Made by a program: the position numbers and the translations under genes
Notes under the pieces: generated by a model
The model's database searches: none
What the model was told of the DNA's origin: nothing
What the model saw: the letters and a program-made list of their open reading frames with translations, nothing else
In this document: one piece after another, positions 1 to 64,000 of the stretch
Numbering within the stretch: the first letter of the stretch is position 1
Layout: every line of letters begins with the position of its first letter
Source: Rhodobacteraceae bacterium Alg231-30
GTDB lineage: Bacteria > Pseudomonadota > Alphaproteobacteria > Rhodobacterales > Rhodobacteraceae
Direction: 5' to 3'
Assembly (NCBI GenBank): GCA_900143615.1
Contig: FREU01000001.1
Location: 706,767 to 770,766, forward strand
DNA length: 64,000 nt

Positions 1-76
1 CGAAAGTGCGCTGTTTCAGAAATTGCCCAGATTTGAATTCGACCAAGTTTGTTCATTTGTGTGAGGAGATGCGCTG

Positions 77-532
77 ATGGCTATTCGTCAAAAATCAGTC
101 ATTCAAGTAAAAATGAGCGGAAGCGCTGACAGTCATTCACATTGTGTTGTGGCCACACGAGATCTGACTTTGACAATTGACGAGCCAGTGGAACGGGGCG
201 GAACCAATCTGGGATTTTCGCCGACTGAGACCGCTTTTGCTGCTCTGGTAGGGTGTACCAATACCATTGGTCACAAATGTGCGGCCAAGCTGGGCATCGA
301 CATTGGCAATCTGAGTTTTGACATGACGATTGACTTTGATCGCCGAGGTGTTTTGTTGATGGAAGAGGTCGAGGTGCCGTTTAAAGCGATCCGGCTTCAA
401 GTCACATCAGATGGGCCGGCGACGCAATCGCAACTTGTGGAGGTTGCGGCCGAGACCGAAAAATACTGTGCTGTATCAAAGCTATACAAAAACGCAGGCA
501 CAGACGTGGAGGTTCACTGGGGTTTGAAGTGA
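77..532 (+). CDS. OsmC family protein
   Basis: 151 aa. OsmC/Ohr proteins are small cytoplasmic thiol peroxidases that reduce organic hydroperoxides with two cysteines. Both are visible here: C60 in the family-typical stretch ALVGCTNTIGHK and C131 in EKYCAVSKLYKNAG. Full length for the family. The start at 77 has a GAGGAG-type ribosome binding site about 9 bases upstream. It sits about 30 bp ahead of a TRAP transporter operon and probably shares its transcript. OsmC-like proteins are often found beside catabolic operons, but the true substrate here is not deducible. Confidence 0.9.
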   Translation: MAIRQKSVIQVKMSGSADSHSHCVVATRDLTLTIDEPVERGGTNLGFSPTETAFAALVGCTNTIGHKCAAKLGIDIGNLSFDMTIDFDRRGVLLMEEVEVPFKAIRLQVTSDGPATQSQLVEVAAETEKYCAVSKLYKNAGTDVEVHWGLK

Positions 533-562
533 GCTTTGAATTTAGCATCTAGGGAGGAGAAG

Positions 563-1636
563 ATGACTATGTTTAATAAAGGACTAGCGCTTGCGGCGCT
601 GATGGCTGGGGTTGCTGCGGCACCGGCTTTTGCAACGGAAACCATCAAGGCAGTTGTGATTGACGGCTATCCGGCGCGCGCGCTTTGGGTGAAGGAATTC
701 ACAAATTTCTTTATTCCTGAAGTTGATAAGAAGTTGGCGGAAACCGGCAACTACGCAATGGACTGGCAAGAGAGCTATGGCGGTGCCATCGTTAAACCAA
801 AGGGTGTCCTGGAGGGCGTCAAGTTGGGCTTGGGCGATATCGGTATCGTCACCACAATTTTCCACAGCTCGAAACTGCCAAGTCAGGCGATTTCTGCGGT
901 AACGCCGTTTGTAGCAACCGATGCTGTGGCCGTGGCCAAGGCCGTGGATGAAATCGCCAAAGAATTCCCGACCATGCAGGACGAATTTGCTGCACAGAAC
1001 CAGGTTTATTTGGCGACCGGCGTTGTGCTGGATACCTATCAGGTGTTCTCGAAAGACCCGATCACATCGATCAAGGACATTGAAGGCGCCAAAGTGGCGG
1101 GTGCGGGTATGAACCTGCGCTATCTGGAAGGCATTGACGGCGCGGCTGGTGTGCGTGGTGGTCTAACCGATTTCTACAACATGCTCGATACCGGACTGGT
1201 GGACAAAGCCATGCTGTGGCCAGAAGCGGCTAAGACCTTCAAGATCGCCGAAGTTGCTCCGCATATGTATGCGGCGGATCTGGGCGCGGTGAACTCTAAG
1301 ACAGTGACTGTGAATGCTGACTATTGGGCCAGCCTGCCGGGCGAAGTTCAGGAAGCGCTGCAGGAAGTGGCTGTCATGTACCGCGATCACATCGCTGGAC
1401 TGGCGATGGGGCGTGCGGCTGAAAGCCGTGAAGCCTATGTGGCCGCAGGTGGCACTATCACCGAAGCCAGCGCAGAAGATCGCGCAGCTTGGGCAGCTGC
1501 GATGCCAAACATCGCTGCGGAATGGGTCAAGACTCTGAACGACAAAGGCGCGCCAGGTACAGAAATGCTGGAAGCCTACTTGGGCAAGCTGGAAGCGGCC
1601 GGATACACCGGTGTTCGTGACTGGACTGCCGAATAA
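563..1636 (+). CDS. TRAP transporter solute-binding protein (TAXI/DctP-like)
   Basis: 357 aa from ATG 563. The frame is open back to a TTG at 536, but AGGGAGGAG at 551-559 and a clean signal peptide (NKGLALAALMAGVAAAPAFA, cleavage before TETIKAV) favour 563, or ATG 569. It is a periplasmic substrate-binding subunit; the two-lobe TRAP fold is suggested by the segments DIGIVTTIFHSSKLPSQ and YNMLDTGLVDKAMLW. Genes for both membrane subunits follow directly. The neighbouring ring-cleavage dioxygenase suggests an aromatic carboxylate or related organic acid as substrate, which is inference. A perfect 11-bp stem follows the gene. Confidence 0.88.
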   Translation: MTMFNKGLALAALMAGVAAAPAFATETIKAVVIDGYPARALWVKEFTNFFIPEVDKKLAETGNYAMDWQESYGGAIVKPKGVLEGVKLGLGDIGIVTTIFHSSKLPSQAISAVTPFVATDAVAVAKAVDEIAKEFPTMQDEFAAQNQVYLATGVVLDTYQVFSKDPITSIKDIEGAKVAGAGMNLRYLEGIDGAAGVRGGLTDFYNMLDTGLVDKAMLWPEAAKTFKIAEVAPHMYAADLGAVNSKTVTVNADYWASLPGEVQEALQEVAVMYRDHIAGLAMGRAAESREAYVAAGGTITEASAEDRAAWAAAMPNIAAEWVKTLNDKGAPGTEMLEAYLGKLEAAGYTGVRDWTAE

Positions 1637-1649
1637 TTCACCAACTAGG

Positions 1650-1679
1650 GTCTCCGCACAGTGCAATTTGTGCGGAGAC
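1650..1679 (+). promoter_or_regulatory. Perfect 11-bp hairpin after TRAP binding-protein gene
   Basis: GTCTCCGCACA at 1650-1660 pairs fully with TGTGCGGAGAC at 1669-1679 around an 8-base loop. No T-run follows, so it is unlikely to be a simple terminator. It lies between the binding-protein and permease genes, a position where such stems commonly protect the upstream mRNA or attenuate read-through so that the binding protein is made in excess. Confidence 0.75.
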
Positions 1680-1703
1680 AACAGATAGAGAAAGGGCCAT
1701 AAC

Positions 1704-2279
1704 GTGTTCCTGACGACTTTACGGAAAGCGGTTTTGGCCCTTTCACAACTTGGCAACGGGGTGGCGATTGGCGCCAATGCGATTGGCACACTTGTCGTGC
1801 TCGGCCTCGTGCTGGTGGTTAACTTTGATGTGGTGGCCCGCGGCGTGTTCAACGCGCCATTTTTAGGCGCCGTCGAAGTTGTACAATTCTCCATGGTTTT
1901 GATCGTATTTTTGCAGTTGCCCGACGTGGTGCGTGTCAGCCGCTTGACCCGATCGGACGGCTTTTTGGTGGTGATCGGCACACGGTATCCACGTTTTGCA
2001 GCAGGTCTGCGCCACGTGATTGATACGATCTCGGCAATCTTTATGGCGCTGGTTGCGGTGGCAATCTGGCCCGAGTTTGTTGAGATGTGGCACACCAAAG
2101 ACTATTTCGGCGTGCCGGGCGTATTTACCGCCCCTTGGTGGCCGATCAAGCTGGTGATCTTTGCCAGCACCGCGCTGTGCACCGCGTTGTTTGTCCTCAA
2201 AGTGCTCAGCCCCGCGCCCAAACCCGAATTGGTGCGCACTCCAGAACATGACAATACAGATAAGAAAGACACCGCATGA
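1704..2279 (+). CDS. TRAP transporter small permease (DctQ family)
   Basis: 191 aa, GTG start at 1704. Four hydrophobic segments are visible (about residues 20-45, 55-75, 95-120 and 145-170), the usual DctQ topology. The small membrane subunit works with the large permease and the periplasmic binding protein to bring in an organic acid using the sodium or proton gradient. Its stop codon overlaps the start of the large permease (ATGA at 2276-2279), so the two are translationally coupled. Confidence 0.9.
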   Translation: MFLTTLRKAVLALSQLGNGVAIGANAIGTLVVLGLVLVVNFDVVARGVFNAPFLGAVEVVQFSMVLIVFLQLPDVVRVSRLTRSDGFLVVIGTRYPRFAAGLRHVIDTISAIFMALVAVAIWPEFVEMWHTKDYFGVPGVFTAPWWPIKLVIFASTALCTALFVLKVLSPAPKPELVRTPEHDNTDKKDTA

Positions 2280-3583
2280 GCCCGCTTGAACTTGGTATGG
2301 CCTCTGTTGGGGCCATCGTCGTCCTGATCTATCTGGGCGTCTACATTCCGATCGCCCTGGGCATGGTCAGTTTCGTGTCGATCTGGCTGATGCGTGACAA
2401 TTTTGATCTGTCGATGAACCTGCTCAAAGTGGCGGTCAGCGACAGTGTGATGGAATACACTTTTGCCACGGTACCACTGTTTACCTTTATGGGGCTGGTG
2501 GTAAGTAAGGCGGGGTTAGGCCGCGACGTTTATGACGTGATGAGCTCGGGCTTCCGGCAAGTCAAAGGGGGCATCGGCATGGCCACTGTGGGCGCCAATG
2601 CGGTGTTTGCGGCAGTGACCGGCAGCTCGATTGCCTCGGCCTCGGTGTTTTCCAAAGTCTCTGTGCCGCAGATGCTGCGCTATGACTATAACCCGCGATT
2701 TGCAGTGGGCGTGGTTGCCGGTTCGTCCGTTTTGGGCATGATTATTCCACCGTCCGCGATGTTGATCATCTACTCATTCGTGGCTGAGCAATCAGTCGGC
2801 GAGATGTTCCTTGCCGGTGTTGTCCCGGGCTTGATGCTGGCTGCTGCCTATATTGGTGCGATCTGGGTTATGGGGCGGTTTTTCCCCAAGTTTGTCGGTG
2901 GACGTTCCGCGGATGAATATGAGCTGATGCCTTGGAAGACCATCGCCTCCAAAACCCTGCCCACGCTGAGTTTGATCGTAGTGGTTCTGGGCGGGATCTA
3001 CACCGGCTGGCTGACCCCAGTGGAAGCGGGCGCGACAGGGGCGTTGGTGGCTCTGGGCATCGCCTTGGCGCGCCGTCAGATCACCCTGAAGGGATTTTGG
3101 GAAGCACTGCTTGAGACCGGCCATATCACCGCCTCGATCCTGTTTCTGATCACCGCTGCCTCGATCTACTCGCGGATGCTGGGCCTTGCGGGCTTGCCCA
3201 ACCAGCTGGGCGATATTCTGGCGGACAGTCAGGCCAGCTTTTTCATGATTATGTTCCTGTATGTCCTCCTGATGCTGTTTTTGGGCACGCTTCTGGACAC
3301 GGCGTCGATCATCCTGATCGTTGTGCCCCTGTTCTTGCCACTGGTTGAACCGATGGGCCTGAGCCTTGTGTGGTTTGGCATCATCACAGTGGTGGGGGCC
3401 GAGATCGGCTTGCTGACACCGCCATTAGGCATCAGTTGTTTCGTGATCAAAGCCACGCTCAATGATGACCGCATCTCGCTAAAGGACGTTTTCTTGGGCG
3501 CGCTGCCTTTCGCCGGTGTGATGCTCATCGTGCTGATCCTGCTGATCCGGTTCCCCGGCCTCAGCCTTGCTATTTTGAACTAG
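2276..3583 (+). CDS. TRAP transporter large permease (DctM family)
   Basis: 435 aa, a typical DctM length, with about 12 membrane segments. Family-like stretches include GSSIASASVFSKVSVPQM, VVAGSSVLGMIIPPSAMLII and ELGLLTPPLG-like EIGLLTPPLGISCFVIK near the C-terminus. It forms the transport channel of the tripartite transporter. It overlaps the small permease by 4 bp and is followed after 10 bp by the dioxygenase, so binding protein, permeases and enzyme probably form one operon. Confidence 0.93.
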   Translation: MSPLELGMASVGAIVVLIYLGVYIPIALGMVSFVSIWLMRDNFDLSMNLLKVAVSDSVMEYTFATVPLFTFMGLVVSKAGLGRDVYDVMSSGFRQVKGGIGMATVGANAVFAAVTGSSIASASVFSKVSVPQMLRYDYNPRFAVGVVAGSSVLGMIIPPSAMLIIYSFVAEQSVGEMFLAGVVPGLMLAAAYIGAIWVMGRFFPKFVGGRSADEYELMPWKTIASKTLPTLSLIVVVLGGIYTGWLTPVEAGATGALVALGIALARRQITLKGFWEALLETGHITASILFLITAASIYSRMLGLAGLPNQLGDILADSQASFFMIMFLYVLLMLFLGTLLDTASIILIVVPLFLPLVEPMGLSLVWFGIITVVGAEIGLLTPPLGISCFVIKATLNDDRISLKDVFLGALPFAGVMLIVLILLIRFPGLSLAILN

Positions 3584-3593
3584 GAGACCCGTC

Positions 3594-4460
3594 ATGCGCA
3601 ATGTGACCAAAGACAATATCACCGATGTCTTCACCGCCTATCTGGGCGATGACACAGATCCGCGGGTGCGTGAAGTTCTGGGCGCCTTGGCGCGCCACAT
3701 CCACGACTTTGCCCGTGAAGTGAACCTGACCCACGAAGAGTGGCAGGTAGGTATCGAGTTCTTGACCCGCGCTGGAGAAATCACCACTCCGGAGCGACAG
3801 GAGTTTGTGCTGCTCTCAGATGTGATGGGGCTGAGCTCGTTGGTGGATATGCTGCACTCAAAACCCGAGGCGACATCTTCGTCGGTCTTGGGGCCGTTCC
3901 ATGTGTCAAACCCACCGCCTCTGGCCATCGGGGGCGATATGAAGCGCGACTTTGAGGGCGAAGTCTTGCTGGTAGAAGGCGTGGTGCGTGACAGCGATGG
4001 TGCACCGATCCCGCACGCGGAGATTGACATTTGGCAGACCGCGCCCAACGGGCTTTACTCAAGTCAGGATGAAGAGCAGGACATCCATTCGTTCCACGGG
4101 CTGATGACGACGGATGAAAACGGGCGATATGCTTTCACCACGGTGCGTCCGGTGAGTTACACGGTGCCCTCTGACGGCCCCGTTGGCGACATCCTAAATG
4201 CCGCTGGCCGTCATCCTTGGCGCCCGTCGCACCTTCACTACATCGTCTCGGCTGAAGGGTATCGCAATCTGGTGACTGAAGTCTTCCCAGATGATGATCC
4301 GTATTTGGATCAAGACACTGTGTTTGGTGTGCGCGACGATTTGGTTATGACATATGTGCCCCAAGCTGCAGGCACATTCCCCGAGGGTTTTGAGATCTCG
4401 GGTTCGGTCGATGATGCCTATTCAAAGGTCAGCTTCGATCTGATCCTCGCCAAAGGCTAG
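3594..4460 (+). CDS. Intradiol ring-cleavage dioxygenase (hydroxyquinol/catechol 1,2-dioxygenase type)
   Basis: 288 aa. The N-terminal helical dimerisation domain (about residues 1-95) is followed by the Fe(III) dioxygenase beta-sandwich. The expected iron ligands are visible: Y155 in APNGLY, Y189 in RPVSYTVPSDGP, and H213 and H215 in RPSHLHY. The enzyme would open an aromatic diol or triol between its hydroxyls. Length and the RPSHLHY/SYTVPSDGPVG motifs fit hydroxyquinol 1,2-dioxygenases best, but catechol or chlorocatechol cannot be excluded. It is last in the TRAP operon and convergent with a GntR regulator. No maleylacetate reductase or cycloisomerase lies in the window. Confidence 0.88.
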   Translation: MRNVTKDNITDVFTAYLGDDTDPRVREVLGALARHIHDFAREVNLTHEEWQVGIEFLTRAGEITTPERQEFVLLSDVMGLSSLVDMLHSKPEATSSSVLGPFHVSNPPPLAIGGDMKRDFEGEVLLVEGVVRDSDGAPIPHAEIDIWQTAPNGLYSSQDEEQDIHSFHGLMTTDENGRYAFTTVRPVSYTVPSDGPVGDILNAAGRHPWRPSHLHYIVSAEGYRNLVTEVFPDDDPYLDQDTVFGVRDDLVMTYVPQAAGTFPEGFEISGSVDDAYSKVSFDLILAKG

Positions 4461-4462
4461 GA

Positions 4463-5161
4463 TCAGCGCCGCGCGCGGCCTTCATCGTCAAGCAGGTCTT
4501 TGAGAAAATCACCTGTTTGGCGATAGTGACTGATCAGGCGCTCGGTGGCCAAATCGGCGTTTTTCTCAACGACCGCGTCTAGGATTTCAGCATGTTCCTG
4601 AGACACATCGCGGCTGCCATAGCCTAGGGCGCCGCCTGCGATGTAGCGATAGCGGATGTTAAGATCGTAAAGCTGGTTGCAAAACTTCAGCAAGATCGGC
4701 GAGTCACAGTTGGCCAAGAGCGCCATGTGAAAGGCTTTGTGGTGGACTTCAAAGTGTTCGGTATCTGAACCAACCGCGCGTAGCATTCGGTGATGAGCAA
4801 GCACGAGGTCTTCTTCCCAGTCTGCTGAGGCCCGCGCAATGCTTTGGCGCAGCGCCATATCTTCGAGCGCGCAACGAAGTCGCAAAATTTCTTCAAAGTT
4901 CGCTTTGGATGTGGGGGCTGCACGAAATCCACGTTGATCAAACCGCTCGACCAGTTGGTCAGAGGTCAGCAAGCTAAGCGCCTCGCGCACGGGAGACGCG
5001 CCGGTGTCCAAACGCTTGCGTAGGGTTTCGATCTTAAGCTTTTCCGCGGGAGCAAGCTCGCCTGTCAAAATCATTTGGCGCAACTCAAGATAGGCCTGTT
5101 GGGTGGCTGACGCGGGATTTGCGGGGGCTGGCGGGGTCAAAGGCGACTGAGAACGATACAT
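4463..5161 (-). CDS. GntR family transcriptional regulator (FCD domain)
   Basis: 232 aa. N-terminal winged helix at about residues 20-90, with the GntR signature ILTGELAPAEKLKIETL and GASPVREALSLLTSDQLVE; the C-terminal helical FCD ligand-binding domain includes LALEDMALR-like LRCALEDMALRQSI and metal-site histidines in HHRML and HHKAFHMALL. It is convergent with the TRAP/dioxygenase operon, with 2 bp between stop codons, and is the likely regulator of that operon in response to an organic acid. Its binding site was not located. Confidence 0.9.
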   Translation of the reverse strand: MYRSQSPLTPPAPANPASATQQAYLELRQMILTGELAPAEKLKIETLRKRLDTGASPVREALSLLTSDQLVERFDQRGFRAAPTSKANFEEILRLRCALEDMALRQSIARASADWEEDLVLAHHRMLRAVGSDTEHFEVHHKAFHMALLANCDSPILLKFCNQLYDLNIRYRYIAGGALGYGSRDVSQEHAEILDAVVEKNADLATERLISHYRQTGDFLKDLLDDEGRARR

Positions 5162-5234
5162 CGTTTAATCGTATCCGTATTTTTGGCGCTGGCAACGCAT
5201 GAGATGGCTTTATGTCAGAGAAATTTCGGAAACG

Positions 5235-6257
5235 CTAGGTTTGGGCGGGGCCGCAGCTTTCGCGCACAACCAAGTCTCCGTGCAGCAACTCTGCGTCGGT
5301 TGCAGTGGGCGTGGCTTCCAGTCTGTCCAGCAACCGATCCATTGCGCGTTCCCCGATTTGACTGCGCGGTTGGCGAATTGTGGTCAAGGCCGGAGTGATA
5401 TTGGAGGCAAAAGGAATGTCATCAAAGCCAATGACCGAGAAATCCTGCGGCACGCGATACCCGCGAAGACGTAGGGCCGCAATGACGCCAATGGCGGTAT
5501 TGTCGTTAAAGCAGAAAAACGCCGTTGGAAGTGTGTCTTTAATAAAGAGCCGCTCGACGGCAGCGCGGCCACTCTCTGAGCTGCCATCTCCTTCAAGCCG
5601 CCAATCTTGGAGTGGTGCAGCGCATTCCGCGAGGCCGTTCAAATAACCTTGGTGGCGTAGGTCAGAGAGAACATCGCCGGGGCCGCCGGAGATGTAAGCG
5701 ATGCGGCGGTGCCCCAGTGAGACAAGGTATTCGGTGGCCATTTTTGAAGCGGCCACATCATCCACGCCCACATAGGGCAGGGTGGTGGCCTCGACGGGTC
5801 GCCCAACTGTGACGGTTGCGGGCAGGGAATTGGGCGAGCCGGGCTGCCCTGCGACAGGGACGTGGCCAGTTAACAGGATCAAACCGTCTGCCATGCCGGT
5901 GGAGAGGAAGCGCATATAGGTTTCCTCAAGGGGGATGGCGCCGTCGGTATTTCCAATCAACACGCCATAGCCCCGAGCGTTGGCGACTTTTTCAAGGCCA
6001 ATCAATATGCCTGGAAAATTGGGGTCGGCAATTGATGGGGCGAGCACGAGCACCATCTTTGAGCGCCGCATGCGCAGGTTCTGCGCCATGGCATTTGCGG
6101 TGTAGCCCGTACGCGCGATCGCAGTTGTGACTTTCTTACGGGTGCTCTCGGCGACCTTTTCGGGGTTGCGAATCGCGCGGCTGACCGTGGCGATTGAGAC
6201 GCCTGCAAGCTTGGCGACGTCTTCGATTGTAGCAGGTTTTTTGCTGGGTTCGCTCAC
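5235..6257 (-). CDS. LacI family transcriptional regulator of the sugar ABC operon
   Basis: 340 aa from GTG 6257. The open frame extends to ATG 6353, but that start lies inside an operator-like repeat, lacks a ribosome binding site and would add an unusual 32-residue leader. From GTG 6257 the protein begins MSEPSKKPATIEDVAKLAG, the expected LacI helix-turn-helix start (VSIATVSRAIRNPEKVAEST), followed by a periplasmic-binding-protein-like effector domain (DDVAASKMATEYLVSLGHRR, VIGFDDIPFA). It is divergent from a ribose-type ABC transporter and probably represses it until the sugar or a derivative binds. Confidence 0.9.
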   Translation of the reverse strand: MSEPSKKPATIEDVAKLAGVSIATVSRAIRNPEKVAESTRKKVTTAIARTGYTANAMAQNLRMRRSKMVLVLAPSIADPNFPGILIGLEKVANARGYGVLIGNTDGAIPLEETYMRFLSTGMADGLILLTGHVPVAGQPGSPNSLPATVTVGRPVEATTLPYVGVDDVAASKMATEYLVSLGHRRIAYISGGPGDVLSDLRHQGYLNGLAECAAPLQDWRLEGDGSSESGRAAVERLFIKDTLPTAFFCFNDNTAIGVIAALRLRGYRVPQDFSVIGFDDIPFASNITPALTTIRQPRSQIGERAMDRLLDRLEATPTATDAELLHGDLVVRESCGPAQT

Positions 6258-6337
6258 GTTGCTCGGGCCTGACAGTGTGTTTGAAAAAGAGAAGCTTTTT
6301 GAAGCTCTTAGTAGGCTTATAGCGGTCAAAGTGATCT

Positions 6338-6353
6338 GTGAAAAGGTTTTCAT
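6338..6353. promoter_or_regulatory. LacI-type operator copy 1
   Basis: GTGAAAAGGTTTTCAT is a 16-bp near-palindrome (TGAAAA-GG-TTTTCA) with the layout of LacI/GalR operators. It is one of three related sites between the divergent regulator and ABC transporter genes. Confidence 0.7.
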
Positions 6354-6359
6354 TGAGTT

Positions 6360-6375
6360 ATGTAAAGGTTTACAT
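6360..6375. promoter_or_regulatory. LacI-type operator copy 2 (best palindrome)
   Basis: ATGTAAAGGTTTACAT is symmetrical in its arms (ATGTAAA / TTTACAT) around GG. It starts 22 bp after copy 1, placing the two on the same DNA face. Strong candidate for the main operator of the sugar ABC operon. Confidence 0.85.
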
Positions 6376-6380
6376 GATTG

Positions 6381-6396
6381 ATGAAAAGGTTTACAT
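6381..6396. promoter_or_regulatory. LacI-type operator copy 3
   Basis: ATGAAAAGGTTTACAT is a hybrid of copies 1 and 2: left arm like copy 1, right arm like copy 2. It starts 21 bp after copy 2, again two helical turns, and lies about 50 bp upstream of the ABC ATPase start. Confidence 0.8.
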
Positions 6397-6447
6397 CGAT
6401 ATTCGGAGGGGCCTTGGCAACGGGGTCAAATAAGGGGAGGAGACGCT

Positions 6448-7968
6448 GTGCCTGATGGCCAGTCCATAAATGCATCCGTGCTAGCGGCAGAAGGTGTGAG
6501 CAAATCATTTGGCTCAGTCCCGGTGCTGTTTTCGATCAGTATGGATATCCGTGCTGGCGAAGTGCACGCGCTGATCGGTGAAAATGGTGCCGGTAAATCG
6601 ACGTTGATGAAAATCTTGTCGGGATTTTTGCAGCCAACATCCGGACATATCAGTCTGGATGGCGCAGAGATTTCATTGCCGCCTAACGGGCAATCCGAAG
6701 CGTTAGGCGTGGTGTTGATTCACCAAGAGCTAAACCTTGCAGAACAGATGACCGTTGAAGAAAACGTCTTTTTGGGGCGCGAGCTGCGCAAAGGGGCGAC
6801 GCTGGATCGTGCCAGAATGCGTGACACTGTTGCGGGATACCTTGAGGATATCGGGTTGGAGATTTCGCCTGACAGTCGGATTTCGGACCTGTCGATTGCG
6901 CAAAAGCAGATGGTTGAAATTGTGAAAGCAATCAGTCGTGATGCGCGGGTCCTGATTATGGATGAGCCGACTGCTGCCTTGACTGAGGCGGAGACAGCCT
7001 TGTTCTTCTCACAGATTGAACGGTTGCGCGACAAAGGTGTTGGAATTGTGTTTGTCAGCCACAAGTTGGCCGAGGTGAGCGCTATTGCGGATCGCGTGAC
7101 TGTGTTGCGTGACGGGCAGTGGATTGCGACCCAAAAGGCGAGCGATCTGCCACCCGATGCGATGGCGCAAATGATGGTCGGGCGGGAGTTGTCCGATCTG
7201 TATCCGCCGCTGAATGAGGTGGATGTGGATGCCGAGAAAGTTTTGCAAGTTCAGGGCTTGGTCGCACCCGCAGTCAAAGGCATCAGTTTCGATTTGAAGC
7301 GGGGCGAAATTCTCGGGTTTTCGGGATTGATCGGCTCGGGACGTACAGCTGTGTTTGAGGCGATTTGCGGCCTTGCGCCAATTGAGGCCGGAACGGTGTC
7401 GGCGTTTGGCCAAGAGGGCGGGTTCCGCTCAGTTGCGGCGGCGCGCGACGCAGGGGTGGTCTACCTGACCAAAGACCGAAAAGAAAAAGGTCTGTTGCTG
7501 GCGCAAAAGATGCGGCCGAATCTGACACTGTTTGCTTTGCCGAAATTCCTGCGGGGCATGCGCATTGACGGTAAGGCCGAAGATGCGGCGCTGGAACGTG
7601 CGATCCGTCGCTTTGACATTCGCGCGCGAGATCCGAACGTGGATGTGGGCGACATGTCCGGCGGAAATCAACAAAAGTTGCTTTTGGCCAAGGTCATGGA
7701 GTGTGACCCCAAAATATTGATCATCGATGAGCCAACGCGCGGTATCGATGTGGGCACCAAACAGCAGATTTACCATTTCATCGCAGCGATTGCCGCCGAA
7801 GGCGTCTCGGTTGTGGTGATCTCATCAGAGATGCCCGAAGTCATCGGGCTGAGCCACCGTGTGGTGGTGATGCGCGAAGGTGAAATTACCGGGATTCTGT
7901 CAGGTGACGAAATTAACGAGAATGAAATCGTGCGCTACGCCGCGGGATTGAAGCGTGGGGAGCACTAG
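6448..7968 (+). CDS. Sugar ABC transporter ATP-binding protein (RbsA/XylG type)
   Basis: 506 aa with two fused nucleotide-binding domains. The first has Walker A GENGAGKST, signature LSIAQKQMVEI and Walker B VLIMDEPTAAL. The second has the degenerate P-loop GLIGSGRTA, signature MSGGNQQKLLLAK and ILIIDEPTRGIDVG, as usual for monosaccharide importers of the CUT2 family. It energises uptake with the permease and binding protein that follow. GTG start at 6448 after AGGGGAGGAGACG. First gene of the operon under the LacI-type operators. Confidence 0.95.
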   Translation: MPDGQSINASVLAAEGVSKSFGSVPVLFSISMDIRAGEVHALIGENGAGKSTLMKILSGFLQPTSGHISLDGAEISLPPNGQSEALGVVLIHQELNLAEQMTVEENVFLGRELRKGATLDRARMRDTVAGYLEDIGLEISPDSRISDLSIAQKQMVEIVKAISRDARVLIMDEPTAALTEAETALFFSQIERLRDKGVGIVFVSHKLAEVSAIADRVTVLRDGQWIATQKASDLPPDAMAQMMVGRELSDLYPPLNEVDVDAEKVLQVQGLVAPAVKGISFDLKRGEILGFSGLIGSGRTAVFEAICGLAPIEAGTVSAFGQEGGFRSVAAARDAGVVYLTKDRKEKGLLLAQKMRPNLTLFALPKFLRGMRIDGKAEDAALERAIRRFDIRARDPNVDVGDMSGGNQQKLLLAKVMECDPKILIIDEPTRGIDVGTKQQIYHFIAAIAAEGVSVVVISSEMPEVIGLSHRVVVMREGEITGILSGDEINENEIVRYAAGLKRGEH

Positions 7969-7970
7969 CA

Positions 7971-8987
7971 ATGACCGAGGCAACCATGACACCAACCAAG
8001 CCAAACCGTTTCGGCGGGTTTGATTTCAAAACCGCCGGACCTGCGATTGCACTGTTGATCCTGTGTGGGATCGGGTTTGCGCTAAACCCTGCCTTTCTGA
8101 GTGAAGGCAATATTTCGAACCTCCTGACGCGATCGGCCTTTATTGGCATCATTGCGGTGGGGGCGACGTTTGTGATCACCGCCGGAGGTATTGACCTGTC
8201 CGTTGGGTCGATGGCGGCAGTGATCGCAGGTGTAATGATTATCGTGATGAACGGGGCAGTGGACACCTTTGGGACAGGTGTCACAACGGTGCTTATTGGC
8301 TGTGGGTGTTCCATCATCCTTGGGATTGGCGCGGGCTGGGTGAATGGAGTTTTGACCACCAAAGGCAAAATCGAAGCCTTTATCGTGACGCTCGGCACCA
8401 TGGGGATTTACCGTAGTCTGGTGACCTATTTCGCAGATGGCGGGACGCTATCACTGAACTATGACATTCGCGGTGTTTATCGCCCCGTATACTATGACAG
8501 CTTTGGTGGTCTGCCGATCCCTGTGTGGGTGTTTATCGTGGTGTCGATCTGCGGCTGGTTGCTGCTCAATCGTACTGCCTTTGGACGCTATTGTACCGCC
8601 ATTGGCTCAAACGAAAGCGTGGCGCAGTATTCGGCTATCAAGGTCGATCGCATCAAGACCATGACTTATGTGATCCAAGGTCTGTGTGTGTCGCTCGCCA
8701 CCATCATCTATGTGCCAAGATTAGGCTCCGCCAGTTCCAGCACAGGGGTTCTGTGGGAGCTTGAAGCAATCGCGGCGGTAATCATTGGCGGCACGGTTCT
8801 AAAAGGTGGATATGGGCGGATCGGGGGTACCATATTGGGGGCGCTGATCCTGACCACGATTGGCAACATTTTGAACTTTACCGACATGATTTCAAACTAT
8901 CTGAACGGCACCATGCAAGGCTTGATCATCATCATCGCCGTGTGGCTGCAGCGCGGTGACTGGGGCCGCAAGACCAAGACCGACTAA
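7971..8987 (+). CDS. Sugar ABC transporter permease (RbsC type)
   Basis: 338 aa with about 8-10 membrane segments. Family motifs include GGIDLSVGSMAAV and GGTVLKGGYGRIGGTILGAL, which contact the ATPase. It begins 3 bp after the ATPase stop. Inner-membrane channel of a CUT2-type sugar importer; the substrate is not determined by the sequence. Confidence 0.94.
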   Translation: MTEATMTPTKPNRFGGFDFKTAGPAIALLILCGIGFALNPAFLSEGNISNLLTRSAFIGIIAVGATFVITAGGIDLSVGSMAAVIAGVMIIVMNGAVDTFGTGVTTVLIGCGCSIILGIGAGWVNGVLTTKGKIEAFIVTLGTMGIYRSLVTYFADGGTLSLNYDIRGVYRPVYYDSFGGLPIPVWVFIVVSICGWLLLNRTAFGRYCTAIGSNESVAQYSAIKVDRIKTMTYVIQGLCVSLATIIYVPRLGSASSSTGVLWELEAIAAVIIGGTVLKGGYGRIGGTILGALILTTIGNILNFTDMISNYLNGTMQGLIIIIAVWLQRGDWGRKTKTD

Positions 8988-9079
8988 GGACAAGAATTTA
9001 AAGTTTCTCGCGAGAGTATGCGTGAAAGAACCGGGCGCCACCGGAGGAGTGAGGTGCGTCCAAAAACTGGGAGGAAGAC

Positions 9080-10030
9080 ATGAAGAAATTTAGTAAAATC
9101 AGTGTGATGGCATTGGCAGGTCTGGCGTTTGCCGGAGTGGCCGCAGCCGAAACTATCAAGATCGGGGTGAGCTATCCAACGCCTACCCACGCGTGGGCGG
9201 CTGGTATGAACTGGCACGCGGAGCAGGCTGAAAAGCGTCTGGAAGCGCTCTATCCTGATGTGGACCTGGTGTTGATCAACTCGCCTGATCCAAGTGCGCA
9301 GGCAAGTGCGCTGGAAGATCTTGTGTCGGTGCATGGCATTGACGCGCTAGTGGTGCTGCCGTTTGAAAGTGAGCCGCTGACCGATCCGGTGCTGAACGTC
9401 AAGAAATCTGGAGCTTTGATTACAGTTGTGGATCGCGGTTTGAGCCAGCCAGGGATCGAAGACATTTATGTGGCAGGCAACAACCCCGAGCTGGGTCGCG
9501 TGTCGGCGCAATACATGAAGACGCGCTTAAAAGATGGCGACAACATCGTGGTTCTGCGCGGTATTCCCACGCTGATCGATAACGAGCGTTTCGATGCCTT
9601 TATGGCGGAAATGGAAGGCTCGGGTGTCAACATTCTGGATCACAAACACGCCAACTGGAACCGTGATGACGGCTTTGAAGTGATGCAGGATTTCCTGAGC
9701 CGCTTCCCCGACATCGACGCGGTTTGGGCGCAGGATGACGACATCGCGATTGGTGTTGTGGCAGCCCTTAAGCAGGCAGGCCGTGATGGCGACGGTATGT
9801 TTGTTGTTGGCGGCGCTGGCATGAAAGAAACCATCAAGGCGATTATGGACGGCGAGACACTGGTGCCTGTCGATGTGCTTTATCCACCGTCGATGATTGC
9901 AACAGCGATGGATGTGACTGTGGCGGCGTTCAAATCAAACGGTCCGGTTGCCGGTCGCTATATTTTGGGTGCGACGCTGATCACGCCTGAAAACGCAGCC
10001 TCGTTCTATTTCCCGGATTCGCCTTTCTAA
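9080..10030 (+). CDS. Sugar ABC transporter periplasmic binding protein
   Basis: 316 aa. Signal peptide MKKFSKISVMALAGLAFAG with cleavage after VAAAE/T. The mature part has the ribose/galactose-binding type fold (ETIKIGVSYPTPTHAWAAGM, DALVVLPFESEPL, QDDDIAIGVVAALKQAG). It would deliver a sugar or polyol to the permease. GGGAGGAAG precedes the ATG. A perfect 11-bp stem follows the gene, as after the TRAP binding-protein gene. Confidence 0.92.
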   Translation: MKKFSKISVMALAGLAFAGVAAAETIKIGVSYPTPTHAWAAGMNWHAEQAEKRLEALYPDVDLVLINSPDPSAQASALEDLVSVHGIDALVVLPFESEPLTDPVLNVKKSGALITVVDRGLSQPGIEDIYVAGNNPELGRVSAQYMKTRLKDGDNIVVLRGIPTLIDNERFDAFMAEMEGSGVNILDHKHANWNRDDGFEVMQDFLSRFPDIDAVWAQDDDIAIGVVAALKQAGRDGDGMFVVGGAGMKETIKAIMDGETLVPVDVLYPPSMIATAMDVTVAAFKSNGPVAGRYILGATLITPENAASFYFPDSPF

Positions 10031-10050
10031 TTGGGTTTACGGGAAACAAC

Positions 10051-10082
10051 GGAAGAGGGCCCACTCCCAATGGCCCTCTTCC
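10051..10082 (+). promoter_or_regulatory. Perfect 11-bp hairpin after sugar binding-protein gene
   Basis: GGAAGAGGGCC at 10051-10061 pairs fully with GGCCCTCTTCC at 10072-10082 around a 10-base loop. No T-run follows. Its position right after the binding-protein gene suggests mRNA stabilisation or partial attenuation. Confidence 0.75.
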
Positions 10083-10103
10083 TCTAACATCAGGAGAGAG
10101 ACG

Positions 10104-11156
10104 ATGAAGACGATCAAAGGACCCGCATTGTTTCTGGCCCAGTTCGCAGGCGATGAAGCGCCGTTCAATTCCTGGGACAGTATTACGAAATGGGCGGCTG
10201 AGTGCGGCTATAAAGGCGTGCAAGTGCCAAGCTGGGATGGTCGTTTGTTCGATCTGGCTAAAGCGGCAAGTTCGCGCAGCTACTGTGACGAGCTGGTGGG
10301 CGTGGCCCGCGAAAACGGCGTTGAAATTACCGAACTATCAACTCATTTGCAGGGGCAGCTGGTGGCGGTGCATCCGGCATATGATGAAGCATTTGATGGC
10401 TTTGCAGTGCCTGAAGTGCGCGGCAATCCTGCAGCGCGTCAGGCTTGGGCGGTGGATCAGGTCAAACTGGCGATTACCGCAAGTTATAATTTGGGCATCA
10501 AGCAGCATGTGAGTTTTTCCGGCGCCTTGGCGTGGCCGTTTGTCTATCCTTGGCCGCAACGTCCCGCGGGATTGGTTGAAGCTGCCTTTGATGAGCTGGC
10601 GGCCCGTTGGCGACCTATTCTGGATCATGCGGATCAGATGGATGTGGATATCTGTTATGAAATCCATCCCGGTGAAGATTTGCATGATGGTGTCACGTTT
10701 GAGATGTTTCTGGAGCGGGTGAACAATCATCCCCGTGCCAACATGCTCTATGATCCCAGCCATTATGTGCTGCAGTGTTTGGACTATATAGACAACCTCG
10801 ACATCTATGCGGATCGCATCAAAATGTTTCACGTTAAAGATGCCGAGTTCAATCCGACAGGTCGTCAGGGGGTTTATTCAGGCTATCAGCCTTGGGTGGA
10901 CCGCGCTGGACGTTTCCGCAGCCTTGGCGACGGGCAGGTCGATTTTGGTGCGGTGTTCTCAAAACTGGCCGCGATGGATTTTGACGGCTGGGCCGTTGTG
11001 GAATGGGAGTGTTGTCTGAAACACCCCGAAGATGGAGCCCGCGAAGGCGCGGCCTTTGTGCGCGATCATATCATTCGGGTCACTGAAACTGCTTTTGATG
11101 ATTTCGCAGGCGGCGAAGCGGACGCAGCCGCAAACCGGCGTATGTTGGGATTGTGA
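10104..11156 (+). CDS. Sugar phosphate isomerase/epimerase-like TIM-barrel protein
   Basis: 350 aa of the AP endonuclease 2/xylose isomerase-like TIM-barrel superfamily. Metal-site residues of the family are apparent in CYEIHPGEDLHDG, LYDPSHYVLQ, MFHVKDAEFNP and AVVEWECC. Such proteins isomerise or epimerise sugars or keto-sugars in the cytoplasm. Start supported by CAGGAGAGAG. Placed between the sugar ABC transporter and a Gfo/Idh/MocA oxidoreductase, it probably acts with that enzyme on the imported sugar, for example on a 3-keto intermediate; the substrate is inferred, not seen. Confidence 0.88.
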   Translation: MKTIKGPALFLAQFAGDEAPFNSWDSITKWAAECGYKGVQVPSWDGRLFDLAKAASSRSYCDELVGVARENGVEITELSTHLQGQLVAVHPAYDEAFDGFAVPEVRGNPAARQAWAVDQVKLAITASYNLGIKQHVSFSGALAWPFVYPWPQRPAGLVEAAFDELAARWRPILDHADQMDVDICYEIHPGEDLHDGVTFEMFLERVNNHPRANMLYDPSHYVLQCLDYIDNLDIYADRIKMFHVKDAEFNPTGRQGVYSGYQPWVDRAGRFRSLGDGQVDFGAVFSKLAAMDFDGWAVVEWECCLKHPEDGAREGAAFVRDHIIRVTETAFDDFAGGEADAAANRRMLGL

Positions 11157-11197
11157 GCCTTTATCGAGAACCAAGGTTTTAGCCCTAGGTTCGGGAG

Positions 11198-11217
11198 CCT
11201 CCGGCGGAGGTATTTTT
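11198..11217 (+). repeat. CCTCC-GGC-GGAGG intergenic hairpin with T-run
   Basis: CCTCC at 11198-11202 pairs with GGAGG at 11206-11210, followed by TATTTTT. It resembles a hairpin that I recall recurring between genes in Rhodobacteraceae. It could act as a weak terminator between the isomerase and oxidoreductase genes. Confidence 0.6.
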
Positions 11218-11258
11218 AGCACCAAAAAATCAGGCGCGGGCCGCGTCGTGGAGGGGTA

Positions 11259-12389
11259 ATGGAACGTATTAAGTTAGGTATGGTCGGGGGCGGCAATGAT
11301 GCCTTTATTGGTGGGGTGCACCGGATCGCATCACGGATCGATGGGCAGTTTGAATTGGTCGCAGGGGCGTTGTCTTCAATGCCTGAAAAGGCGCAAGCAA
11401 GCGGGGCGGCATTGGGGCTAGCGCCTGATCGGACCTATGATGATTTCAAAGCGATGGCGATCCGCGAGGCGCGGCTGAAGGACGGGATCGACGCTGTTGC
11501 GATTGTCACTCCAAATCACATGCATTTCCCTGCGGCACGGGAGTTTCTGAAGCGCGGTATCCATGTGATTTGCGATAAGCCGCTGACCTCGACAATGGCG
11601 GATGCCAAGAAGATGGCGCAAGTGGTTGAGAAATCTGAGGCGCTGTTCATCCTGACGCATAACTACACCGGCTACCCTTTGGTGCGGCAGGCGAGGGCGA
11701 TGATTGAACGCGGTGATTTGGGCGACATTCGTGTGGTGCAGGTTGAGTATCCGCAGGACTGGCTGACGGTAGATGAGGAAAGTCAGGACAACAAGCAAGC
11801 CGAGTGGCGCACCGATCCCGCGCGGTCTGGTTTAGGCGGGGCAACAGGGGATATTGGCACGCATGCCTATAACCTTGCCTGCTTTGTCTCAGGGTTAAAG
11901 GCGGAGAGATTGAGCGCGGATTTACAGAGCTTTGTTGATGGGCGTCGCGTGGATGACAATGCGCATGTGATGTTGAGATTTGAAGGCGGTGCTCGAGGTA
12001 TGCTTTGGTGCTCACAAGTGGCTCCGGGCAATGAAAATGCGTTACGATTGCGGGTCTATGGCGCAAAAGGCGGGCTGGAATGGTCGCAGGAAAGCCCCAA
12101 TGAAATGTGGTTCACTGAGTTCGGCAAACCCAAGACGCTTTTGACGCGGGCAGGAACGGGCGCGATGGGGCTTCAGGATGGGCTGACGCGGACGCCCGGA
12201 GGGCATCCAGAGGGGTATTTGGAAGCCTTTGCAAACCTTTATTCGGAGGCCGCGGCGCAGATCAGGGCGTTTCCGGACATGCAAGCCAACTTACTGCCTG
12301 GAATCGACGCCGGAATGTCCGGGATGCACTTTGTGGATGCTTGTGTGCGCTCATCTGCGCGAGATGCCGCTTGGGTGACGTTAGGATAG
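11259..12389 (+). CDS. Gfo/Idh/MocA family NAD(P)-dependent sugar oxidoreductase
   Basis: 376 aa. The N-terminal Rossmann fold begins LGMVGGGNDAFIGGVHRIA. The family's catalytic lysine is in CDKPLTSTMADA and a conserved histidine in GDIGTHAYNLACF. These enzymes oxidise or reduce sugars and inositols at a ring carbon. It is the last gene of the LacI-controlled sugar operon and is separated from the isomerase by about 100 bp carrying a hairpin. It probably interconverts the imported sugar and a keto-sugar. Confidence 0.9.
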   Translation: MERIKLGMVGGGNDAFIGGVHRIASRIDGQFELVAGALSSMPEKAQASGAALGLAPDRTYDDFKAMAIREARLKDGIDAVAIVTPNHMHFPAAREFLKRGIHVICDKPLTSTMADAKKMAQVVEKSEALFILTHNYTGYPLVRQARAMIERGDLGDIRVVQVEYPQDWLTVDEESQDNKQAEWRTDPARSGLGGATGDIGTHAYNLACFVSGLKAERLSADLQSFVDGRRVDDNAHVMLRFEGGARGMLWCSQVAPGNENALRLRVYGAKGGLEWSQESPNEMWFTEFGKPKTLLTRAGTGAMGLQDGLTRTPGGHPEGYLEAFANLYSEAAAQIRAFPDMQANLLPGIDAGMSGMHFVDACVRSSARDAAWVTLG

Positions 12390-12504
12390 TCTCGGTACTT
12401 AAGCAGGCGCACAGATTTCCCAAATTCCAATGTTAAATTGGTTTGGTGATGTTCGAAGTGCCAAAGCACATGGCAGTTATGACTAATTTTTTGCGTTTCC
12501 CCTC

Positions 12505-12591
12505 GTCAAACTATTTGACAGAGGGCTGTCAACTAGACAGCCTATAGATGTAGGGAACTATACGAATTCGTTAATATTTTTGAACGAATTC
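12505..12591. promoter_or_regulatory. Three dyads upstream of the sulfatase gene
   Basis: Three perfect inverted repeats lie in 87 bp: GTCAAA-CTA-TTTGAC (12505-12519), GGCTGTC-AACTA-GACAGCC (12524-12542), and GAATTCGTT with AACGAATTC around a 10-base spacer (12564-12591). A TTGACA box at 12515-12520 overlaps the first two. This looks like a promoter-operator region, although no well-spaced -10 box is obvious. Confidence 0.65.
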
Positions 12592-12638
12592 ACCTTATTG
12601 TTCGTAGCATTGACGTACAAATAGTTTGGGAGCGTATT

Positions 12639-14186
12639 GTGAGACATTTATCGAAATCCTTGGCTGTATTGGCCGCAGGCGTGACTTTTGCAGTCACCGG
12701 CGCGGCTTGGGCTCAAGATAAGCCAAATATTTTGGTGATTTGGGGCGATGATATTGGGCAGTCCAATATCTCGGCCTACACCATGGGTCTGATGGGATAT
12801 CAAACCCCGAATATCGACCGTGTTGCCAATGAAGGCATGATTTTCACGGATTATTATGGAGAGCAGTCCTGTACAGCTGGGCGGTCGTCATTCATCACCG
12901 GCCAGTCTGTATTCCGTACCGGCCTGTCCAAAGTGGGCATGCCAGGCGCAACAGAAGGCATGCAGATCGAAGACCCAACCATTGCCGGGCTGCTCAAGGC
13001 GCAGGGGTATAACACCGGTCAATTTGGCAAAAACCACCTCGGGGATCGCGACGAAATGTTGCCATCCAACCATGGCTTTGACGAGTTCTTTGGCAATCTC
13101 TATCACCTCAATGCTGAAGAAGAGCCGGAACTGGAAGACTATCCGAAAGATCCATCTTTCCGCGAGCGCTTTGGCCCGCGTGGCGTTATCAAATCCAGCG
13201 CCGACGGCACCATTGAAGACACCGGACCGCTGACCAAGAAACGTATGGAAACCGTGGACGATGAGACCGTTGCTGCGGCAATCGATTTTATCAAACGTCA
13301 GGAAGAACAAGACGTTCCGTGGTTTGTCTGGTGGTCTGGAACGCGGATGCACTTCCGTACGCACGTCAAGGACGAGCTGCGCGGAATTTCCGGACAAGAT
13401 GAATATGCAGACGGTATGGTCGAGCATGACATGCATATCGGTCAGTTCCTTGATCTGCTGGACGAGCTGGGCATCGCGGATGAGACTTTTGTGTTTTATT
13501 CCACCGACAATGGCCCGCATATGAACAGCTGGCCTGATGCTGCTATGACACCGTTCCGTGGTGAGAAAAACACCAACTGGGAAGGCGGCTGGCGTGTGCC
13601 TGCAATGGTGCGTTGGCCTGGTCAAGTTGAGGCTGGCTCGATCTCTAACGAGATCATGCACCACATGGACTGGCTGCCAACCTTCCTTGCAATGGCGGGC
13701 GTGCCCGACATTAAGGAACAGTTGAAAGAAGGTGGCGTTGAAGCTATCGGGCGTGAATATAAAGTCCATCTGGATGGTTACAACTCTCTGGATTACCTGA
13801 CTGGAGCTGAGGAAACATCGCCTCGTAACGAAGTGTTCTACTTCTCTGATGATGGTGATTTGACCGCTCTGCGCTATAACGACTGGAAGGTCATCTTCCT
13901 TGAGCATCGTTATCCGCAAACCCTGCGGGCGTGGGCCGAGCCTTGGACCGAACTGCGTATTCCATTGCTGTTCAACCTGCGCCGCGACCCTTATGAGCGC
14001 TCCAATATCACGTCCAACACCTATTGGGACTGGTATCTGGATCACGTCTTCCTGCTGCTTCCAGCAGCGGATTATGTCGGTCAATTCCTGGCCACGTTCG
14101 AAGCTTTCCCACCACGTCAAAAACCGGGTAGCTTTACGATCGGAGATGCCAAGGACAAAATCTTTAGCCAGATTGGCTCTAAGTAA
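12639..14186 (+). CDS. Secreted sulfatase (arylsulfatase family)
   Basis: 515 aa, GTG start at 12639 with GGGAG upstream. Signal peptide about residues 1-26, ending GAAWAQ/DK. Sulfatase features are the metal-binding DD at 37-38 (VIWGDDIG), C78 in CTAGR, the formylglycine motif C-x-[P/A]-x-R, and TDNGPH, which supplies further metal ligands. It would hydrolyse a sulfate ester in the periplasm or outside the cell. C78 needs conversion to formylglycine; no FGE-type or anSME-type maturase is in the window. A terminator-like stem follows, then a HAD phosphatase gene. Confidence 0.92.
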   Translation: MRHLSKSLAVLAAGVTFAVTGAAWAQDKPNILVIWGDDIGQSNISAYTMGLMGYQTPNIDRVANEGMIFTDYYGEQSCTAGRSSFITGQSVFRTGLSKVGMPGATEGMQIEDPTIAGLLKAQGYNTGQFGKNHLGDRDEMLPSNHGFDEFFGNLYHLNAEEEPELEDYPKDPSFRERFGPRGVIKSSADGTIEDTGPLTKKRMETVDDETVAAAIDFIKRQEEQDVPWFVWWSGTRMHFRTHVKDELRGISGQDEYADGMVEHDMHIGQFLDLLDELGIADETFVFYSTDNGPHMNSWPDAAMTPFRGEKNTNWEGGWRVPAMVRWPGQVEAGSISNEIMHHMDWLPTFLAMAGVPDIKEQLKEGGVEAIGREYKVHLDGYNSLDYLTGAEETSPRNEVFYFSDDGDLTALRYNDWKVIFLEHRYPQTLRAWAEPWTELRIPLLFNLRRDPYERSNITSNTYWDWYLDHVFLLLPAADYVGQFLATFEAFPPRQKPGSFTIGDAKDKIFSQIGSK

Positions 14187-14205
14187 CTTGGTCTGAAAAA
14201 ACTCA

Positions 14206-14238
14206 ACCTCCCAGCCGGCTGTGCTGGGGGGTGTTTTT
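14206..14238 (+). terminator. Rho-independent terminator after sulfatase
   Basis: ACCTCCCAGC (14206-14215) pairs with GCTGGGGGGT (14223-14232) with one wobble pair, followed by GTTTTT. Typical terminator layout. Confidence 0.8.
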
Positions 14239-14279
14239 AAAGGGAACGCGTGTTTCCCACCCTATTTTCAAGGTCCCCC

Positions 14280-15275
14280 ATGCATTTTTCTAAAGCCATT
14301 AAACAGGCTGTTTTTTCTCTGAGTTTTGTCGGTGCGGCGACGGTTGGGTTTGCTGACCCATTGCCTTCGTGGAACAGTGGCGGCACCAAATCTGCAATTA
14401 TTGATTTCGTTGAGGCGGTCACCGACCCGGCCTCCGAAGACTATGTCACACCCGCTGACCGCATCGCGGTGTTTGATAACGACGGCACACTTTGGGCAGA
14501 GCAGCCCGCCTATTTTCAACTGTTTTTTGCGATCGACCAAGTGGCAAAGATGGCCGAGGCGGATCCGTCGATCTTGACCTCTGATGCTTTGAAGGCTGCT
14601 GCGGCCGGAGATGTTGAAGGCATTGTTGCCAGCGGCAAGGAAGGCTTGCTGCAGGTGCTTGGTGCTGCTCATTCCGGCATGAGCGTTTCAGAATTTAAAG
14701 CCAATGTTGCGGCTTGGCTGGCAGAAGCGCGACATCCGACAACCGATCGGCCATATGACGAGATGGTGTATCAGCCAATGTTGGAACTGCTGCGCTATTT
14801 GCGGGACGAAGGCTTTGCGACCTATATCGTTTCTGGCGGTGGCATCGACTTTATTCGGGTGCTGTCCGAAGACGCATATGGCATTGCTGTAAACCAAGTT
14901 GTGGGCTCATCGCTTGTTTCTGAATACGTGGTCGGCGAAGGGGCCCCTATGTTGATGAAACAGCCGGATTTATTCTTTAACGATGACAAGGGGGGCAAGC
15001 CTGTCGCGATTAATCATCACATTGGCAAACGCCCGATTTTCGCCGGCGGCAATTCAGACGGTGATTTCGAAATGCTGGAGTGGACGTCGGCCGGTGATGG
15101 TCCGTCTTTTGGGCTGTATGTGCATCACACAGATGCCGAGCGCGAGTGGGCCTATGATCGCGAAGGGCATATTGGCGTATTGAAGCGTGGGCTGGACGAA
15201 GGCGCAGATCGGGGTTGGTTCTTTGCTGACATGGCTCAGGATTGGGCTGTGATTTATCCAAACACGGCTGAATAA
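14280..15275 (+). CDS. Secreted HAD-superfamily phosphatase
   Basis: 331 aa from ATG 14280; the open GTG at 14250 would spoil the signal peptide (residues 1-25, ending GFADP). HAD motif I is FDNDGTLW, with nucleophile D66 and acid D68; motif II is probably YIVSGGG, and the acidic motif is GNSDGDFEMLEW. It is probably a periplasmic phosphomonoesterase. Following a sulfatase, it may remove phosphate from the same or a related ester substrate, though that link is inferred. A perfect 11-bp stem lies between it and moxR. Confidence 0.87.
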   Translation: MHFSKAIKQAVFSLSFVGAATVGFADPLPSWNSGGTKSAIIDFVEAVTDPASEDYVTPADRIAVFDNDGTLWAEQPAYFQLFFAIDQVAKMAEADPSILTSDALKAAAAGDVEGIVASGKEGLLQVLGAAHSGMSVSEFKANVAAWLAEARHPTTDRPYDEMVYQPMLELLRYLRDEGFATYIVSGGGIDFIRVLSEDAYGIAVNQVVGSSLVSEYVVGEGAPMLMKQPDLFFNDDKGGKPVAINHHIGKRPIFAGGNSDGDFEMLEWTSAGDGPSFGLYVHHTDAEREWAYDREGHIGVLKRGLDEGADRGWFFADMAQDWAVIYPNTAE

Positions 15276-15287
15276 GCGCATTTTTCT

Positions 15288-15312
15288 CGACAGAGGCGAT
15301 GCGCCTCTGTCG
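15288..15312. promoter_or_regulatory. Perfect 11-bp hairpin between HAD phosphatase and MoxR genes
   Basis: CGACAGAGGCG (15288-15298) and CGCCTCTGTCG (15302-15312) form a complete stem with a 3-base loop. No T-run follows on the plus strand. Possibly an mRNA processing or attenuating element inside the cluster. Confidence 0.65.
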
Positions 15313-15342
15313 TTGAACGCAGAACGACATGGGAGGTCCGCG

Positions 15343-16326
15343 ATGACCGCATTAGACAACATCAACGCGCTGCGCGACCGCATGGGGCAGGCCATCATCG
15401 GCCAACGTGACGTGGTAGATCGGTTATTGATTGGCTTGGTCGCCAACGGCAACCTGTTGATCGAGGGCATGCCCGGTTTGGCCAAGACCCGTGCAATCAA
15501 GGCTTTGGCGCGCAATCTGGAGTGTGACTTTAGCCGCATCCAGTTCACGCCGGATTTGTTGCCCGCAGATGTGACCGGCACCGAGATGTATTTGCAAGGC
15601 AGCGAAGGTGCGCAGTTTGAGTTTCAGCCGGGGCCGATCTTTGCCAATATCGTTCTGGCGGATGAAATCAACCGTGCGCCCGCCAAGGTGCAGGCGGCCT
15701 TGCTGGAAGCGATGGAAGAGCGTCAGGTAACTGTGGCAGGCACCACCCATAAAATGGAACCGCTTTTTATGGTCATGGCGACCCAGAATCCGGTCGAGCA
15801 AGAGGGCACATACCCATTGCCCGAAGCGCAGATGGATCGATTTCTGATGCATGTGTCGATCGGCTACCCCCCTCTGGAGGATGAGATCGAAGTGATCCGT
15901 TTGGTGCGCGCGGAAGAACAGGCAGCAAGCGCAGCTGAAAATGCTGAAACACCCAAAATAGTACCCATTCCGCAAGAGGCCGTGTTTGAAGCACGTCGCG
16001 AGATCGCGGCGATACACTGCGCACCTGCGATGGAAACCTACATGGCGACGTTGGTGCAGGCCACACGCAATCCTGCCGACTATTCCGAGACATTAGGGCG
16101 CTGGCTAGAGCTAGGCGCAAGTCCTCGGGCCTCGCTCGCGTTGGATCGATGTGCGCGAAGCCACGCGTGGCTGAAGGGGCGGGATTATGTTGATCCGGAA
16201 GACGTGCGCGCCATTGCGGGAGATGTTTTCCGCCACCGTATCACGCTAACCTATGAAGCACAGGGCGAAGGTGTTTCCGCAGATCAGGTCATTGGCGAGC
16301 TGCTGACCTGTGTTGCAGTGCCGTAA
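15343..16326 (+). CDS. MoxR family AAA+ ATPase
   Basis: 327 aa from ATG 15343 (ribosome binding site GGGAGG; the upstream open frame has no leader function). Walker A EGMPGLAKT at residues 41-49 and Walker B VLADEINR with DE at 107-108; sensor-like ATQNPVEQEGTYPLPEAQ is typical of MoxR. These are chaperone-like ATPases that, with VWA-domain partners, help mature or activate metalloenzymes and complexes. It heads a Bat-type operon of DUF58, DUF4381, two VWA proteins and BatD. Confidence 0.95.
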   Translation: MTALDNINALRDRMGQAIIGQRDVVDRLLIGLVANGNLLIEGMPGLAKTRAIKALARNLECDFSRIQFTPDLLPADVTGTEMYLQGSEGAQFEFQPGPIFANIVLADEINRAPAKVQAALLEAMEERQVTVAGTTHKMEPLFMVMATQNPVEQEGTYPLPEAQMDRFLMHVSIGYPPLEDEIEVIRLVRAEEQAASAAENAETPKIVPIPQEAVFEARREIAAIHCAPAMETYMATLVQATRNPADYSETLGRWLELGASPRASLALDRCARSHAWLKGRDYVDPEDVRAIAGDVFRHRITLTYEAQGEGVSADQVIGELLTCVAVP

Positions 16327-16334
16327 GGCATGTG

Positions 16335-17312
16335 ATGGATCGACGCGCCGCTATATTACGTACCCGTCCTTTGGCTGCTTTGGGGACAGCGGGTCACGAC
16401 CCGCGCATTCAGGTCTCTATGGCCAGCTTGCGCGCGCTCGATCCATTGTCGCGCGGGATTTCGTTTTTACCCAATCAACCGGCGCGCTCGGTGTTAAACG
16501 GGCGCCATGCGTCGCGCATCCGCGGGCGCGGACTCGATTTTGAAGATCTACGCGAATACCAGCCTTCAGATGATGTGCGCTCGATTGACTGGAAAGTGAC
16601 GGCGCGCAGCGGCAAGCCTTATGTTCGTGTCTATAGTGAAGAGCGTGAGCGTCCGGCTCTGATCGTTGTGGATCAGAGGATGTCGATGTTTTTTGGCACC
16701 AAACTAAATACCAAGGCAGTGACGGCCGCAGAATGCGCGGCCGTCGTCGGGTTTCGCATTCTGGATCAAGGAGATCGCGTCGGGGGGATCGTCTTTGGTG
16801 ATGACCATATTGCTGAAATTCGCCCGAAGCGCAGCCGTGCCGTTCTGACGAGGCTGTTGGGTCGCATTTGTGATGCGAACGCCCTGTTGCATGCAAATGC
16901 GCCAGACAAGACACCAATGGCGATCAATACTGTCCTGCAGTCGGTCCAACGGATCGCATCGCGGGATTTTTTGGTGATTGTGATAAGTGATTTTGACGCC
17001 GTTGACGCGCGCACCCGATATCTTATGCGTGCGATTTCACAGCGAAATGACTTGGTGCTTGGGCTCGTCACAGACCCTGCTGCGCAGGAATTCCCAAAGG
17101 GGGAACTGTTGACCGCATCAGATGGGGTTATGCAGGCTCAACTGGATTTAAGTGACGAAAAAACGCATCACCAAGTACAGACGATGACGCGGGGACGTGT
17201 CGCTCAGGTTCTCGATTATCAGAACCACATGCGGGTCTCGATATTGCCACTGAGTACTGCGGAGGAAACACTTCCGCAAATGCAACGTCTGCTGGGGTGT
17301 GTTAGGCCATGA
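16335..17312 (+). CDS. DUF58 domain protein
   Basis: 325 aa (GTG 16332 or ATG 16335). The DUF58 signature is RGRGLDFEDLREYQPSDDV followed by RSIDWKVTARSGKPYVRVY. The rest resembles a divergent VWA fold (LIVVDQRMSMFFGT; VIVISDFDAVDART). DUF58 proteins nearly always accompany MoxR ATPases and are thought to act as adaptors. It ends by overlapping the next gene by 4 bp. Confidence 0.92.
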   Translation: MDRRAAILRTRPLAALGTAGHDPRIQVSMASLRALDPLSRGISFLPNQPARSVLNGRHASRIRGRGLDFEDLREYQPSDDVRSIDWKVTARSGKPYVRVYSEERERPALIVVDQRMSMFFGTKLNTKAVTAAECAAVVGFRILDQGDRVGGIVFGDDHIAEIRPKRSRAVLTRLLGRICDANALLHANAPDKTPMAINTVLQSVQRIASRDFLVIVISDFDAVDARTRYLMRAISQRNDLVLGLVTDPAAQEFPKGELLTASDGVMQAQLDLSDEKTHHQVQTMTRGRVAQVLDYQNHMRVSILPLSTAEETLPQMQRLLGCVRP

Positions 17313-17797
17313 CCGAGAGCACTGTGTCGCCGAATGCGCCGCCAGAAAACTTAGTTGATTTGATTAACAAGCTGGCCGAAGTGCCTGATCCACCTACCGT
17401 ATCAATGATGCCGCAGACAGCTGGATGGGGGATATTGGCTGCGGTGCTCGTTTTGGCGCTCGGCGTTTTTGCTTATCGCTGCTACCTACGCTGGCACGCG
17501 GCGGCTTATCGGCGCGCAGGGCTGGCAGAGTTGGCGCTTGTTGGCGAAGACGTCGCGCAGATTTCTTCGATTCTAAAGCGGGTAGCCTTTTGTGCATATC
17601 CTAGGGCTGATGTTGCACCGCTTTCAGGCGAAACTTGGCTCGCGTTTTTGGAAGGCAAGAGTTCTGAGGTCTTTCGGCAGGGACCCGGAGCGGCGCTTGC
17701 GGTGGGGTGTTATTCAAAAGAGAAGCCTGCGGTAGATGGGTTAAATGATTTGGCATGTCGGTGGGTGCGTGGTCACTATACGGAGCGCGCGTCATGA
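17309..17797 (+). CDS. DUF4381 domain membrane protein
   Basis: 162 aa. One membrane segment at about residues 33-53 (WGILAAVLVLALGVFAYRC), then a basic helix-rich cytoplasmic part. This small protein is a regular member of MoxR/VWA operons between DUF58 and the first VWA gene, as here. 4-bp overlaps with both neighbours indicate translational coupling. Its exact role is unknown. Confidence 0.85.
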   Translation: MTESTVSPNAPPENLVDLINKLAEVPDPPTVSMMPQTAGWGILAAVLVLALGVFAYRCYLRWHAAAYRRAGLAELALVGEDVAQISSILKRVAFCAYPRADVAPLSGETWLAFLEGKSSEVFRQGPGAALAVGCYSKEKPAVDGLNDLACRWVRGHYTERAS

Positions 17798-18777
17798 TCG
17801 ATTGGGCCTTGCCGTGGGCGTTTGTGATTTTGCCGCTCCCGCTTTTGGTGAATCGCCTACTGCCGCCGATGCGGCAGCGTGATCATGCATTGAGGGTGCC
17901 ATTCTTTCGCCAATTGACCAACGCTGCTGGTGTTGATGTTCGGGCGGCGGCCAGCGTCGTTGAACGCTCGCGCTGGGTCATGTTGAGCGCGTCGGTTGTC
18001 TGGATATTGGTGGTGGTCGCATTGGCAGGGCCAGCACGGCTTGGACCACCGCAGGAGATCACCCGCTCTAAGCGGGATGTTGTCTTGGCAATTGATATCT
18101 CGGGATCGATGGACACCAAAGATTTCCCAGCAAGCGACGGGACACGGCAACAGAGATTTGCAGCAGTCCAAGTGGTTGTCGATCAGTTTGTGCAGTCCCG
18201 TCAAGGAGACCGCGTGGCGTTGATTATCTTTGGCAGCAACGCATATGTGCAGGCACCTTTGACAGAAGATCTGGCCACTGTCGCAGCCCTGCTGGCACAG
18301 ACCGAGGTGGGTATGGCAGGGCCACACACGGCGTTAGGCGATGCTATCGGGCTGGCGATAAAGACCTTTGAAGCGAGTGATATAGAACAACGCATGCTGA
18401 TCCTGCTGTCGGACGGTAATGATACTGCAAGCCGGATGAGCCCTCTGAATGCGGCCGAGATTGCACGTGACAAGGGCGTACGGTTGTTCGCCATCGGTGT
18501 TGGAGACCCTAAGGCCAGTGGCGAAGATAAATTGGATATGGCTTTGCTTGGCGATCTCGCACAGCGCACAGGTGGGCAGAGCTACTTTGCAGGTGATTCC
18601 GCGGCGTTAGGCGCGGTTTATACCGAGATTGACGCCCTTAATCCGCGTGATGTGGAAACCCTGTCGTGGCGTCCGCGCACCGACCTATTCTTTATTCCGT
18701 TGGGCTTGGCCGTACTGCTAGCTGGGGCAACCTGGCTACTAGCTGGCGCGCGCAATATGCGAAGGCGACAGGTATGA
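17794..18777 (+). CDS. VWA domain membrane protein (BatA-like)
   Basis: 327 aa from ATG 17794, which overlaps the preceding stop (ATGA). Membrane segments at about residues 5-22, 62-82 and near the C-terminus. The von Willebrand A domain carries an intact metal-ion site DISGSM (D101, S103, S105), with a further motif in LLSDGNDTAS. It probably binds protein partners in the periplasm as part of a MoxR-linked assembly complex. Confidence 0.92.
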   Translation: MIDWALPWAFVILPLPLLVNRLLPPMRQRDHALRVPFFRQLTNAAGVDVRAAASVVERSRWVMLSASVVWILVVVALAGPARLGPPQEITRSKRDVVLAIDISGSMDTKDFPASDGTRQQRFAAVQVVVDQFVQSRQGDRVALIIFGSNAYVQAPLTEDLATVAALLAQTEVGMAGPHTALGDAIGLAIKTFEASDIEQRMLILLSDGNDTASRMSPLNAAEIARDKGVRLFAIGVGDPKASGEDKLDMALLGDLAQRTGGQSYFAGDSAALGAVYTEIDALNPRDVETLSWRPRTDLFFIPLGLAVLLAGATWLLAGARNMRRRQV

Positions 18778-20345
18778 GTGGTGTCAGTGTATTTCTGGAG
18801 GCGTTCCACCTGCTCAGACCTTGGGCACTTTTGATGTTGGCGCCAATTTTGTGGTTGTGGTGGTTACGACGCAAGGGGAGCACGAGAAAACTGCCCCAAA
18901 TCGAGGGGATTGCTCCACATTTGGCGCATGCCTTGACTGTTGGCGAGGCGCAAAAAGTTCGACTGGTGCCGGTTGATTACGTGGCACTGGTTTTGGTTTT
19001 GCTGACTTTCGCAGTGTCCGGCCCGACATGGTCGCGCGAAAGTAACCCATTTGCGGCGCAATCCGTACCGCTGGTTGTTGTACTGCAAGTGACCGCCTCG
19101 ATGGAAGAGATTGATATTGCGCCAAGCCGATTGGCGCGCGCAAAGCAAAAGGTCGGCGATTTGTTGGAGTTGCGTTCAGGTGCGCGTACAGCATTGGTGG
19201 CCTTCGCAGGCTCGGCCCATACGGTTGTTCCTATGACAGAAGACCCCGGCGTGATGCAGCCCTATCTGGAAGGGCTTGCACCTGATGTATTGCCAAAAGA
19301 AGGCTTTGATATTGCGGCCGCACAAAATGTTGCCTTGCAGCTTTTGCAGAGTGAAGGGCAGGTGGCAGTGCTGTATGTGCTGGATGGTTTGTCGCCATCG
19401 GATGCTAGCATTTTGGCGAACGGCGCAGGTTCAGACGCGGAGGGTACATCCGTTTCCGCTTTGCCTGACATGTTTTTGTTTTTACAACCTCCGGGATCGG
19501 CGCTTCCTGCGGTGACAGAGGGCGCATTGGCGCTCGCGGTCAGCGCCGACGATCGTGATGTTGCCCAAATCGAGCGGCGGCTTGCAGCGGCACACGCGCG
19601 TGCGCAAATTCAGGACGGGGATCAGCCGTGGAAAGATCGCGGACTTTGGTTTGCGTGGCCCGCTGCGTTGTTGTTGCTGTTCTGGTTCCGCCGTGGCGTG
19701 GCGATGCGCGGATTTGCACTCTTTTTGGCTGCCTTAGTCCTCCAAGGCGAAGGCGCGCAGGCCGAGGGCTGGCGGAACTGGTTTTTGACACCGGATCAGC
19801 AAGGGTGGCGGGCCTATCAGTCCAAAGATTTCGCCCGTGCAGCAGAAGTTTCTGAAGATCCGTTTCTGCGTGGGATATCCCAGTATAAGGTTGGGCAATA
19901 CGAGGCTGCGGCAGACACACTCTCGCGGATCGACACAGCAGAGGCTGCTTTTGCAGAAGGAATGGCGCATATCAAATCGCGTGGATACCGCGACGGAGTA
20001 CGGGCTTTTGAGCGGGCCTTGACGCTTGATCCTGAACATGCGGATGCCAAGGCGAATTTGGAAGTAGCTGAAGAGATCGTCGCTTATGTAGAGCGGGTCC
20101 GTGAGCAATCGGACACAGGCGAAGACAGCGGCATTGGTGCCGATGATGAGGTTTATGACAATGAGGCGGGACGGGGCGTTGAGACAGAGCGCGCCGCCCC
20201 TGTGGAAGATGCGCCCCAGCATTTGTCGACCGAGCAGTGGATGAACACTGTGGACACAAGGACGGGTGATTTTCTGCGCCAGAGGTTCCGTCTGGAGGCG
20301 TCTCAGAAAACAACCAAGGACAGCCAACAGGGGGGCGAAAATTGA
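18774..20345 (+). CDS. VWA domain plus TPR membrane protein (BatB/BatC-like fusion)
   Basis: 523 aa from ATG 18774 (ATGA overlap; the open frame upstream is a shadow of the previous gene). Membrane segments near residues 12-30, 68-85 and about 295-320. The VWA domain has a degraded metal site: the usual D-x-S-x-S reads Q105-V-T107-A-S109. A C-terminal TPR-like part (about residues 345-440, e.g. AFERALTLDPEHADAKANLE) is followed by an acidic tail. The fusion joins roles split between BatB and BatC in other bacteria. Confidence 0.9.
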   Translation: MSGVSVFLEAFHLLRPWALLMLAPILWLWWLRRKGSTRKLPQIEGIAPHLAHALTVGEAQKVRLVPVDYVALVLVLLTFAVSGPTWSRESNPFAAQSVPLVVVLQVTASMEEIDIAPSRLARAKQKVGDLLELRSGARTALVAFAGSAHTVVPMTEDPGVMQPYLEGLAPDVLPKEGFDIAAAQNVALQLLQSEGQVAVLYVLDGLSPSDASILANGAGSDAEGTSVSALPDMFLFLQPPGSALPAVTEGALALAVSADDRDVAQIERRLAAAHARAQIQDGDQPWKDRGLWFAWPAALLLLFWFRRGVAMRGFALFLAALVLQGEGAQAEGWRNWFLTPDQQGWRAYQSKDFARAAEVSEDPFLRGISQYKVGQYEAAADTLSRIDTAEAAFAEGMAHIKSRGYRDGVRAFERALTLDPEHADAKANLEVAEEIVAYVERVREQSDTGEDSGIGADDEVYDNEAGRGVETERAAPVEDAPQHLSTEQWMNTVDTRTGDFLRQRFRLEASQKTTKDSQQGGEN

Positions 20346-21625
20346 AACGTCTTTGGCTGATTTTGGTTCTTTGTGTCGCGCCGATCACGCTGATGGCGCA
20401 GGAATTGGAACCGCGTCTGAATGTGGAGTTTGAAACGACCGAAGCTATTCCTGGGCAGTTTTTAACGCTGCGCCTGAGTGTGCTTGTGCCGACGCATATG
20501 CCGACACCACCGGACTGGCCCAGCTTTGAAGCGCCAAACATTGTTGTGCGGCTTCCAGAACGCGCCAGCTCACCGATTAGCGAGCGTATAGACGGTAAAA
20601 CTTGGGCTGGGATCAGTCGGCGTTATCAAATTGCGCCAATTGTTGCTGGGGAGTTTGCCATTAAGGACGCAGTCGTTCGGGTGACGTATGCTGATCCCGA
20701 AGGCGGTGAAGCGATTGTGAGTGAATTGGCATTGCCGGAGATCTCTTTTACTGGCGTCATTCCGGAAAACGCCCGGGATCTGGACCCCTTTGTAGCGGCC
20801 AAGTCGCTGACACTTGAACAAACCGTAGAAGGTGAAAGTGAGACGATGGAGGCTGGGGGCAGCTTTAGTCGGGTTCTGACAATCAAGGCCGAAGGCCTCG
20901 CGTCGATGTTTCTGCCGGTTTTGACACCAGAAACGGTGCCGGACGGGTTGCGGGGCTATCCCGAAACACCAGTGCTGCAAGACAGTGATAACCGTGGGGA
21001 AACCACAGGGACGCGGATTGAGACCTCGGTGTTTGTGGCGCAAGGCGCGGTAAATGGCTCACTCCCCGAAGTGAAGCTCCGCTGGTTTAATGTGGAGAGC
21101 GAAACGATTGAGGAAGTCTCGGTGCCTGCCATCGAGGTCCAAGCCAAAGCCCCTGTGGGAAGTGGGCCACTTGTCGGTGCACGCGGCTCAAACAGGGGGC
21201 TCGGAGCCGTGCTGCAGTTCGCAGGCGTTGTGATTTTTGCCCTTTTATTGGGAGGGGCCGCGTGGCGATGGTGGCCGCGATGGCAGGCATGGCGATCTCG
21301 ACGCCGGGCGGAATATGAGGCCGGAGAACAATATGCGTGGAAAGTTCTATTGCGTGCTCAAAAATGTCGCGATCTGGAAGCATGCCGCAGTGCCTATGAT
21401 GTATGGCTTGTACGGCTCGGGCCCATCAATACGCAGCATCGCGAGAAGATTTCACAGTGCTTTGTCACATTGGGGAGCTCGCGGTTTTCAAACAACTCAC
21501 AAGATCAACAATCGCTACCTTGGACTGAATTGGCGACTACCTTGCGCCAAGCACGATCTGCACGGCATGATCGACAACAAAACAGGTCAACTTTGCCGCC
21601 TTTGAATCCAACGGCCCACACTTAG
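20342..21625 (+). CDS. BatD-like membrane protein
   Basis: 427 aa, TTG start overlapping the previous stop. Signal peptide about residues 1-19 (ending LMAQ/E), a long beta-rich periplasmic part with features of BatD (ETTEAIPGQFLTLRLSVLVP; PVLTPETVPDGLRGYPETP), one membrane helix at about residues 285-305 (AVLQFAGVVIFALLLGGAA), then a cytoplasmic helical tail. It closes the MoxR/Bat operon and probably sits with the VWA proteins in the inner membrane. Confidence 0.88.
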   Translation: MKRLWLILVLCVAPITLMAQELEPRLNVEFETTEAIPGQFLTLRLSVLVPTHMPTPPDWPSFEAPNIVVRLPERASSPISERIDGKTWAGISRRYQIAPIVAGEFAIKDAVVRVTYADPEGGEAIVSELALPEISFTGVIPENARDLDPFVAAKSLTLEQTVEGESETMEAGGSFSRVLTIKAEGLASMFLPVLTPETVPDGLRGYPETPVLQDSDNRGETTGTRIETSVFVAQGAVNGSLPEVKLRWFNVESETIEEVSVPAIEVQAKAPVGSGPLVGARGSNRGLGAVLQFAGVVIFALLLGGAAWRWWPRWQAWRSRRRAEYEAGEQYAWKVLLRAQKCRDLEACRSAYDVWLVRLGPINTQHREKISQCFVTLGSSRFSNNSQDQQSLPWTELATTLRQARSARHDRQQNRSTLPPLNPTAHT

Positions 21626-21659
21626 AGTCACTCAATATGAGTAGAAAGAAACTGCCAGA

Positions 21660-23585
21660 ATGCTACGAATTCAACTGATTATTGTGTGTTTGCTGAGCTG
21701 TATGATAAATGCGGGCGCGACCGCCGAGGTTCCGGCCTATCTGGGCTCGGCAGCTTGCGTTGATTGCCATGAAAGCGCCACGGAGCAGTGGCAAGGGTCC
21801 CATCACGCCGAGGCATGGAGGCAGCCGGATGCAGGGCTATTCCTAAACGGATTTGAAGGCGAAGAGTTCACCCATGACGGCATGACCGCAACTTTTTGGC
21901 GCGAAGGTGCGGTTTTGCGGGTGGATGTCGTTGAGAAAGACGGATCGGAGGCGCAATACACAGTGCATTCGGTTGGGGGTACAGATCCGCTGTTGCATCT
22001 GATCCTTGAGACTGAACCGGGGCGCCTACAAAGCTTTGATGTGGCTTGGGATGTGGAAAATCAAAGCTGGTATCATCTATATCCCGATCAGGACTTGCCG
22101 CCAGAGGATGGGTACCACTGGTCTGGAAGCTACAAAAACTGGAATGGACGCTGTGCCGAATGCCACGCGACCGGATTTGAGAAAAACTATGACTTCCAAA
22201 GCCGAAGTTATAGCTCTTCACAGGTAGAGATTGGTGTGGGTTGCGAAGCTTGCCATGGTCCGGGAGAGGCACATGTTGCGCTTCAATCTGATGTGGCGCT
22301 GAAGCAATACTCTGTAGAGCTAACCCAAGATGGGTTCACGATAGATATGTCTCAGCCACAAGCCGCTATGGAGCAATGCGCGGGCTGCCACGCCCGTCGC
22401 GAGGCTTTTGAGAACGGCAATCCATTGCCAGGGACGGCTTTCGCGGATGCTTATAGTTTGGCGCTGCTCCGGCCCGGAACCTATCACGCGGATGGACAAA
22501 TTCTGGATGAGGTCTACGTTTACGGATCCTTTTTGCAATCCAAGATGCATCAACGCGGGGTGACCTGCGCCAATTGCCACACAGCTCATGCGGCGGACAC
22601 TATAGCCGAGGGCAATGCGATTTGTACGCAGTGCCATTCGCCTGCGGGCAATCCGGACTTTCCAACGTTAACGGCAGTGCAATACGACAGTCCAGCGCAT
22701 CATTTTCATCCCGCCGATGGTGAGGCGGCGCAATGTGTGAACTGTCATATGGCCGAGCAGACCTATATGGGCATCGATGGACGGCGAGATCATTCCTTTA
22801 GAGTGCCGCGACCAGATATGGTTTGGACAACATCTGCGCCGGATGCATGCACCAACTGTCATGATGACCGCACAAGTTCATGGGCCGCCGATCGGGTGGC
22901 CGAGTGGTATCCAGACGGGCGCTGGCAAGAGCCACATTATGGGGCGATCCTTTCAAGCGGGCGAGATAACCCTCAAAACGCGGCACCCGCGCTCTTGGCT
23001 CTGGCGGCTGATATTGAGCAGCCAAACCTTGTGCGGGCAACGGCGCTTTGGTTGTTGGGAACCGGTGCTGACAGCCTATCGATCCAAGAAATCGGTGCGT
23101 TTTTAGAGGATGGCGACCCGCTAGTGCGCGGCGGGGCTGTGTCGGCCTTGCGCCAGAGAGCCCCTTTGGTTTCAGCGCCTTACCTGATCAAAGCCCTTAA
23201 TGACGATACACGATCTGTGCGTGTGGCGGCCGCGCGGGCGATACTGACGCATACACCGGATCGGCTAACGCCGGAATTGCAATCTCAAGTAGGGGTGGCC
23301 TATCGGGAACTCGGATCTGTAATCGCCAATCAATTCGATTTTGCCGAGGCACATCTACAACTCGGCGGATATGCGCTGATCGCGCGTAATTACCCTGCGG
23401 CGATGCAAGCCTTGTCCGAGGCGGTGCGAATTGATCCGCAAAATGCGCAGGCTTGGGCGACCCTTGTGCGTACAACCGAAGCGGTGAATGGGCGGGAAGC
23501 CGCCCGAGGCGTCCTGAAAGAAGGGCTTGCACGCAATCCAAACGATCCTAGATTGTTGGAACTGGCTCGGATTTTTCGAGGCTGA
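21660..23585 (+). CDS. Octahaem cytochrome c with HEAT-like and TPR-like regions
   Basis: 641 aa with a signal peptide (residues 1-21). Eight CxxCH haem-binding motifs: CVDCH, CAECH, CEACH, CAGCH, CANCH, CTQCH, CVNCH and CTNCH, all in the first 420 residues. The C-terminal third holds HEAT-like segments (LVRGGAVSALRQRAPLVSA; SVRVAAARAILTH) and TPR-like segments (NYPAAMQALSEAVRIDPQ). It is periplasmic and probably an electron-transfer or redox-enzyme protein related to cytochrome c554-type families. It lies 34 bp after batD, so it is a candidate client of the MoxR/Bat machinery. Confidence 0.93.
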   Translation: MLRIQLIIVCLLSCMINAGATAEVPAYLGSAACVDCHESATEQWQGSHHAEAWRQPDAGLFLNGFEGEEFTHDGMTATFWREGAVLRVDVVEKDGSEAQYTVHSVGGTDPLLHLILETEPGRLQSFDVAWDVENQSWYHLYPDQDLPPEDGYHWSGSYKNWNGRCAECHATGFEKNYDFQSRSYSSSQVEIGVGCEACHGPGEAHVALQSDVALKQYSVELTQDGFTIDMSQPQAAMEQCAGCHARREAFENGNPLPGTAFADAYSLALLRPGTYHADGQILDEVYVYGSFLQSKMHQRGVTCANCHTAHAADTIAEGNAICTQCHSPAGNPDFPTLTAVQYDSPAHHFHPADGEAAQCVNCHMAEQTYMGIDGRRDHSFRVPRPDMVWTTSAPDACTNCHDDRTSSWAADRVAEWYPDGRWQEPHYGAILSSGRDNPQNAAPALLALAADIEQPNLVRATALWLLGTGADSLSIQEIGAFLEDGDPLVRGGAVSALRQRAPLVSAPYLIKALNDDTRSVRVAAARAILTHTPDRLTPELQSQVGVAYRELGSVIANQFDFAEAHLQLGGYALIARNYPAAMQALSEAVRIDPQNAQAWATLVRTTEAVNGREAARGVLKEGLARNPNDPRLLELARIFRG

Positions 23586-23748
23586 GTGTATGTGTTAGGT
23601 GTATCTGATCCGGCAAAGGCTACCGGCACAGCAGGGGTTGTCTAAAAGGCTATGCACATGACATGTTTTCGAAAGCTTGTGCCATCAGCAGTGCAGCAGT
23701 ATCAGGGCGGACAATTGAAATTGAGAAGAACACATTCGCGGGGCGAGC

Positions 23749-26628
23749 ATGAGTGACGGCGGCAGCTTATTGGCGGTTATTGCCATCCTTCCATTTATCG
23801 GCGCACTTGTCCCTGGTGTGATGATCCGCGCAGGTCGCAATGCCTGTGCAACATTTACGGCTGTACCGACGCTTTTGGCGCTAATCCTGTTGGGGTTGCA
23901 TGTGCCCGGTGTCATGGCCGGAGAAGTCTTTCAAACGACAATCACGTGGTTGCCACAGCTAGGTCTGACAGCAAGTTTCTTCCTTGATGGGCTTGGATTG
24001 CTGTTTGCGGGGATGATCCTAGGCGTCGGGCTGTTGATCATTCTCTATGCACGCTTCTACCTGTCCGGTGATGACCCGATGGGTCAATTTTATACCTATC
24101 TACTCCTGTTCCAAGGCGCGATGTTGGGCATTGTTCTGTCTGACAACATTCTGCTTTTGCTTATTTTCTGGGAGTTGACCAGCCTGTCGTCCTTCCTGTT
24201 GATTGGCTATTGGAAGCACCTCCCCGAAGGCCGCCAGGGCGCGCGAATGGCGCTGACCGTGACGGGTGCTGGCGGGTTGGCAATGATCGGCGGGATGCTG
24301 ATCCTCGGCAATATTGCGGGAAGCTATAACTTGACCGAGATCTTGCAGCATGGTGATGCGATCCGGGCATCCGAATGGTATCTGCCTGCGCTGATCCTCA
24401 TCTTGCTGGGGGCGTTCACCAAATCTGCCCAGTTCCCGTTCCATTTCTGGCTGCCGCATGCCATGGCCGCGCCCACGCCTGTGTCGGCCTATCTGCACTC
24501 GGCCACGATGGTGAAGGCCGGTATCTTCCTGATGGCGCGCATGTGGCCGGTACTGTCAGGCACCGATGCATGGTTCCATATTGTGGCGACCACCGGTTTG
24601 GTGACGATGGTTCTGGGCGCGTTGATTGCGCTCTTCAAAGACGACCTCAAAGCACTATTGGCGTTTTCGACGGTAAGTCACCTTGGCCTGCTCACCATGC
24701 TTTTGGGCTTTGGGACCAAAGCTGCGGCAATTGCGGCGGTGTTTCACATTATCAACCACCTGACCTTCAAGGCCGCGCTGTTTATGACGGCGGGGATTGT
24801 GGATCATGAGACCCACACCCGTGATATCAAAAAACTGGGCGGTTTGGCCTCATTGATGCCAATCACAGCCACAATCGGCACAATCACTGCGTTGTCGATG
24901 GCGGGGATTATTCCGTTTAACGGCTTTATTTCTAAAGAAATGATGCTGGAAGAGGCAGCCCATACCGTGTGGTATCAAAACCCTTGGATTGTGCCTGCTT
25001 TGGCCACATTGGGCGCCTGCCTGTCGGTAGCTTATTCGCTTCGGTTTATCTTCCATGTATTTGCAGGCCCGGTGCGCGAAGATTATCCGAGTCATCCGCA
25101 TGATCCGCCGTTTGGGCTCTATGCTTCGCCTGCATTCCTGACTGTTCTGGTTGTGTTGATTGGCTTGATGCCGCATCTGGCAGAACCTTTGGTGACCGTC
25201 GCGGCAAATGCCGTAACAGGCGCGGATTTGCATCCGCATCTGGCTCTGTGGCACGGCTTTAACACGGCGCTTTATATGTCGATTGTTGCCATTGTCGCCG
25301 GTGTTGTCCTGCTGCTTTTGCATGGCGGGTTGAACCGCAGCTGGCTGGCGATGCCGCGTCCCGAAGCTAAGGCCATCTTTGATACCGTCATGGAAGGCTG
25401 CGCCAGCGCGGCGCGGCGCTTTACGGAGACCGTACACAATGGCGCGATCAGCCGGTATTTGGCGATCTTTGTTATGTCAACGGTTGTGTTGGGCGTGATC
25501 GCCTGGATGGGGGGGGATATGGCCCCTCGGACACGCGAGCTGTTGCCGATACCAGCGGTTGTCGCCGTTGGCTGGATTGGCTTGGTTGGTGCGACCTTCA
25601 TGATCGTTACAAGCCATCACAATCGTTTCCGTGCTTTGGTGTTGATTGGCATTATTGGCCTCACGATCTCAGGCGGGTTTGTGTACCTGTCAGCACCTGA
25701 TCTGGCCCTAACCCAGATCTCGGTGGAAACCGTGACTGTGATGTTGTTGCTTCTGGCGCTTTATTTCCTGCCAAAACACACACCGCGTGAAAGCAGCACT
25801 GGTTTGCGTCTGCGCGATGGTGCAATTGCGGTGACCGCCGGTGGCGCGGTCGCTGCTCTGGCGATGGTCTTCCTAACGCGGGATGTCAGCTCGATTTCAG
25901 CCTTCCACCTGGCGAATTCTTACACCGGCGGCGGCGGGACCAATGTGGTCAACGTGATCTTGGTCGATTTCCGGGGTTATGACACCTATGGCGAGATTAT
26001 CGTGCTGGGTATCGCAGGTCTGACGATCTATGCCCTGATGGATGCATTGTTGCGTGGCCCTGCGGCCAAACGCCTGCGCAACCGTGATTATTCTCAGGAT
26101 CGCTCGCGCGATCGTCACCCGTTGATGATGGTGGTTGCGACGCGCGCAATGTTCCCAATCGCCCTGATGGTCGGGGTTTACATCTTTCTGCGCGGTCATA
26201 ATGAGCCCGGCGGTGGCTTTGTTGCGGGCCTTGTGGTGTCGATTGCGCTGCTCATGCAGTATATGGCGTCCGGTTTTGCCTGGACCCAGCTGCGCCAGCG
26301 TATCGAATACCATTCTCTGATCGGATGGGGCGTGCTTATCGCCGGCCTAACCGGAGTCGGCGCATGGCTGGCAGGCAAACCGTTCCTGACCAGTGCATTT
26401 GGCTATCTGGACTGGCCCTTTATCGAAGAGTTTGAATGGGCCACTGCAATGGCCTTTGATTTGGGCGTTTTCCTTGCCGTGCTTGGTGCGGTGATGTTGA
26501 TGCTCTACAGCCTGTCGCGGATCGCGCGCTATGCAGGCGAGACCGTGAATATCGAGCCGATGGATTACGATCCATCAGCTCAGGAAGAAGACACTCCAAA
26601 AGACGTCAAAGCGCAGGAGGCCGACTGA
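23749..26628 (+). CDS. mrpA: Mrp cation/proton antiporter subunit A fused to B (MrpAB)
   Basis: 959 aa, the size of the fused A-B form found in alphaproteobacterial Mrp/Pha systems. About residues 1-780 are the complex I NuoL-like subunit with conserved proton-path motifs (LLLIFWELTSLSSFLLIGYW; KSAQFPFHFWLPHAMAAPTPVSAYLHSA-type segment); the C-terminal part (from about residue 790, RAMFPIALMVGVYIFLRGH onward, GGGFVAGLVV) is the MrpB domain. It is the largest subunit of a multi-subunit Na+/H+ or K+/H+ antiporter. First of six overlapping or adjacent genes. Confidence 0.95.
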   Translation: MSDGGSLLAVIAILPFIGALVPGVMIRAGRNACATFTAVPTLLALILLGLHVPGVMAGEVFQTTITWLPQLGLTASFFLDGLGLLFAGMILGVGLLIILYARFYLSGDDPMGQFYTYLLLFQGAMLGIVLSDNILLLLIFWELTSLSSFLLIGYWKHLPEGRQGARMALTVTGAGGLAMIGGMLILGNIAGSYNLTEILQHGDAIRASEWYLPALILILLGAFTKSAQFPFHFWLPHAMAAPTPVSAYLHSATMVKAGIFLMARMWPVLSGTDAWFHIVATTGLVTMVLGALIALFKDDLKALLAFSTVSHLGLLTMLLGFGTKAAAIAAVFHIINHLTFKAALFMTAGIVDHETHTRDIKKLGGLASLMPITATIGTITALSMAGIIPFNGFISKEMMLEEAAHTVWYQNPWIVPALATLGACLSVAYSLRFIFHVFAGPVREDYPSHPHDPPFGLYASPAFLTVLVVLIGLMPHLAEPLVTVAANAVTGADLHPHLALWHGFNTALYMSIVAIVAGVVLLLLHGGLNRSWLAMPRPEAKAIFDTVMEGCASAARRFTETVHNGAISRYLAIFVMSTVVLGVIAWMGGDMAPRTRELLPIPAVVAVGWIGLVGATFMIVTSHHNRFRALVLIGIIGLTISGGFVYLSAPDLALTQISVETVTVMLLLLALYFLPKHTPRESSTGLRLRDGAIAVTAGGAVAALAMVFLTRDVSSISAFHLANSYTGGGGTNVVNVILVDFRGYDTYGEIIVLGIAGLTIYALMDALLRGPAAKRLRNRDYSQDRSRDRHPLMMVVATRAMFPIALMVGVYIFLRGHNEPGGGFVAGLVVSIALLMQYMASGFAWTQLRQRIEYHSLIGWGVLIAGLTGVGAWLAGKPFLTSAFGYLDWPFIEEFEWATAMAFDLGVFLAVLGAVMLMLYSLSRIARYAGETVNIEPMDYDPSAQEEDTPKDVKAQEAD

Positions 26629-26629
26629 G

Positions 26630-26998
26630 ATGGAATTCGTAGTAGCTAGTTCAATCGGTGTTCTGACAGCGGGCGGGGTTTATATGATGCTGCGCCTGCG
26701 CGCCTTTCCGGTGATTGTCGGTCTGGCCCTGCTGTCATATGCAGTGAATGTTTTCTTGTTTGCCACAGGCCGTCTGGCTGTTCACGCGCCGCCCGTGTTG
26801 GACAAATACGGCGACCAGATCTATTCCGACCCGCTGCCGCAGGCTTTGGTTCTAACGGCGATTGTGATCTCGTTCGGGATGACAGCCGTGCTGGTGATGA
26901 TCGCATTGGCGTCTTATCTGGAAGCCGATAGCGACACGATAAATCTGGACGATTCCGATGCGGCCGCCGAGGCGCTGGATCAGGAGGGCGGTCAATGA
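26630..26998 (+). CDS. mrpC: Mrp antiporter subunit C
   Basis: 122 aa with three membrane helices, a NuoK-like subunit. LRAFPVIVGLALLSYAVNVFLFATG and DPLPQALVLTAIVISFGMTAV (two conserved helices) match MrpC/MnhC. It starts 1 bp after the MrpAB stop and overlaps mrpD by 4 bp, supporting an operon. Confidence 0.95.
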   Translation: MEFVVASSIGVLTAGGVYMMLRLRAFPVIVGLALLSYAVNVFLFATGRLAVHAPPVLDKYGDQIYSDPLPQALVLTAIVISFGMTAVLVMIALASYLEADSDTINLDDSDAAAEALDQEGGQ

Positions 26999-28602
26999 CC
27001 CATTGGATTATCGCCCCAGTTATTCTCCCGGCGTTGTTGGCCCCAATCCTGTCGTATGTGATGCGTCACGATATTACGCTGGCACGTATTGCGTCAGTTG
27101 TTGGCACCGCTTTGTTGGCCGTTATCGCGGTTGGTCTGATAGTGATGGCCGCAGATGGCGAGACACATGTCTACCGTTTGGGTAACTGGGATGCACCGTT
27201 TGGTATCGTTCTGGTATTGGACCGGCTTTCGGCCCTGATGCTGATGATCACAGCGATACTTGCCAACATTGTTCTCATCCACGCGATTTCTACTGGTTGG
27301 GATGATCGCGGACGCCATTTTCATGCGTTGTTTCAGTTTCAGCTGATGGGTATCAGTGGCGCGTTTCTGACGGGCGATGCCTTTAACCTGTTTGTGTTCT
27401 TCGAAGTTCTGCTGATTGCCAGCTATGGCCTAATGATCCATTCCGGCGGGCGTGCGCGCATGAAGGCGGGCCTGCAATATGTGGTCATGAACCTTGGTGG
27501 TTCGACCCTATTTCTGTTCGCTCTGGGTGCGCTTTACGCGGCAACCGGCACACTTAATATTGCAGACTTGGCCGTAAAAGTGCGTGAGCTTCCTCTGGAA
27601 GAGGCAGCGCTTGTGCGCGTTGCGGCCATGCTGTTGATGATTGTCTTTGCCATTAAAGCGGCGTTGTTTCCGGTGCAGTTTTGGTTGCCACACACCTACG
27701 CCAATGCCCCCGCGCCGGTGGCGGCGCTGTTTGCGATCATGACCAAAGTGGGTGCCTATTCTATAATCCGGATCTACACCGTTGTGTTCGGTCCCGATGT
27801 GGCCGCTACAGAAGGCTTGATTGGTACATGGTTGATGCCTGCGGCGATTGTCACGATTGCAGTTGGTGCGGTAGGGGTGTTGGGCGCGCGACGCTTGATG
27901 CCGATGTTGTCGTTTGCCGTTGTGGGCTCAATGGGGACATTGATGCTCGCGGTGTCTGCTTTCACGCCTTATGCGACCACCACGGCGCTTTACTACCTTG
28001 TACATTCCACCTTCTCGGCCGCAGCTCTGTTCCTTTTGGCCGATCTTGTGGTGTCGCGTCGTGGCAATGATGGCTTATTCGCTCAAAAGCCCACGATCCA
28101 GAATGGTTTGTTTGCTGCTCTGTTCTTTGGCAGTGCCATTGCTATGGCGGGAATGCCGCCGCTGAGCGGGTTCTTGGGCAAGCTATTGGTGTTGGATGCG
28201 CTGCGACCGATGTCATGGATGGCGCTTGGATGGACTGCGATCCTGATCAGCTCGTTGGTGACAATCGTGGGCTTTGCGCGTGCCGGCAGCAATCTGTTCT
28301 GGAAGTCAACTTCTATGGTTCCCGCGGTTGCGGATGATAGTGACGAGTCGGATGTATCCGAGGTCGCCTCTCAGAATACACAACACCCTGCAACAGCTTG
28401 GCAAATTGCCCCGACGATAATGGCTCTTGCTGTGCTGGTTCTGCTGGCGGCCTTTGCTGGTCGCGCAACCGAGTTTTTCCAAGGTGCGTCTGATCAACTG
28501 TACAACAACTCAGGCTACATTGATGCTGTGCTGGCTCCCGGAGGGGACGACGTGCCAGCGTCTGCAGAAAACGACTTGCATACAGAGGAGACCGGACATT
28601 GA
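26995..28602 (+). CDS. mrpD: Mrp antiporter subunit D
   Basis: 535 aa, about 14 membrane helices, NuoM/N-like. Conserved segments include FNLFVFFEVLLIASYGLM and KAALFPVQFWLPHTYANAP. Works with MrpA in cation/proton exchange. Overlaps both neighbours by 4 bp. Confidence 0.95.
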   Translation: MTHWIIAPVILPALLAPILSYVMRHDITLARIASVVGTALLAVIAVGLIVMAADGETHVYRLGNWDAPFGIVLVLDRLSALMLMITAILANIVLIHAISTGWDDRGRHFHALFQFQLMGISGAFLTGDAFNLFVFFEVLLIASYGLMIHSGGRARMKAGLQYVVMNLGGSTLFLFALGALYAATGTLNIADLAVKVRELPLEEAALVRVAAMLLMIVFAIKAALFPVQFWLPHTYANAPAPVAALFAIMTKVGAYSIIRIYTVVFGPDVAATEGLIGTWLMPAAIVTIAVGAVGVLGARRLMPMLSFAVVGSMGTLMLAVSAFTPYATTTALYYLVHSTFSAAALFLLADLVVSRRGNDGLFAQKPTIQNGLFAALFFGSAIAMAGMPPLSGFLGKLLVLDALRPMSWMALGWTAILISSLVTIVGFARAGSNLFWKSTSMVPAVADDSDESDVSEVASQNTQHPATAWQIAPTIMALAVLVLLAAFAGRATEFFQGASDQLYNNSGYIDAVLAPGGDDVPASAENDLHTEETGH

Positions 28603-29090
28603 GACAGCGTTTCTTACCTCACCCTCTCCTGAGTCTGGTATTGGTGATTGTCTGGCTGATGCTGGTCAACAAAATCACGAGCGGCAACATTCTGTTGGGT
28701 GTGATCTTGGGTATTCTTATTCCTAAAATTACTGCCCCCTATTGGCCGGGGAGTCCCACAATCAAAAGCTTTCCCCGCGTGATCGAATATTGCTTTGTTG
28801 TATTGTGGGACATTGTTGTAGCCAACTTTCAAGTGGCCGCAATCATCCTGTTTAAGCGCAATGCAGATATCCACTCGCGTTGGGTCTGTGTGCCAATAGA
28901 GTTGACGTCGCCAGAGGCGATCACGGTGTTGGCTGGAACTATTACGATGACACCGGGCACTGTGTCGTCGATGTTGGCCGCCGACAGCAGCAGCATTCTG
29001 GTGCACTGTCTGCACTCAGATGATCCCGAAGCAATTCGTGACGATATCAAACACCGCTATGAGCGCCGCTTGAAGGAGATCTTCGAATGA
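28599..29090 (+). CDS. mrpE: Mrp antiporter subunit E
   Basis: 163 aa, TTG start overlapping mrpD. Two N-terminal membrane segments and the MrpE pattern ITMTPGTVSSMLAADSSSIL followed by the HCLH stretch. Accessory subunit needed for assembly or activity. Overlaps mrpF by 4 bp. Confidence 0.94.
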   Translation: MRQRFLPHPLLSLVLVIVWLMLVNKITSGNILLGVILGILIPKITAPYWPGSPTIKSFPRVIEYCFVVLWDIVVANFQVAAIILFKRNADIHSRWVCVPIELTSPEAITVLAGTITMTPGTVSSMLAADSSSILVHCLHSDDPEAIRDDIKHRYERRLKEIFE

Positions 29091-29356
29091 TATCTTTTGC
29101 GATCCTGTTTGCTTTGGCCTGTTTTGGCTTGGGGCTACTTCTGAACCTGTGGCGGATATTTATAGGGCCCACATCGGCGGACCGTATTTTGGCGCTTGAT
29201 ACGATGGTGATTAACATTATCGCCTTGCTAATCGTCTACGGTATTTATCAAGGCACCGCTGTCTACTACGAAGCCTCAATGCTGATCGCGATGGTCGGAT
29301 TTGTCTCAACCGTTGCCTATTGCCGCTTTGTTTTGCGCGGCGACATCATTGAGTGA
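29087..29356 (+). CDS. mrpF: Mrp antiporter subunit F
   Basis: 89 aa, three membrane helices, with the family stretch RIFIGPTSADRILALDTM. Small integral subunit of the antiporter, 9 bp before mrpG. Confidence 0.94.
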   Translation: MISFAILFALACFGLGLLLNLWRIFIGPTSADRILALDTMVINIIALLIVYGIYQGTAVYYEASMLIAMVGFVSTVAYCRFVLRGDIIE

Positions 29357-29365
29357 GGGCTGGAT

Positions 29366-29740
29366 ATGACATTTGTTTTTGAAGTCATCGTGTCGATCTG
29401 TTTGGTGATCGGCGGTATCTTTGGCCTTGTTGGCTCAATGGGGCTGATCAAGCTCAAGGAAACCATGCAGCGGCTGCATGCGCCGACCAAGGCAACGACG
29501 CTTGGGGTTGGGGGGGTGATGATCGGGTCAATGCTGTATTTCATTCTGATCGAAGGTCAGTTCACGTTCCATGAATTTCTGATCAGCATTTTCCTGTTTC
29601 TAACGGCTCCAATCAGCGCACATTTCATCGCCAAAACGTATATTCAGGCCAAGGTGAAAGTGGATGAGCTGCCTAAGACTGAGACAGAGTATGGTTGGGC
29701 GGTTTATGATGATGCGCCGCCGTACTATGATGAGGACTGA
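29366..29740 (+). CDS. mrpG: Mrp antiporter subunit G
   Basis: 124 aa, three membrane helices with the MrpG pattern GLIKLKETMQRLHAPTKATT. Last gene of the Mrp operon. About 466 bp without a gene follow. Confidence 0.94.
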   Translation: MTFVFEVIVSICLVIGGIFGLVGSMGLIKLKETMQRLHAPTKATTLGVGGVMIGSMLYFILIEGQFTFHEFLISIFLFLTAPISAHFIAKTYIQAKVKVDELPKTETEYGWAVYDDAPPYYDED

Positions 29741-30206
29741 GATTGGGCCTTGCTGCTTGGAAGCGCTGTCTTGCACCACACCCCATAGCTGAGGTTTCCG
29801 GCTTTCGTTAGGTAAGATGGAGCATTTGATTCAGGTTGCAGAGTTGGGGCGGGAACAGGGTCCTAGTTTCCAATTGCGCATATTTTCAATGTGATGCGCG
29901 AGTGTGGGTGGAGGAAAATGAAGAAATTTTTCCACTAATTTGCACGGCGAAAAACGGCCTAATTCTGCGCCTTGTCGGCATCTTTTGACCGCTCCTGGGG
30001 AGTCGAAGGGAGCGTTCGCAACCTTAAACTTGTCATGCCTCTCGGTATCTTGGCAGGAACTCCTATCTAGAGCGTTCTGGGAACCTAACTCTTGTGTCGC
30101 GTGCTTGTTCATGCGGCCTGTACGTGGTTGAATGGCCAAGATTTCAGGGTCCGACGGCATCATTCGGTCCGGATAGGTGCGAAGTATAAAATGTGGGAAA
30201 GTGGCG
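29741..30206. other. Gene-free interval between Mrp and RND operons
   Basis: About 466 bp. Short open frames on both strands here do not resemble known proteins and lack good ribosome binding sites. No clear hairpin with T-run was seen. Probably holds the terminator region of mrp and the promoter of the RND operon. Confidence 0.5.
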
Positions 30207-31343
30207 ATGAGCATTTCAAACTATAGATTGGGCTGGGTGATCGCGCTATGTGCGTCGATGGCCGGGTCTTCCGTGATCGGACAAGACGCAGAGCCGCCAA
30301 AAGTGTCGGTTGCGGCGGCCTATTCGGATGAGCTGATCCAAGGGCTTGATTTTATTGGCCGCGGCGAGGCTGTGGACAAGGTCAATATCATGGCGCGTGT
30401 TAGCGGATTCGTGGATGAAATGTTGGTCGCAGATGGTGCCGAAGTTGAGCAGGGCGAGTTGTTGTTCAAAATCGAGCCCGAAGTCTATGAAGCTGCCTTA
30501 TCAGCCAAAAAAGCAGATCTAGCGCAGGCCGAGGCGAACCTCAACCTCTCCGAGGTCGAGTTGGCGCGGAAGACCGAATTGTTTGACCGTGATGTCGGAA
30601 CAGAAGCGGATCGCGATGTTGCTTTTGCAAACAACCAAGTGGCGGCGGCACAGGTCGCGATCGCCAAGGCTGCAATTGAACAGGCCGAGCTGGAGCTGAG
30701 CTACACGCAAATTCTGGCACCTTTTGAAGGGCGTTTGGGGCGGTCTCAAGTAAGTGTTGGAGAGCTTGTTGGTCCAACGTCAGTGGCTTTGATCAATCTG
30801 GTTCGTACGGCACCGATGTACGTGGAGTTTTCCCTGACCGAAAGACAACTTGTTACTCTAATTGAGCAGTACGCCGTCGAGATGCACGAGCTGACAGACA
30901 AGAACAAGTCGCCGAAAGTTTACGCCATTCTTCCAAACGGAAAGGAGCTTGAAGAGGTCGGGGAGATAGTTTTCTCCGAGAACCGGATCAATCCGGCAAC
31001 CGGAACCATTACCGTACGGGCTGAGTTTGAAAATGCCAAAGGTTTGATTTTGGATGGTGGGTTCTTAACCCTGCGCATAGAAGACGTGGAGCCGACAAAG
31101 GTTCTGCTTATCCCGCAAGCAGCAGTTCAACGCGATCAACGCGGCGATTTTGTATTGGTCGTTGGCAAGCAACAGACCGTTGAGCAGCGCTACGTTACTT
31201 TGGGCGTTCAGGTCGAATCGGCAGTTGTGGTCTCTGAAGGTTTGATTGAAGGCGAAGCCGTAATTGTTGAGGGTTTGCAAAGGGTTCGGCCAGGGGTTCC
31301 CGTAGATTCGGTACTTGCCGGTACTCCGGTAGAGGAGCAGTAG
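30207..31343 (+). CDS. RND efflux periplasmic adaptor (MexA/AcrA type)
   Basis: 378 aa from ATG 30207 (GGGAAAG upstream; the GTG at 30177 is less likely). N-terminal signal or anchor segment (LGWVIALCASMAGSSVIGQ), lipoyl/barrel-sandwich domain split around a helical hairpin (ARVSGFVDEMLVADGAEVEQ; AQAEANLNLSEVELARKTEL), then beta-barrel domains. It bridges the inner-membrane pump to an outer-membrane channel. The pump gene starts 3 bp later. No TolC-like gene is in the window. Confidence 0.93.
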   Translation: MSISNYRLGWVIALCASMAGSSVIGQDAEPPKVSVAAAYSDELIQGLDFIGRGEAVDKVNIMARVSGFVDEMLVADGAEVEQGELLFKIEPEVYEAALSAKKADLAQAEANLNLSEVELARKTELFDRDVGTEADRDVAFANNQVAAAQVAIAKAAIEQAELELSYTQILAPFEGRLGRSQVSVGELVGPTSVALINLVRTAPMYVEFSLTERQLVTLIEQYAVEMHELTDKNKSPKVYAILPNGKELEEVGEIVFSENRINPATGTITVRAEFENAKGLILDGGFLTLRIEDVEPTKVLLIPQAAVQRDQRGDFVLVVGKQQTVEQRYVTLGVQVESAVVVSEGLIEGEAVIVEGLQRVRPGVPVDSVLAGTPVEEQ

Positions 31344-31346
31344 CCC

Positions 31347-34300
31347 GTGTTTTCTGACATTTTTATTCGACGTCCTAAAACGTCGTTTGTTGTCTCCATT
31401 GTGCTTACGCTCATGGGGGTTTTGGGGTTCATTTCGCTGCCTGTTGAGCAGTTTCCAGAGATCGCGCCGCCGGTCGTTAAAGTCTCTACAAGTTACACGG
31501 GTGCAAACGCGGAAACCGTAGAGAATACCGTTGCCGCAGTGATCGAAGAACAGGTCAATGGCGTCGACGAGATGATTTACATGTCGTCAGACAGCACTGA
31601 CGAGGGGAGCTATTCCTTAACTGTCACCTTCGAATTTGACGCCGACGCGGATATCGCGGCTGTCAATGTGCAGAATCTTGTGGCATCGGCTTTGCCGCGA
31701 CTGCCCTCAGAGGTGACAAATTCGGGCGTGGTGACCAAAAAGTCGTCCACCAACATGTTGATGGTTGCGACAATTTCATCACCCAAGGGCACCTACGACG
31801 AGGTGTTTCTTTCAAACTACGCCAATATTAATCTTCGGGATGCTCTGGCGCGTGTAAACGGTGTGGGCGACGCGAGCGTTTTAACCGATTTTCGGTACGC
31901 TATGCGGATTTGGCTGGATCCAGACCGAATGGCTGGTCTCGGCTTGACACCGACAGATGTTATCACCGCAGTTCGTGAGCAGAACGCAGAGGTCTCCGCT
32001 GGTCAAGTCGGAACACCGCCCGTCGCGAGTGGACAGCAATTTCAGTATACTATCACGGCGCGCGGGCGATTGACGTCGGTTGATGAGTTTCAGAATATCG
32101 TGCTTCGTACAGGTGAGGCGGGATCGATTGTCCGACTGGGTGACGTGGCCAAGATCGAGTTGGGATCGAGCTATTATAACGCTTCGGGGCGTGCGAGCGG
32201 CTCTCCGGCAACCGTTTTGGCTATCTATCAGGCACCTGGTGAAAACGCGTTGGCCGTTGCCACAGGTGTTAAGGCTGAACTTGAGCGACTGGCGCGCGCC
32301 TTCCCCGACGACATCGTTTATGACATCCCTTTTGACACAACGGACTACGTTGAGCAGTCCCTCAAGGATGTTATCTCGACACTGATCCTGACCTTCGTCC
32401 TTGTGATCGCTGTTGTTTATGTCTTCCTTGGAAGTTTTCGGGCGACATTAATTCCAGCGGTGGCCATTCCGGTTTCGTTGATCGGCGCTTTTGCCTTTCT
32501 GTTGCTGTTTGGTATGTCGCTCAACACCATTTCGCTTTTTGCCTTGGTGCTGGCCATCGGGATCGTGGTGGATGACGCGATCGTTGTCGTGGAAAACGTT
32601 GAACGGATTATTGCCGACGAAGGGCTTGATCCCAAGGAGGCAACCCGTAAGGCGATGGGCCAGATCACTGGACCGATTATTGCAACTACGCTGGTTCTCT
32701 TGGCGGTGTTTGTGCCGGTGACCTTTATGCCCGGGATCACCGGGCGGCTTTACACCGAATTTGCCGTGACAATTTCAACGGCCGTTGTGATTTCGTCGAT
32801 CAATGCGCTGACCCTGTCGCCGACGCTTTGTTCGATGGTTCTGAAGGCGCGTTCCGGTCCGCCGCGTGGCATGCTTGCCGTGTTTGAAAAAGGCGTCGGG
32901 GGCGCACGAAATGTCTATGTCGGCGTTGTTGGTAAAATGATGCGCTTGCCGATCATCGCTTTGGCAATTGTCGTTGCGATGGGGATCAGCTCGGGCAGTC
33001 TGATGCGCGCCCTTCCAGCAGGCTTTGTTCCTCTGGAAGACAGCGGGGCACTGTTTGTGGATGTTCAATTGCCTGACGCGGCCTCGCTTGAGCGCACCGA
33101 AGTTGTGACCCAACGTGTGACTGAAAAAATTCTGCAAATTCCCGGTGTCAAGGGAACAACCGGTGTGAACGGCTTTAGCTTGATGAACGGCACCGGCTCA
33201 AATGGTGGAATGATCATTGTCAATCTCGAACCATGGGATGATCGCCAATCTCCCGAGTTGGCAGCGAACGGTGTTCTTCAGCAGATTTATGCAATCGCCA
33301 ATCAGGAAATTGCAGCCAGTGTCATCGCCTTTAATCCGCCCCCGATTCCGGGTCTTGGGTTGAGTGAGGGGGTCGAAATGAAGCTGCAACAAACTGGTGG
33401 TGGCGAAGCACAGGACCTTGCCGCGGCGGTTGGGTCGCTGGTGTATGCGGCCAATCAACGTCCTGAAATTGCACAGGCGTATTCGACCTTCCGCGCAAAT
33501 GTTCCAAAGGTTTTCGTTGATCTGGATCGCGAAAAAGCCAAGTCCCTTAACGTTTCTGTCGCGGATATTTTCGCGACGCTGCAAACTTATATGGGGTCGG
33601 TCTACATCAACGATTTCAACCTGTTCAGCCGCACTTTCAGGGTGATTGCTCAAGCAGACGGAGAATTCCGTAATCAGGTCGAAGACCTTGAGAAGCTATA
33701 TGTTCGTTCTCAAACCGGTGACATGGTTCCGTTGGGCACTTTGGTCACCATCGAGCAGGAGCTTGGGCCAACGGCGTATAACCGGTTCAACCTTTTCCGG
33801 GCCGCCACGATTACAGCGGTGCCTGCAGAAGGGTATGCGACGGGTGACGCCATCAGGGTGCTGGAGGAAGAGTCGCTGACCGCGCTCCCGCCTGGGTATG
33901 CTTATGAGTGGACAGGAACGGCCTTCCAACAACAGGAAGCAGCGGGCGTTGTGATCATCATTCTGATGCTGGCAATCCTGTTCGCCTATCTGTTCCTTGT
34001 TGCGCAATACGAGAGTTGGACCATGCCTGTGGCGATTTTGCTAACTGTGACGGTTGCGCTGTTTGGGGCGCTGGCTGCGGTTGGGGCCTCTGGTGGGGAC
34101 GTCAATATTTATACGCAGATCGGGATGATCATGCTTGTGGGGCTTGCGTCCAAGAACGCTATTTTGATTGTCGAGTTTGCTATGGAGCAAAGAGCGAATG
34201 GGATGACGGTCTTTGAAGCGGGTATGGAGGCTGCACGTCAACGTTTCCGCGCCGTGATGATGACCGCTCTGTCTTTTCTTTTGGGTGTTGTTCCCTTGAT

Positions 34301-34478
34301 GGCGGCTTCAGGCGCCGGGGCGGCCAGCCAAAAGGCGATCGGGGTCGCTGTTTTTGGCGGTATGCTGGCGGCGACGGTTATTGGCGTTGCGCTTGTGCCG
34401 CTGCTTTATGTTCTGGTGCAACGGATGCGGGAATGGACCAAAGCCAGAGTTGGCGTGCAGGCTAAGTCTGAGACCTAG
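31347..34478 (+). CDS. RND multidrug efflux permease (MexB/AcrB type)
   Basis: 1043 aa, GTG start, typical HAE1 length. N-terminus MFSDIFIRRPKTSFVVSIVL and the proton-relay helix segment LVLAIGIVVDDAIVVVENVER (two acidic residues, DD) are diagnostic, as is IGMIMLVGLASKNAILIVEFA. It exports drugs, solvents or metabolites using the proton gradient. A strong terminator follows. Confidence 0.95.
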   Translation: MFSDIFIRRPKTSFVVSIVLTLMGVLGFISLPVEQFPEIAPPVVKVSTSYTGANAETVENTVAAVIEEQVNGVDEMIYMSSDSTDEGSYSLTVTFEFDADADIAAVNVQNLVASALPRLPSEVTNSGVVTKKSSTNMLMVATISSPKGTYDEVFLSNYANINLRDALARVNGVGDASVLTDFRYAMRIWLDPDRMAGLGLTPTDVITAVREQNAEVSAGQVGTPPVASGQQFQYTITARGRLTSVDEFQNIVLRTGEAGSIVRLGDVAKIELGSSYYNASGRASGSPATVLAIYQAPGENALAVATGVKAELERLARAFPDDIVYDIPFDTTDYVEQSLKDVISTLILTFVLVIAVVYVFLGSFRATLIPAVAIPVSLIGAFAFLLLFGMSLNTISLFALVLAIGIVVDDAIVVVENVERIIADEGLDPKEATRKAMGQITGPIIATTLVLLAVFVPVTFMPGITGRLYTEFAVTISTAVVISSINALTLSPTLCSMVLKARSGPPRGMLAVFEKGVGGARNVYVGVVGKMMRLPIIALAIVVAMGISSGSLMRALPAGFVPLEDSGALFVDVQLPDAASLERTEVVTQRVTEKILQIPGVKGTTGVNGFSLMNGTGSNGGMIIVNLEPWDDRQSPELAANGVLQQIYAIANQEIAASVIAFNPPPIPGLGLSEGVEMKLQQTGGGEAQDLAAAVGSLVYAANQRPEIAQAYSTFRANVPKVFVDLDREKAKSLNVSVADIFATLQTYMGSVYINDFNLFSRTFRVIAQADGEFRNQVEDLEKLYVRSQTGDMVPLGTLVTIEQELGPTAYNRFNLFRAATITAVPAEGYATGDAIRVLEEESLTALPPGYAYEWTGTAFQQQEAAGVVIIILMLAILFAYLFLVAQYESWTMPVAILLTVTVALFGALAAVGASGGDVNIYTQIGMIMLVGLASKNAILIVEFAMEQRANGMTVFEAGMEAARQRFRAVMMTALSFLLGVVPLMAASGAGAASQKAIGVAVFGGMLAATVIGVALVPLLYVLVQRMREWTKARVGVQAKSET

Positions 34479-34490
34479 GTCGAAAACCAC

Positions 34491-34525
34491 AAAAAAGAGG
34501 GGCGCCGTGAGGCGCCCTTTTTTTT
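34491..34525 (+). terminator. Terminator after RND operon
   Basis: GGGCGCC (34500-34506) and GGCGCCC (34511-34517) around GTGA, followed by eight T. A-rich sequence precedes the stem, so it could also act on the minus strand. Confidence 0.9.
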
Positions 34526-34678
34526 GGTGTTGCGTCCAAGAGCGGAATTTGTGAATGCGCCTAAAGGCGAAAATGGCCTGTCTGCAACGCGTCGGTATTG
34601 CGTGGGTTTCGCGACAGTGGGGATTCTGTGAGCCGATTTAGGGCTGCTAAAGGTTATGCCAACGTGCGTTGCAGCGTT

Positions 34679-37909
<3,231 letters not shown>

Positions 37910-37929
37910 TCCAGCGTGACACCTAAGGT

Positions 37930-37959
37930 AAAGGGCGCGGAGGTTTCCGCGCCCTTTTT
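37930..37959 (+). terminator. katG terminator
   Basis: AAAGGGCGCGG (37930-37940) and CCGCGCCCTTT (37947-37957) form a perfect 11-bp stem followed by T residues. Because it is symmetrical and lies 17 bp from the end of the convergent acetyltransferase gene, it may serve both. Confidence 0.92.
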
Positions 37960-37975
37960 CGTCTATGTTGCGGTA

Positions 37976-38506
37976 TCATTCGGCCCGATCTGATGTGTCC
38001 CAAAATTCACGGTCCATAATCGGTTCTGAGGCCATAGATGTGCCGCCAACCTCGACCATTGCACCGGGGATGATTTCACGCATTTTCCAAGCGTCCATGC
38101 GGGTGACCAGCCTGTGATGTGGTGGCAAAACCTTGGTTGGGCCAAACCCGTTTGACGCATAATAGCCGGGGTGACCCAACACAAAGATGGCCTCGACACC
38201 CATGGAGCTCAGGTGCGCCACGCCGCCTTCGATCAAGTCTCGACCAACGCCTTGGCCCTGAAACGCAGGCAATACGCCGACAGGGGCCATCAGGTAGCAG
38301 GATTTGTCGGGATGATCCGTCAGTCTTAGAGGTGAAAACATGATGTTGCCCACCACGCGTTCCTGACGGATCACATCAAGAGAGATGATGTCAGGATGCG
38401 CGAGAAACGCGCCGGATAAGGCGTGAATAATGGGGCCTTCGTCATCGCCGAATGCATGCAGGTGAAGGTTTTGAATAGCGGGTGTGTCGGTTGTTTTGGT
38501 GATCAT
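37976..38506 (-). CDS. GNAT acetyltransferase, YjhQ-like candidate antitoxin
   Basis: 176 aa GNAT fold: acetyl-CoA binding segment GVLPAFQGQGVGRDLIEGG (Q/RxxGxG/A), then VFVLGHPGYYASNGFGP-type beta strand typical of YhbS/YjhQ relatives. It follows, on the same strand and 33 bp away, a YjhX-like gene. In E. coli, YjhX (TopAI, a topoisomerase I inhibitor) is neutralised by YjhQ, also a GNAT protein encoded beside it. The gene order matches, which makes an antitoxin role plausible; a generic acetyltransferase is the alternative. Confidence 0.75.
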   Translation of the reverse strand: MITKTTDTPAIQNLHLHAFGDDEGPIIHALSGAFLAHPDIISLDVIRQERVVGNIMFSPLRLTDHPDKSCYLMAPVGVLPAFQGQGVGRDLIEGGVAHLSSMGVEAIFVLGHPGYYASNGFGPTKVLPPHHRLVTRMDAWKMREIIPGAMVEVGGTSMASEPIMDREFWDTSDRAE

Positions 38507-38539
38507 CTTAAGAGTTCCTTTGAGAGGTGTGCGGTGTGC

Positions 38540-38797
38540 TCATCGTTGGTTCATTTGGGCGCGCACAGAAGTGACGCCCAGCCGTGTGATGCGGTAGGGT
38601 TTGCTGTTTCTTGAGCTGACCAGACGCTTTTTCTTAAGGCGCTGGAACACATCAGGTGTGCAGTTGCTTAGAACGTACCCGTCGCGGGTAAAGCAGGTGG
38701 TTTCATAAATTTTGCCATTGTCGCTGCGCAGGAAGTGAATCTCTCCGCCCAACGCCAGTTCATGCAAAACACGCTGCTCGTGCTTTGAAATATTCAA
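38540..38797 (-). CDS. yjhX: YjhX/TopAI family toxin-like protein
   Basis: 85 aa, the family length. The pattern MNISKHEQRVLHELALGGEI at the N-terminus, then CFTRDGYVLSNCT and the KLKKKRLVSS-like basic stretch FQRLKKKRLVSSRNSKPYRI, matches the UPF0386/YjhX family. E. coli YjhX binds and inhibits topoisomerase I. Here it is upstream of a GNAT gene on the same strand, as in the TopAI-YjhQ pair. Confidence 0.85.
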   Translation of the reverse strand: MNISKHEQRVLHELALGGEIHFLRSDNGKIYETTCFTRDGYVLSNCTPDVFQRLKKKRLVSSRNSKPYRITRLGVTSVRAQMNQR

Positions 38798-39076
38798 CGG
38801 TGTGTCTCGATTTTACAGAGTCTACAAAAACAGGGCCACACAGCGTCACGCGTGCGGGTCCTTGGTGTTTGTAAAAGGTCACGTCATCCTAGTGGATTAG
38901 GACCCTGCGACTGTCCGGGGCTCTGACATAAAATCTCCATTGCTCGAGAGCACATGTCTCGAGTTATGGTGGATTTAAGGAGGCAGAGCGCAGTCTACAA
39001 GGGGAGGTGCGCCAGTTTTTTACTGAGTGTCGTTTGCCCGACAGACGTCATGGAAGGGGCAAGGCTCTTGAGGAGG

Positions 39077-39457
39077 CTACGACGTTCGCAGCGCGTATTG
39101 ATCAAGGATGTCCAGCCGCACGATATCGAGAGCGCGTTGGTGGGTGGCGTCAAGGCGCACAAAAGGCGCGCAGCCTTCGTCGTGGGCTTGTAAAAACCGC
39201 GCGGCACAGAGACACCACTGATCGCCCGGTTTCAATCCGGCAAAGCCAAATTCGGGTCGGGGCGTGGACAGATCGTTGCCGACGTATTTGGAGTAGGCCA
39301 GAAATTCGGCGGTCATGACGGCGCAGACGGTGTGGCTGCCTTGATCCTCTGCACAGGTGTTGCAATGGCCGTCGCGAAAGTAGCCGGTGAGCGGGTCACG
39401 CGAGCAGGGCTGTAGGTCGGTGCCCAAAACGTTGAGTGAGGCGTCCTTCTGGATCAT
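39077..39457 (-). CDS. DUF2237 family protein
   Basis: 126 aa. Strong DUF2237 features: NVLGTDLQPCSRDPLTGYFR, GHCNTCAEDQGSHTVCAVMT, FGFAGLKPGDQWCLCAARF. The conserved cysteines are compatible with metal binding, but the function is unknown. The gene stands alone; 279 bp without a gene separate it from yjhX. Confidence 0.9.
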   Translation of the reverse strand: MIQKDASLNVLGTDLQPCSRDPLTGYFRDGHCNTCAEDQGSHTVCAVMTAEFLAYSKYVGNDLSTPRPEFGFAGLKPGDQWCLCAARFLQAHDEGCAPFVRLDATHQRALDIVRLDILDQYALRTS

Positions 39458-39512
39458 GGCCCAACGATGCCATGCGCAGTTGGCTCACGCAACAGGGCTT
39501 GTGGTTGAGAGG

Positions 39513-40685
39513 TTAAAGTTGTGACAGTGCCTTGGTGATGGCGCGGAACTGGGCAACATTGCTGGGGTGGGCTTCTTCGTCGCGGAAGGCGCGGTCGGCA
39601 GCGGTTGAGACAATCACAACATTTTCGGATTGATCGATGTAGATATATTGCCCGTAGACGCCGCGTGCGAGGAACTCACCGGGTTTTGCGCCAATCGGAA
39701 CCCACCATTGATAGCCATAGCCAATGTCGCCCTCGGCGGTGGGGGCGGAGGCGGTGGTGCTTTCGGCAATCCAGTTGGCGGGCACAATCTGGGTGCCTTG
39801 CCAGACGCCATTCTGCGCGATCATCTGGCCAAAGCGGGCATAATCGCGGCTGCGGATGTTCAGCCCGCCCAGCACAAAGGCCACGCCTTCACCGTCGGTG
39901 ACATAGTAGGGTTCGGCCTCAAGCCCCAGTTTAGACATGATTTTCTCAGATAGCAGAGTTGGCACGTCCTGACCGGTTGCGCCGCGGATCACCATGCCCA
40001 AAACATGTGTGTCGATGGAGACATATTGCCATTGCGCACCGGGGGCGACGAAGGTCTCGGTAAGCCCTGCGGCAAAGCCATCCATGGTGCCGCCCAAGGC
40101 CAGCACGCGGCCCATGCGATTGATGTCAGAGGATTTATCGAGATAATCCTCGTCAAAGGTCACACCAGAGGACATCTGCAGCACGTTTTGAAGCGTCGCG
40201 CCATCATAGGCGGTGCCTTTCAGAGCAGGGGCGTATTTGGTGACCGGATCCTGAAGGCTGGCGATGGTGCCGTCTTCCAGCAGGATGCCGAACAGGGCCG
40301 AGAGGTAGGATTTGGCCATCGACCATGAGATGCGCAGGTCTTCCGGCGTTGTGCCTTGGTAGTAATCCTCATGCACGATGGCGCCGTCTTTAAGTACCAC
40401 CAGCGAGGTCAGCGCGCGCTGCGTGATCCATGCATCGGTGCCTGCGGGCAGGGTGGCGGTTGGGCCGATGGGTAGCTCAGTGGGTGTGCTGTCGCCCAAG
40501 GGTACAGGGCGGTTCAGGAACAGCTGATCCATGTTGGAGAAGTTCCACACGATGCGATCTTGGGCAAACAGGCTGTTCACGGCCATCAGGCGGGTGATTT
40601 CCTCGCGCTTCCAGATGAAGACCACGGCGGCGGCCAGCACCAACATGACTAGAATGCGTGCGGCCCACTTAAGCGTCGTTTTCAT
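39513..40685 (-). CDS. Serine hydrolase (class C beta-lactamase family)
   Basis: 390 aa. N-terminal membrane anchor or signal segment (residues 9-25), then a beta-lactamase/transpeptidase-like domain with the nucleophile motif S122-M-A-K125 in RISWSMAKSYL. A YxN-like motif may lie in QYVSIDTHVLG. Such exported proteins are usually esterases or peptidases of unknown substrate rather than true beta-lactamases. Monocistronic; a poly-pyrimidine run within the gene causes spurious minus-frame reading frames. Confidence 0.88.
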   Translation of the reverse strand: MKTTLKWAARILVMLVLAAAVVFIWKREEITRLMAVNSLFAQDRIVWNFSNMDQLFLNRPVPLGDSTPTELPIGPTATLPAGTDAWITQRALTSLVVLKDGAIVHEDYYQGTTPEDLRISWSMAKSYLSALFGILLEDGTIASLQDPVTKYAPALKGTAYDGATLQNVLQMSSGVTFDEDYLDKSSDINRMGRVLALGGTMDGFAAGLTETFVAPGAQWQYVSIDTHVLGMVIRGATGQDVPTLLSEKIMSKLGLEAEPYYVTDGEGVAFVLGGLNIRSRDYARFGQMIAQNGVWQGTQIVPANWIAESTTASAPTAEGDIGYGYQWWVPIGAKPGEFLARGVYGQYIYIDQSENVVIVSTAADRAFRDEEAHPSNVAQFRAITKALSQL

Positions 40686-40748
40686 AATACGTCCTCTCCC
40701 TTTGGCGCGGAGTTGACCACTTGGGTCCTTGTGGGGGCAAGTGTGACG

Positions 40749-41786
40749 TCAGGGCAGTTGCGTCGGGCCAAGCCAGTTGAGCCACCGCCCATGGAAATCT
40801 ACGCGCGCCAACAACACGTCAATGTCATCAGGCCAGAGACGCAGGCGCAGAGCCGCACCGGGGGATGCGCCATCCGCTTCCATAGACAGCCATGCCAGCG
40901 GGGTGGTTTTCGTGGCGGTTTTACCTGCCGCCTTGATCAGTGCTGCTCCGCGGGCTTGGTGGTCGGGCGGGAAATATTGCCATGCTATGGTGTGGTAGAC
41001 CAGATGCAGCTGGCTGGAAATGTGGGGCAAGCGTGTGGTAAGCCAGTCAATTGCATCGCCCTTTTGGACAGGTGCGTTTTGCAATTTGATGGCGGCGCGG
41101 GTGCGGGATAGTCGCTCTGGCTGATCCGGCCAGAGGTAGGCCTGCAAGCGCAACCTGTCTTGGGCGTTTGAACTGTCCAGCGGGTTCAGGTCCACACCGC
41201 GCCGTTCGACGATCTCAAGAGATGCGGTGGATGGGGCCGAGCCCTGCCAGTCAGGAGTTAGCTGGACCGCGCTTTTGGGGCCGTATGCAACCGGTGCTTG
41301 AAGGTTGAAGTGATCAAACATCAGGTTCAAACCTCCCGAGGCGCCCAACTCGCTAAGCCGGAGGGGCAAAGCGTATTTTTTTGCCAGCATGTGGGCGGCG
41401 GGGATCAGAGCAGCGGCGCGGCGCACTTCGTTGGTTTGAGGGGCCTGTTTGATCCAGTTGCAGAGAAAGGTATCGTGTTGATGGAGTGCTGCGTTCACAG
41501 CCTGCCAAAGCTGCGCATCTGTAGATGGGTTTGGCGGGTAAGCTGCTGTAAGGTCGTGATCTTTGCGCTGCAATACCAGCGCATGCAGCCCTCCTGCGAT
41601 GCGCAAGGGCAGGCTGGTCCCTATCGGGCCAATGTCGCCGTCAAAAGTATCGCATGTGGCCGCAAGCTGCGTGCCGCGCGGCCAATGTGCTGCCAGCAAG
41701 CGCAAAAGTCGCCCCATAAAAGGGCTGTCTAGGCCATCGCAGTGGCCTGCTTGTTCTTCAAATGTCTGCCGTAGTAGGGTCGTCAT
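40749..41786 (-). CDS. DUF2332 family protein
   Basis: 345 aa. DUF2332 pattern: RLSELGASGGLNLMFDHF and the WLTTRLPHISSQLHLVYHTI region. It resembles a diverged methyltransferase fold, function unknown. Its start overlaps the pth stop by 4 bp, so the two are co-translated. Confidence 0.88.
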   Translation of the reverse strand: MTTLLRQTFEEQAGHCDGLDSPFMGRLLRLLAAHWPRGTQLAATCDTFDGDIGPIGTSLPLRIAGGLHALVLQRKDHDLTAAYPPNPSTDAQLWQAVNAALHQHDTFLCNWIKQAPQTNEVRRAAALIPAAHMLAKKYALPLRLSELGASGGLNLMFDHFNLQAPVAYGPKSAVQLTPDWQGSAPSTASLEIVERRGVDLNPLDSSNAQDRLRLQAYLWPDQPERLSRTRAAIKLQNAPVQKGDAIDWLTTRLPHISSQLHLVYHTIAWQYFPPDHQARGAALIKAAGKTATKTTPLAWLSMEADGASPGAALRLRLWPDDIDVLLARVDFHGRWLNWLGPTQLP

Positions 41787-42505
41787 TTGAATTTGTCCAA
41801 CAGCTTTTGCAGGCCCGAGCGGGTATCGGGCGCGGGCTCTGGTGCGGGCTGGGTTTCGGAGGTTTTGGTAGCCGGCGCCTTTGGTTTTGCGGCTTCGGCT
41901 GCAGGCTTGTTTGCAGGTTGCGATTTGGAGGAGCGAGGCGGGTTCACCCGCAGCGCAACCGCGTTCATGAACTTGCCACCATCACCTGCGGCCAGATGCG
42001 GGGCCCCGTCTGCGATGCCACGCAACAGGTCATCGAGCCAATCCTGATCTGCTTTGGAGAAATCGCGCAGCACATAGCCCGAGACAGCGTTTTTGTTGCC
42101 TGGATGACCGATGCCCAGACGCACGCGGTCATAATGCGGGCTGATGTGCTGATGGATTGAGCGCAACCCGTTGTGACCGGCATGACCGCCACCTGCCTTG
42201 ACGCGGCACTTGCCTGGTGCGAGGTCCAATTCATCATGAAATACAGTGACATCCGTGCTGTCGAGTTTGTAAAACCGCATCGCTTCGCCAACTGATTGAC
42301 CCGACAGGTTCATGAAAGTTTGCGGCTTGAGCAGAACCACTTTTTCGCTGCCGAATTTACCTTCGGAGACTTCGGCCTGAAACTTGCCGCGCCATGGGCC
42401 AAAACCGTGATCAGAGGCGATGTGATCCAGCGCCATGAAGCCGATGTTGTGGCGGTTGCCCGCATATTTGGGACCCGGATTGCCCAGACCTACAAACAAT
42501 TTCAT
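41783..42505 (-). CDS. pth: Peptidyl-tRNA hydrolase
   Basis: 240 aa. Catalytic residues in the conserved N-terminus KLFVGLGNPGPKYAGNRHNI (N and H) and LDLAPGKCRVKAGGGHAGHN (D and H). Recycles peptidyl-tRNA released from stalled ribosomes. The core ends near residue 190; a low-complexity Ala/Pro/Lys tail of about 45 residues follows, common in alphaproteobacterial Pth. Downstream of rplY, a widespread pairing. Confidence 0.97.
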   Translation of the reverse strand: MKLFVGLGNPGPKYAGNRHNIGFMALDHIASDHGFGPWRGKFQAEVSEGKFGSEKVVLLKPQTFMNLSGQSVGEAMRFYKLDSTDVTVFHDELDLAPGKCRVKAGGGHAGHNGLRSIHQHISPHYDRVRLGIGHPGNKNAVSGYVLRDFSKADQDWLDDLLRGIADGAPHLAAGDGGKFMNAVALRVNPPRSSKSQPANKPAAEAAKPKAPATKTSETQPAPEPAPDTRSGLQKLLDKFK

Positions 42506-42607
42506 ATCGCGTCTCCGTGTTTACGCCTGACATTTCTATAGCGGCATGGGGGCAGGGACTCAATCTCGTGCAATGATGGGCCCCAGTCTATAAAACCTTT
42601 GGGCGCC

Positions 42608-42640
42608 ACAAAAAAACGGCGCCCCGAAAGGACGCCGTTT
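42608..42640 (-). terminator. Terminator after rplY (minus strand)
   Basis: Read on the minus strand, AAACGGCG (42633-42640) pairs with CGCCGTTT (42614-42621) around a GC-rich loop and is followed by a T-run. It separates rplY from pth. Confidence 0.85.
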
Positions 42641-42664
42641 CGCAATTTCGATCTGAAACAGATC

Positions 42665-43303
42665 TTATTCTTCAGCAGCTGCTTCTTCAGTTGCTTCTGC
42701 AGCGTCTTCTTCGCCGTCGTCAGAAGAGCGCAGGCTTGATGGTGCAGAGATGTTGGCGATGACGAAGTCACGCTCAACAGTTGGCTTTGCGCCGTCGGGC
42801 AGGGTCACGTCAGAGATGTGTACGATGTCGCCAACGTTCATGCCTGCGAGATCAACAACGATGCTCTCAGGAATGTCGCCTGCAGTTACGTTCAGCTCAA
42901 CTTCGGGGCGTACAATAGTCAGAACGCCGCCTTTTTTGATGCCGGGTGCTTCTTCTTCGTTGATGAAGTCAACGTGGATGAAGAGGCTGATTTTCGAGGT
43001 GCGGCGCAGACGCAGCAGGTCGATGTGTGTCGGAAGGTCTTTGACCACGTCGCGCTGAACGCCACGGCAGATCACACGTACATCTTCCTCGCCTTCAACC
43101 TTGAGGTTGAAAAGAGTCGAAAGGAAGCGGCCCGCTTTCAGTTTCTTCAGCAGAACATTGAAAGGGATTTTGATCGCCAGTGGATCGGCGTCGCCACCGT
43201 ATACAACACCAGGTACAAAGCCGTCACGACGTGCTTGACGAGCGGCGCCCTTGCCTGTCCCCGTGCGTGCTTCGGCGATAAGATCAGGAATCTGACCAGC
43301 CAT
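42665..43303 (-). CDS. rplY: 50S ribosomal protein L25/general stress protein Ctc
   Basis: 212 aa from ATG 43303 (GGAG upstream); the frame is open to 43447 but the extra leader is not conserved-looking. The N-terminal L25 5S rRNA-binding domain ([32 protein letters not shown]) is followed by the Ctc-type C-terminal domain ([20 protein letters not shown]) and an acidic Glu/Ala tail. Confidence 0.95.
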
Positions 43304-43495
43304 AGTAAATACTCCATAAGTAAGGGCGGGGATCCTCCAAGGCTGTGTCCCCGCGTGAAGCCGCGTCCTTACAGCGAAATCGTGGGAATGCAAAGGGGGG
43401 AGGCGTGTTTTTTTGCGACTCTTCAGAGCGTGTCGGAGCGCCCCCATCGCAATCGGGGACGCATCGGTCTTTTGCGCCTTGATAAGGCTATGTTT

Positions 43496-44662
43496 TTAGC
43501 CTTGCCAGCGGCCGCCGAAATCTTCCGGCACCAACAGAATATCGCGGGTTAGCTCGTCGATCTTGCGACGCCCGCACAGTGCCATAGTAATGTCGAGTTC
43601 ATTGTGAATGACCTCGAGTGCCTTGGTGACGCCGGCTTCGCCCATGGCGCCAAGCCCGTACACAAAGGCACGTCCGATATAGGTGCCGCTGGCCCCCATC
43701 GCCAAGGCTTTGAGAACGTCCTGACCGGAGCGGATACCGCTGTCCAGATGCACTTCGATCTGGTCCCCAACGGCGTCCAGAATTGAGGGCAGGGCGCGGA
43801 TCGAGCTGATGGCGCCGTCAAGCTGGCGGCCACCGTGGTTGGAGACAATGATGGCGTCCGCACCAACCTGAAGCGCCATTTTGGCATCTTCGGCATCCAG
43901 GATACCCTTGAGAATGACAGGCCCGCCCCATTCCTCTTTGATTTTGGCAACCTTGGCCCAATCAAGGGAGTGATCAAAGCTCTCCTTGGTCCAGGTCGCA
44001 AGATCGGAGTTGTCGGAAATGCCCTGCACGTGGCCGACGATGTTGCCAAAGTTACGCCGCTTGGCGCCCAGCATCTCTATGCCCCAGCTCCATTTGGTCA
44101 TCAGGTTGGCAATGGTGGCAGGGGTGAGCTTGGGGGGGGCGGAGAGGCCGTTTTTCAGGTCCTTGTGACGTTGGCCAAGGATTTGCAGGTCCAACGTGAT
44201 GACAAGGGCCGAGCACTTGGCGTCTTTGGCGCGCTGAATCAGGCGGCTGACATAATCGGTGTCGCGCATGGTGTAGAGTTGAAACCAGAAAGGTTTGGTT
44301 GTCGCTTCGGCGACTTCTTCGATCGAGTTGATTGACATGGTGGACAATGTAAAGGGGACGCCAAATTTCTCCGCGGCCCGCGCGGCTTTGATTTCACCAT
44401 CTGCACTTTGCATGCCGGTCAAGCCAACCGGCGCCAAAGCCACCGGCATGGCGACGTCCTGGCCGATCATCTGGGTGGCGGTTGAGCGGCCTGTCATGTC
44501 TACCGCAACCCGTTGGCGCAGGTAGATGTCGTCAAAATCGGAACTGTTTTCGCGGAAGGTCTGCTCGGTCCAGCTGCCCGACTCGGCATAGTCATAAAAC
44601 ATGCGCGGAACGCGCCGATGGTAGATCTGTTTAAGGTCTTCGATACAAGTAATGACCGGCAT
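43496..44662 (-). CDS. lldD: FMN-dependent alpha-hydroxy acid dehydrogenase (L-lactate dehydrogenase type)
   Basis: 388 aa from ATG 44662 (GGGAGTTGGAG upstream; ATG-less leader to 44704 rejected). Motifs of the family: VALAPVGLTGMQ, the active-site IVSNHGGRQLDGA with catalytic His, and GIRSGQDVLKALAMGA. Oxidises L-lactate or a related 2-hydroxy acid and passes electrons to the respiratory chain. It is divergent from an NO-sensing H-NOX gene, with 135 bp between them. Other family members (glycolate or mandelate) cannot be ruled out. Confidence 0.9.
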   Translation of the reverse strand: MPVITCIEDLKQIYHRRVPRMFYDYAESGSWTEQTFRENSSDFDDIYLRQRVAVDMTGRSTATQMIGQDVAMPVALAPVGLTGMQSADGEIKAARAAEKFGVPFTLSTMSINSIEEVAEATTKPFWFQLYTMRDTDYVSRLIQRAKDAKCSALVITLDLQILGQRHKDLKNGLSAPPKLTPATIANLMTKWSWGIEMLGAKRRNFGNIVGHVQGISDNSDLATWTKESFDHSLDWAKVAKIKEEWGGPVILKGILDAEDAKMALQVGADAIIVSNHGGRQLDGAISSIRALPSILDAVGDQIEVHLDSGIRSGQDVLKALAMGASGTYIGRAFVYGLGAMGEAGVTKALEVIHNELDITMALCGRRKIDELTRDILLVPEDFGGRWQG

Positions 44663-44797
44663 TTTGGCTCCAACTCCCTCGTATTGGTAAGGCTTTGTTA
44701 CCAATGCGACGCAAACTAAGCAACTGCCATGTGTTCCATTAGGGGCATGTTTACCACCGCGTTCTAACGTTGACGGTGACCGTTAGCGGAGGGTCGG

Positions 44798-45343
44798 ATG
44801 AAAGGTATCGTGTTTGTTGAGTTAATTCGTATGGCGGAATCTGTGATGGGCGAAGATGTTGTCGATGACATTCTGGACGAGGTCAGTCTGGAAGGGGACG
44901 CAGCTTTTACATCGGTGGGGAATTATCCCTGTGCGGAGTTGTTAAATTTAGTTGATGCATTCGGGCGCCATTTGAACGCGCCAACAGACGTGTTGCAGGT
45001 CAAATTTGGACATTGGATGTTTGGACGGTTCGCCGAAGGATATCCGGTGTTTTTTGAAGGCAAAAATGACGCTTTTGATATGTTGGAATCGATCGAAAAT
45101 GACGTGCACATCGAGGTTCGAAAACTGTATCCCGAAGCGGAGCTTCCAACTTTTGCCACCGAACGACTGGCGCCCGACCAGCTAAAAATGACCTATATTT
45201 CCGAGCGTCCATTAAACAATTTTTGCCTTGGCCTGATACAGGCATGTATGGAACATTTTGGCCAAAAATCTGAGGTCTCCATGCAAGAGGTCACGCGTAA
45301 CGACCGCTTTGCCGCTGAGTTCGTTATAGACAAGGTGGCCTGA
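44798..45343 (+). CDS. H-NOX haem NO-binding domain protein
   Basis: 181 aa, single-domain H-NOX. The proximal haem ligand is H104 in [17 protein letters not shown] and the haem propionate motif YxSxR is YISER at 133-137. H-NOX proteins bind NO (and sometimes CO or O2) and pass the signal to a partner encoded alongside. The partner here is the hybrid histidine kinase starting 5 bp after the stop. Cytosolic; no membrane segment. Confidence 0.94.
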
Positions 45344-45348
45344 TCCCG

Positions 45349-46707
45349 ATGGACAAACACGTTGATGCTACGCCAGACCATGTCTCGCGGCGCCGATATA
45401 ACCGTGAGCGCGCCGCGCGGTTGGAAGCGGAACAGTTGTTGGAAAACAAAAGCCGAGAATTGTTTGAAACCAATCGCAGGTTGCAAGGATTGGCGGAGTC
45501 GCTTGAGGTGGCTGTTCAAGAGCGCACTGCCGAATTGGATGCGGCGCGCATTGCGGCGGAATCGGCAAATGAAGCGAAATCGGTGTTTTTGGCCTCGATG
45601 AGCCATGAAATTAGAACGCCCTTGAATGGCGTGTTGGGCATGAGTTTGGCGCTGTCCGAAAGCGATTTGGATATTGAACAGCGACGGCAGGTGGCGATGC
45701 TCAGGGACAGCGGAAGCCTGTTGTTGGCAATCATAAACGACATTTTGGATATTTCGAAAATCGAGGCCGGAAAATTCGAACTCGAAATGCTGCCCTGTGC
45801 AATTGCCGAACTGGCTCTCTCTATGCGCCAGCAGTACCAGTTCAAGGCTCAGGAAAAAGGCCTGGAGTTTGAAGTTGCCATCACCGAGCGTGCTCAAATC
45901 TGGGCATATGTGGACCCAACGCGTTTGCGACAGGTTGCAGGCAACCTGCTTTCCAATGCGATCAAATTTACCGAGCGCGGCAAGGTAAAGCTGTCGATTG
46001 ACGCCGAACCTGCGGGTCACGGCGAGTTGCGTCTTATCCTGACGGTCAAAGACACAGGGCCCGGCATCCCAAAAGAACGCCAAAGCCGCATGTTCCAGCG
46101 GTTTTATCAGGCGCACGCCAGCGTGACCCGTATGCATGGCGGCACGGGGCTGGGTTTGGCGATCTCAAAGCGGATCTGTGAGCTTATGGGTGGCACAATA
46201 ACGTTGGAAAGCGAGACGGGCAAAGGGGCGGAGTTTCGCGCCACGGCGCTTGTGAAAACCTGTCAGGCGCCATTGAACGGAGCTATGCCGCGAGATCAGG
46301 AACTCGAAGAAAGGAGCTTGTCGGGGCTGCGGATTTTGGCGGCCGAGGATAATAGAACCAATCAAATGGTTCTGCGCCATATGTTGAAAAAGATCGACCT
46401 GACGCTGGAGATTGTCAGTGACGGGGCGCAGGCGGTTGAGCGGTGGCGCGAGGGGCATTGGGACATGATTTTGATGGATGTGAATATGCCGGTCATGGAT
46501 GGATTGGCCGCGACACAGAAAATTCGCGACGAGGAGTATGACAAAGCGCTTTCTGCAACGCCGATCATTGCGGTTTCAGCAAATGCGATGGCGCATCAGG
46601 TTGCCGGATATCTCGCACACGGCATGTCAGGGCATGTGCCAAAGCCTGTGAGCCGTACAGATTTGGTGCGCACGATGGCCTCGGCATTGGTCGCCGAGGC
46701 GCCATAG
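45349..46707 (+). CDS. Hybrid histidine kinase, probable H-NOX partner
   Basis: 452 aa and soluble. Order: N-terminal coiled coil (about residues 15-75, [20 protein letters not shown]), HisKA with H86 in [12 protein letters not shown], HATPase with DTGPGIP and [13 protein letters not shown], then a receiver domain with phospho-acceptor D377 in [12 protein letters not shown]. It has no sensory domain of its own, so the adjacent H-NOX protein is the likely sensor. No HPt or output response regulator is nearby. Confidence 0.93.
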
Positions 46708-46713
46708 CTTGGC

Positions 46714-48291
46714 CTAAATTTGGTCGACGGTGCCGCGATAGACTTCGACAATATGCTTATCGGCCGCGTATGACAGAGCGGCGATTTCCTGTAATTGCAC
46801 ATCATCGAGCACAGATTTGTCTTTGTTGTCCTCGATCGCTGACAAAGCCTGATCGCGCGCGACTTCAAATGCACCGCGACGCTCAGCTGCTTCGTAATCG
46901 TCGCGTCCGACCCGTTGAAACACGCTTGGGGTAAATTGCGCGCGGCAGGTGGTGACCGTATGATCGCTGTCCAAGAAATGCCCCCCGACAGGGACACGCA
47001 TCATCTCATCAAAGTTCAGGGCTTGGTCGCTGATGTCAGGCACGTTGATGAACCGGCGCATCATGGCACCGATTTCATTGTCCAGCACCGCCTGCACCGG
47101 ACTAAAGACGGTTGCGCATTCCAGCTGTCCGATGCCGCCCAGAATATCCGCGCCAGACAGAGCCACATTCTGCATCAGTAATGCACGCTCGGCCATGGAT
47201 TGGTGATCCGCATCCGGCGTGTCGGAGCCCGAGCCATAGGTGTGTGACATCAGGCCAAAGCCATGTTTGACCAGCTGAATTGACATGGAGGCGGCTTGTT
47301 GGGCTTCGACCGAAGACTGCAGGGCGCTGCCGGTGCGCATGTCGAGTGCAAACATTAGCGGCGTTGCGATGATCGGCAAGCCAGGCGAGAGAATATGCGC
47401 CATGGTGACCATGCCAAGGATTTCGGCAACCGCCATCAAGGCCAGTGCGGGTGCGGACAGCGGTGCAGTGCCCCCCGCGCTGGGCAGAGAGCAGGCATGC
47501 ACCGGAACGCCGTATTTGCCACAGGCGATGATCACCTCGGTGTCCATATATTTGAACTCGAGCGGAGAAAAAGAGCAGGTGATCGTGCTGGTTGTTGGGC
47601 GTGCGCGCAATGCGTCTTCGCCCCCCGCCGCAATGGCGGCGATCTTTAGAAGATAGTCGATGTTTTCTTTTTGATAAGGCTGCATCCAGACGTGTTTGGA
47701 TGTCTTTGAGGTGATTTTGGCAAATGCGTGAATGTCGGCGGTGACTTCAGGCACGCCATGCACAAACGGGTGGGCGATAAAGCCAACCTGATCCAAGCTA
47801 TCCGCCACGGCAGCAATTTCTCCAGCGGCGGTAAGGTCCATGTTGCGATAGCTGGCATCACGGGGGTCGACATAGCCATGTGCGCCGGTGCCGGTGCGCA
47901 GGATAAACCCTTTGTCCAAACGTGGAATGTGCATGTCCAGCGCGGGGATCTTGCCCGCTAAAGTGGTGGATTTCGGGGTTTCGCGCAGGGCTTGTTGAAC
48001 CAGCTCGCGTGGCATGCGCAGGCGTCCGGCGTCCGATCCCTCGCGCGCACCTGCCTTTAGCAGGGCAGCCTTGGCGTCGGGATGCACAATCATCATGCCG
48101 TAGTCTTCGAGCAGGCGAAAGCAGCGCTCTTTGAGAAACTCGAGGCGGGTGGCGTCGAGAAACCCAAAACCGGCGCGTGGGGAAATCACATGATCCAGCG
48201 TGAAGGCATCGGCGCTGGCGCGGCTAACGGGTGGGTTATTGCGGCCACGGCGTTTGCGGCTGGGTTTTTCTCGAAGGGTGTCGGGACTCAT
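46714..48291 (-). CDS. MttB family (trimethylamine methyltransferase-like) protein
   Basis: 525 aa from ATG 48291. COG5598/MttB superfamily stretches include PNAFTLDHVISPRAGFGF-like DAFTLDHVISPRAGFGF and SGADILGGIGQLECATVFSP. The reading frame has no amber codon, so unlike archaeal MttB it does not use pyrrolysine; such homologues demethylate glycine betaine or related quaternary amines, or are uncharacterised. No corrinoid protein or reactivase is seen beside it. Convergent with the histidine kinase gene. Confidence 0.88.
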   Translation of the reverse strand: MSPDTLREKPSRKRRGRNNPPVSRASADAFTLDHVISPRAGFGFLDATRLEFLKERCFRLLEDYGMMIVHPDAKAALLKAGAREGSDAGRLRMPRELVQQALRETPKSTTLAGKIPALDMHIPRLDKGFILRTGTGAHGYVDPRDASYRNMDLTAAGEIAAVADSLDQVGFIAHPFVHGVPEVTADIHAFAKITSKTSKHVWMQPYQKENIDYLLKIAAIAAGGEDALRARPTTSTITCSFSPLEFKYMDTEVIIACGKYGVPVHACSLPSAGGTAPLSAPALALMAVAEILGMVTMAHILSPGLPIIATPLMFALDMRTGSALQSSVEAQQAASMSIQLVKHGFGLMSHTYGSGSDTPDADHQSMAERALLMQNVALSGADILGGIGQLECATVFSPVQAVLDNEIGAMMRRFINVPDISDQALNFDEMMRVPVGGHFLDSDHTVTTCRAQFTPSVFQRVGRDDYEAAERRGAFEVARDQALSAIEDNKDKSVLDDVQLQEIAALSYAADKHIVEVYRGTVDQI

Positions 48292-48397
48292 GTCTCTCTC
48301 TTGTCTTGCGCGGCGCAAGATCAACGGGCGCGCTGCAGGCGCTGCCCAAGACATCTATTTCGGCAAGGCCAGCAGCGGCAACTGGGTAAAGTAAACC

Positions 48398-49189
48398 TTA
48401 GGCGGAATGGGCTCCGTCAGATAGGGATTTCACAAAGGCCAGCACCTCTGACACCGGCTTGCCCGCGCCGATCTGGCTGACAATGGCAGAGCCGACAACT
48501 GCGCCGTCGGCAACAGATGCAATCGCGCGGGATTTTTCGGGCGAGTTGATGCCAAAGCCGACGATGACCGGCAGATCAGTGCTGGCTTTAATGCGCGCGA
48601 CTTCGGGGCCGACGTTTGTGGCCTCGGCTTCGGCAGCGCCAGTGATGCCGGTGATTGACACGTAATACACAAAGCCCGAGGTGTTTTGCAGCACTTTGGG
48701 CAGGCGTTTGTCGTCGGTAGTGGGTGTGGCAAGGCGGATAAAGTTCAGACCCGCCTTTTGTGCAGGTATGCAGAGCTCGTCGTCTTCTTCGGGCGGCAGG
48801 TCGACAACAATCAGCCCGTCGATGCCTGCGGTTTGTGCATCAACCAGAAAACGATCAACGCCGCGGCTATAAATCGGGTTGTAATAGCCCATCAGCACGA
48901 TGGGAGTGGTGTTGTCGGTGCGGCGAAACTCGGTTGCCAAATCCAGCGTCGATTGCAAGGTCATGCCCGATTCCAAAGCACGCTGACCTGCCAGCTGAAT
49001 GGTTGGCCCGTCCGCCATCGGATCGGTGAAGGGCAGGCCGAGTTCGATCACATCGACGCCTGCTGCGGGCAGACCTTTGACGATTTCCAGCGAGGTATCG
49101 TAGTCTGGATCGCCTGCCATGACATAGGCCACAAAGGCTTTCTTCCCTGCGGCTTGAAGCTCTGCGAATTTGGCGTCGATACGTGTCAT
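48398..49189 (-). CDS. trpA: Tryptophan synthase alpha chain
   Basis: 263 aa, full length. Catalytic residues in the conserved [16 protein letters not shown] stretch (Glu) and [17 protein letters not shown] with [14 protein letters not shown] (Asp). Cleaves indole-3-glycerol phosphate to indole and glyceraldehyde 3-phosphate. trpB is not adjacent within this window. Confidence 0.97.
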
Positions 49190-49253
49190 GCGGGCACCCT
49201 CTGAAAATTGCTGGGGCAGGGATGCCTGTTTCAGAGCGGAAAATCAATGCCAG

Positions 49254-49670
49254 TTAAGACGCGTCGTCTTCTGGATGCACGCCAATCATCCAGCTTGTGC
49301 CAAATCTGTCGCGCACCATGCCAAATCCGGGGGCAAAAAACGTCGGCTCAAAGGCCATGGTGATGGTGCCCTGATGCGCCAACGCTTCAAAGACAGCCTG
49401 TCCCGTGGCCAGATCGGGCACAGGATAATGCACCGAGACCGACTCTTGCGGGGGCTGGGTCAGACCAGGAGGCGAATCCGAGGCCATCAGACATTTGTCC
49501 CCGATCATGATGTGGGAATACATGACGCGATCGGACTGGGGCAGGCCTTCTTCTTCGGGAGCATCAGAAAAGCGCATGATCTGCACTTCGTCGGCCCCAA
49601 AAACTTCGGCATAAAATTGAATTGCTTCGGCGCATTGGCCATCAAAATTTAGGTAAGGGATAAAACTCAT
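49254..49670 (-). CDS. VOC superfamily protein (PhnB/glyoxalase-like)
   Basis: 138 aa. Begins SFIPYLNFDGQCAEAIQFYAEVFGAD, the usual start of the PhnB-type VOC fold, with MFEPTFFAPGFGMVRDRFG-type C-terminus. Divergent from ychF with about 90 bp between them. Function unassigned; many such proteins are of unknown role. Confidence 0.9.
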   Translation of the reverse strand: MSFIPYLNFDGQCAEAIQFYAEVFGADEVQIMRFSDAPEEEGLPQSDRVMYSHIMIGDKCLMASDSPPGLTQPPQESVSVHYPVPDLATGQAVFEALAHQGTITMAFEPTFFAPGFGMVRDRFGTSWMIGVHPEDDAS

Positions 49671-49762
49671 TAAAACTTCCTCCTATATGCAGCCTAACAC
49701 GTTGCTTGCGTTGGGCTCAAACAGCCCATAGAAGCACGTCGATACTGTAACAGGAGGCCGAT

Positions 49763-50860
49763 ATGGGCTTTAAAATGGGGATCGTGGGACTGCCGAACGT
49801 TGGCAAGTCGACACTGTTCAACGCGCTGACCAAAACGGCCGCTGCGCAGGCTGCGAATTTTCCGTTCTGCACCATCGAGCCGAATGTCGGCGACGTAGGC
49901 GTGCCGGACGCGCGGCTGGACGCGCTGGCTGCCATCGCAGGGTCTAAGCAGATCATTCCGACGCGGATGACCTTTGTGGACATTGCTGGTCTGGTAAAAG
50001 GCGCATCCAAAGGCGAAGGTCTGGGCAACCAGTTTCTGGCCAACATTCGCGAAACCGATGCGATTGCACATGTGCTGCGCTGTTTTGAAGATGGCGACGT
50101 GACCCATGTGGATGGCCGTGTTGATCCGGTAGCGGATGCCGAAACGATTGAAACCGAGCTGATGCTGGCGGATATCGAAAGCATCGAGAAACGCATGCAG
50201 GGTCTGGTGCGCAAAGTGCGCGGTGGCGACAAAGAGGCCGTGCAGCAGGAACGTTTGCTGAAAGACGCTTTGGCTGTGCTGGAAAACGGTCAGCCCGCGC
50301 GTGTGGTTGAAGTTGATGCGGAAGACGCCAAGGCGTGGAAAATGCTGCAGCTTTTGACCACCAAGCCGGTGCTGTATGTCTGTAACGTGGGCGAGAGCGA
50401 AGCCGCAGAGGGCAATGAATTCTCCGCGAAAGTGGCCGAGATGGCCGCGTCGCAAGGCAACTCGCATGTGGTGATCTCCGCCCAGATCGAAGAAGAAATC
50501 AGTCAGCTTGAAGAAGATGAAGCTGAGATGTTCCTTAGTGAAATGGGTCTGGATGAGGCTGGCCTGGACCGCTTGATCCGCGCGGGCTATGAATTGTTGC
50601 ATCTGGAAACCTACTTTACCGTGGGCCCCAAAGAGGCGCGCGCCTGGACCATCCGTCAGGGCACGTTGGCACCGCAAGCTGCCGGTGTGATCCATGGCGA
50701 TTTTGAGCGCGGATTTATTCGCGCCGAGACGATCGCCTATCAGGACTATGTGGACTGCAACGGCGAGCAGGGTTCCAAAGAAGCGGGTAAAATGCGTGCA
50801 GAGGGCAAGAGCTATCTGGTCAAAGATGGCGACGTGATGCACTTCCTCTTCAACACTTAA
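49763..50860 (+). CDS. ychF: Ribosome-associated P-loop ATPase/GTPase YchF
   Basis: 365 aa, full length. G1 GLPNVGKST, then [33 protein letters not shown] (G3) and a C-terminal TGS-like domain ([14 protein letters not shown]...GDVMHFLFN). A conserved translation-associated Obg-family protein with preference for ATP. ATG start with AGGAGG upstream. Confidence 0.97.
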
Positions 50861-50957
50861 ACCAGAGGTTGATCCGACGCTGTTTTCCTAGCGAGTTAGG
50901 ACTTGATTCTTTTCGGATTGACCTTTCATATGCCCTCAAATTGATGTTGGGGGCAGC

Positions 50958-51974
50958 TTGAGTACTATCTTTAAAGCAATTGATCTGGCGCGTTTTCGCG
51001 CCGGAATTGCTGCCAACCTTAAAAAAAAGCTATTCTCTTTCACAGACACGCTTCCTGAGCTTCGAGTAGAGACATCCCTTGAAGTCCCATTTGCTCAAGA
51101 TGTTGTTATTGTGCGGCGCAAGCAGGGGCTGGATCTTCTGATTTCGGAGGCGATGCAGCATCGCCGAGCGGAGTTGTCTTGGTTGCTGGGAGGCCGTTTG
51201 GCGGCCATGGTTTACTGGCAACTTCAAGCACAAGCTGAAGTTGAGAGAATGACCGTTCATCTTAGTGACGGGGATCACGCTAGCAACGCTGGCTTTTTCT
51301 TCTCAACAAACCTGCAAAACCGGACGCCGGTGCCTGATGTGTATTTTTTTCGAAAACGCGGGTTTGCCGATCTTCGGGAGGCGATTGGCACTCTTGATGT
51401 CCCTTGGGCGCAGAGAAGCCGTGAATTTGTTTGGCGTGGCGGAGCAAATGGTAACGGTTTTTTCAATTTTGTACCCGAGTTGGCGCAGCATCCGGCAACA
51501 TGTCAGCGGGTTAGGATGGCTTGGGCCTGTCAGGAGAGCGAAGTGGACTTTGGATTTGTGCCCCCCGTAACAGGGCCAAGATACGCAGCCATTCGGAAGG
51601 CAGGATTTTTGCGAGACAGAGTTGCTGCAGAAACTTGGTTTGGGCGCAAGTACGCAATCGACATCGACGGATTTTCCAATACTTGGGACAACCTGTTTCA
51701 CCGCATGTTGATGGGGTGCTGTGTCTTAAAAGTCGAAAGCGAATTCGGGTTTCGGCAATGGTATTATGACCGGCTTGTTCCTTGGTGCCATTTCGTGCCG
51801 GTCAAGGCGGATTTATCGGATTTGCATGAGAAGATTGCTTGGGTGAAGGACAACGACAGGCAAGCAGAGGAGATTGCGCGCGCGGCGCGTGCGCTAGCCT
51901 TGTCGCTGGATTTTGGCAGCGTGGCCCATGAGGCTGGACAATTGATTGAGAAAAACTGGGAGCGGCACTTGTGA
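50958..51974 (+). CDS. GT90-like (CAP10/LPS-modifying) glycosyltransferase
   Basis: 338 aa, TTG start. The C-terminal half contains the GT90/LPS-modifying pattern KYAIDIDGFSNTWDNLFHRM followed by CCVLKVES and FRQWYYDRLVPWCHFVPVKA, close to GT90/CAP10 proteins that use UDP-xylose or glucose. It overlaps the next gene, a UDP-sugar epimerase, by 4 bp. Together they probably build and add a sugar to a surface polysaccharide. Assignment is by pattern and is moderately sure. Confidence 0.78.
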   Translation: MSTIFKAIDLARFRAGIAANLKKKLFSFTDTLPELRVETSLEVPFAQDVVIVRRKQGLDLLISEAMQHRRAELSWLLGGRLAAMVYWQLQAQAEVERMTVHLSDGDHASNAGFFFSTNLQNRTPVPDVYFFRKRGFADLREAIGTLDVPWAQRSREFVWRGGANGNGFFNFVPELAQHPATCQRVRMAWACQESEVDFGFVPPVTGPRYAAIRKAGFLRDRVAAETWFGRKYAIDIDGFSNTWDNLFHRMLMGCCVLKVESEFGFRQWYYDRLVPWCHFVPVKADLSDLHEKIAWVKDNDRQAEEIARAARALALSLDFGSVAHEAGQLIEKNWERHL

Positions 51975-52915
51975 ATTGGCAGGACCAACATGTGATTGTC
52001 GCCGGTGGTGCCGGTTTTGTCGGCGGACATCTTGTGCGCGCAGTGCTGCAACGCGGCGCGCGGGTCACCGTATTGGACAACTTTCACACCGGAATGCGTG
52101 ACCGCTTTGCCGGAGTTTCAAATGCGCGCCTAAAAATCGTTGAGCATGATGTGTGCGCACCGATTGATCTGAGCTGTGATCTGATTATCAATTTGGCTTG
52201 CCCCGCATCCCCCAAGAAGTATCAGGCAGCGCCGCTGGAAACCTGGCGCACGTCTATTTTTGGGGCTGTCCATTTGTCAGAGCTTGCACTGCGACAGGGG
52301 GCACGATTTGTTCAGGCTTCAACCAGTGAAGTGTATGGTGATCCTTTAGAGCATCCCCAAAGGGAAAGTTATTGCGGTAATGTGAGCTTTACCGGACCGA
52401 GGGCGTGTTATGACGAAGGCAAGCGGGCGGCTGAGACTTACTTGATGGATTTGCATCGTGAAGTTGGATTGGATCTGCGCATTGCACGTATTTTCAACAC
52501 ATATGGGCCAGGCATGGCCCTTGACGACGGGCGGGTCGTCTCAAATTTCGTGGTACAGGCGCTGAGTGGTCGCGTGCTTACGATCTATGGGGATGGTCTG
52601 CAAACACGGTCCTTTTGTTATGTCTCTGACACAGTGGACGGTCTTTTGGCGCTGGCCGAAACTGATGATTGTGCTGATAAGATTTTCAATATCGGCAACC
52701 CAAAGGAGCAGAGTGTTTTGGATCTCGCCAACTTGGTGGCAGAGATGACCAAACAGGATCTTTCGGTTCAAAATGGTCCGGCTGCAGGCGATGATCCTCG
52801 TAGGCGATGCCCCGATATTTCACGTGCCCGGGCCATTTTGGGCTGGTCTCCAAAAGTCTCTCTTGAAGAGGGATTGCGCAGCACGCTTGCAGAATTTCGC
52901 GGTCGGTTGAGCTAA
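51971..52915 (+). CDS. NAD-dependent sugar epimerase/dehydratase (SDR extended, UDP-xylose synthase-like)
   Basis: 314 aa, GTG start overlapping the glycosyltransferase stop. N-terminal Rossmann motif VIVAGGAGFVGGHL, catalytic Ser-x-x-x-x-Tyr-x-x-x-Lys region (QASTSEVYGDPLEHP; CYDEGKRAAE with YxxxK). NTYGPGMALDDGRVVSNFV and RSFCYVSDTVDGL resemble UDP-glucuronate decarboxylase. It could supply UDP-xylose to the adjacent GT90 enzyme. Confidence 0.88.
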   Translation: MNWQDQHVIVAGGAGFVGGHLVRAVLQRGARVTVLDNFHTGMRDRFAGVSNARLKIVEHDVCAPIDLSCDLIINLACPASPKKYQAAPLETWRTSIFGAVHLSELALRQGARFVQASTSEVYGDPLEHPQRESYCGNVSFTGPRACYDEGKRAAETYLMDLHREVGLDLRIARIFNTYGPGMALDDGRVVSNFVVQALSGRVLTIYGDGLQTRSFCYVSDTVDGLLALAETDDCADKIFNIGNPKEQSVLDLANLVAEMTKQDLSVQNGPAAGDDPRRRCPDISRARAILGWSPKVSLEEGLRSTLAEFRGRLS

Positions 52916-53020
52916 ATGAGCCCCCCCGTAGTGATCGTTGGCTGAAATGTGCCAAAAGTCCTGCTCTAGGTTCATTTTTGCTCTTGTTCTTGAGGGGAAA
53001 GCCCTGATAGACGGGTCAAC

Positions 53021-53110
53021 GGAGACGTGGCCGAGTGGTCGAAGGCGCTCCCCTGCTAAGGGAGTAAACGGGGAACCGTTTCGAGGGTTCGAATCCCTTC
53101 GTCTCCGCCA
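53021..53110 (+). tRNA. tRNA-Ser (anticodon GCU)
   Basis: 90 bases including encoded CCA. Acceptor GGAGACG/CGTCTCC, anticodon stem CTCCC/GGGAG at 53048-53064 with GCT at 53055-53057, and a long variable arm with stem AACGG/CCGTT that marks tRNA-Ser. Its 3' half is duplicated 1420 bp downstream, which makes it an integration site. Confidence 0.97.
53053..53110 (+). repeat. att repeat, left copy (3' half of tRNA-Ser)
   Basis: 58 bp starting at the first base of the anticodon loop and running to CCA. It matches 54473-54530 at 54 of 58 bases. The four differences form two base-pair swaps in the variable-arm stem. Confidence 0.9.
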
Positions 53111-53486
53111 TCACACTGAAATGTAAAGATAATTTATTTACTGTTTCAGTGTTGTGGCGTTCAGCAGACTCCCTTTCTGGAAAAATCGGTGAAAATGTAA
53201 GGATTTTTTGTTAATTAAAAACAATCACTTAATTTTTTGTGGAAAAAAGTCGTGCAAAATCCGTGCACGAAAACGGAGCTTAGTAAAGAGTTGTAAATGC
53301 GCGAACCACAGCAACTCTGGAACCAAGCAAGCAGACTAAAGCACATGATCTCCTAGTGGTGCAGACTACGGCTGTAAGCATTATCAGAAACGTCTGGCTA
53401 AACATCGGGATTGAGGCTCCCTAGTATTCTCTGGAATATCGTCTGTTTCGTACAGTAAGTTGACGGAAATCTTGAGGGGAATCGGC
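53111..53486. other. Gene-free start of the island
   Basis: About 376 AT-rich bases after the tRNA with no credible gene. Contains the paired CGTGCA repeats at 53251-53267. Confidence 0.5.
53251..53267 (+). repeat. CGTGCA repeat pair, left end
   Basis: CGTGCA at 53251-53256 and 53262-53267, 11 bp start to start. The same arrangement recurs at 54393-54409 near the other att copy. Candidate integrase arm-type sites or an operator of the XRE regulator. Confidence 0.55.
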
Positions 53487-53922
53487 TTGCAATTACTCCA
53501 CTTTGACGAGACTAACCTTGAGGAGAAGGCTGGCGACTTCTTGATCTATGGTGGAATAATGATCGATGGCACAACGGCCTAAGAATTCTCCGCGGCCATT
53601 GATGAACTGCGAGACCGGCACGGCGTACCTCGCGTCTATAAACTCAAATTCAATCCCGGCCCTGAAGGCTTCTCCCTCGATCAATGCCCACACTCGAGAA
53701 ACAGATCGTTTTCTTCTCAGTGCGAAAACGCTCCTTGGCCTTGTTGAACCATTGTTTTGGCGACAGGAAGCCGGTGGAGACATTCCTGAAAATGGGCTCC
53801 ACTTTAGTCCTAAGGTGGTTAGGTCTCCGAGTTACAGGCGTAAGTATCTCAATTTGAAGGAGTTCCTAAAAAGTGCTGGCGTGAGTACTCTTCAAGACCT
53901 AAATATTGGCGCAAGCCGGTAG
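53487..53922 (+). pseudogene. DUF3800 protein remnant
   Basis: Begins near TTG 53487 with a frame reading LHFDETNLEEKAGDFLIYGG, the DUF3800 N-terminal pattern with an acidic residue pair. It is interrupted by TAA at 53580-53582 (TTA*EFSAAIDELRDRHGV) yet continues in the same frame for about 40 codons. The family-like C-terminus (LLGLVEPLFWRQEAGGDIPE; LHFSPKVVRSPSYRRKYLN) is in another frame ending at 53922. The middle of the normal protein is missing, so a stop, a frameshift and a deletion have destroyed the gene. Confidence 0.72.
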
Positions 53923-53924
53923 CT

Positions 53925-54257
53925 TTAACTTTTCGCAACATTCAAAAGTATTTCTTGCAACGTCGCAGCAGATTCATTTGATAGGCGTTCCACTAATCTA
54001 GCCGCTTCTATTTTCTGATCTGAATACGCCTCAGGCTGATGTACGAGTGCTATAGGTACTGAAAGAACATCGCAGACCTTGAGCATATTTGAATAGCTAA
54101 GTGTCGTGCGCCCGTTGATAAACTGCCCAAGCCCGTTTCTTGACATCCCCGCCTGTCGGGATACTACCGACAAGTTGAGGCGTCTCTTAGCTGCAAGCAT
54201 ACGAAGGTTTTCCCGAGCGATTTGTATTCTAGGATCTACATTGTCTTGCTCGGCCAT
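53925..54257 (-). CDS. XRE family transcriptional regulator
   Basis: 110 aa from ATG 54257 (GGGAGCG upstream; open frame to 54323 is less likely). Helix-turn-helix at about residues 28-65: NLSVVSRQAGMSRNGLGQFI. Lies between the two att copies, on the minus strand, next to the DUF3800 remnant. Probably controls genes of the integrated element, most of which are now lost. Confidence 0.85.
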   Translation of the reverse strand: MAEQDNVDPRIQIARENLRMLAAKRRLNLSVVSRQAGMSRNGLGQFINGRTTLSYSNMLKVCDVLSVPIALVHQPEAYSDQKIEAARLVERLSNESAATLQEILLNVAKS

Positions 54258-54392
54258 AATGCTTCGCTCCCATATTGTGCATTTGGACTCAGGTGTAACG
54301 TCGCTATTTCTTCCGATCAACAAGACGCGAGAGTGTAAACATACTTTCTTGCATTAAAAACTTCTCATTTGCACGTTGTTGTGGTCGTAAAG

Positions 54393-54409
54393 CGTGCAAA
54401 AATCGTGCA
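54393..54409 (+). repeat. CGTGCA repeat pair, right end
   Basis: CGTGCA at 54393-54398 and 54404-54409, 11 bp apart as in the left pair, about 63 bp inside the right att copy. Confidence 0.55.
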
Positions 54410-54472
54410 AGTGACTTTTTTTGTTGTAAAAAATGCTCCAAATTCAGCATCTTATGTGTGAGCGTACTGCCA

Positions 54473-54530
54473 CTGCTAAGGGAGTATACCGGGAACGGTA
54501 TCGAGGGTTCGAATCCCTTCGTCTCCGCCA
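54473..54530 (+). repeat. att repeat, right copy (partial tRNA-Ser 3' half)
   Basis: 58 bp matching 53053-53110 with four substitutions. The substitutions exchange two base pairs of the variable-arm stem (AACGG/CCGTT becomes TACCG/CGGTA). No acceptor 5' half or D-arm precedes it, so it is not a tRNA gene but an integration scar. Confidence 0.9.
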
Positions 54531-54559
54531 TAAACACCAACTATGGCTTTGTTTTTAAG

Positions 54560-54582
54560 GAAAAATCAGCAAATGATTTTTC
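54560..54582. repeat. 9-bp perfect inverted repeat
   Basis: GAAAAATCA (54560-54568) and TGATTTTTC (54574-54582) around GCAAA, 30 bp beyond the right att copy. Followed by a direct repeat AGCCCCACA. Could be a terminator or an integration-related site. Confidence 0.5.
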
Positions 54583-54777
54583 TCAGCCCCACATTCAGCC
54601 CCACACAGTTTAGTTGTCGATCAATTGCCGGATATCGGTTCATTGACCCAGCTGTCGCAATCAGTCTGTTATAGGGATATTCCGTAAGGATGGCTTCGCG
54701 AAGACGCGGGCCGCATACTAAAATAGTTTCTGGATGAACGATTTGTCTTCGAAACACTCTAACCGAGAGTGCTCGAT

Positions 54778-55221
54778 ATGTCGAAATACATCCGGCCGTC
54801 TAATGACACCCCTGATCTGTTTGATTTTGAAGACAAACCTACCAAAGAAAACACGCGAAAAAGAAAAGCCAAATCAAGAAATGAACTGCTCGGTGAGGTT
54901 TGTAATCCCCTAGGCGTTCAAATCACCGAGGCGACGTCTGTGTCTCTTTCCCCCGCCGACCAACGCTACCTGTCGGATCGGCAGGTAGGTGAACGCTTCA
55001 ATGTTTCGCGCAAAACCATCTGGAAATGGGTAAAGCAAAGGGAAGGCTTTCCCGCGCCGTTAAGGGTCTCTCCAGGTACGACTCGGTGGCAAGATGAAAA
55101 GGATCTGATGTTGGATTATTACCAATACAGGCTTACGCCAGGGACGGAGAGGTTCAGGCTGGCCAAAGAGTTGGCAAAGAAGCGTGAGGCTGCTGTAGAG
55201 AGCTTTGAGGTAATTGAGTAG
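54778..55221 (+). CDS. AlpA-like/MerR-type HTH DNA-binding protein
   Basis: 147 aa from ATG 54778. A charged N-terminus is followed at about residues 63-110 by an AlpA/excisionase-like helix-turn-helix: YLSDRQVGERFNVSRKTIWK, then FPAPLRVSPGTTRWQ, the usual AlpA layout. AlpA proteins control integrase or excision genes of islands. It lies right after the att copy with no integrase nearby. Confidence 0.82.
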   Translation: MSKYIRPSNDTPDLFDFEDKPTKENTRKRKAKSRNELLGEVCNPLGVQITEATSVSLSPADQRYLSDRQVGERFNVSRKTIWKWVKQREGFPAPLRVSPGTTRWQDEKDLMLDYYQYRLTPGTERFRLAKELAKKREAAVESFEVIE

Positions 55222-55337
55222 GTCCGGTAAATTGAGGTTTGACCGCCGCGTTAACGCGAGAGCGAATTTCAGATCTGCTGATTACATGTCAGTTGATCGA
55301 ATGTCAGCTTCCTCGGGCTTTAGTGGAAGTGGCGCGT

Positions 55338-55370
55338 TCGCAGCGAATGTCCACTTTCCGCCCTTAATGA
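55338..55370 (+). repeat. GTCC-x-CTTTCCGCCC-type intergenic repeat, copy 1
   Basis: GAATGTCCACTTTCCGCCC and its flank resemble AAAGTCCGCATTCCGCCC at about 59445-59462. The partial match suggests copies of a small dispersed element in this island; weak evidence. Confidence 0.35.
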
Positions 55371-55421
55371 AGATCTGAAATGTCTGGTTAGACTGCAAAT
55401 TTCCGAAGCAAAATGCAAAAA

Positions 55422-55943
55422 TTATTCTTCACATTCCAGACGCTCTCCACGACGCCATTTCTCCGGTGTAACAAACTTACCCTGCCATATCCCTCGTCTG
55501 CCATTTTTGGCTTCCTGCTGAACTTCCAGGTACGTTTCTCGCATATCGGCGGGCAAATAGCGCTCATAAACTACTGCATAGCCTGAGCGGACCATTTCGA
55601 GATTTATGTCTTTATTGCCGATGAAAATTGTCGCGACCGGGCGTCCATATGTAGAATCCCCCGTAAAATGGTAGGTAGCCTCTCCCACCAAAAACCCAGA
55701 AAGAACGCGCGTTGCCCTTTGCCCGCAGGGATAGCAACTGCCAGACCGACTTTCGCACAATTGCGCTTTCTCCGGAGTGTCTATTCCAAACATCCGTATT
55801 TCAATCGAAGGCGTATCCCCATCCTGAATGTAGCTGGCTTCGACACCCTCCAAAAAAGACTTGTATGGCTCAGCATTGACACCCAGTGGTATTAGTCCTG
55901 CGGCCATACATAACAAAAAGCGTGTCAACCAACTTCCAGCCAT
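55422..55943 (-). CDS. Secreted thermonuclease-like (SNase) protein
   Basis: 173 aa from ATG 55943. Signal peptide about residues 1-25 (ending GVNAEP). SNase-like core: ASYIQDGDTPSIEIRMFGID followed by TPEKAQLC, then CGQRATRVLSGFL and YGRPVATIFIGN, ending with a WRRGERLE tail. The catalytic-Glu position (G-x-E-A in the family) appears to read Gln-Arg-Ala, so the enzyme may be inactive or altered. Extra cysteines (LCESRSGSCYPC) suggest disulfides. Same strand as the next gene. Confidence 0.75.
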   Translation of the reverse strand: MAGSWLTRFLLCMAAGLIPLGVNAEPYKSFLEGVEASYIQDGDTPSIEIRMFGIDTPEKAQLCESRSGSCYPCGQRATRVLSGFLVGEATYHFTGDSTYGRPVATIFIGNKDINLEMVRSGYAVVYERYLPADMRETYLEVQQEAKNGRRGIWQGKFVTPEKWRRGERLECEE

Positions 55944-56016
55944 CCTATTTTCGTCCTTCTTTTGTAGCCGTTTTGAGCGTTTGATCACTTTTCCAGTTCA
56001 CAAAATGGAACACTCG

Positions 56017-57360
56017 TTACTGCCGTGGCGGAACGATTACACGTAGGCTTTTCTGAATTGAAAGCTCCGGTGCATCCAACAAACCTGCACTTTCTTTTTC
56101 TCTTGTTGCCGAAGCACATTGTTGACGATTGTAAAAACCCGCGGAACGGCAGATCTGAGGGGTTTCCCCTTCTAGATCACCTGCCTGGCAGGCCCGACAC
56201 ATCCGAAACGTCGCGGCATCTAATTGAAGCGAATAATCAAGCACGGATCTAGCAGGTTCTTCCGGTGTAAAGAGCTGCGAACCACTTCGATTGGTGAACC
56301 AAGTGTCGACATGCTCCATAACTTTTTCAGGATCAAGAATGTCGGTTTCCATGTTGAAGCGTGATCCAAGCAAACCACGGCTGGAACGGGGAACGCGGGC
56401 CGCAGAGTGGCATGAGATGCAGGACGATCTGATGTTGTCTGCAGGGCCGTTGGCGCGACCTTTAAAGCCTAACGTGAACCGTTCTGGCCAACCGTACATT
56501 ACGCCCTCCAAAGATGGGTTTATCCAGCTCTCAACTATGTCGGTATTATAAACTCCCGGGTCATCTCCCCACTGAAGTGAAACGGGAACCAGATTGTCAA
56601 ACAAACCATCACCGGTTTGTGGCCCCACCCACCCAAACGTGCCGAATACCCAACCAGTTTCGGCTGCGCGCCGGTCCTTGACAGCAATATCGACCTGAAG
56701 CAATCGAACGGCGCGCTCTACCCGGTCCTCCGGATCACCATTGGAGGCCGTCGGATCAATCAGTGCTTTGAATTCAGGCCCGCCCTGCAAATAGGTGACT
56801 TCCGAAGGCTCCGCATCGGTAAAAAGAAACTTGATTGAGACCGTTTCACGTGGGAACCGCACCTGAACCGGCAGTGAAGCGCTGCACGGATTCTCAAAGA
56901 TTTCACCCAGGGTTGCTGCACCCGCTCGGTTGTAAAATCCCACGGCCCAGACCTGATATCCGGGTGGGCTATCCGGTGCGAGGTCGCTTTGCCTCGGCCC
57001 TCTCTCTTTAGTCAAGCCCATCCTACGTTCACGACCGGATGTTCCGTAGTCCATCCAAAGCGAAATCCACCAGTCTTCGCCGCCAGTGCCAACTAAACGG
57101 TCACCATCAATCTTAAATCCGGCTTGGATTTGAGAAAGAACAGCATTCATGTAATCCTTCGGGTCCGCTTCAAAATCGACTGATAGCCATGGTGATGCGG
57201 AAACTGATGGGTTCGATGGATAGTCCGTCCGCCAGGAAGCCTTTGGCCCATTACCTGAATTCATGGTGCTACCAGTGAAATTTTCGCAAGATTCAGCTGA
57301 AACTACCGGTGCGGCCACGGTGCCTAAACAGACAAGTAAGAAAAAAACCCAACTTCGCAT
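56017..57360 (-). CDS. Secreted protein with one c-type haem motif
   Basis: 447 aa from ATG 57360, GGAGGT at optimal spacing. Signal peptide about residues 1-22 (LVCLGTVAAPVVSAES). One CxxCH motif, CISCH, at about residue 314 (SSCISCHSAARVP), plus a cysteine pair in RMCRACQAGD near the C-terminus. The rest is beta-rich and not recognised. A periplasmic monohaem cytochrome or a haem-linked enzyme is plausible. 73 bp upstream of the nuclease-like gene on the same strand, so possibly co-transcribed. Confidence 0.65.
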   Translation of the reverse strand: MRSWVFFLLVCLGTVAAPVVSAESCENFTGSTMNSGNGPKASWRTDYPSNPSVSASPWLSVDFEADPKDYMNAVLSQIQAGFKIDGDRLVGTGGEDWWISLWMDYGTSGRERRMGLTKERGPRQSDLAPDSPPGYQVWAVGFYNRAGAATLGEIFENPCSASLPVQVRFPRETVSIKFLFTDAEPSEVTYLQGGPEFKALIDPTASNGDPEDRVERAVRLLQVDIAVKDRRAAETGWVFGTFGWVGPQTGDGLFDNLVPVSLQWGDDPGVYNTDIVESWINPSLEGVMYGWPERFTLGFKGRANGPADNIRSSCISCHSAARVPRSSRGLLGSRFNMETDILDPEKVMEHVDTWFTNRSGSQLFTPEEPARSVLDYSLQLDAATFRMCRACQAGDLEGETPQICRSAGFYNRQQCASATREKESAGLLDAPELSIQKSLRVIVPPRQ

Positions 57361-57501
57361 TTCGACCTCCAAATTTACTCATGGTAGATCTTTGACTGAT
57401 TTCAATCAACTCTTGGATTAATCGCGGCAGGAATGATATTGTCTGTGGTTGAGAATGTTTTGGCAATTGGAACGGCTAGTATCCACGAAAAGGAAGATAG
57501 A

Positions 57502-59082
57502 ATGGCGAAAATCCAAGTGGACATGTTCGCTGTCGAGCTTGGTCTCGCGGTTTTACTTCAGTTCAATACGAATGACGACAGTATCTGCGTCTTAGCGGAT
57601 GCCGGAAGCAAAAAATACAAAATTAACGATCGCCTTCCCAAGGCGATGTCTCCACAGGTAGGTGACCGTCGGCGGATTGATCTAGTGATCGGCACCCATT
57701 ACGACGGCGACCACCTGAACGGTCTGGTGGACATCATAGAAAACCCAAATATCGAAATCGGTGAAGCATGGATGCCTCCCGTGGCAAATGACGCACAACC
57801 ACCCGAGCTAAACTTCGCACTCGAAAACGAAAACCTACTGGGGATCCAATTCGCAGCAGAAGATGGAGCTGAAGTTCTAGAAGATTACCTGCACTTCAAA
57901 GCCAATATGTGCGAAAGCTGTTTCGAAAAGGAACAGGTCGATTACGAAGCATGGGGACAAGTTCGCAAGTCTGTTCGGACGTCTCTAATAATGGAAGCGG
58001 CAACGCTTCGAAGGTTAGGACAAAAGGACAAGTCAGAGTTCGAATGGCAAAGTTTCTTTGAAGCCCATCTTGAGGACGCCCGCGAGGCCCTTGGCGCAAA
58101 AAGTACAGGACATGCCGACCACGAAATCCGAGGGGTAAACGAGGTTTCTGCGGAAGAGGAGGCATCATTTGCGCGCCTTCGCCAAACGAGGCTTCAAAAA
58201 AATGGCAGCTTACTCCTGGACCCGTATCCCTATCTTGAACCGTACGATTTCCCGGAGAACTTTAGCGACCCGAAACCTCTCGCCCATATGCGCGCAGCCG
58301 CCGCCGAAGACGCCATCAACGCCAAAGCGCTTGCGAAAGTCGTCAAAGCGCTAAAGGCCAGAAACATTCCAATCCGTTATGCCACTATTGATGACGGACA
58401 CCCGAGAAAATTTTTCTGGAATGCAAATAACCGAAGATTTGAGCCCCGACACAACGCTGCGGAAAGTTCCTTAAGCTTCACTCTGCTCGGCCCATCAAAG
58501 GGCTTGGTCAAAAAGCATTGGAAAAGTCTGCCGGTCGGCGCCTACACCTACGCATCGTTTTTAAAATCAGTTCCAATTGAGAAGATCACTCCAAGCAACG
58601 AACTAAGTTACATTGGCGTGTTCGAGTGCTTCGATCAGCGCATTCTGATCAGCGGCGATGCTGGCTGCGTGGATTTCAAGTCCGCAAAAAACAAGCCATT
58701 CCATCCCGACCTTATCGCCGAGCTCGGAAAATTGGACATCGTTCAGATTGCGCATCATGCTGGCCACAATGCGTATTTCTACAACAGCCTCCTTGCGAGT
58801 CCTTTTGTCGACCAGACCAACACGGCGTACTTTTTGTTGTCACATGGAACAGAAGACAAGTACCGACCCTCAGCGGTGTTCGGAGAATTCATCGAAAAGC
58901 TTCAAAAGAACAATGATACAGTTCAACTGCTGTTTTCTTCAAAACCGCGAGAACCGAAAGTGCGTGATTTTACAGACCTTTTTGCGCCGACAGTAGGCAC
59001 AAAAGCTGAAAGCGGTGACGTGCGGTTGGTTTATGAGGATAACGCCTGGAAAGTCATTTCTCACAACATATCAATGAAGTAG
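57502..59082 (+). CDS. Metallo-beta-lactamase-fold protein (ComEC/Rec2-like)
   Basis: 526 aa from ATG 57502 with AAGGAAG upstream; the frame is open to 57433. MBL metal motif HYDGDH at residues 66-71 in LVIGTHYDGDHLNGL; further metal ligands likely in LISGDAGCVD and IAHHAGHN. A long helical insert separates the first motif from the rest. The layout resembles the ComEC/Rec2 MBL domain and MBL-fold proteins in mobile defence loci. No signal peptide, so cytoplasmic. Convergent with the helicase gene; probable nuclease or phosphodiesterase. Confidence 0.75.
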   Translation: MAKIQVDMFAVELGLAVLLQFNTNDDSICVLADAGSKKYKINDRLPKAMSPQVGDRRRIDLVIGTHYDGDHLNGLVDIIENPNIEIGEAWMPPVANDAQPPELNFALENENLLGIQFAAEDGAEVLEDYLHFKANMCESCFEKEQVDYEAWGQVRKSVRTSLIMEAATLRRLGQKDKSEFEWQSFFEAHLEDAREALGAKSTGHADHEIRGVNEVSAEEEASFARLRQTRLQKNGSLLLDPYPYLEPYDFPENFSDPKPLAHMRAAAAEDAINAKALAKVVKALKARNIPIRYATIDDGHPRKFFWNANNRRFEPRHNAAESSLSFTLLGPSKGLVKKHWKSLPVGAYTYASFLKSVPIEKITPSNELSYIGVFECFDQRILISGDAGCVDFKSAKNKPFHPDLIAELGKLDIVQIAHHAGHNAYFYNSLLASPFVDQTNTAYFLLSHGTEDKYRPSAVFGEFIEKLQKNNDTVQLLFSSKPREPKVRDFTDLFAPTVGTKAESGDVRLVYEDNAWKVISHNISMK

Positions 59083-59502
59083 ATTTCGCTTCAAAAGCTA
59101 AAACTTTAACCGGTGACCGGAAATTTTTTGGTAATTGATCGAGAACGACAAAGTAGCATTTGCGGAACTCGATGAGGATCGTTTCAAAATGCTGTTTGAA
59201 CCTTTCAATGAACGGTTCGTCGAAAGACCTAATTTCGTTGGGTCAGTAGCGATTTGGACAGAACGGGTAACTTTCGGTCACTCAATAACAGTTTGATACG
59301 TGAACACAGCAAGCGGAAGTTTCGCAGTGCGGTTGGACAATCGCGATGCGGCTTAGTACTCAACGTGCATTGTTGATTTGATTTTGCCAGATATGCAAAG
59401 AGAAACTTTCTACGCATCGCGGACATCGAGAGCGTTCCGCAGAGAAAGTCCGCATTCCGCCCTCAATTGCTGAATCAACCAATTTCAAAGACACTTAAAT
59501 CG
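59083..59502. other. Gene-free interval between MBL and helicase genes
   Basis: About 420 bp with no supported gene. Near 59440-59465 is a GTCCGCATTCCGCCC stretch similar to one at about 55350. The genes on either side end here. Confidence 0.45.
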
Positions 59503-61476
59503 CTACAACCTAACGCCGCTTACCTCATTTAATCCGCACTGCTCCAGATACCGGAAAGTTTCGTCATAGTAAGACGAAGGCCGCGTCGGATCGGTATCGT
59601 CCCCCTGGGGAACAAAAATCACAAACCCTTGGCGAGCCCTCGTCAACAAGACGCGATACGCATTCAGTAGATACGTTCGATTCGTATCACTACGGACATT
59701 TTGCCACTTTGTCCCTTTGAACGCATGAAACTGCCACTCGTCTCCGGTGCGCCGTAGATCAGCATCCCAGCACACACCAGCCCAGTCCAGTTCCAGCCCC
59801 TGAATGTCAAACTGAGTGGCCACATCCTCCAGGTAGTATGAAGAACGGACATCTGATTTGTCGTTCAGAAACCAACTTGCTGGGTCGATACTCGATTTCA
59901 CGTGAATGCCTTCAGGTCTGAGCCGAAGTGCTCCAGAAGATGCGACTAGTCCAAAACGTTCGCTCCCCCGGGCGTGGTGCTTGAGCCACGATCTTGCCAG
60001 GTCCAGATCACGTGTGACTGCGATAGGATATCGGTCGCTGAGTTGATCCAAAGTTGCGCGGGCGCCGCTTGGGTTGCCATCCAATACATCGCTGACAAAA
60101 GCCGAAAGCTGTTCTGCTCGAAACGATCGCATGGAAACTGACAGGTGAAGGTCTTCGTGTTTCCGGATGTGCGGTGCTGCAAGCATGTCCACGGCCTCTT
60201 GGGAGGCTGTGTAGTGACGATCTTCGAGCAGATCTGAGGCATTCACTTGCCAGTCCGGGAACTTCTGTTGGAGCGCCATCAACCATTCTGCGAGACCGGC
60301 TTCGCCAGTATTTATCTCTTGGCCACCGCCAATCAGGCACACAATCGTGCACCAATCTTCGTGCCGATCCATCACGCTTATGAGAAACTCGGGTTCCGAC
60401 ATGTCAAAGTCAGTTTGGCCGCGCTTGGTCTGCATGAACTTAGATGCCTGATCACTAGTCCATGCGCGTTGAGCTTCGTCGAAGACAACAACCTTCTCGA
60501 AAGGAACTTCTGTGGACCCAACGTAGTGATCCCGGAAATGGTGAATGTTCTGAATGAAACGCCTAACAGAGCGAAGGGCATCACCCTTTTTGACCTTTTC
60601 TCGGGTTACCTGATCCCGGGCCAAGGCTTCTCGCAATACGTCAACCAATGGTCCGTTGCCTGACAGAAAAACAGCATGCTCATCTTGGTGGCGCTCGGCG
60701 CGTTTGGCAGCGATGTTCAGGCCAGCCAGAGTTTTTCCAGCACCAGGCACACCAGTGATAAAGCAAATGGATTTTTGACTGTCCCGCTTCGAGGCTTCAA
60801 TGATTTCCGCAATACGATCCGATGTGGCTTTGAGGTTTTTTGCACCTGCATCCGAGCGAGAAATCTCTTCTACGGCGTGACTGCGATAGAGCGCCTGTGC
60901 AGCTTCGATGATTGTTGGTGTAGGGCGGTAACCTGCGGCACACCAAGCACCTACCTCCATGTCGTCCTGGCTGGCCATCTGTGGCCCACCCAGCGCCAAT
61001 GCGGCTGTGAGGCTGCGTGCCCCCGCCAACACCGGCGCAGCCACCAGGTCGTCCGCCCAGCGCGCCGTTGTTGGCGTTGTCTCCGCTCGAGTCGCAACGA
61101 GTACTGGCAGAATCGGCAGTGTGTGGCACCCTTGGTGAAAATTCTTTAAGTCGAGCGCATAATCGTGAACCTGATCGATTGCGTAGCTGTCAAAGCTCGA
61201 AGAGCCCACTTTGAACTCGACTACGAAGACCATTCCGTCGCGGAGTATCAAAACGTCGGCTCGTTTACCCATTCGGGGAATTGAGAATTCAAAAAAGATG
61301 TGGCCGCTCGTGTCTTGTGCCAGCTGGTCTTTCAAAATGGTGATCTGCCCTAGCCAGGCATTTCGTTGCTCGTGTTCGAGTGCGTGATGATGAGCGCGAG
61401 TAAGCTCGCCTAAAACTGCGTCATCTGATGTTGCCAGAAATTCAATAATTGAAGCTGAATAGTATGCGTTTTTCAT
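59503..61476 (-). CDS. PD-(D/E)xK nuclease fused to DUF2075 helicase
   Basis: 657 aa. The N-terminal part has a nuclease-like site: E63, D74 and E87-x-K89 (KRADVLILRD... VVEFKVG). A superfamily 1-like ATPase follows: Walker A GVPGAGKT at 242-249, Walker B VVFDEAQRAW at 331-340, and the DUF2075 C-terminus with QGLELDWAGVCWDADL and NAYRVLLTRARQGFVIFVP. Cytoplasmic. DUF2075 proteins often occur with restriction and other defence genes. A role in cutting or unwinding foreign DNA is likely but not shown. Confidence 0.85.
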   Translation of the reverse strand: MKNAYYSASIIEFLATSDDAVLGELTRAHHHALEHEQRNAWLGQITILKDQLAQDTSGHIFFEFSIPRMGKRADVLILRDGMVFVVEFKVGSSSFDSYAIDQVHDYALDLKNFHQGCHTLPILPVLVATRAETTPTTARWADDLVAAPVLAGARSLTAALALGGPQMASQDDMEVGAWCAAGYRPTPTIIEAAQALYRSHAVEEISRSDAGAKNLKATSDRIAEIIEASKRDSQKSICFITGVPGAGKTLAGLNIAAKRAERHQDEHAVFLSGNGPLVDVLREALARDQVTREKVKKGDALRSVRRFIQNIHHFRDHYVGSTEVPFEKVVVFDEAQRAWTSDQASKFMQTKRGQTDFDMSEPEFLISVMDRHEDWCTIVCLIGGGQEINTGEAGLAEWLMALQQKFPDWQVNASDLLEDRHYTASQEAVDMLAAPHIRKHEDLHLSVSMRSFRAEQLSAFVSDVLDGNPSGARATLDQLSDRYPIAVTRDLDLARSWLKHHARGSERFGLVASSGALRLRPEGIHVKSSIDPASWFLNDKSDVRSSYYLEDVATQFDIQGLELDWAGVCWDADLRRTGDEWQFHAFKGTKWQNVRSDTNRTYLLNAYRVLLTRARQGFVIFVPQGDDTDPTRPSSYYDETFRYLEQCGLNEVSGVRL

Positions 61477-61752
61477 AGCTCAGATACTCTGCGCATAGGG
61501 GCAAGAAGGCAAGTTACGACAACAACTTAAAGGTTATCAGTTCGGGTGCTGTGCGATAGCAGGATGTCTTTGGTCGGGTTCAGAGGGAAGCAAGAATTAG
61601 GAGTATTCGCAACGTTGCCCGAGATGTGCGCTTTGAAGTGACCAGAGTTGCTTTGCCCCGGCGGCTGGCTGCAAACCTGGTAAACCCGTCAAACCCGGGC
61701 GCGAATTCATGCTCTAGGTTTGACAGCATTTTGAGGTGAACGACCCTGTTGA

Positions 61753-62592
61753 TCAGAACGGAAATTCCATGTCAGCCCCCATGTCATCGGGTACATCCGG
61801 AACATGGCTGCCAACAAATTCTACGCGATAACGTTTTGATCCCTTTGAATCGGCATAGCTGCGCAGTACTCGATGGCCAACAATTCGATCCTTGTGCTTC
61901 AACAGCAACCGGCCAATGCTCTTGGTGTTGAACTGGCCATTTCGCGTCATGGCAACAAGAGCCCCGTAGAGTTCTTTGATCTCAGGAGAACTGGCCTCCT
62001 CCGCCATTGCACCGATTTCAGCGAGGCCATATTCGCGATCGCCCAGCGCCGCGACCCAAGCATCCAAAAGGCCAGCAAGCTCGGATTTCATAGGATCATC
62101 CAACATGATTCTCTCACGCGTCACCGCTGGATCAGGCAAACCCAACCAGAGCAACGCGTCTCTCACCAGGTTCCATTCCCGAAACGACCCGATAGGTGTA
62201 GACTGTTTGGGGCGACCCGCTGCTATGTAGGCGCGAAGAACAGTCAGACCTGCTGCCACCAGTTGTGTTCGGTTTTCTGCGGCTTCCTCCCGTGGGTCAA
62301 AGTCATGTTCAACAAGGTCAGGCCGTTCTGTTTGCGGGTCCAGGCGGCACACCAGGGTGCGCCGCCCCATGTCTCCGGCCACTTCAAGGTTGTTTCCGGT
62401 GGCCATGAACAATGCGTTGGTAGGGGTTTTAGCAACTTCGGATTTCCCGAGGATGAAGCCATCGGCGTCCAATATGATCGCCACGGCGGCACCTGTTATT
62501 TTGACGAAATTAGATTGTGAATAATATGCTTCATGCTTCATGCTTCTGGCGGGAACGAAAACTTCTCGCCAGGTACGGTAAACCGGGAGCAC
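61753..62592 (-). pseudogene. N-terminally truncated phage/plasmid primase-helicase fragment
   Basis: 279-codon frame whose middle reads TPTNALFMATGNNLEVAGDM then GRRTLVCRLDPQTERP, the hallmark of superfamily 3-like helicases in phage and island primase proteins, followed by WNLVRDALLWLGLPDP. Such proteins are usually several hundred residues longer and begin with a primase domain and the helicase Walker A, absent here. The first 30 or so residues look non-native. Best read as a remnant of the replication gene of a mobile element. Confidence 0.65.
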
Positions 62593-62714
62593 AGGTTACG
62601 CTGGTTGCGCCGAGAGCCGTCGATGGGGGTGGGGTCAGCCTTGCGGAAAGCGTCGCGCCTGTTGACTGCTGGATACGAAGTGCAAACAAGAATAAATTTT
62701 TGAGAAGTTGAGCC

Positions 62715-64000
62715 ATGGCAGAACAAGATAACAATCGTCTATTTGAAACCATCGGTAAGATGGAGACACATGAAAGCCTCGAACGGCTTGAAGCAAATAT
62801 TCGTAGACTTGGCGCCCTGAATGATGATGTCGAGCAAGCTCTACAGGACCAATACAAAGTCATAGGGCGCGCACTCGTAGCCGCTAGAACTGGTTTGGAT
62901 TTGTCCGACCTGTCCGAGCCAGAAGAAAAGATTGTACTAGCTGTCAGCGAGTATGTTGGTCTTCAAAAACGCGCGGGGAAGAACTCGCCGCGAACACTTG
63001 AACAGTTGAAAAACCGGGGTCTACTGGGCGCTGCAGAAGTATCGGTCATGAAACCAAAGGCGACACAAGGCTTCGAAGTTTTGCATGACGCCGATAAAGA
63101 TGAGCTGTCGTATGAACAGATTATCATTGACCATCCAGACTACTTCACTCCTCGAGCCCTTTGGTACGCCCGCAAGAGACTGGAACTTGGCAATCCAACC
63201 GAAAAGCCTCCGGCAGCATCAGACAATCCAACGCAAGGCCGATGCGAACTCCTGCTTGAATGGCTATCCGAGCGCAGCATTCCAACCGGTTGGAGAATTA
63301 CACCATTCAGCAATTTAGAAGCTGCTGCGGCTATTGGCATGGAGGACATGCAGAGGTTTGGGCGAGTTCAAGGAAACATCCAGTCCCGCATAGATTTTGC
63401 TTGCTATGCGAGCGGGCTTCCACCCTTGGGGCTGACTGCTGAACATCCTTTCCCAGATGCCTGGAGCCAACAAGAACGCACGTGGGCTTTTCCAATTGCC
63501 GAGATGCAGAAGGCAGCGCGGAAAAAACAATGGAAGAAATCAGATTTTGACAGGATTTTGGACAAGACACTTGAGCTCCCAGCTGGAGCCAGCGGGGTCT
63601 GGAAACAAGAATTAGCGGAAAACGAACAAGGCGTTCGCGACTGGGCATTCAGCCTTGCCGACGGCGTGACCATTAGTGATCAGGATGTGGAAACACCCGG
63701 CGTCAGTATTGAATCACCGTATTGGATTTTTGTCTGTAACCCCAAGAAGTGGGCCATTGATGCATTCCTGGAACAAAGGATTGAAGTGGATTCCTGGGGA
63801 GTGCGTGATGCGGACGTAAGAAGGATTGCGCCCGGACAACTGGGCTTTATCCGCGTGGGAGTGGACCGCAGGACGGAAGCTGAACGTGACGGGCGCCCGA
63901 AGTTGGAAGCAGGAATCTATGCGCTATGCGAAGTCATTTCTAAGGCTTATGAAGCAGCGGGGGCCGATGCTGGTTTCTGGACAAAAGGAGAAGAACCAAA
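62715..64000 (+). CDS. EVE-domain protein, partial (runs off window end)
   Basis: At least 428 residues from ATG 62715; no stop codon before the window ends. The frame is open throughout. Residues 1-330 are largely unrecognised, with a helix-rich start (MAEQDNNRLFETIGKMETH) and a stretch GRVQGNIQSRIDFACYASGL. From about residue 336, YWIFVCNPKKWAIDAFLEQR then APGQLGFIRVGVDRRTEAE is typical of an EVE (PUA/YTH-like) fold, which reads modified bases. EVE proteins commonly accompany modification-dependent restriction enzymes. A catalytic domain may lie beyond the end. Confidence 0.78.
   Translation, partial: MAEQDNNRLFETIGKMETHESLERLEANIRRLGALNDDVEQALQDQYKVIGRALVAARTGLDLSDLSEPEEKIVLAVSEYVGLQKRAGKNSPRTLEQLKNRGLLGAAEVSVMKPKATQGFEVLHDADKDELSYEQIIIDHPDYFTPRALWYARKRLELGNPTEKPPAASDNPTQGRCELLLEWLSERSIPTGWRITPFSNLEAAAAIGMEDMQRFGRVQGNIQSRIDFACYASGLPPLGLTAEHPFPDAWSQQERTWAFPIAEMQKAARKKQWKKSDFDRILDKTLELPAGASGVWKQELAENEQGVRDWAFSLADGVTISDQDVETPGVSIESPYWIFVCNPKKWAIDAFLEQRIEVDSWGVRDADVRRIAPGQLGFIRVGVDRRTEAERDGRPKLEAGIYALCEVISKAYEAAGADAGFWTKGEEP

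Follow-up and report, generated by a model that had tools for sequence, protein, structure and literature searches.

A small element without a detectable integrase probably supplied the 3′ half of the only tRNA-Ser(GCU) gene found in a Rhodobacteraceae bacterium

How does a single tRNA gene come to be followed, 1.4 kb downstream, by a second copy of its 3′ half that departs from it only by matched changes in one stem? The question is raised by a window of 64,000 nucleotides, the whole stretch of DNA analysed here, which lies on a 1.12-Mb contig (C10) of Rhodobacteraceae bacterium Alg231-30 (G000; genus probably Shimia). ARAGORN finds one tRNA gene in the window, tRNA-Ser(GCU), which is the only full-length gene with a GCU anticodon found in this genome; the displaced copy is a 3′ half without a 5′ half, in the same orientation (Table 1). 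We consider it very probable that the 1,420-bp interval is a small element integrated in the sole tRNA-Ser(GCU) gene, and that the att copy of this element, with a variable-arm stem of type A, now completes the gene. Site-specific recombination in the anticodon loop would have let the element in, with a tRNA 3′ half of its own, of stem A, in its att site; the older 3′ half, of type B, would have been moved 1.42 kb downstream, probably ahead of an island that was already there.

Table 1. Features of the tRNA-Ser(GCU) locus in the window, and elements without detectable integrase at the same tRNA in other genomes.
Feature	Genome	Positions	Strand	Basis or content
tRNA-Ser(GCU), stem type A	G000	53021..53110	+	ARAGORN; probably chimeric, with a host 5′ half and, from the anticodon loop onward, an element-derived 3′ half
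attL, att copy within tRNA-Ser(GCU)	G000	53053..53111	+	First base of anticodon loop to just past gene end
Arm-type integrase-site-like repeat, GTGCA-N6-GTGCA	G000	53252..53267	+	199 bp right of anticodon-loop start
DUF3800-type gene remnant	G000	53505..53672	+	73.8% DNA match to a DUF3800-annotated gene on a Salipiger profundus plasmid
Cro/C1-type helix-turn-helix gene	G000	53925..54323	-	PF13443, E 7.7e-7, above its cut-off
Second arm-type repeat, GTGCA-N6-GTGCA	G000	54394..54409	+	79 bp left of displaced copy
attR, displaced tRNA-Ser 3′ half, stem type B	G000	54473..54531	+	Probably the older 3′ end of the gene
Second, probably older island	G000	54532..64000, past window end		Helix-turn-helix, SNase-domain, MBL-fold-like and Schlafen-group-3 helicase genes
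L163 element	Ruegeria sp. R14_0			One long ORF, Schlafen AlbA_2 domain
L182 element	Rhodobacteraceae bacterium SB2			Two ORFs: one with GIY-YIG domain, the other without Pfam hit
L187 element	Hyphomicrobiales MAG			One long ORF, methyltransferase domain

The two copies form a direct repeat (53050-53111 and 54470-54531) with 92% identity and 1,420 bp from start to start. A sequence-only reading had described a 58-bp repeat beginning at the tRNA-Ser anticodon loop; the start stands, the length is 59 bases with four mismatches, and one extra mismatch lies at 53052, just 5′ of the loop. All four mismatches of the 59-mer fall in the stem of the variable arm and none elsewhere: the arm is AAACGG-GGAA-CCGTTT in the tRNA (type A) and ATACCG-GGAA-CGGTAT in the displaced copy (type B), so that the alignment bears out the two matched changes noticed before, A-U to U-A and G-C to C-G. 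The arm loop is identical in both copies and the predicted minimum-energy structure is the same for both arm versions. A whole-genome search with E up to 1 returned five matches, namely the two copies and three tRNA-Ser genes with other anticodons. Displaced copies of exactly this sequence were found in one of 394 family genomes, G000 itself, a figure to be read as a lower bound since most genera of the sample are represented by a single genome and the pattern was strict.

Compensatory evolution in tRNA stems is common, and an ordinary integration or duplication might have been followed by mutation of one copy, or by its conversion by another tRNA-Ser gene; at the varying base of the arm loop the GCU and GGA tRNAs also agree in 13 of 21 genomes. 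We give this explanation scarcely any weight. It has to produce exactly two compensated pairs and nothing else, an outcome that random placement of four substitutions in the 59-mer gave in 38 of 2,000,000 simulations, in keeping with the earlier remark that random decay would not be expected to leave such a pattern. It also has to account for the recurrence of the same two stem states across the species tree, and neither stem A nor stem B is carried by the GGA, CGA and TGA tRNA-Ser genes found in G000, which speaks against these as donors. As a separate observation, the arm-loop bases of tRNA-Ser(GGA) and tRNA-Ser(GCU) partly co-vary between Shimia species, and the GCU stem is off the phylogeny.

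The locus can be compared with known classes of mobile DNA. The anticodon loop is one of the crossover subsites listed for tRNA islands (PMC4383910), and here tRNA identity runs from the anticodon loop to the 3′ end, as in att sites of that class. Islands of the Islander type, site A class, are likewise marked by an intact tRNA with a displaced fragment (PMC4383910), and our locus has both, with the fragment from the same tRNA and in the same orientation; unlike those islands, its copies differ by an arm swap that preserves the stem. The pipeline described in PMC4383910 also tests for an integrase gene inside the interval, where we detected none: the 19 reading frames of at least 40 aa gave no hit to a profile of the G012 integrase and no match to the integrases of L286, L235 and G012, and Pfam found no integrase domain in the ORFs scanned. 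This agrees with what had been read from the sequence. Elements that are flanked by att sites and lack integration genes are known as CIMEs (PMC5704250, PMC3146451). The 1.42-kb element is CIME-like: att sites stand at both ends, no genes for integration or transfer were detected and, as in the elements described in those papers, it is flanked by attL and attR and probably sits in tandem with an island. It departs from a CIME in that its end repeats match those of a prophage rather than an ICE.

The helix-turn-helix gene is the only clear gene of the element; the DUF3800 remnant has no full-length ORF, and the short frames scanned in it gave no Pfam hit. A search of 99 other genomes gave no relative of the 1,358-bp interior. 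A plasmid search with the interior returned one short DUF3800 match, and a phage search, whose query included the att repeats, returned 36 records; the 20 listed covered 4-8% of the query and only its tRNA ends. Putative arm-type repeats stand on both sides of the core. The sequence of the left one, GTGCAAAAYCCGTGCA, taken as a pattern, occurs once in the 25 genomes of the genus, in this element. The spacing of the two GTGCA-N6-GTGCA repeats, +199/-79, lies close to the +173/-80 of a prophage in Pseudosulfitobacter pseudonitzschiae DSM 26824 (G458). The score of the end-to-end repeats was reached by none of 300 shuffles in G000, G458 and G024; the repeats are weaker in L182 (4/300) and G012 (8/300) and not significant in L163 (32/300) and L187 (299/300). 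A GTGCA pair at -79/-69 adjoins three of 51 displaced copies, those of G000, L159 (which is G458) and L235, the last being the one stretch of a viral contig where repeats and att site occur together. The integrase of L235 was considered as a partner of the GTGCA repeats and dropped, because two elements may be joined in L235.

Arm-type repeats at either end of the interval, without a detectable integrase between them, fit the suggestion, made from the sequence, of a reduced element. Such an element would have moved by an integrase acting in trans, or would have lost its own integrase by deletion. A prophage or island whose middle was deleted, instead of a mini-element that moved as such, is quite possible, just short of probable, and is compatible with our main account; the DUF3800-type gene is a remnant, and elements are known to be reduced to a form that lacks integration genes (PMC5704250). 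Against it, both ends keep the arm-type repeats at prophage-like distances, and elements of 1.8-2.0 kb without detectable integrase occur at the same tRNA elsewhere, two of which (L163 and L187) have one long cargo ORF. In all, three more elements without detectable integrase were found at tRNA-Ser(GCU), L163, L182 and L187, with lengths of 1,771-2,044 bp and, within each, identical arms in both tRNA copies.

Which of the two copies is the newcomer is best seen outside Shimia. In G458 the tRNA has the arm AAACCGCAAGGTTT and the displaced copy, 38,344 bp away, has AGGCCCGGAAGGGTCT. Its congener G469 is an empty site with an uninterrupted tRNA that carries the displaced-type arm. Upstream DNA to the end of the tRNA is 96.1% identical between the two over 3,800 bp, and the displaced copy of G458 with its flank matches the tRNA 3′ half and flank of G469 at 92.5% over 4,929 bp, a match that starts four bases before the displaced anticodon loop. 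Six genomes were searched: the four further congeners with a full gene all have the displaced-type arm, and the sixth genome, G471, yielded no full-length GCU gene at E up to 1e-12. The 38-kb insert encodes an endolysin and a DNA-transfer protein (two ORFs were searched), and an integrase-like ORF. Since displaced arm and flank in G458 match the empty site of G469, the comparison of these sequences shows that there the displaced copy is the original and that the prophage supplied the present tRNA 3′ half. This prophage resembles the 1.42-kb element in its tRNA, in the kind of arm swap and in its GTGCA-N6-GTGCA ends; it differs in being prophage-sized, in its endolysin and integrase-like ORFs and in its arm alleles.

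No empty-site relative of the Shimia locus was found, so that the direction there is by analogy: we infer that the 1.42-kb element, and not a lost predecessor, brought the 3′ half of the tRNA in G000, and that, of the two copies, the displaced one is older. The sequence-only reading had held that one copy was brought by an element whose att site came from a working tRNA-Ser of another lineage and swapped the 3′ half of the host gene. Intact genes of the genus do show both stems, and the empty site in Pseudosulfitobacter points the same way. The foreign copy would, however, be the copy that now forms part of the tRNA instead of the displaced copy; as both copies share the same arm loop, the other lineage was probably another Shimia.

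Another Shimia genome, G012, repeats the A/B difference, with stem A in the tRNA and stem B in a displaced copy 41.8 kb downstream; a tyrosine-integrase ORF of this 41.8-kb island ends about 40 bp before the displaced copy. Ten of the 42 genome-contig stretches of our pattern scan were traced into their genomes, and two more of them belong to G024 and G012. In the 12 genomes where both copies were read, a count that leaves out G462, whose tRNA was not read, the arms differ in three (G000, G012 and G458). They are identical in the other nine (G024, G457, G459, G460, G461, G463, G464, G465 and G466), which counts against our main account. So does G013, the sister of G012, which has stem A beside a flank like that of the displaced copy of G012 (84.6%, 104 bp), a combination that integration alone does not explain. 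It is what one would predict for G012 and G013 if strands were exchanged 3′ of the variable arm, in the T loop, in which case the foreign arm is the displaced one and the tRNA still has its own. We regard a T-loop exchange as improbable: the match to the tRNA starts no more than a few bases from the anticodon loop in the displaced copies printed, and at the Pseudosulfitobacter empty site the displaced arm is that of the host.

A different arrangement was seen in two genomes: L338 (G467 C16:297620) and L337 (G471 C87:9458) are copies of the tRNA-Ser(GCU) 5′ half only, which end just past the anticodon loop and continue into sequence partly similar in both genomes. These are possibly elements that carry a tRNA 5′ half.

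Anticodon-loop integration with a donor arm raises the question of how the arms are distributed across the genus. A full-length tRNA-Ser(GCU) was found in 24 of 25 genomes, our own included (the genus being probably Shimia); none was found in G001, an assembly rated 100% complete, possibly owing to a contig break at the repeat. Stem A (AAACGG/CCGTTT) is present in eight of the 24 intact genes (G000, G024, G010, G013, G018, G003, G012 and G008), stem B (ATACCG/CGGTAT) in 13, and G023, G006 and G014 have other stems. Except for the variable arm, the parts of the gene printed are identical in all 24. On a tree of rpoB and ychF, whose deep nodes are weak, the A/B state needs six changes over 21 labelled genomes, and 43% of 5,000 label shuffles need six or fewer; there is no A/B signal on the tree, and stem type does not follow the species tree. 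Among the well-supported conflicts, G010 (A) stands beside G021 (B), and G012 with G013 (A) beside G007 (B). The arm loop, unlike the stem, follows the tree (four changes, P 0.014), so that exchange probably takes place mostly among close kin, or else the loop re-evolves; a naive cassette model of long-distance transfer does not predict a loop that follows phylogeny and a stem that does not. Similar sequence lies behind the tRNA in G004 and G023 and in G003 and G009, and behind the displaced copy of G012 and the tRNA of G013 (81-87% over 104-198 bp), despite differing arms.

Had the related genomes carried the same two copies with no islands, integration would be hard to maintain; long displaced copies occur in three of the 25 (G000, G012 and G024), with G018 showing two contig ends at its tRNA. 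In that genome contig C37 ends and contig C71 begins at tRNA-Ser(GCU), as an att repeat left collapsed by assembly would cause.

It is also conceivable that the stem of the element equalled that of the host, and that later homologous recombination with a congener over the tRNA and its upstream DNA changed the tRNA. DNA at 50958-52915 of the window has a 67% match in G010 and none in G021, the sister of G010; G000 and G010 thus have in common this upstream block and stem A, and G021 has neither. At only 67% identity, however, the block argues against recent transfer between the two, and integration suffices to explain why the displaced copy has a different stem; we hold recombination with a congener to be highly improbable. 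The same stretch of G000, between ychF and the tRNA, contains by eye an epimerase-like ORF.

The earlier reading had proposed, as an alternative to a reduced element, one of several tandem insertions, and had advised a look beyond the window for an integrase and a third att copy. An integrase fragment is indeed present (G000 C10:785857-786237, PF00589, E 1.3e-7), 24.6 kb beyond the displaced copy. No third att copy was found in a mismatch scan of G000 C10:756767-856766 (about 97 kb of it downstream), nor elsewhere in the genome at E up to 1, other tRNA-Ser genes aside. Sequence after the displaced copy resembles, weakly, the sequence directly after the tRNA in G017 (79.7% over 138 bp, tRNA bases included). 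This flank and the integrase fragment suggest that the 1.42-kb element was inserted in front of an island already present. The genes named in Table 1 for that island lie at 54769-61476 and are possibly defence-like cargo.

Does the arm travel between phages and hosts more widely? Our pattern scan yielded 110 stretches of viral contigs and 42 of genome contigs, in which an automatic split assigned 60 copies as displaced (21 genome, 39 viral), although at least L158, L178, L277 and L299 among them carry the tRNA 5′ half, L222 and L224 are cut at a contig end and L282 repeats L189. With 34 of these 60, the arm has 16 bases, in 19 distinct versions; in 18 of the 19 all six positions pair (G-U counted as a pair), compared with 9% when halves of different arms are combined. 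The 20 distinct arms of other lengths include 14 that are fully paired in a simple register and six that are not.

Near-identical phages may carry different arms. L285 or L286 differs from L243 at eight of 16 arm bases, with flanks that are 99.7% identical over about 1,400 bp on the left and 99.4% over about 160 bp on the right; L243 may be a chimeric assembly of the arm. In L286 the att site has an integrase immediately to its left and phage-type genes to its right (RusA-like resolvase, primase/helicase-like, 2OG-Fe(II) oxygenase), an arrangement that looks like an attP. Looser sets of this kind are L210/L232/L250, L241/L269 and L196/L248. Shared flanks with different arms indicate that arm and flank are exchanged separately, and we infer that a crossover in the anticodon loop on entry together with one 3′ of the arm on exit would have that effect. 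The same segment of the tRNA seems to pass among related phages and bacteria. More generally, the variable arm sits between two invariant blocks and is probably exchanged as a unit between hosts and elements. As an isolated observation, the viral contig L268 has reverse-oriented TGCAC repeats at about 6430-6460, upstream of a full tRNA-Ser(GCU).

We tentatively hypothesize, while thinking it rather doubtful, that temperate phages and islands reciprocally exchange tRNA-Ser arms with their hosts, with the arm as a base-paired cassette that travels and keeps a record of earlier integrations, and with mini-elements using the same att sites. After integration in the anticodon loop and excision 3′ of the arm, the host would be left with the arm of the element and the element with that of the host.

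Parts of this picture have precedents. That an island restores its tRNA, that crossovers fall in the anticodon loop, and that tandem arrays and islands with 5′ fragments exist is established (PMC4383910, PMC8371274). For the mycobacteriophage Boilgate at attB-4 (tRNA-Lys), the attP and attB cores differ at five bases and a functional tRNA is predicted at attL (PMC10865867), and in this respect sequence change at a restored tRNA is already known; paired, stem-preserving changes of a long arm and recurrent host exchange are not described in the available text of that paper. The att sites of archaeal plasmids of the pT26-2 family span the variable loop of tRNA-Ser and tRNA-Leu (PMC6972569), and a Roseobacter-group phage is reported at a tRNA-Thr gene (PMC11288001). 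In the accessible portions of the open-access literature we found neither compensated swaps of the arm nor its exchange between near-identical phages, an absence that is weak evidence.

Mobile DNA that overwrote the 3′ half of an essential tRNA gene has left an unusually clear record in another genome, and at our locus an essential, apparently single-copy tRNA gene seems to evolve via overwriting by mobile DNA and not by point mutation, with the tRNA fold kept because working tRNAs are the source of the donor arms. The arm could act as a natural barcode with which to order tandem insertions and to tell the original copy. Island finders that require an integrase would miss mini-elements such as this one. 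If the proposed reciprocal exchange is true, an essential tRNA gene evolves by infection, and mini-elements without integrase and with little cargo share the same att sites.
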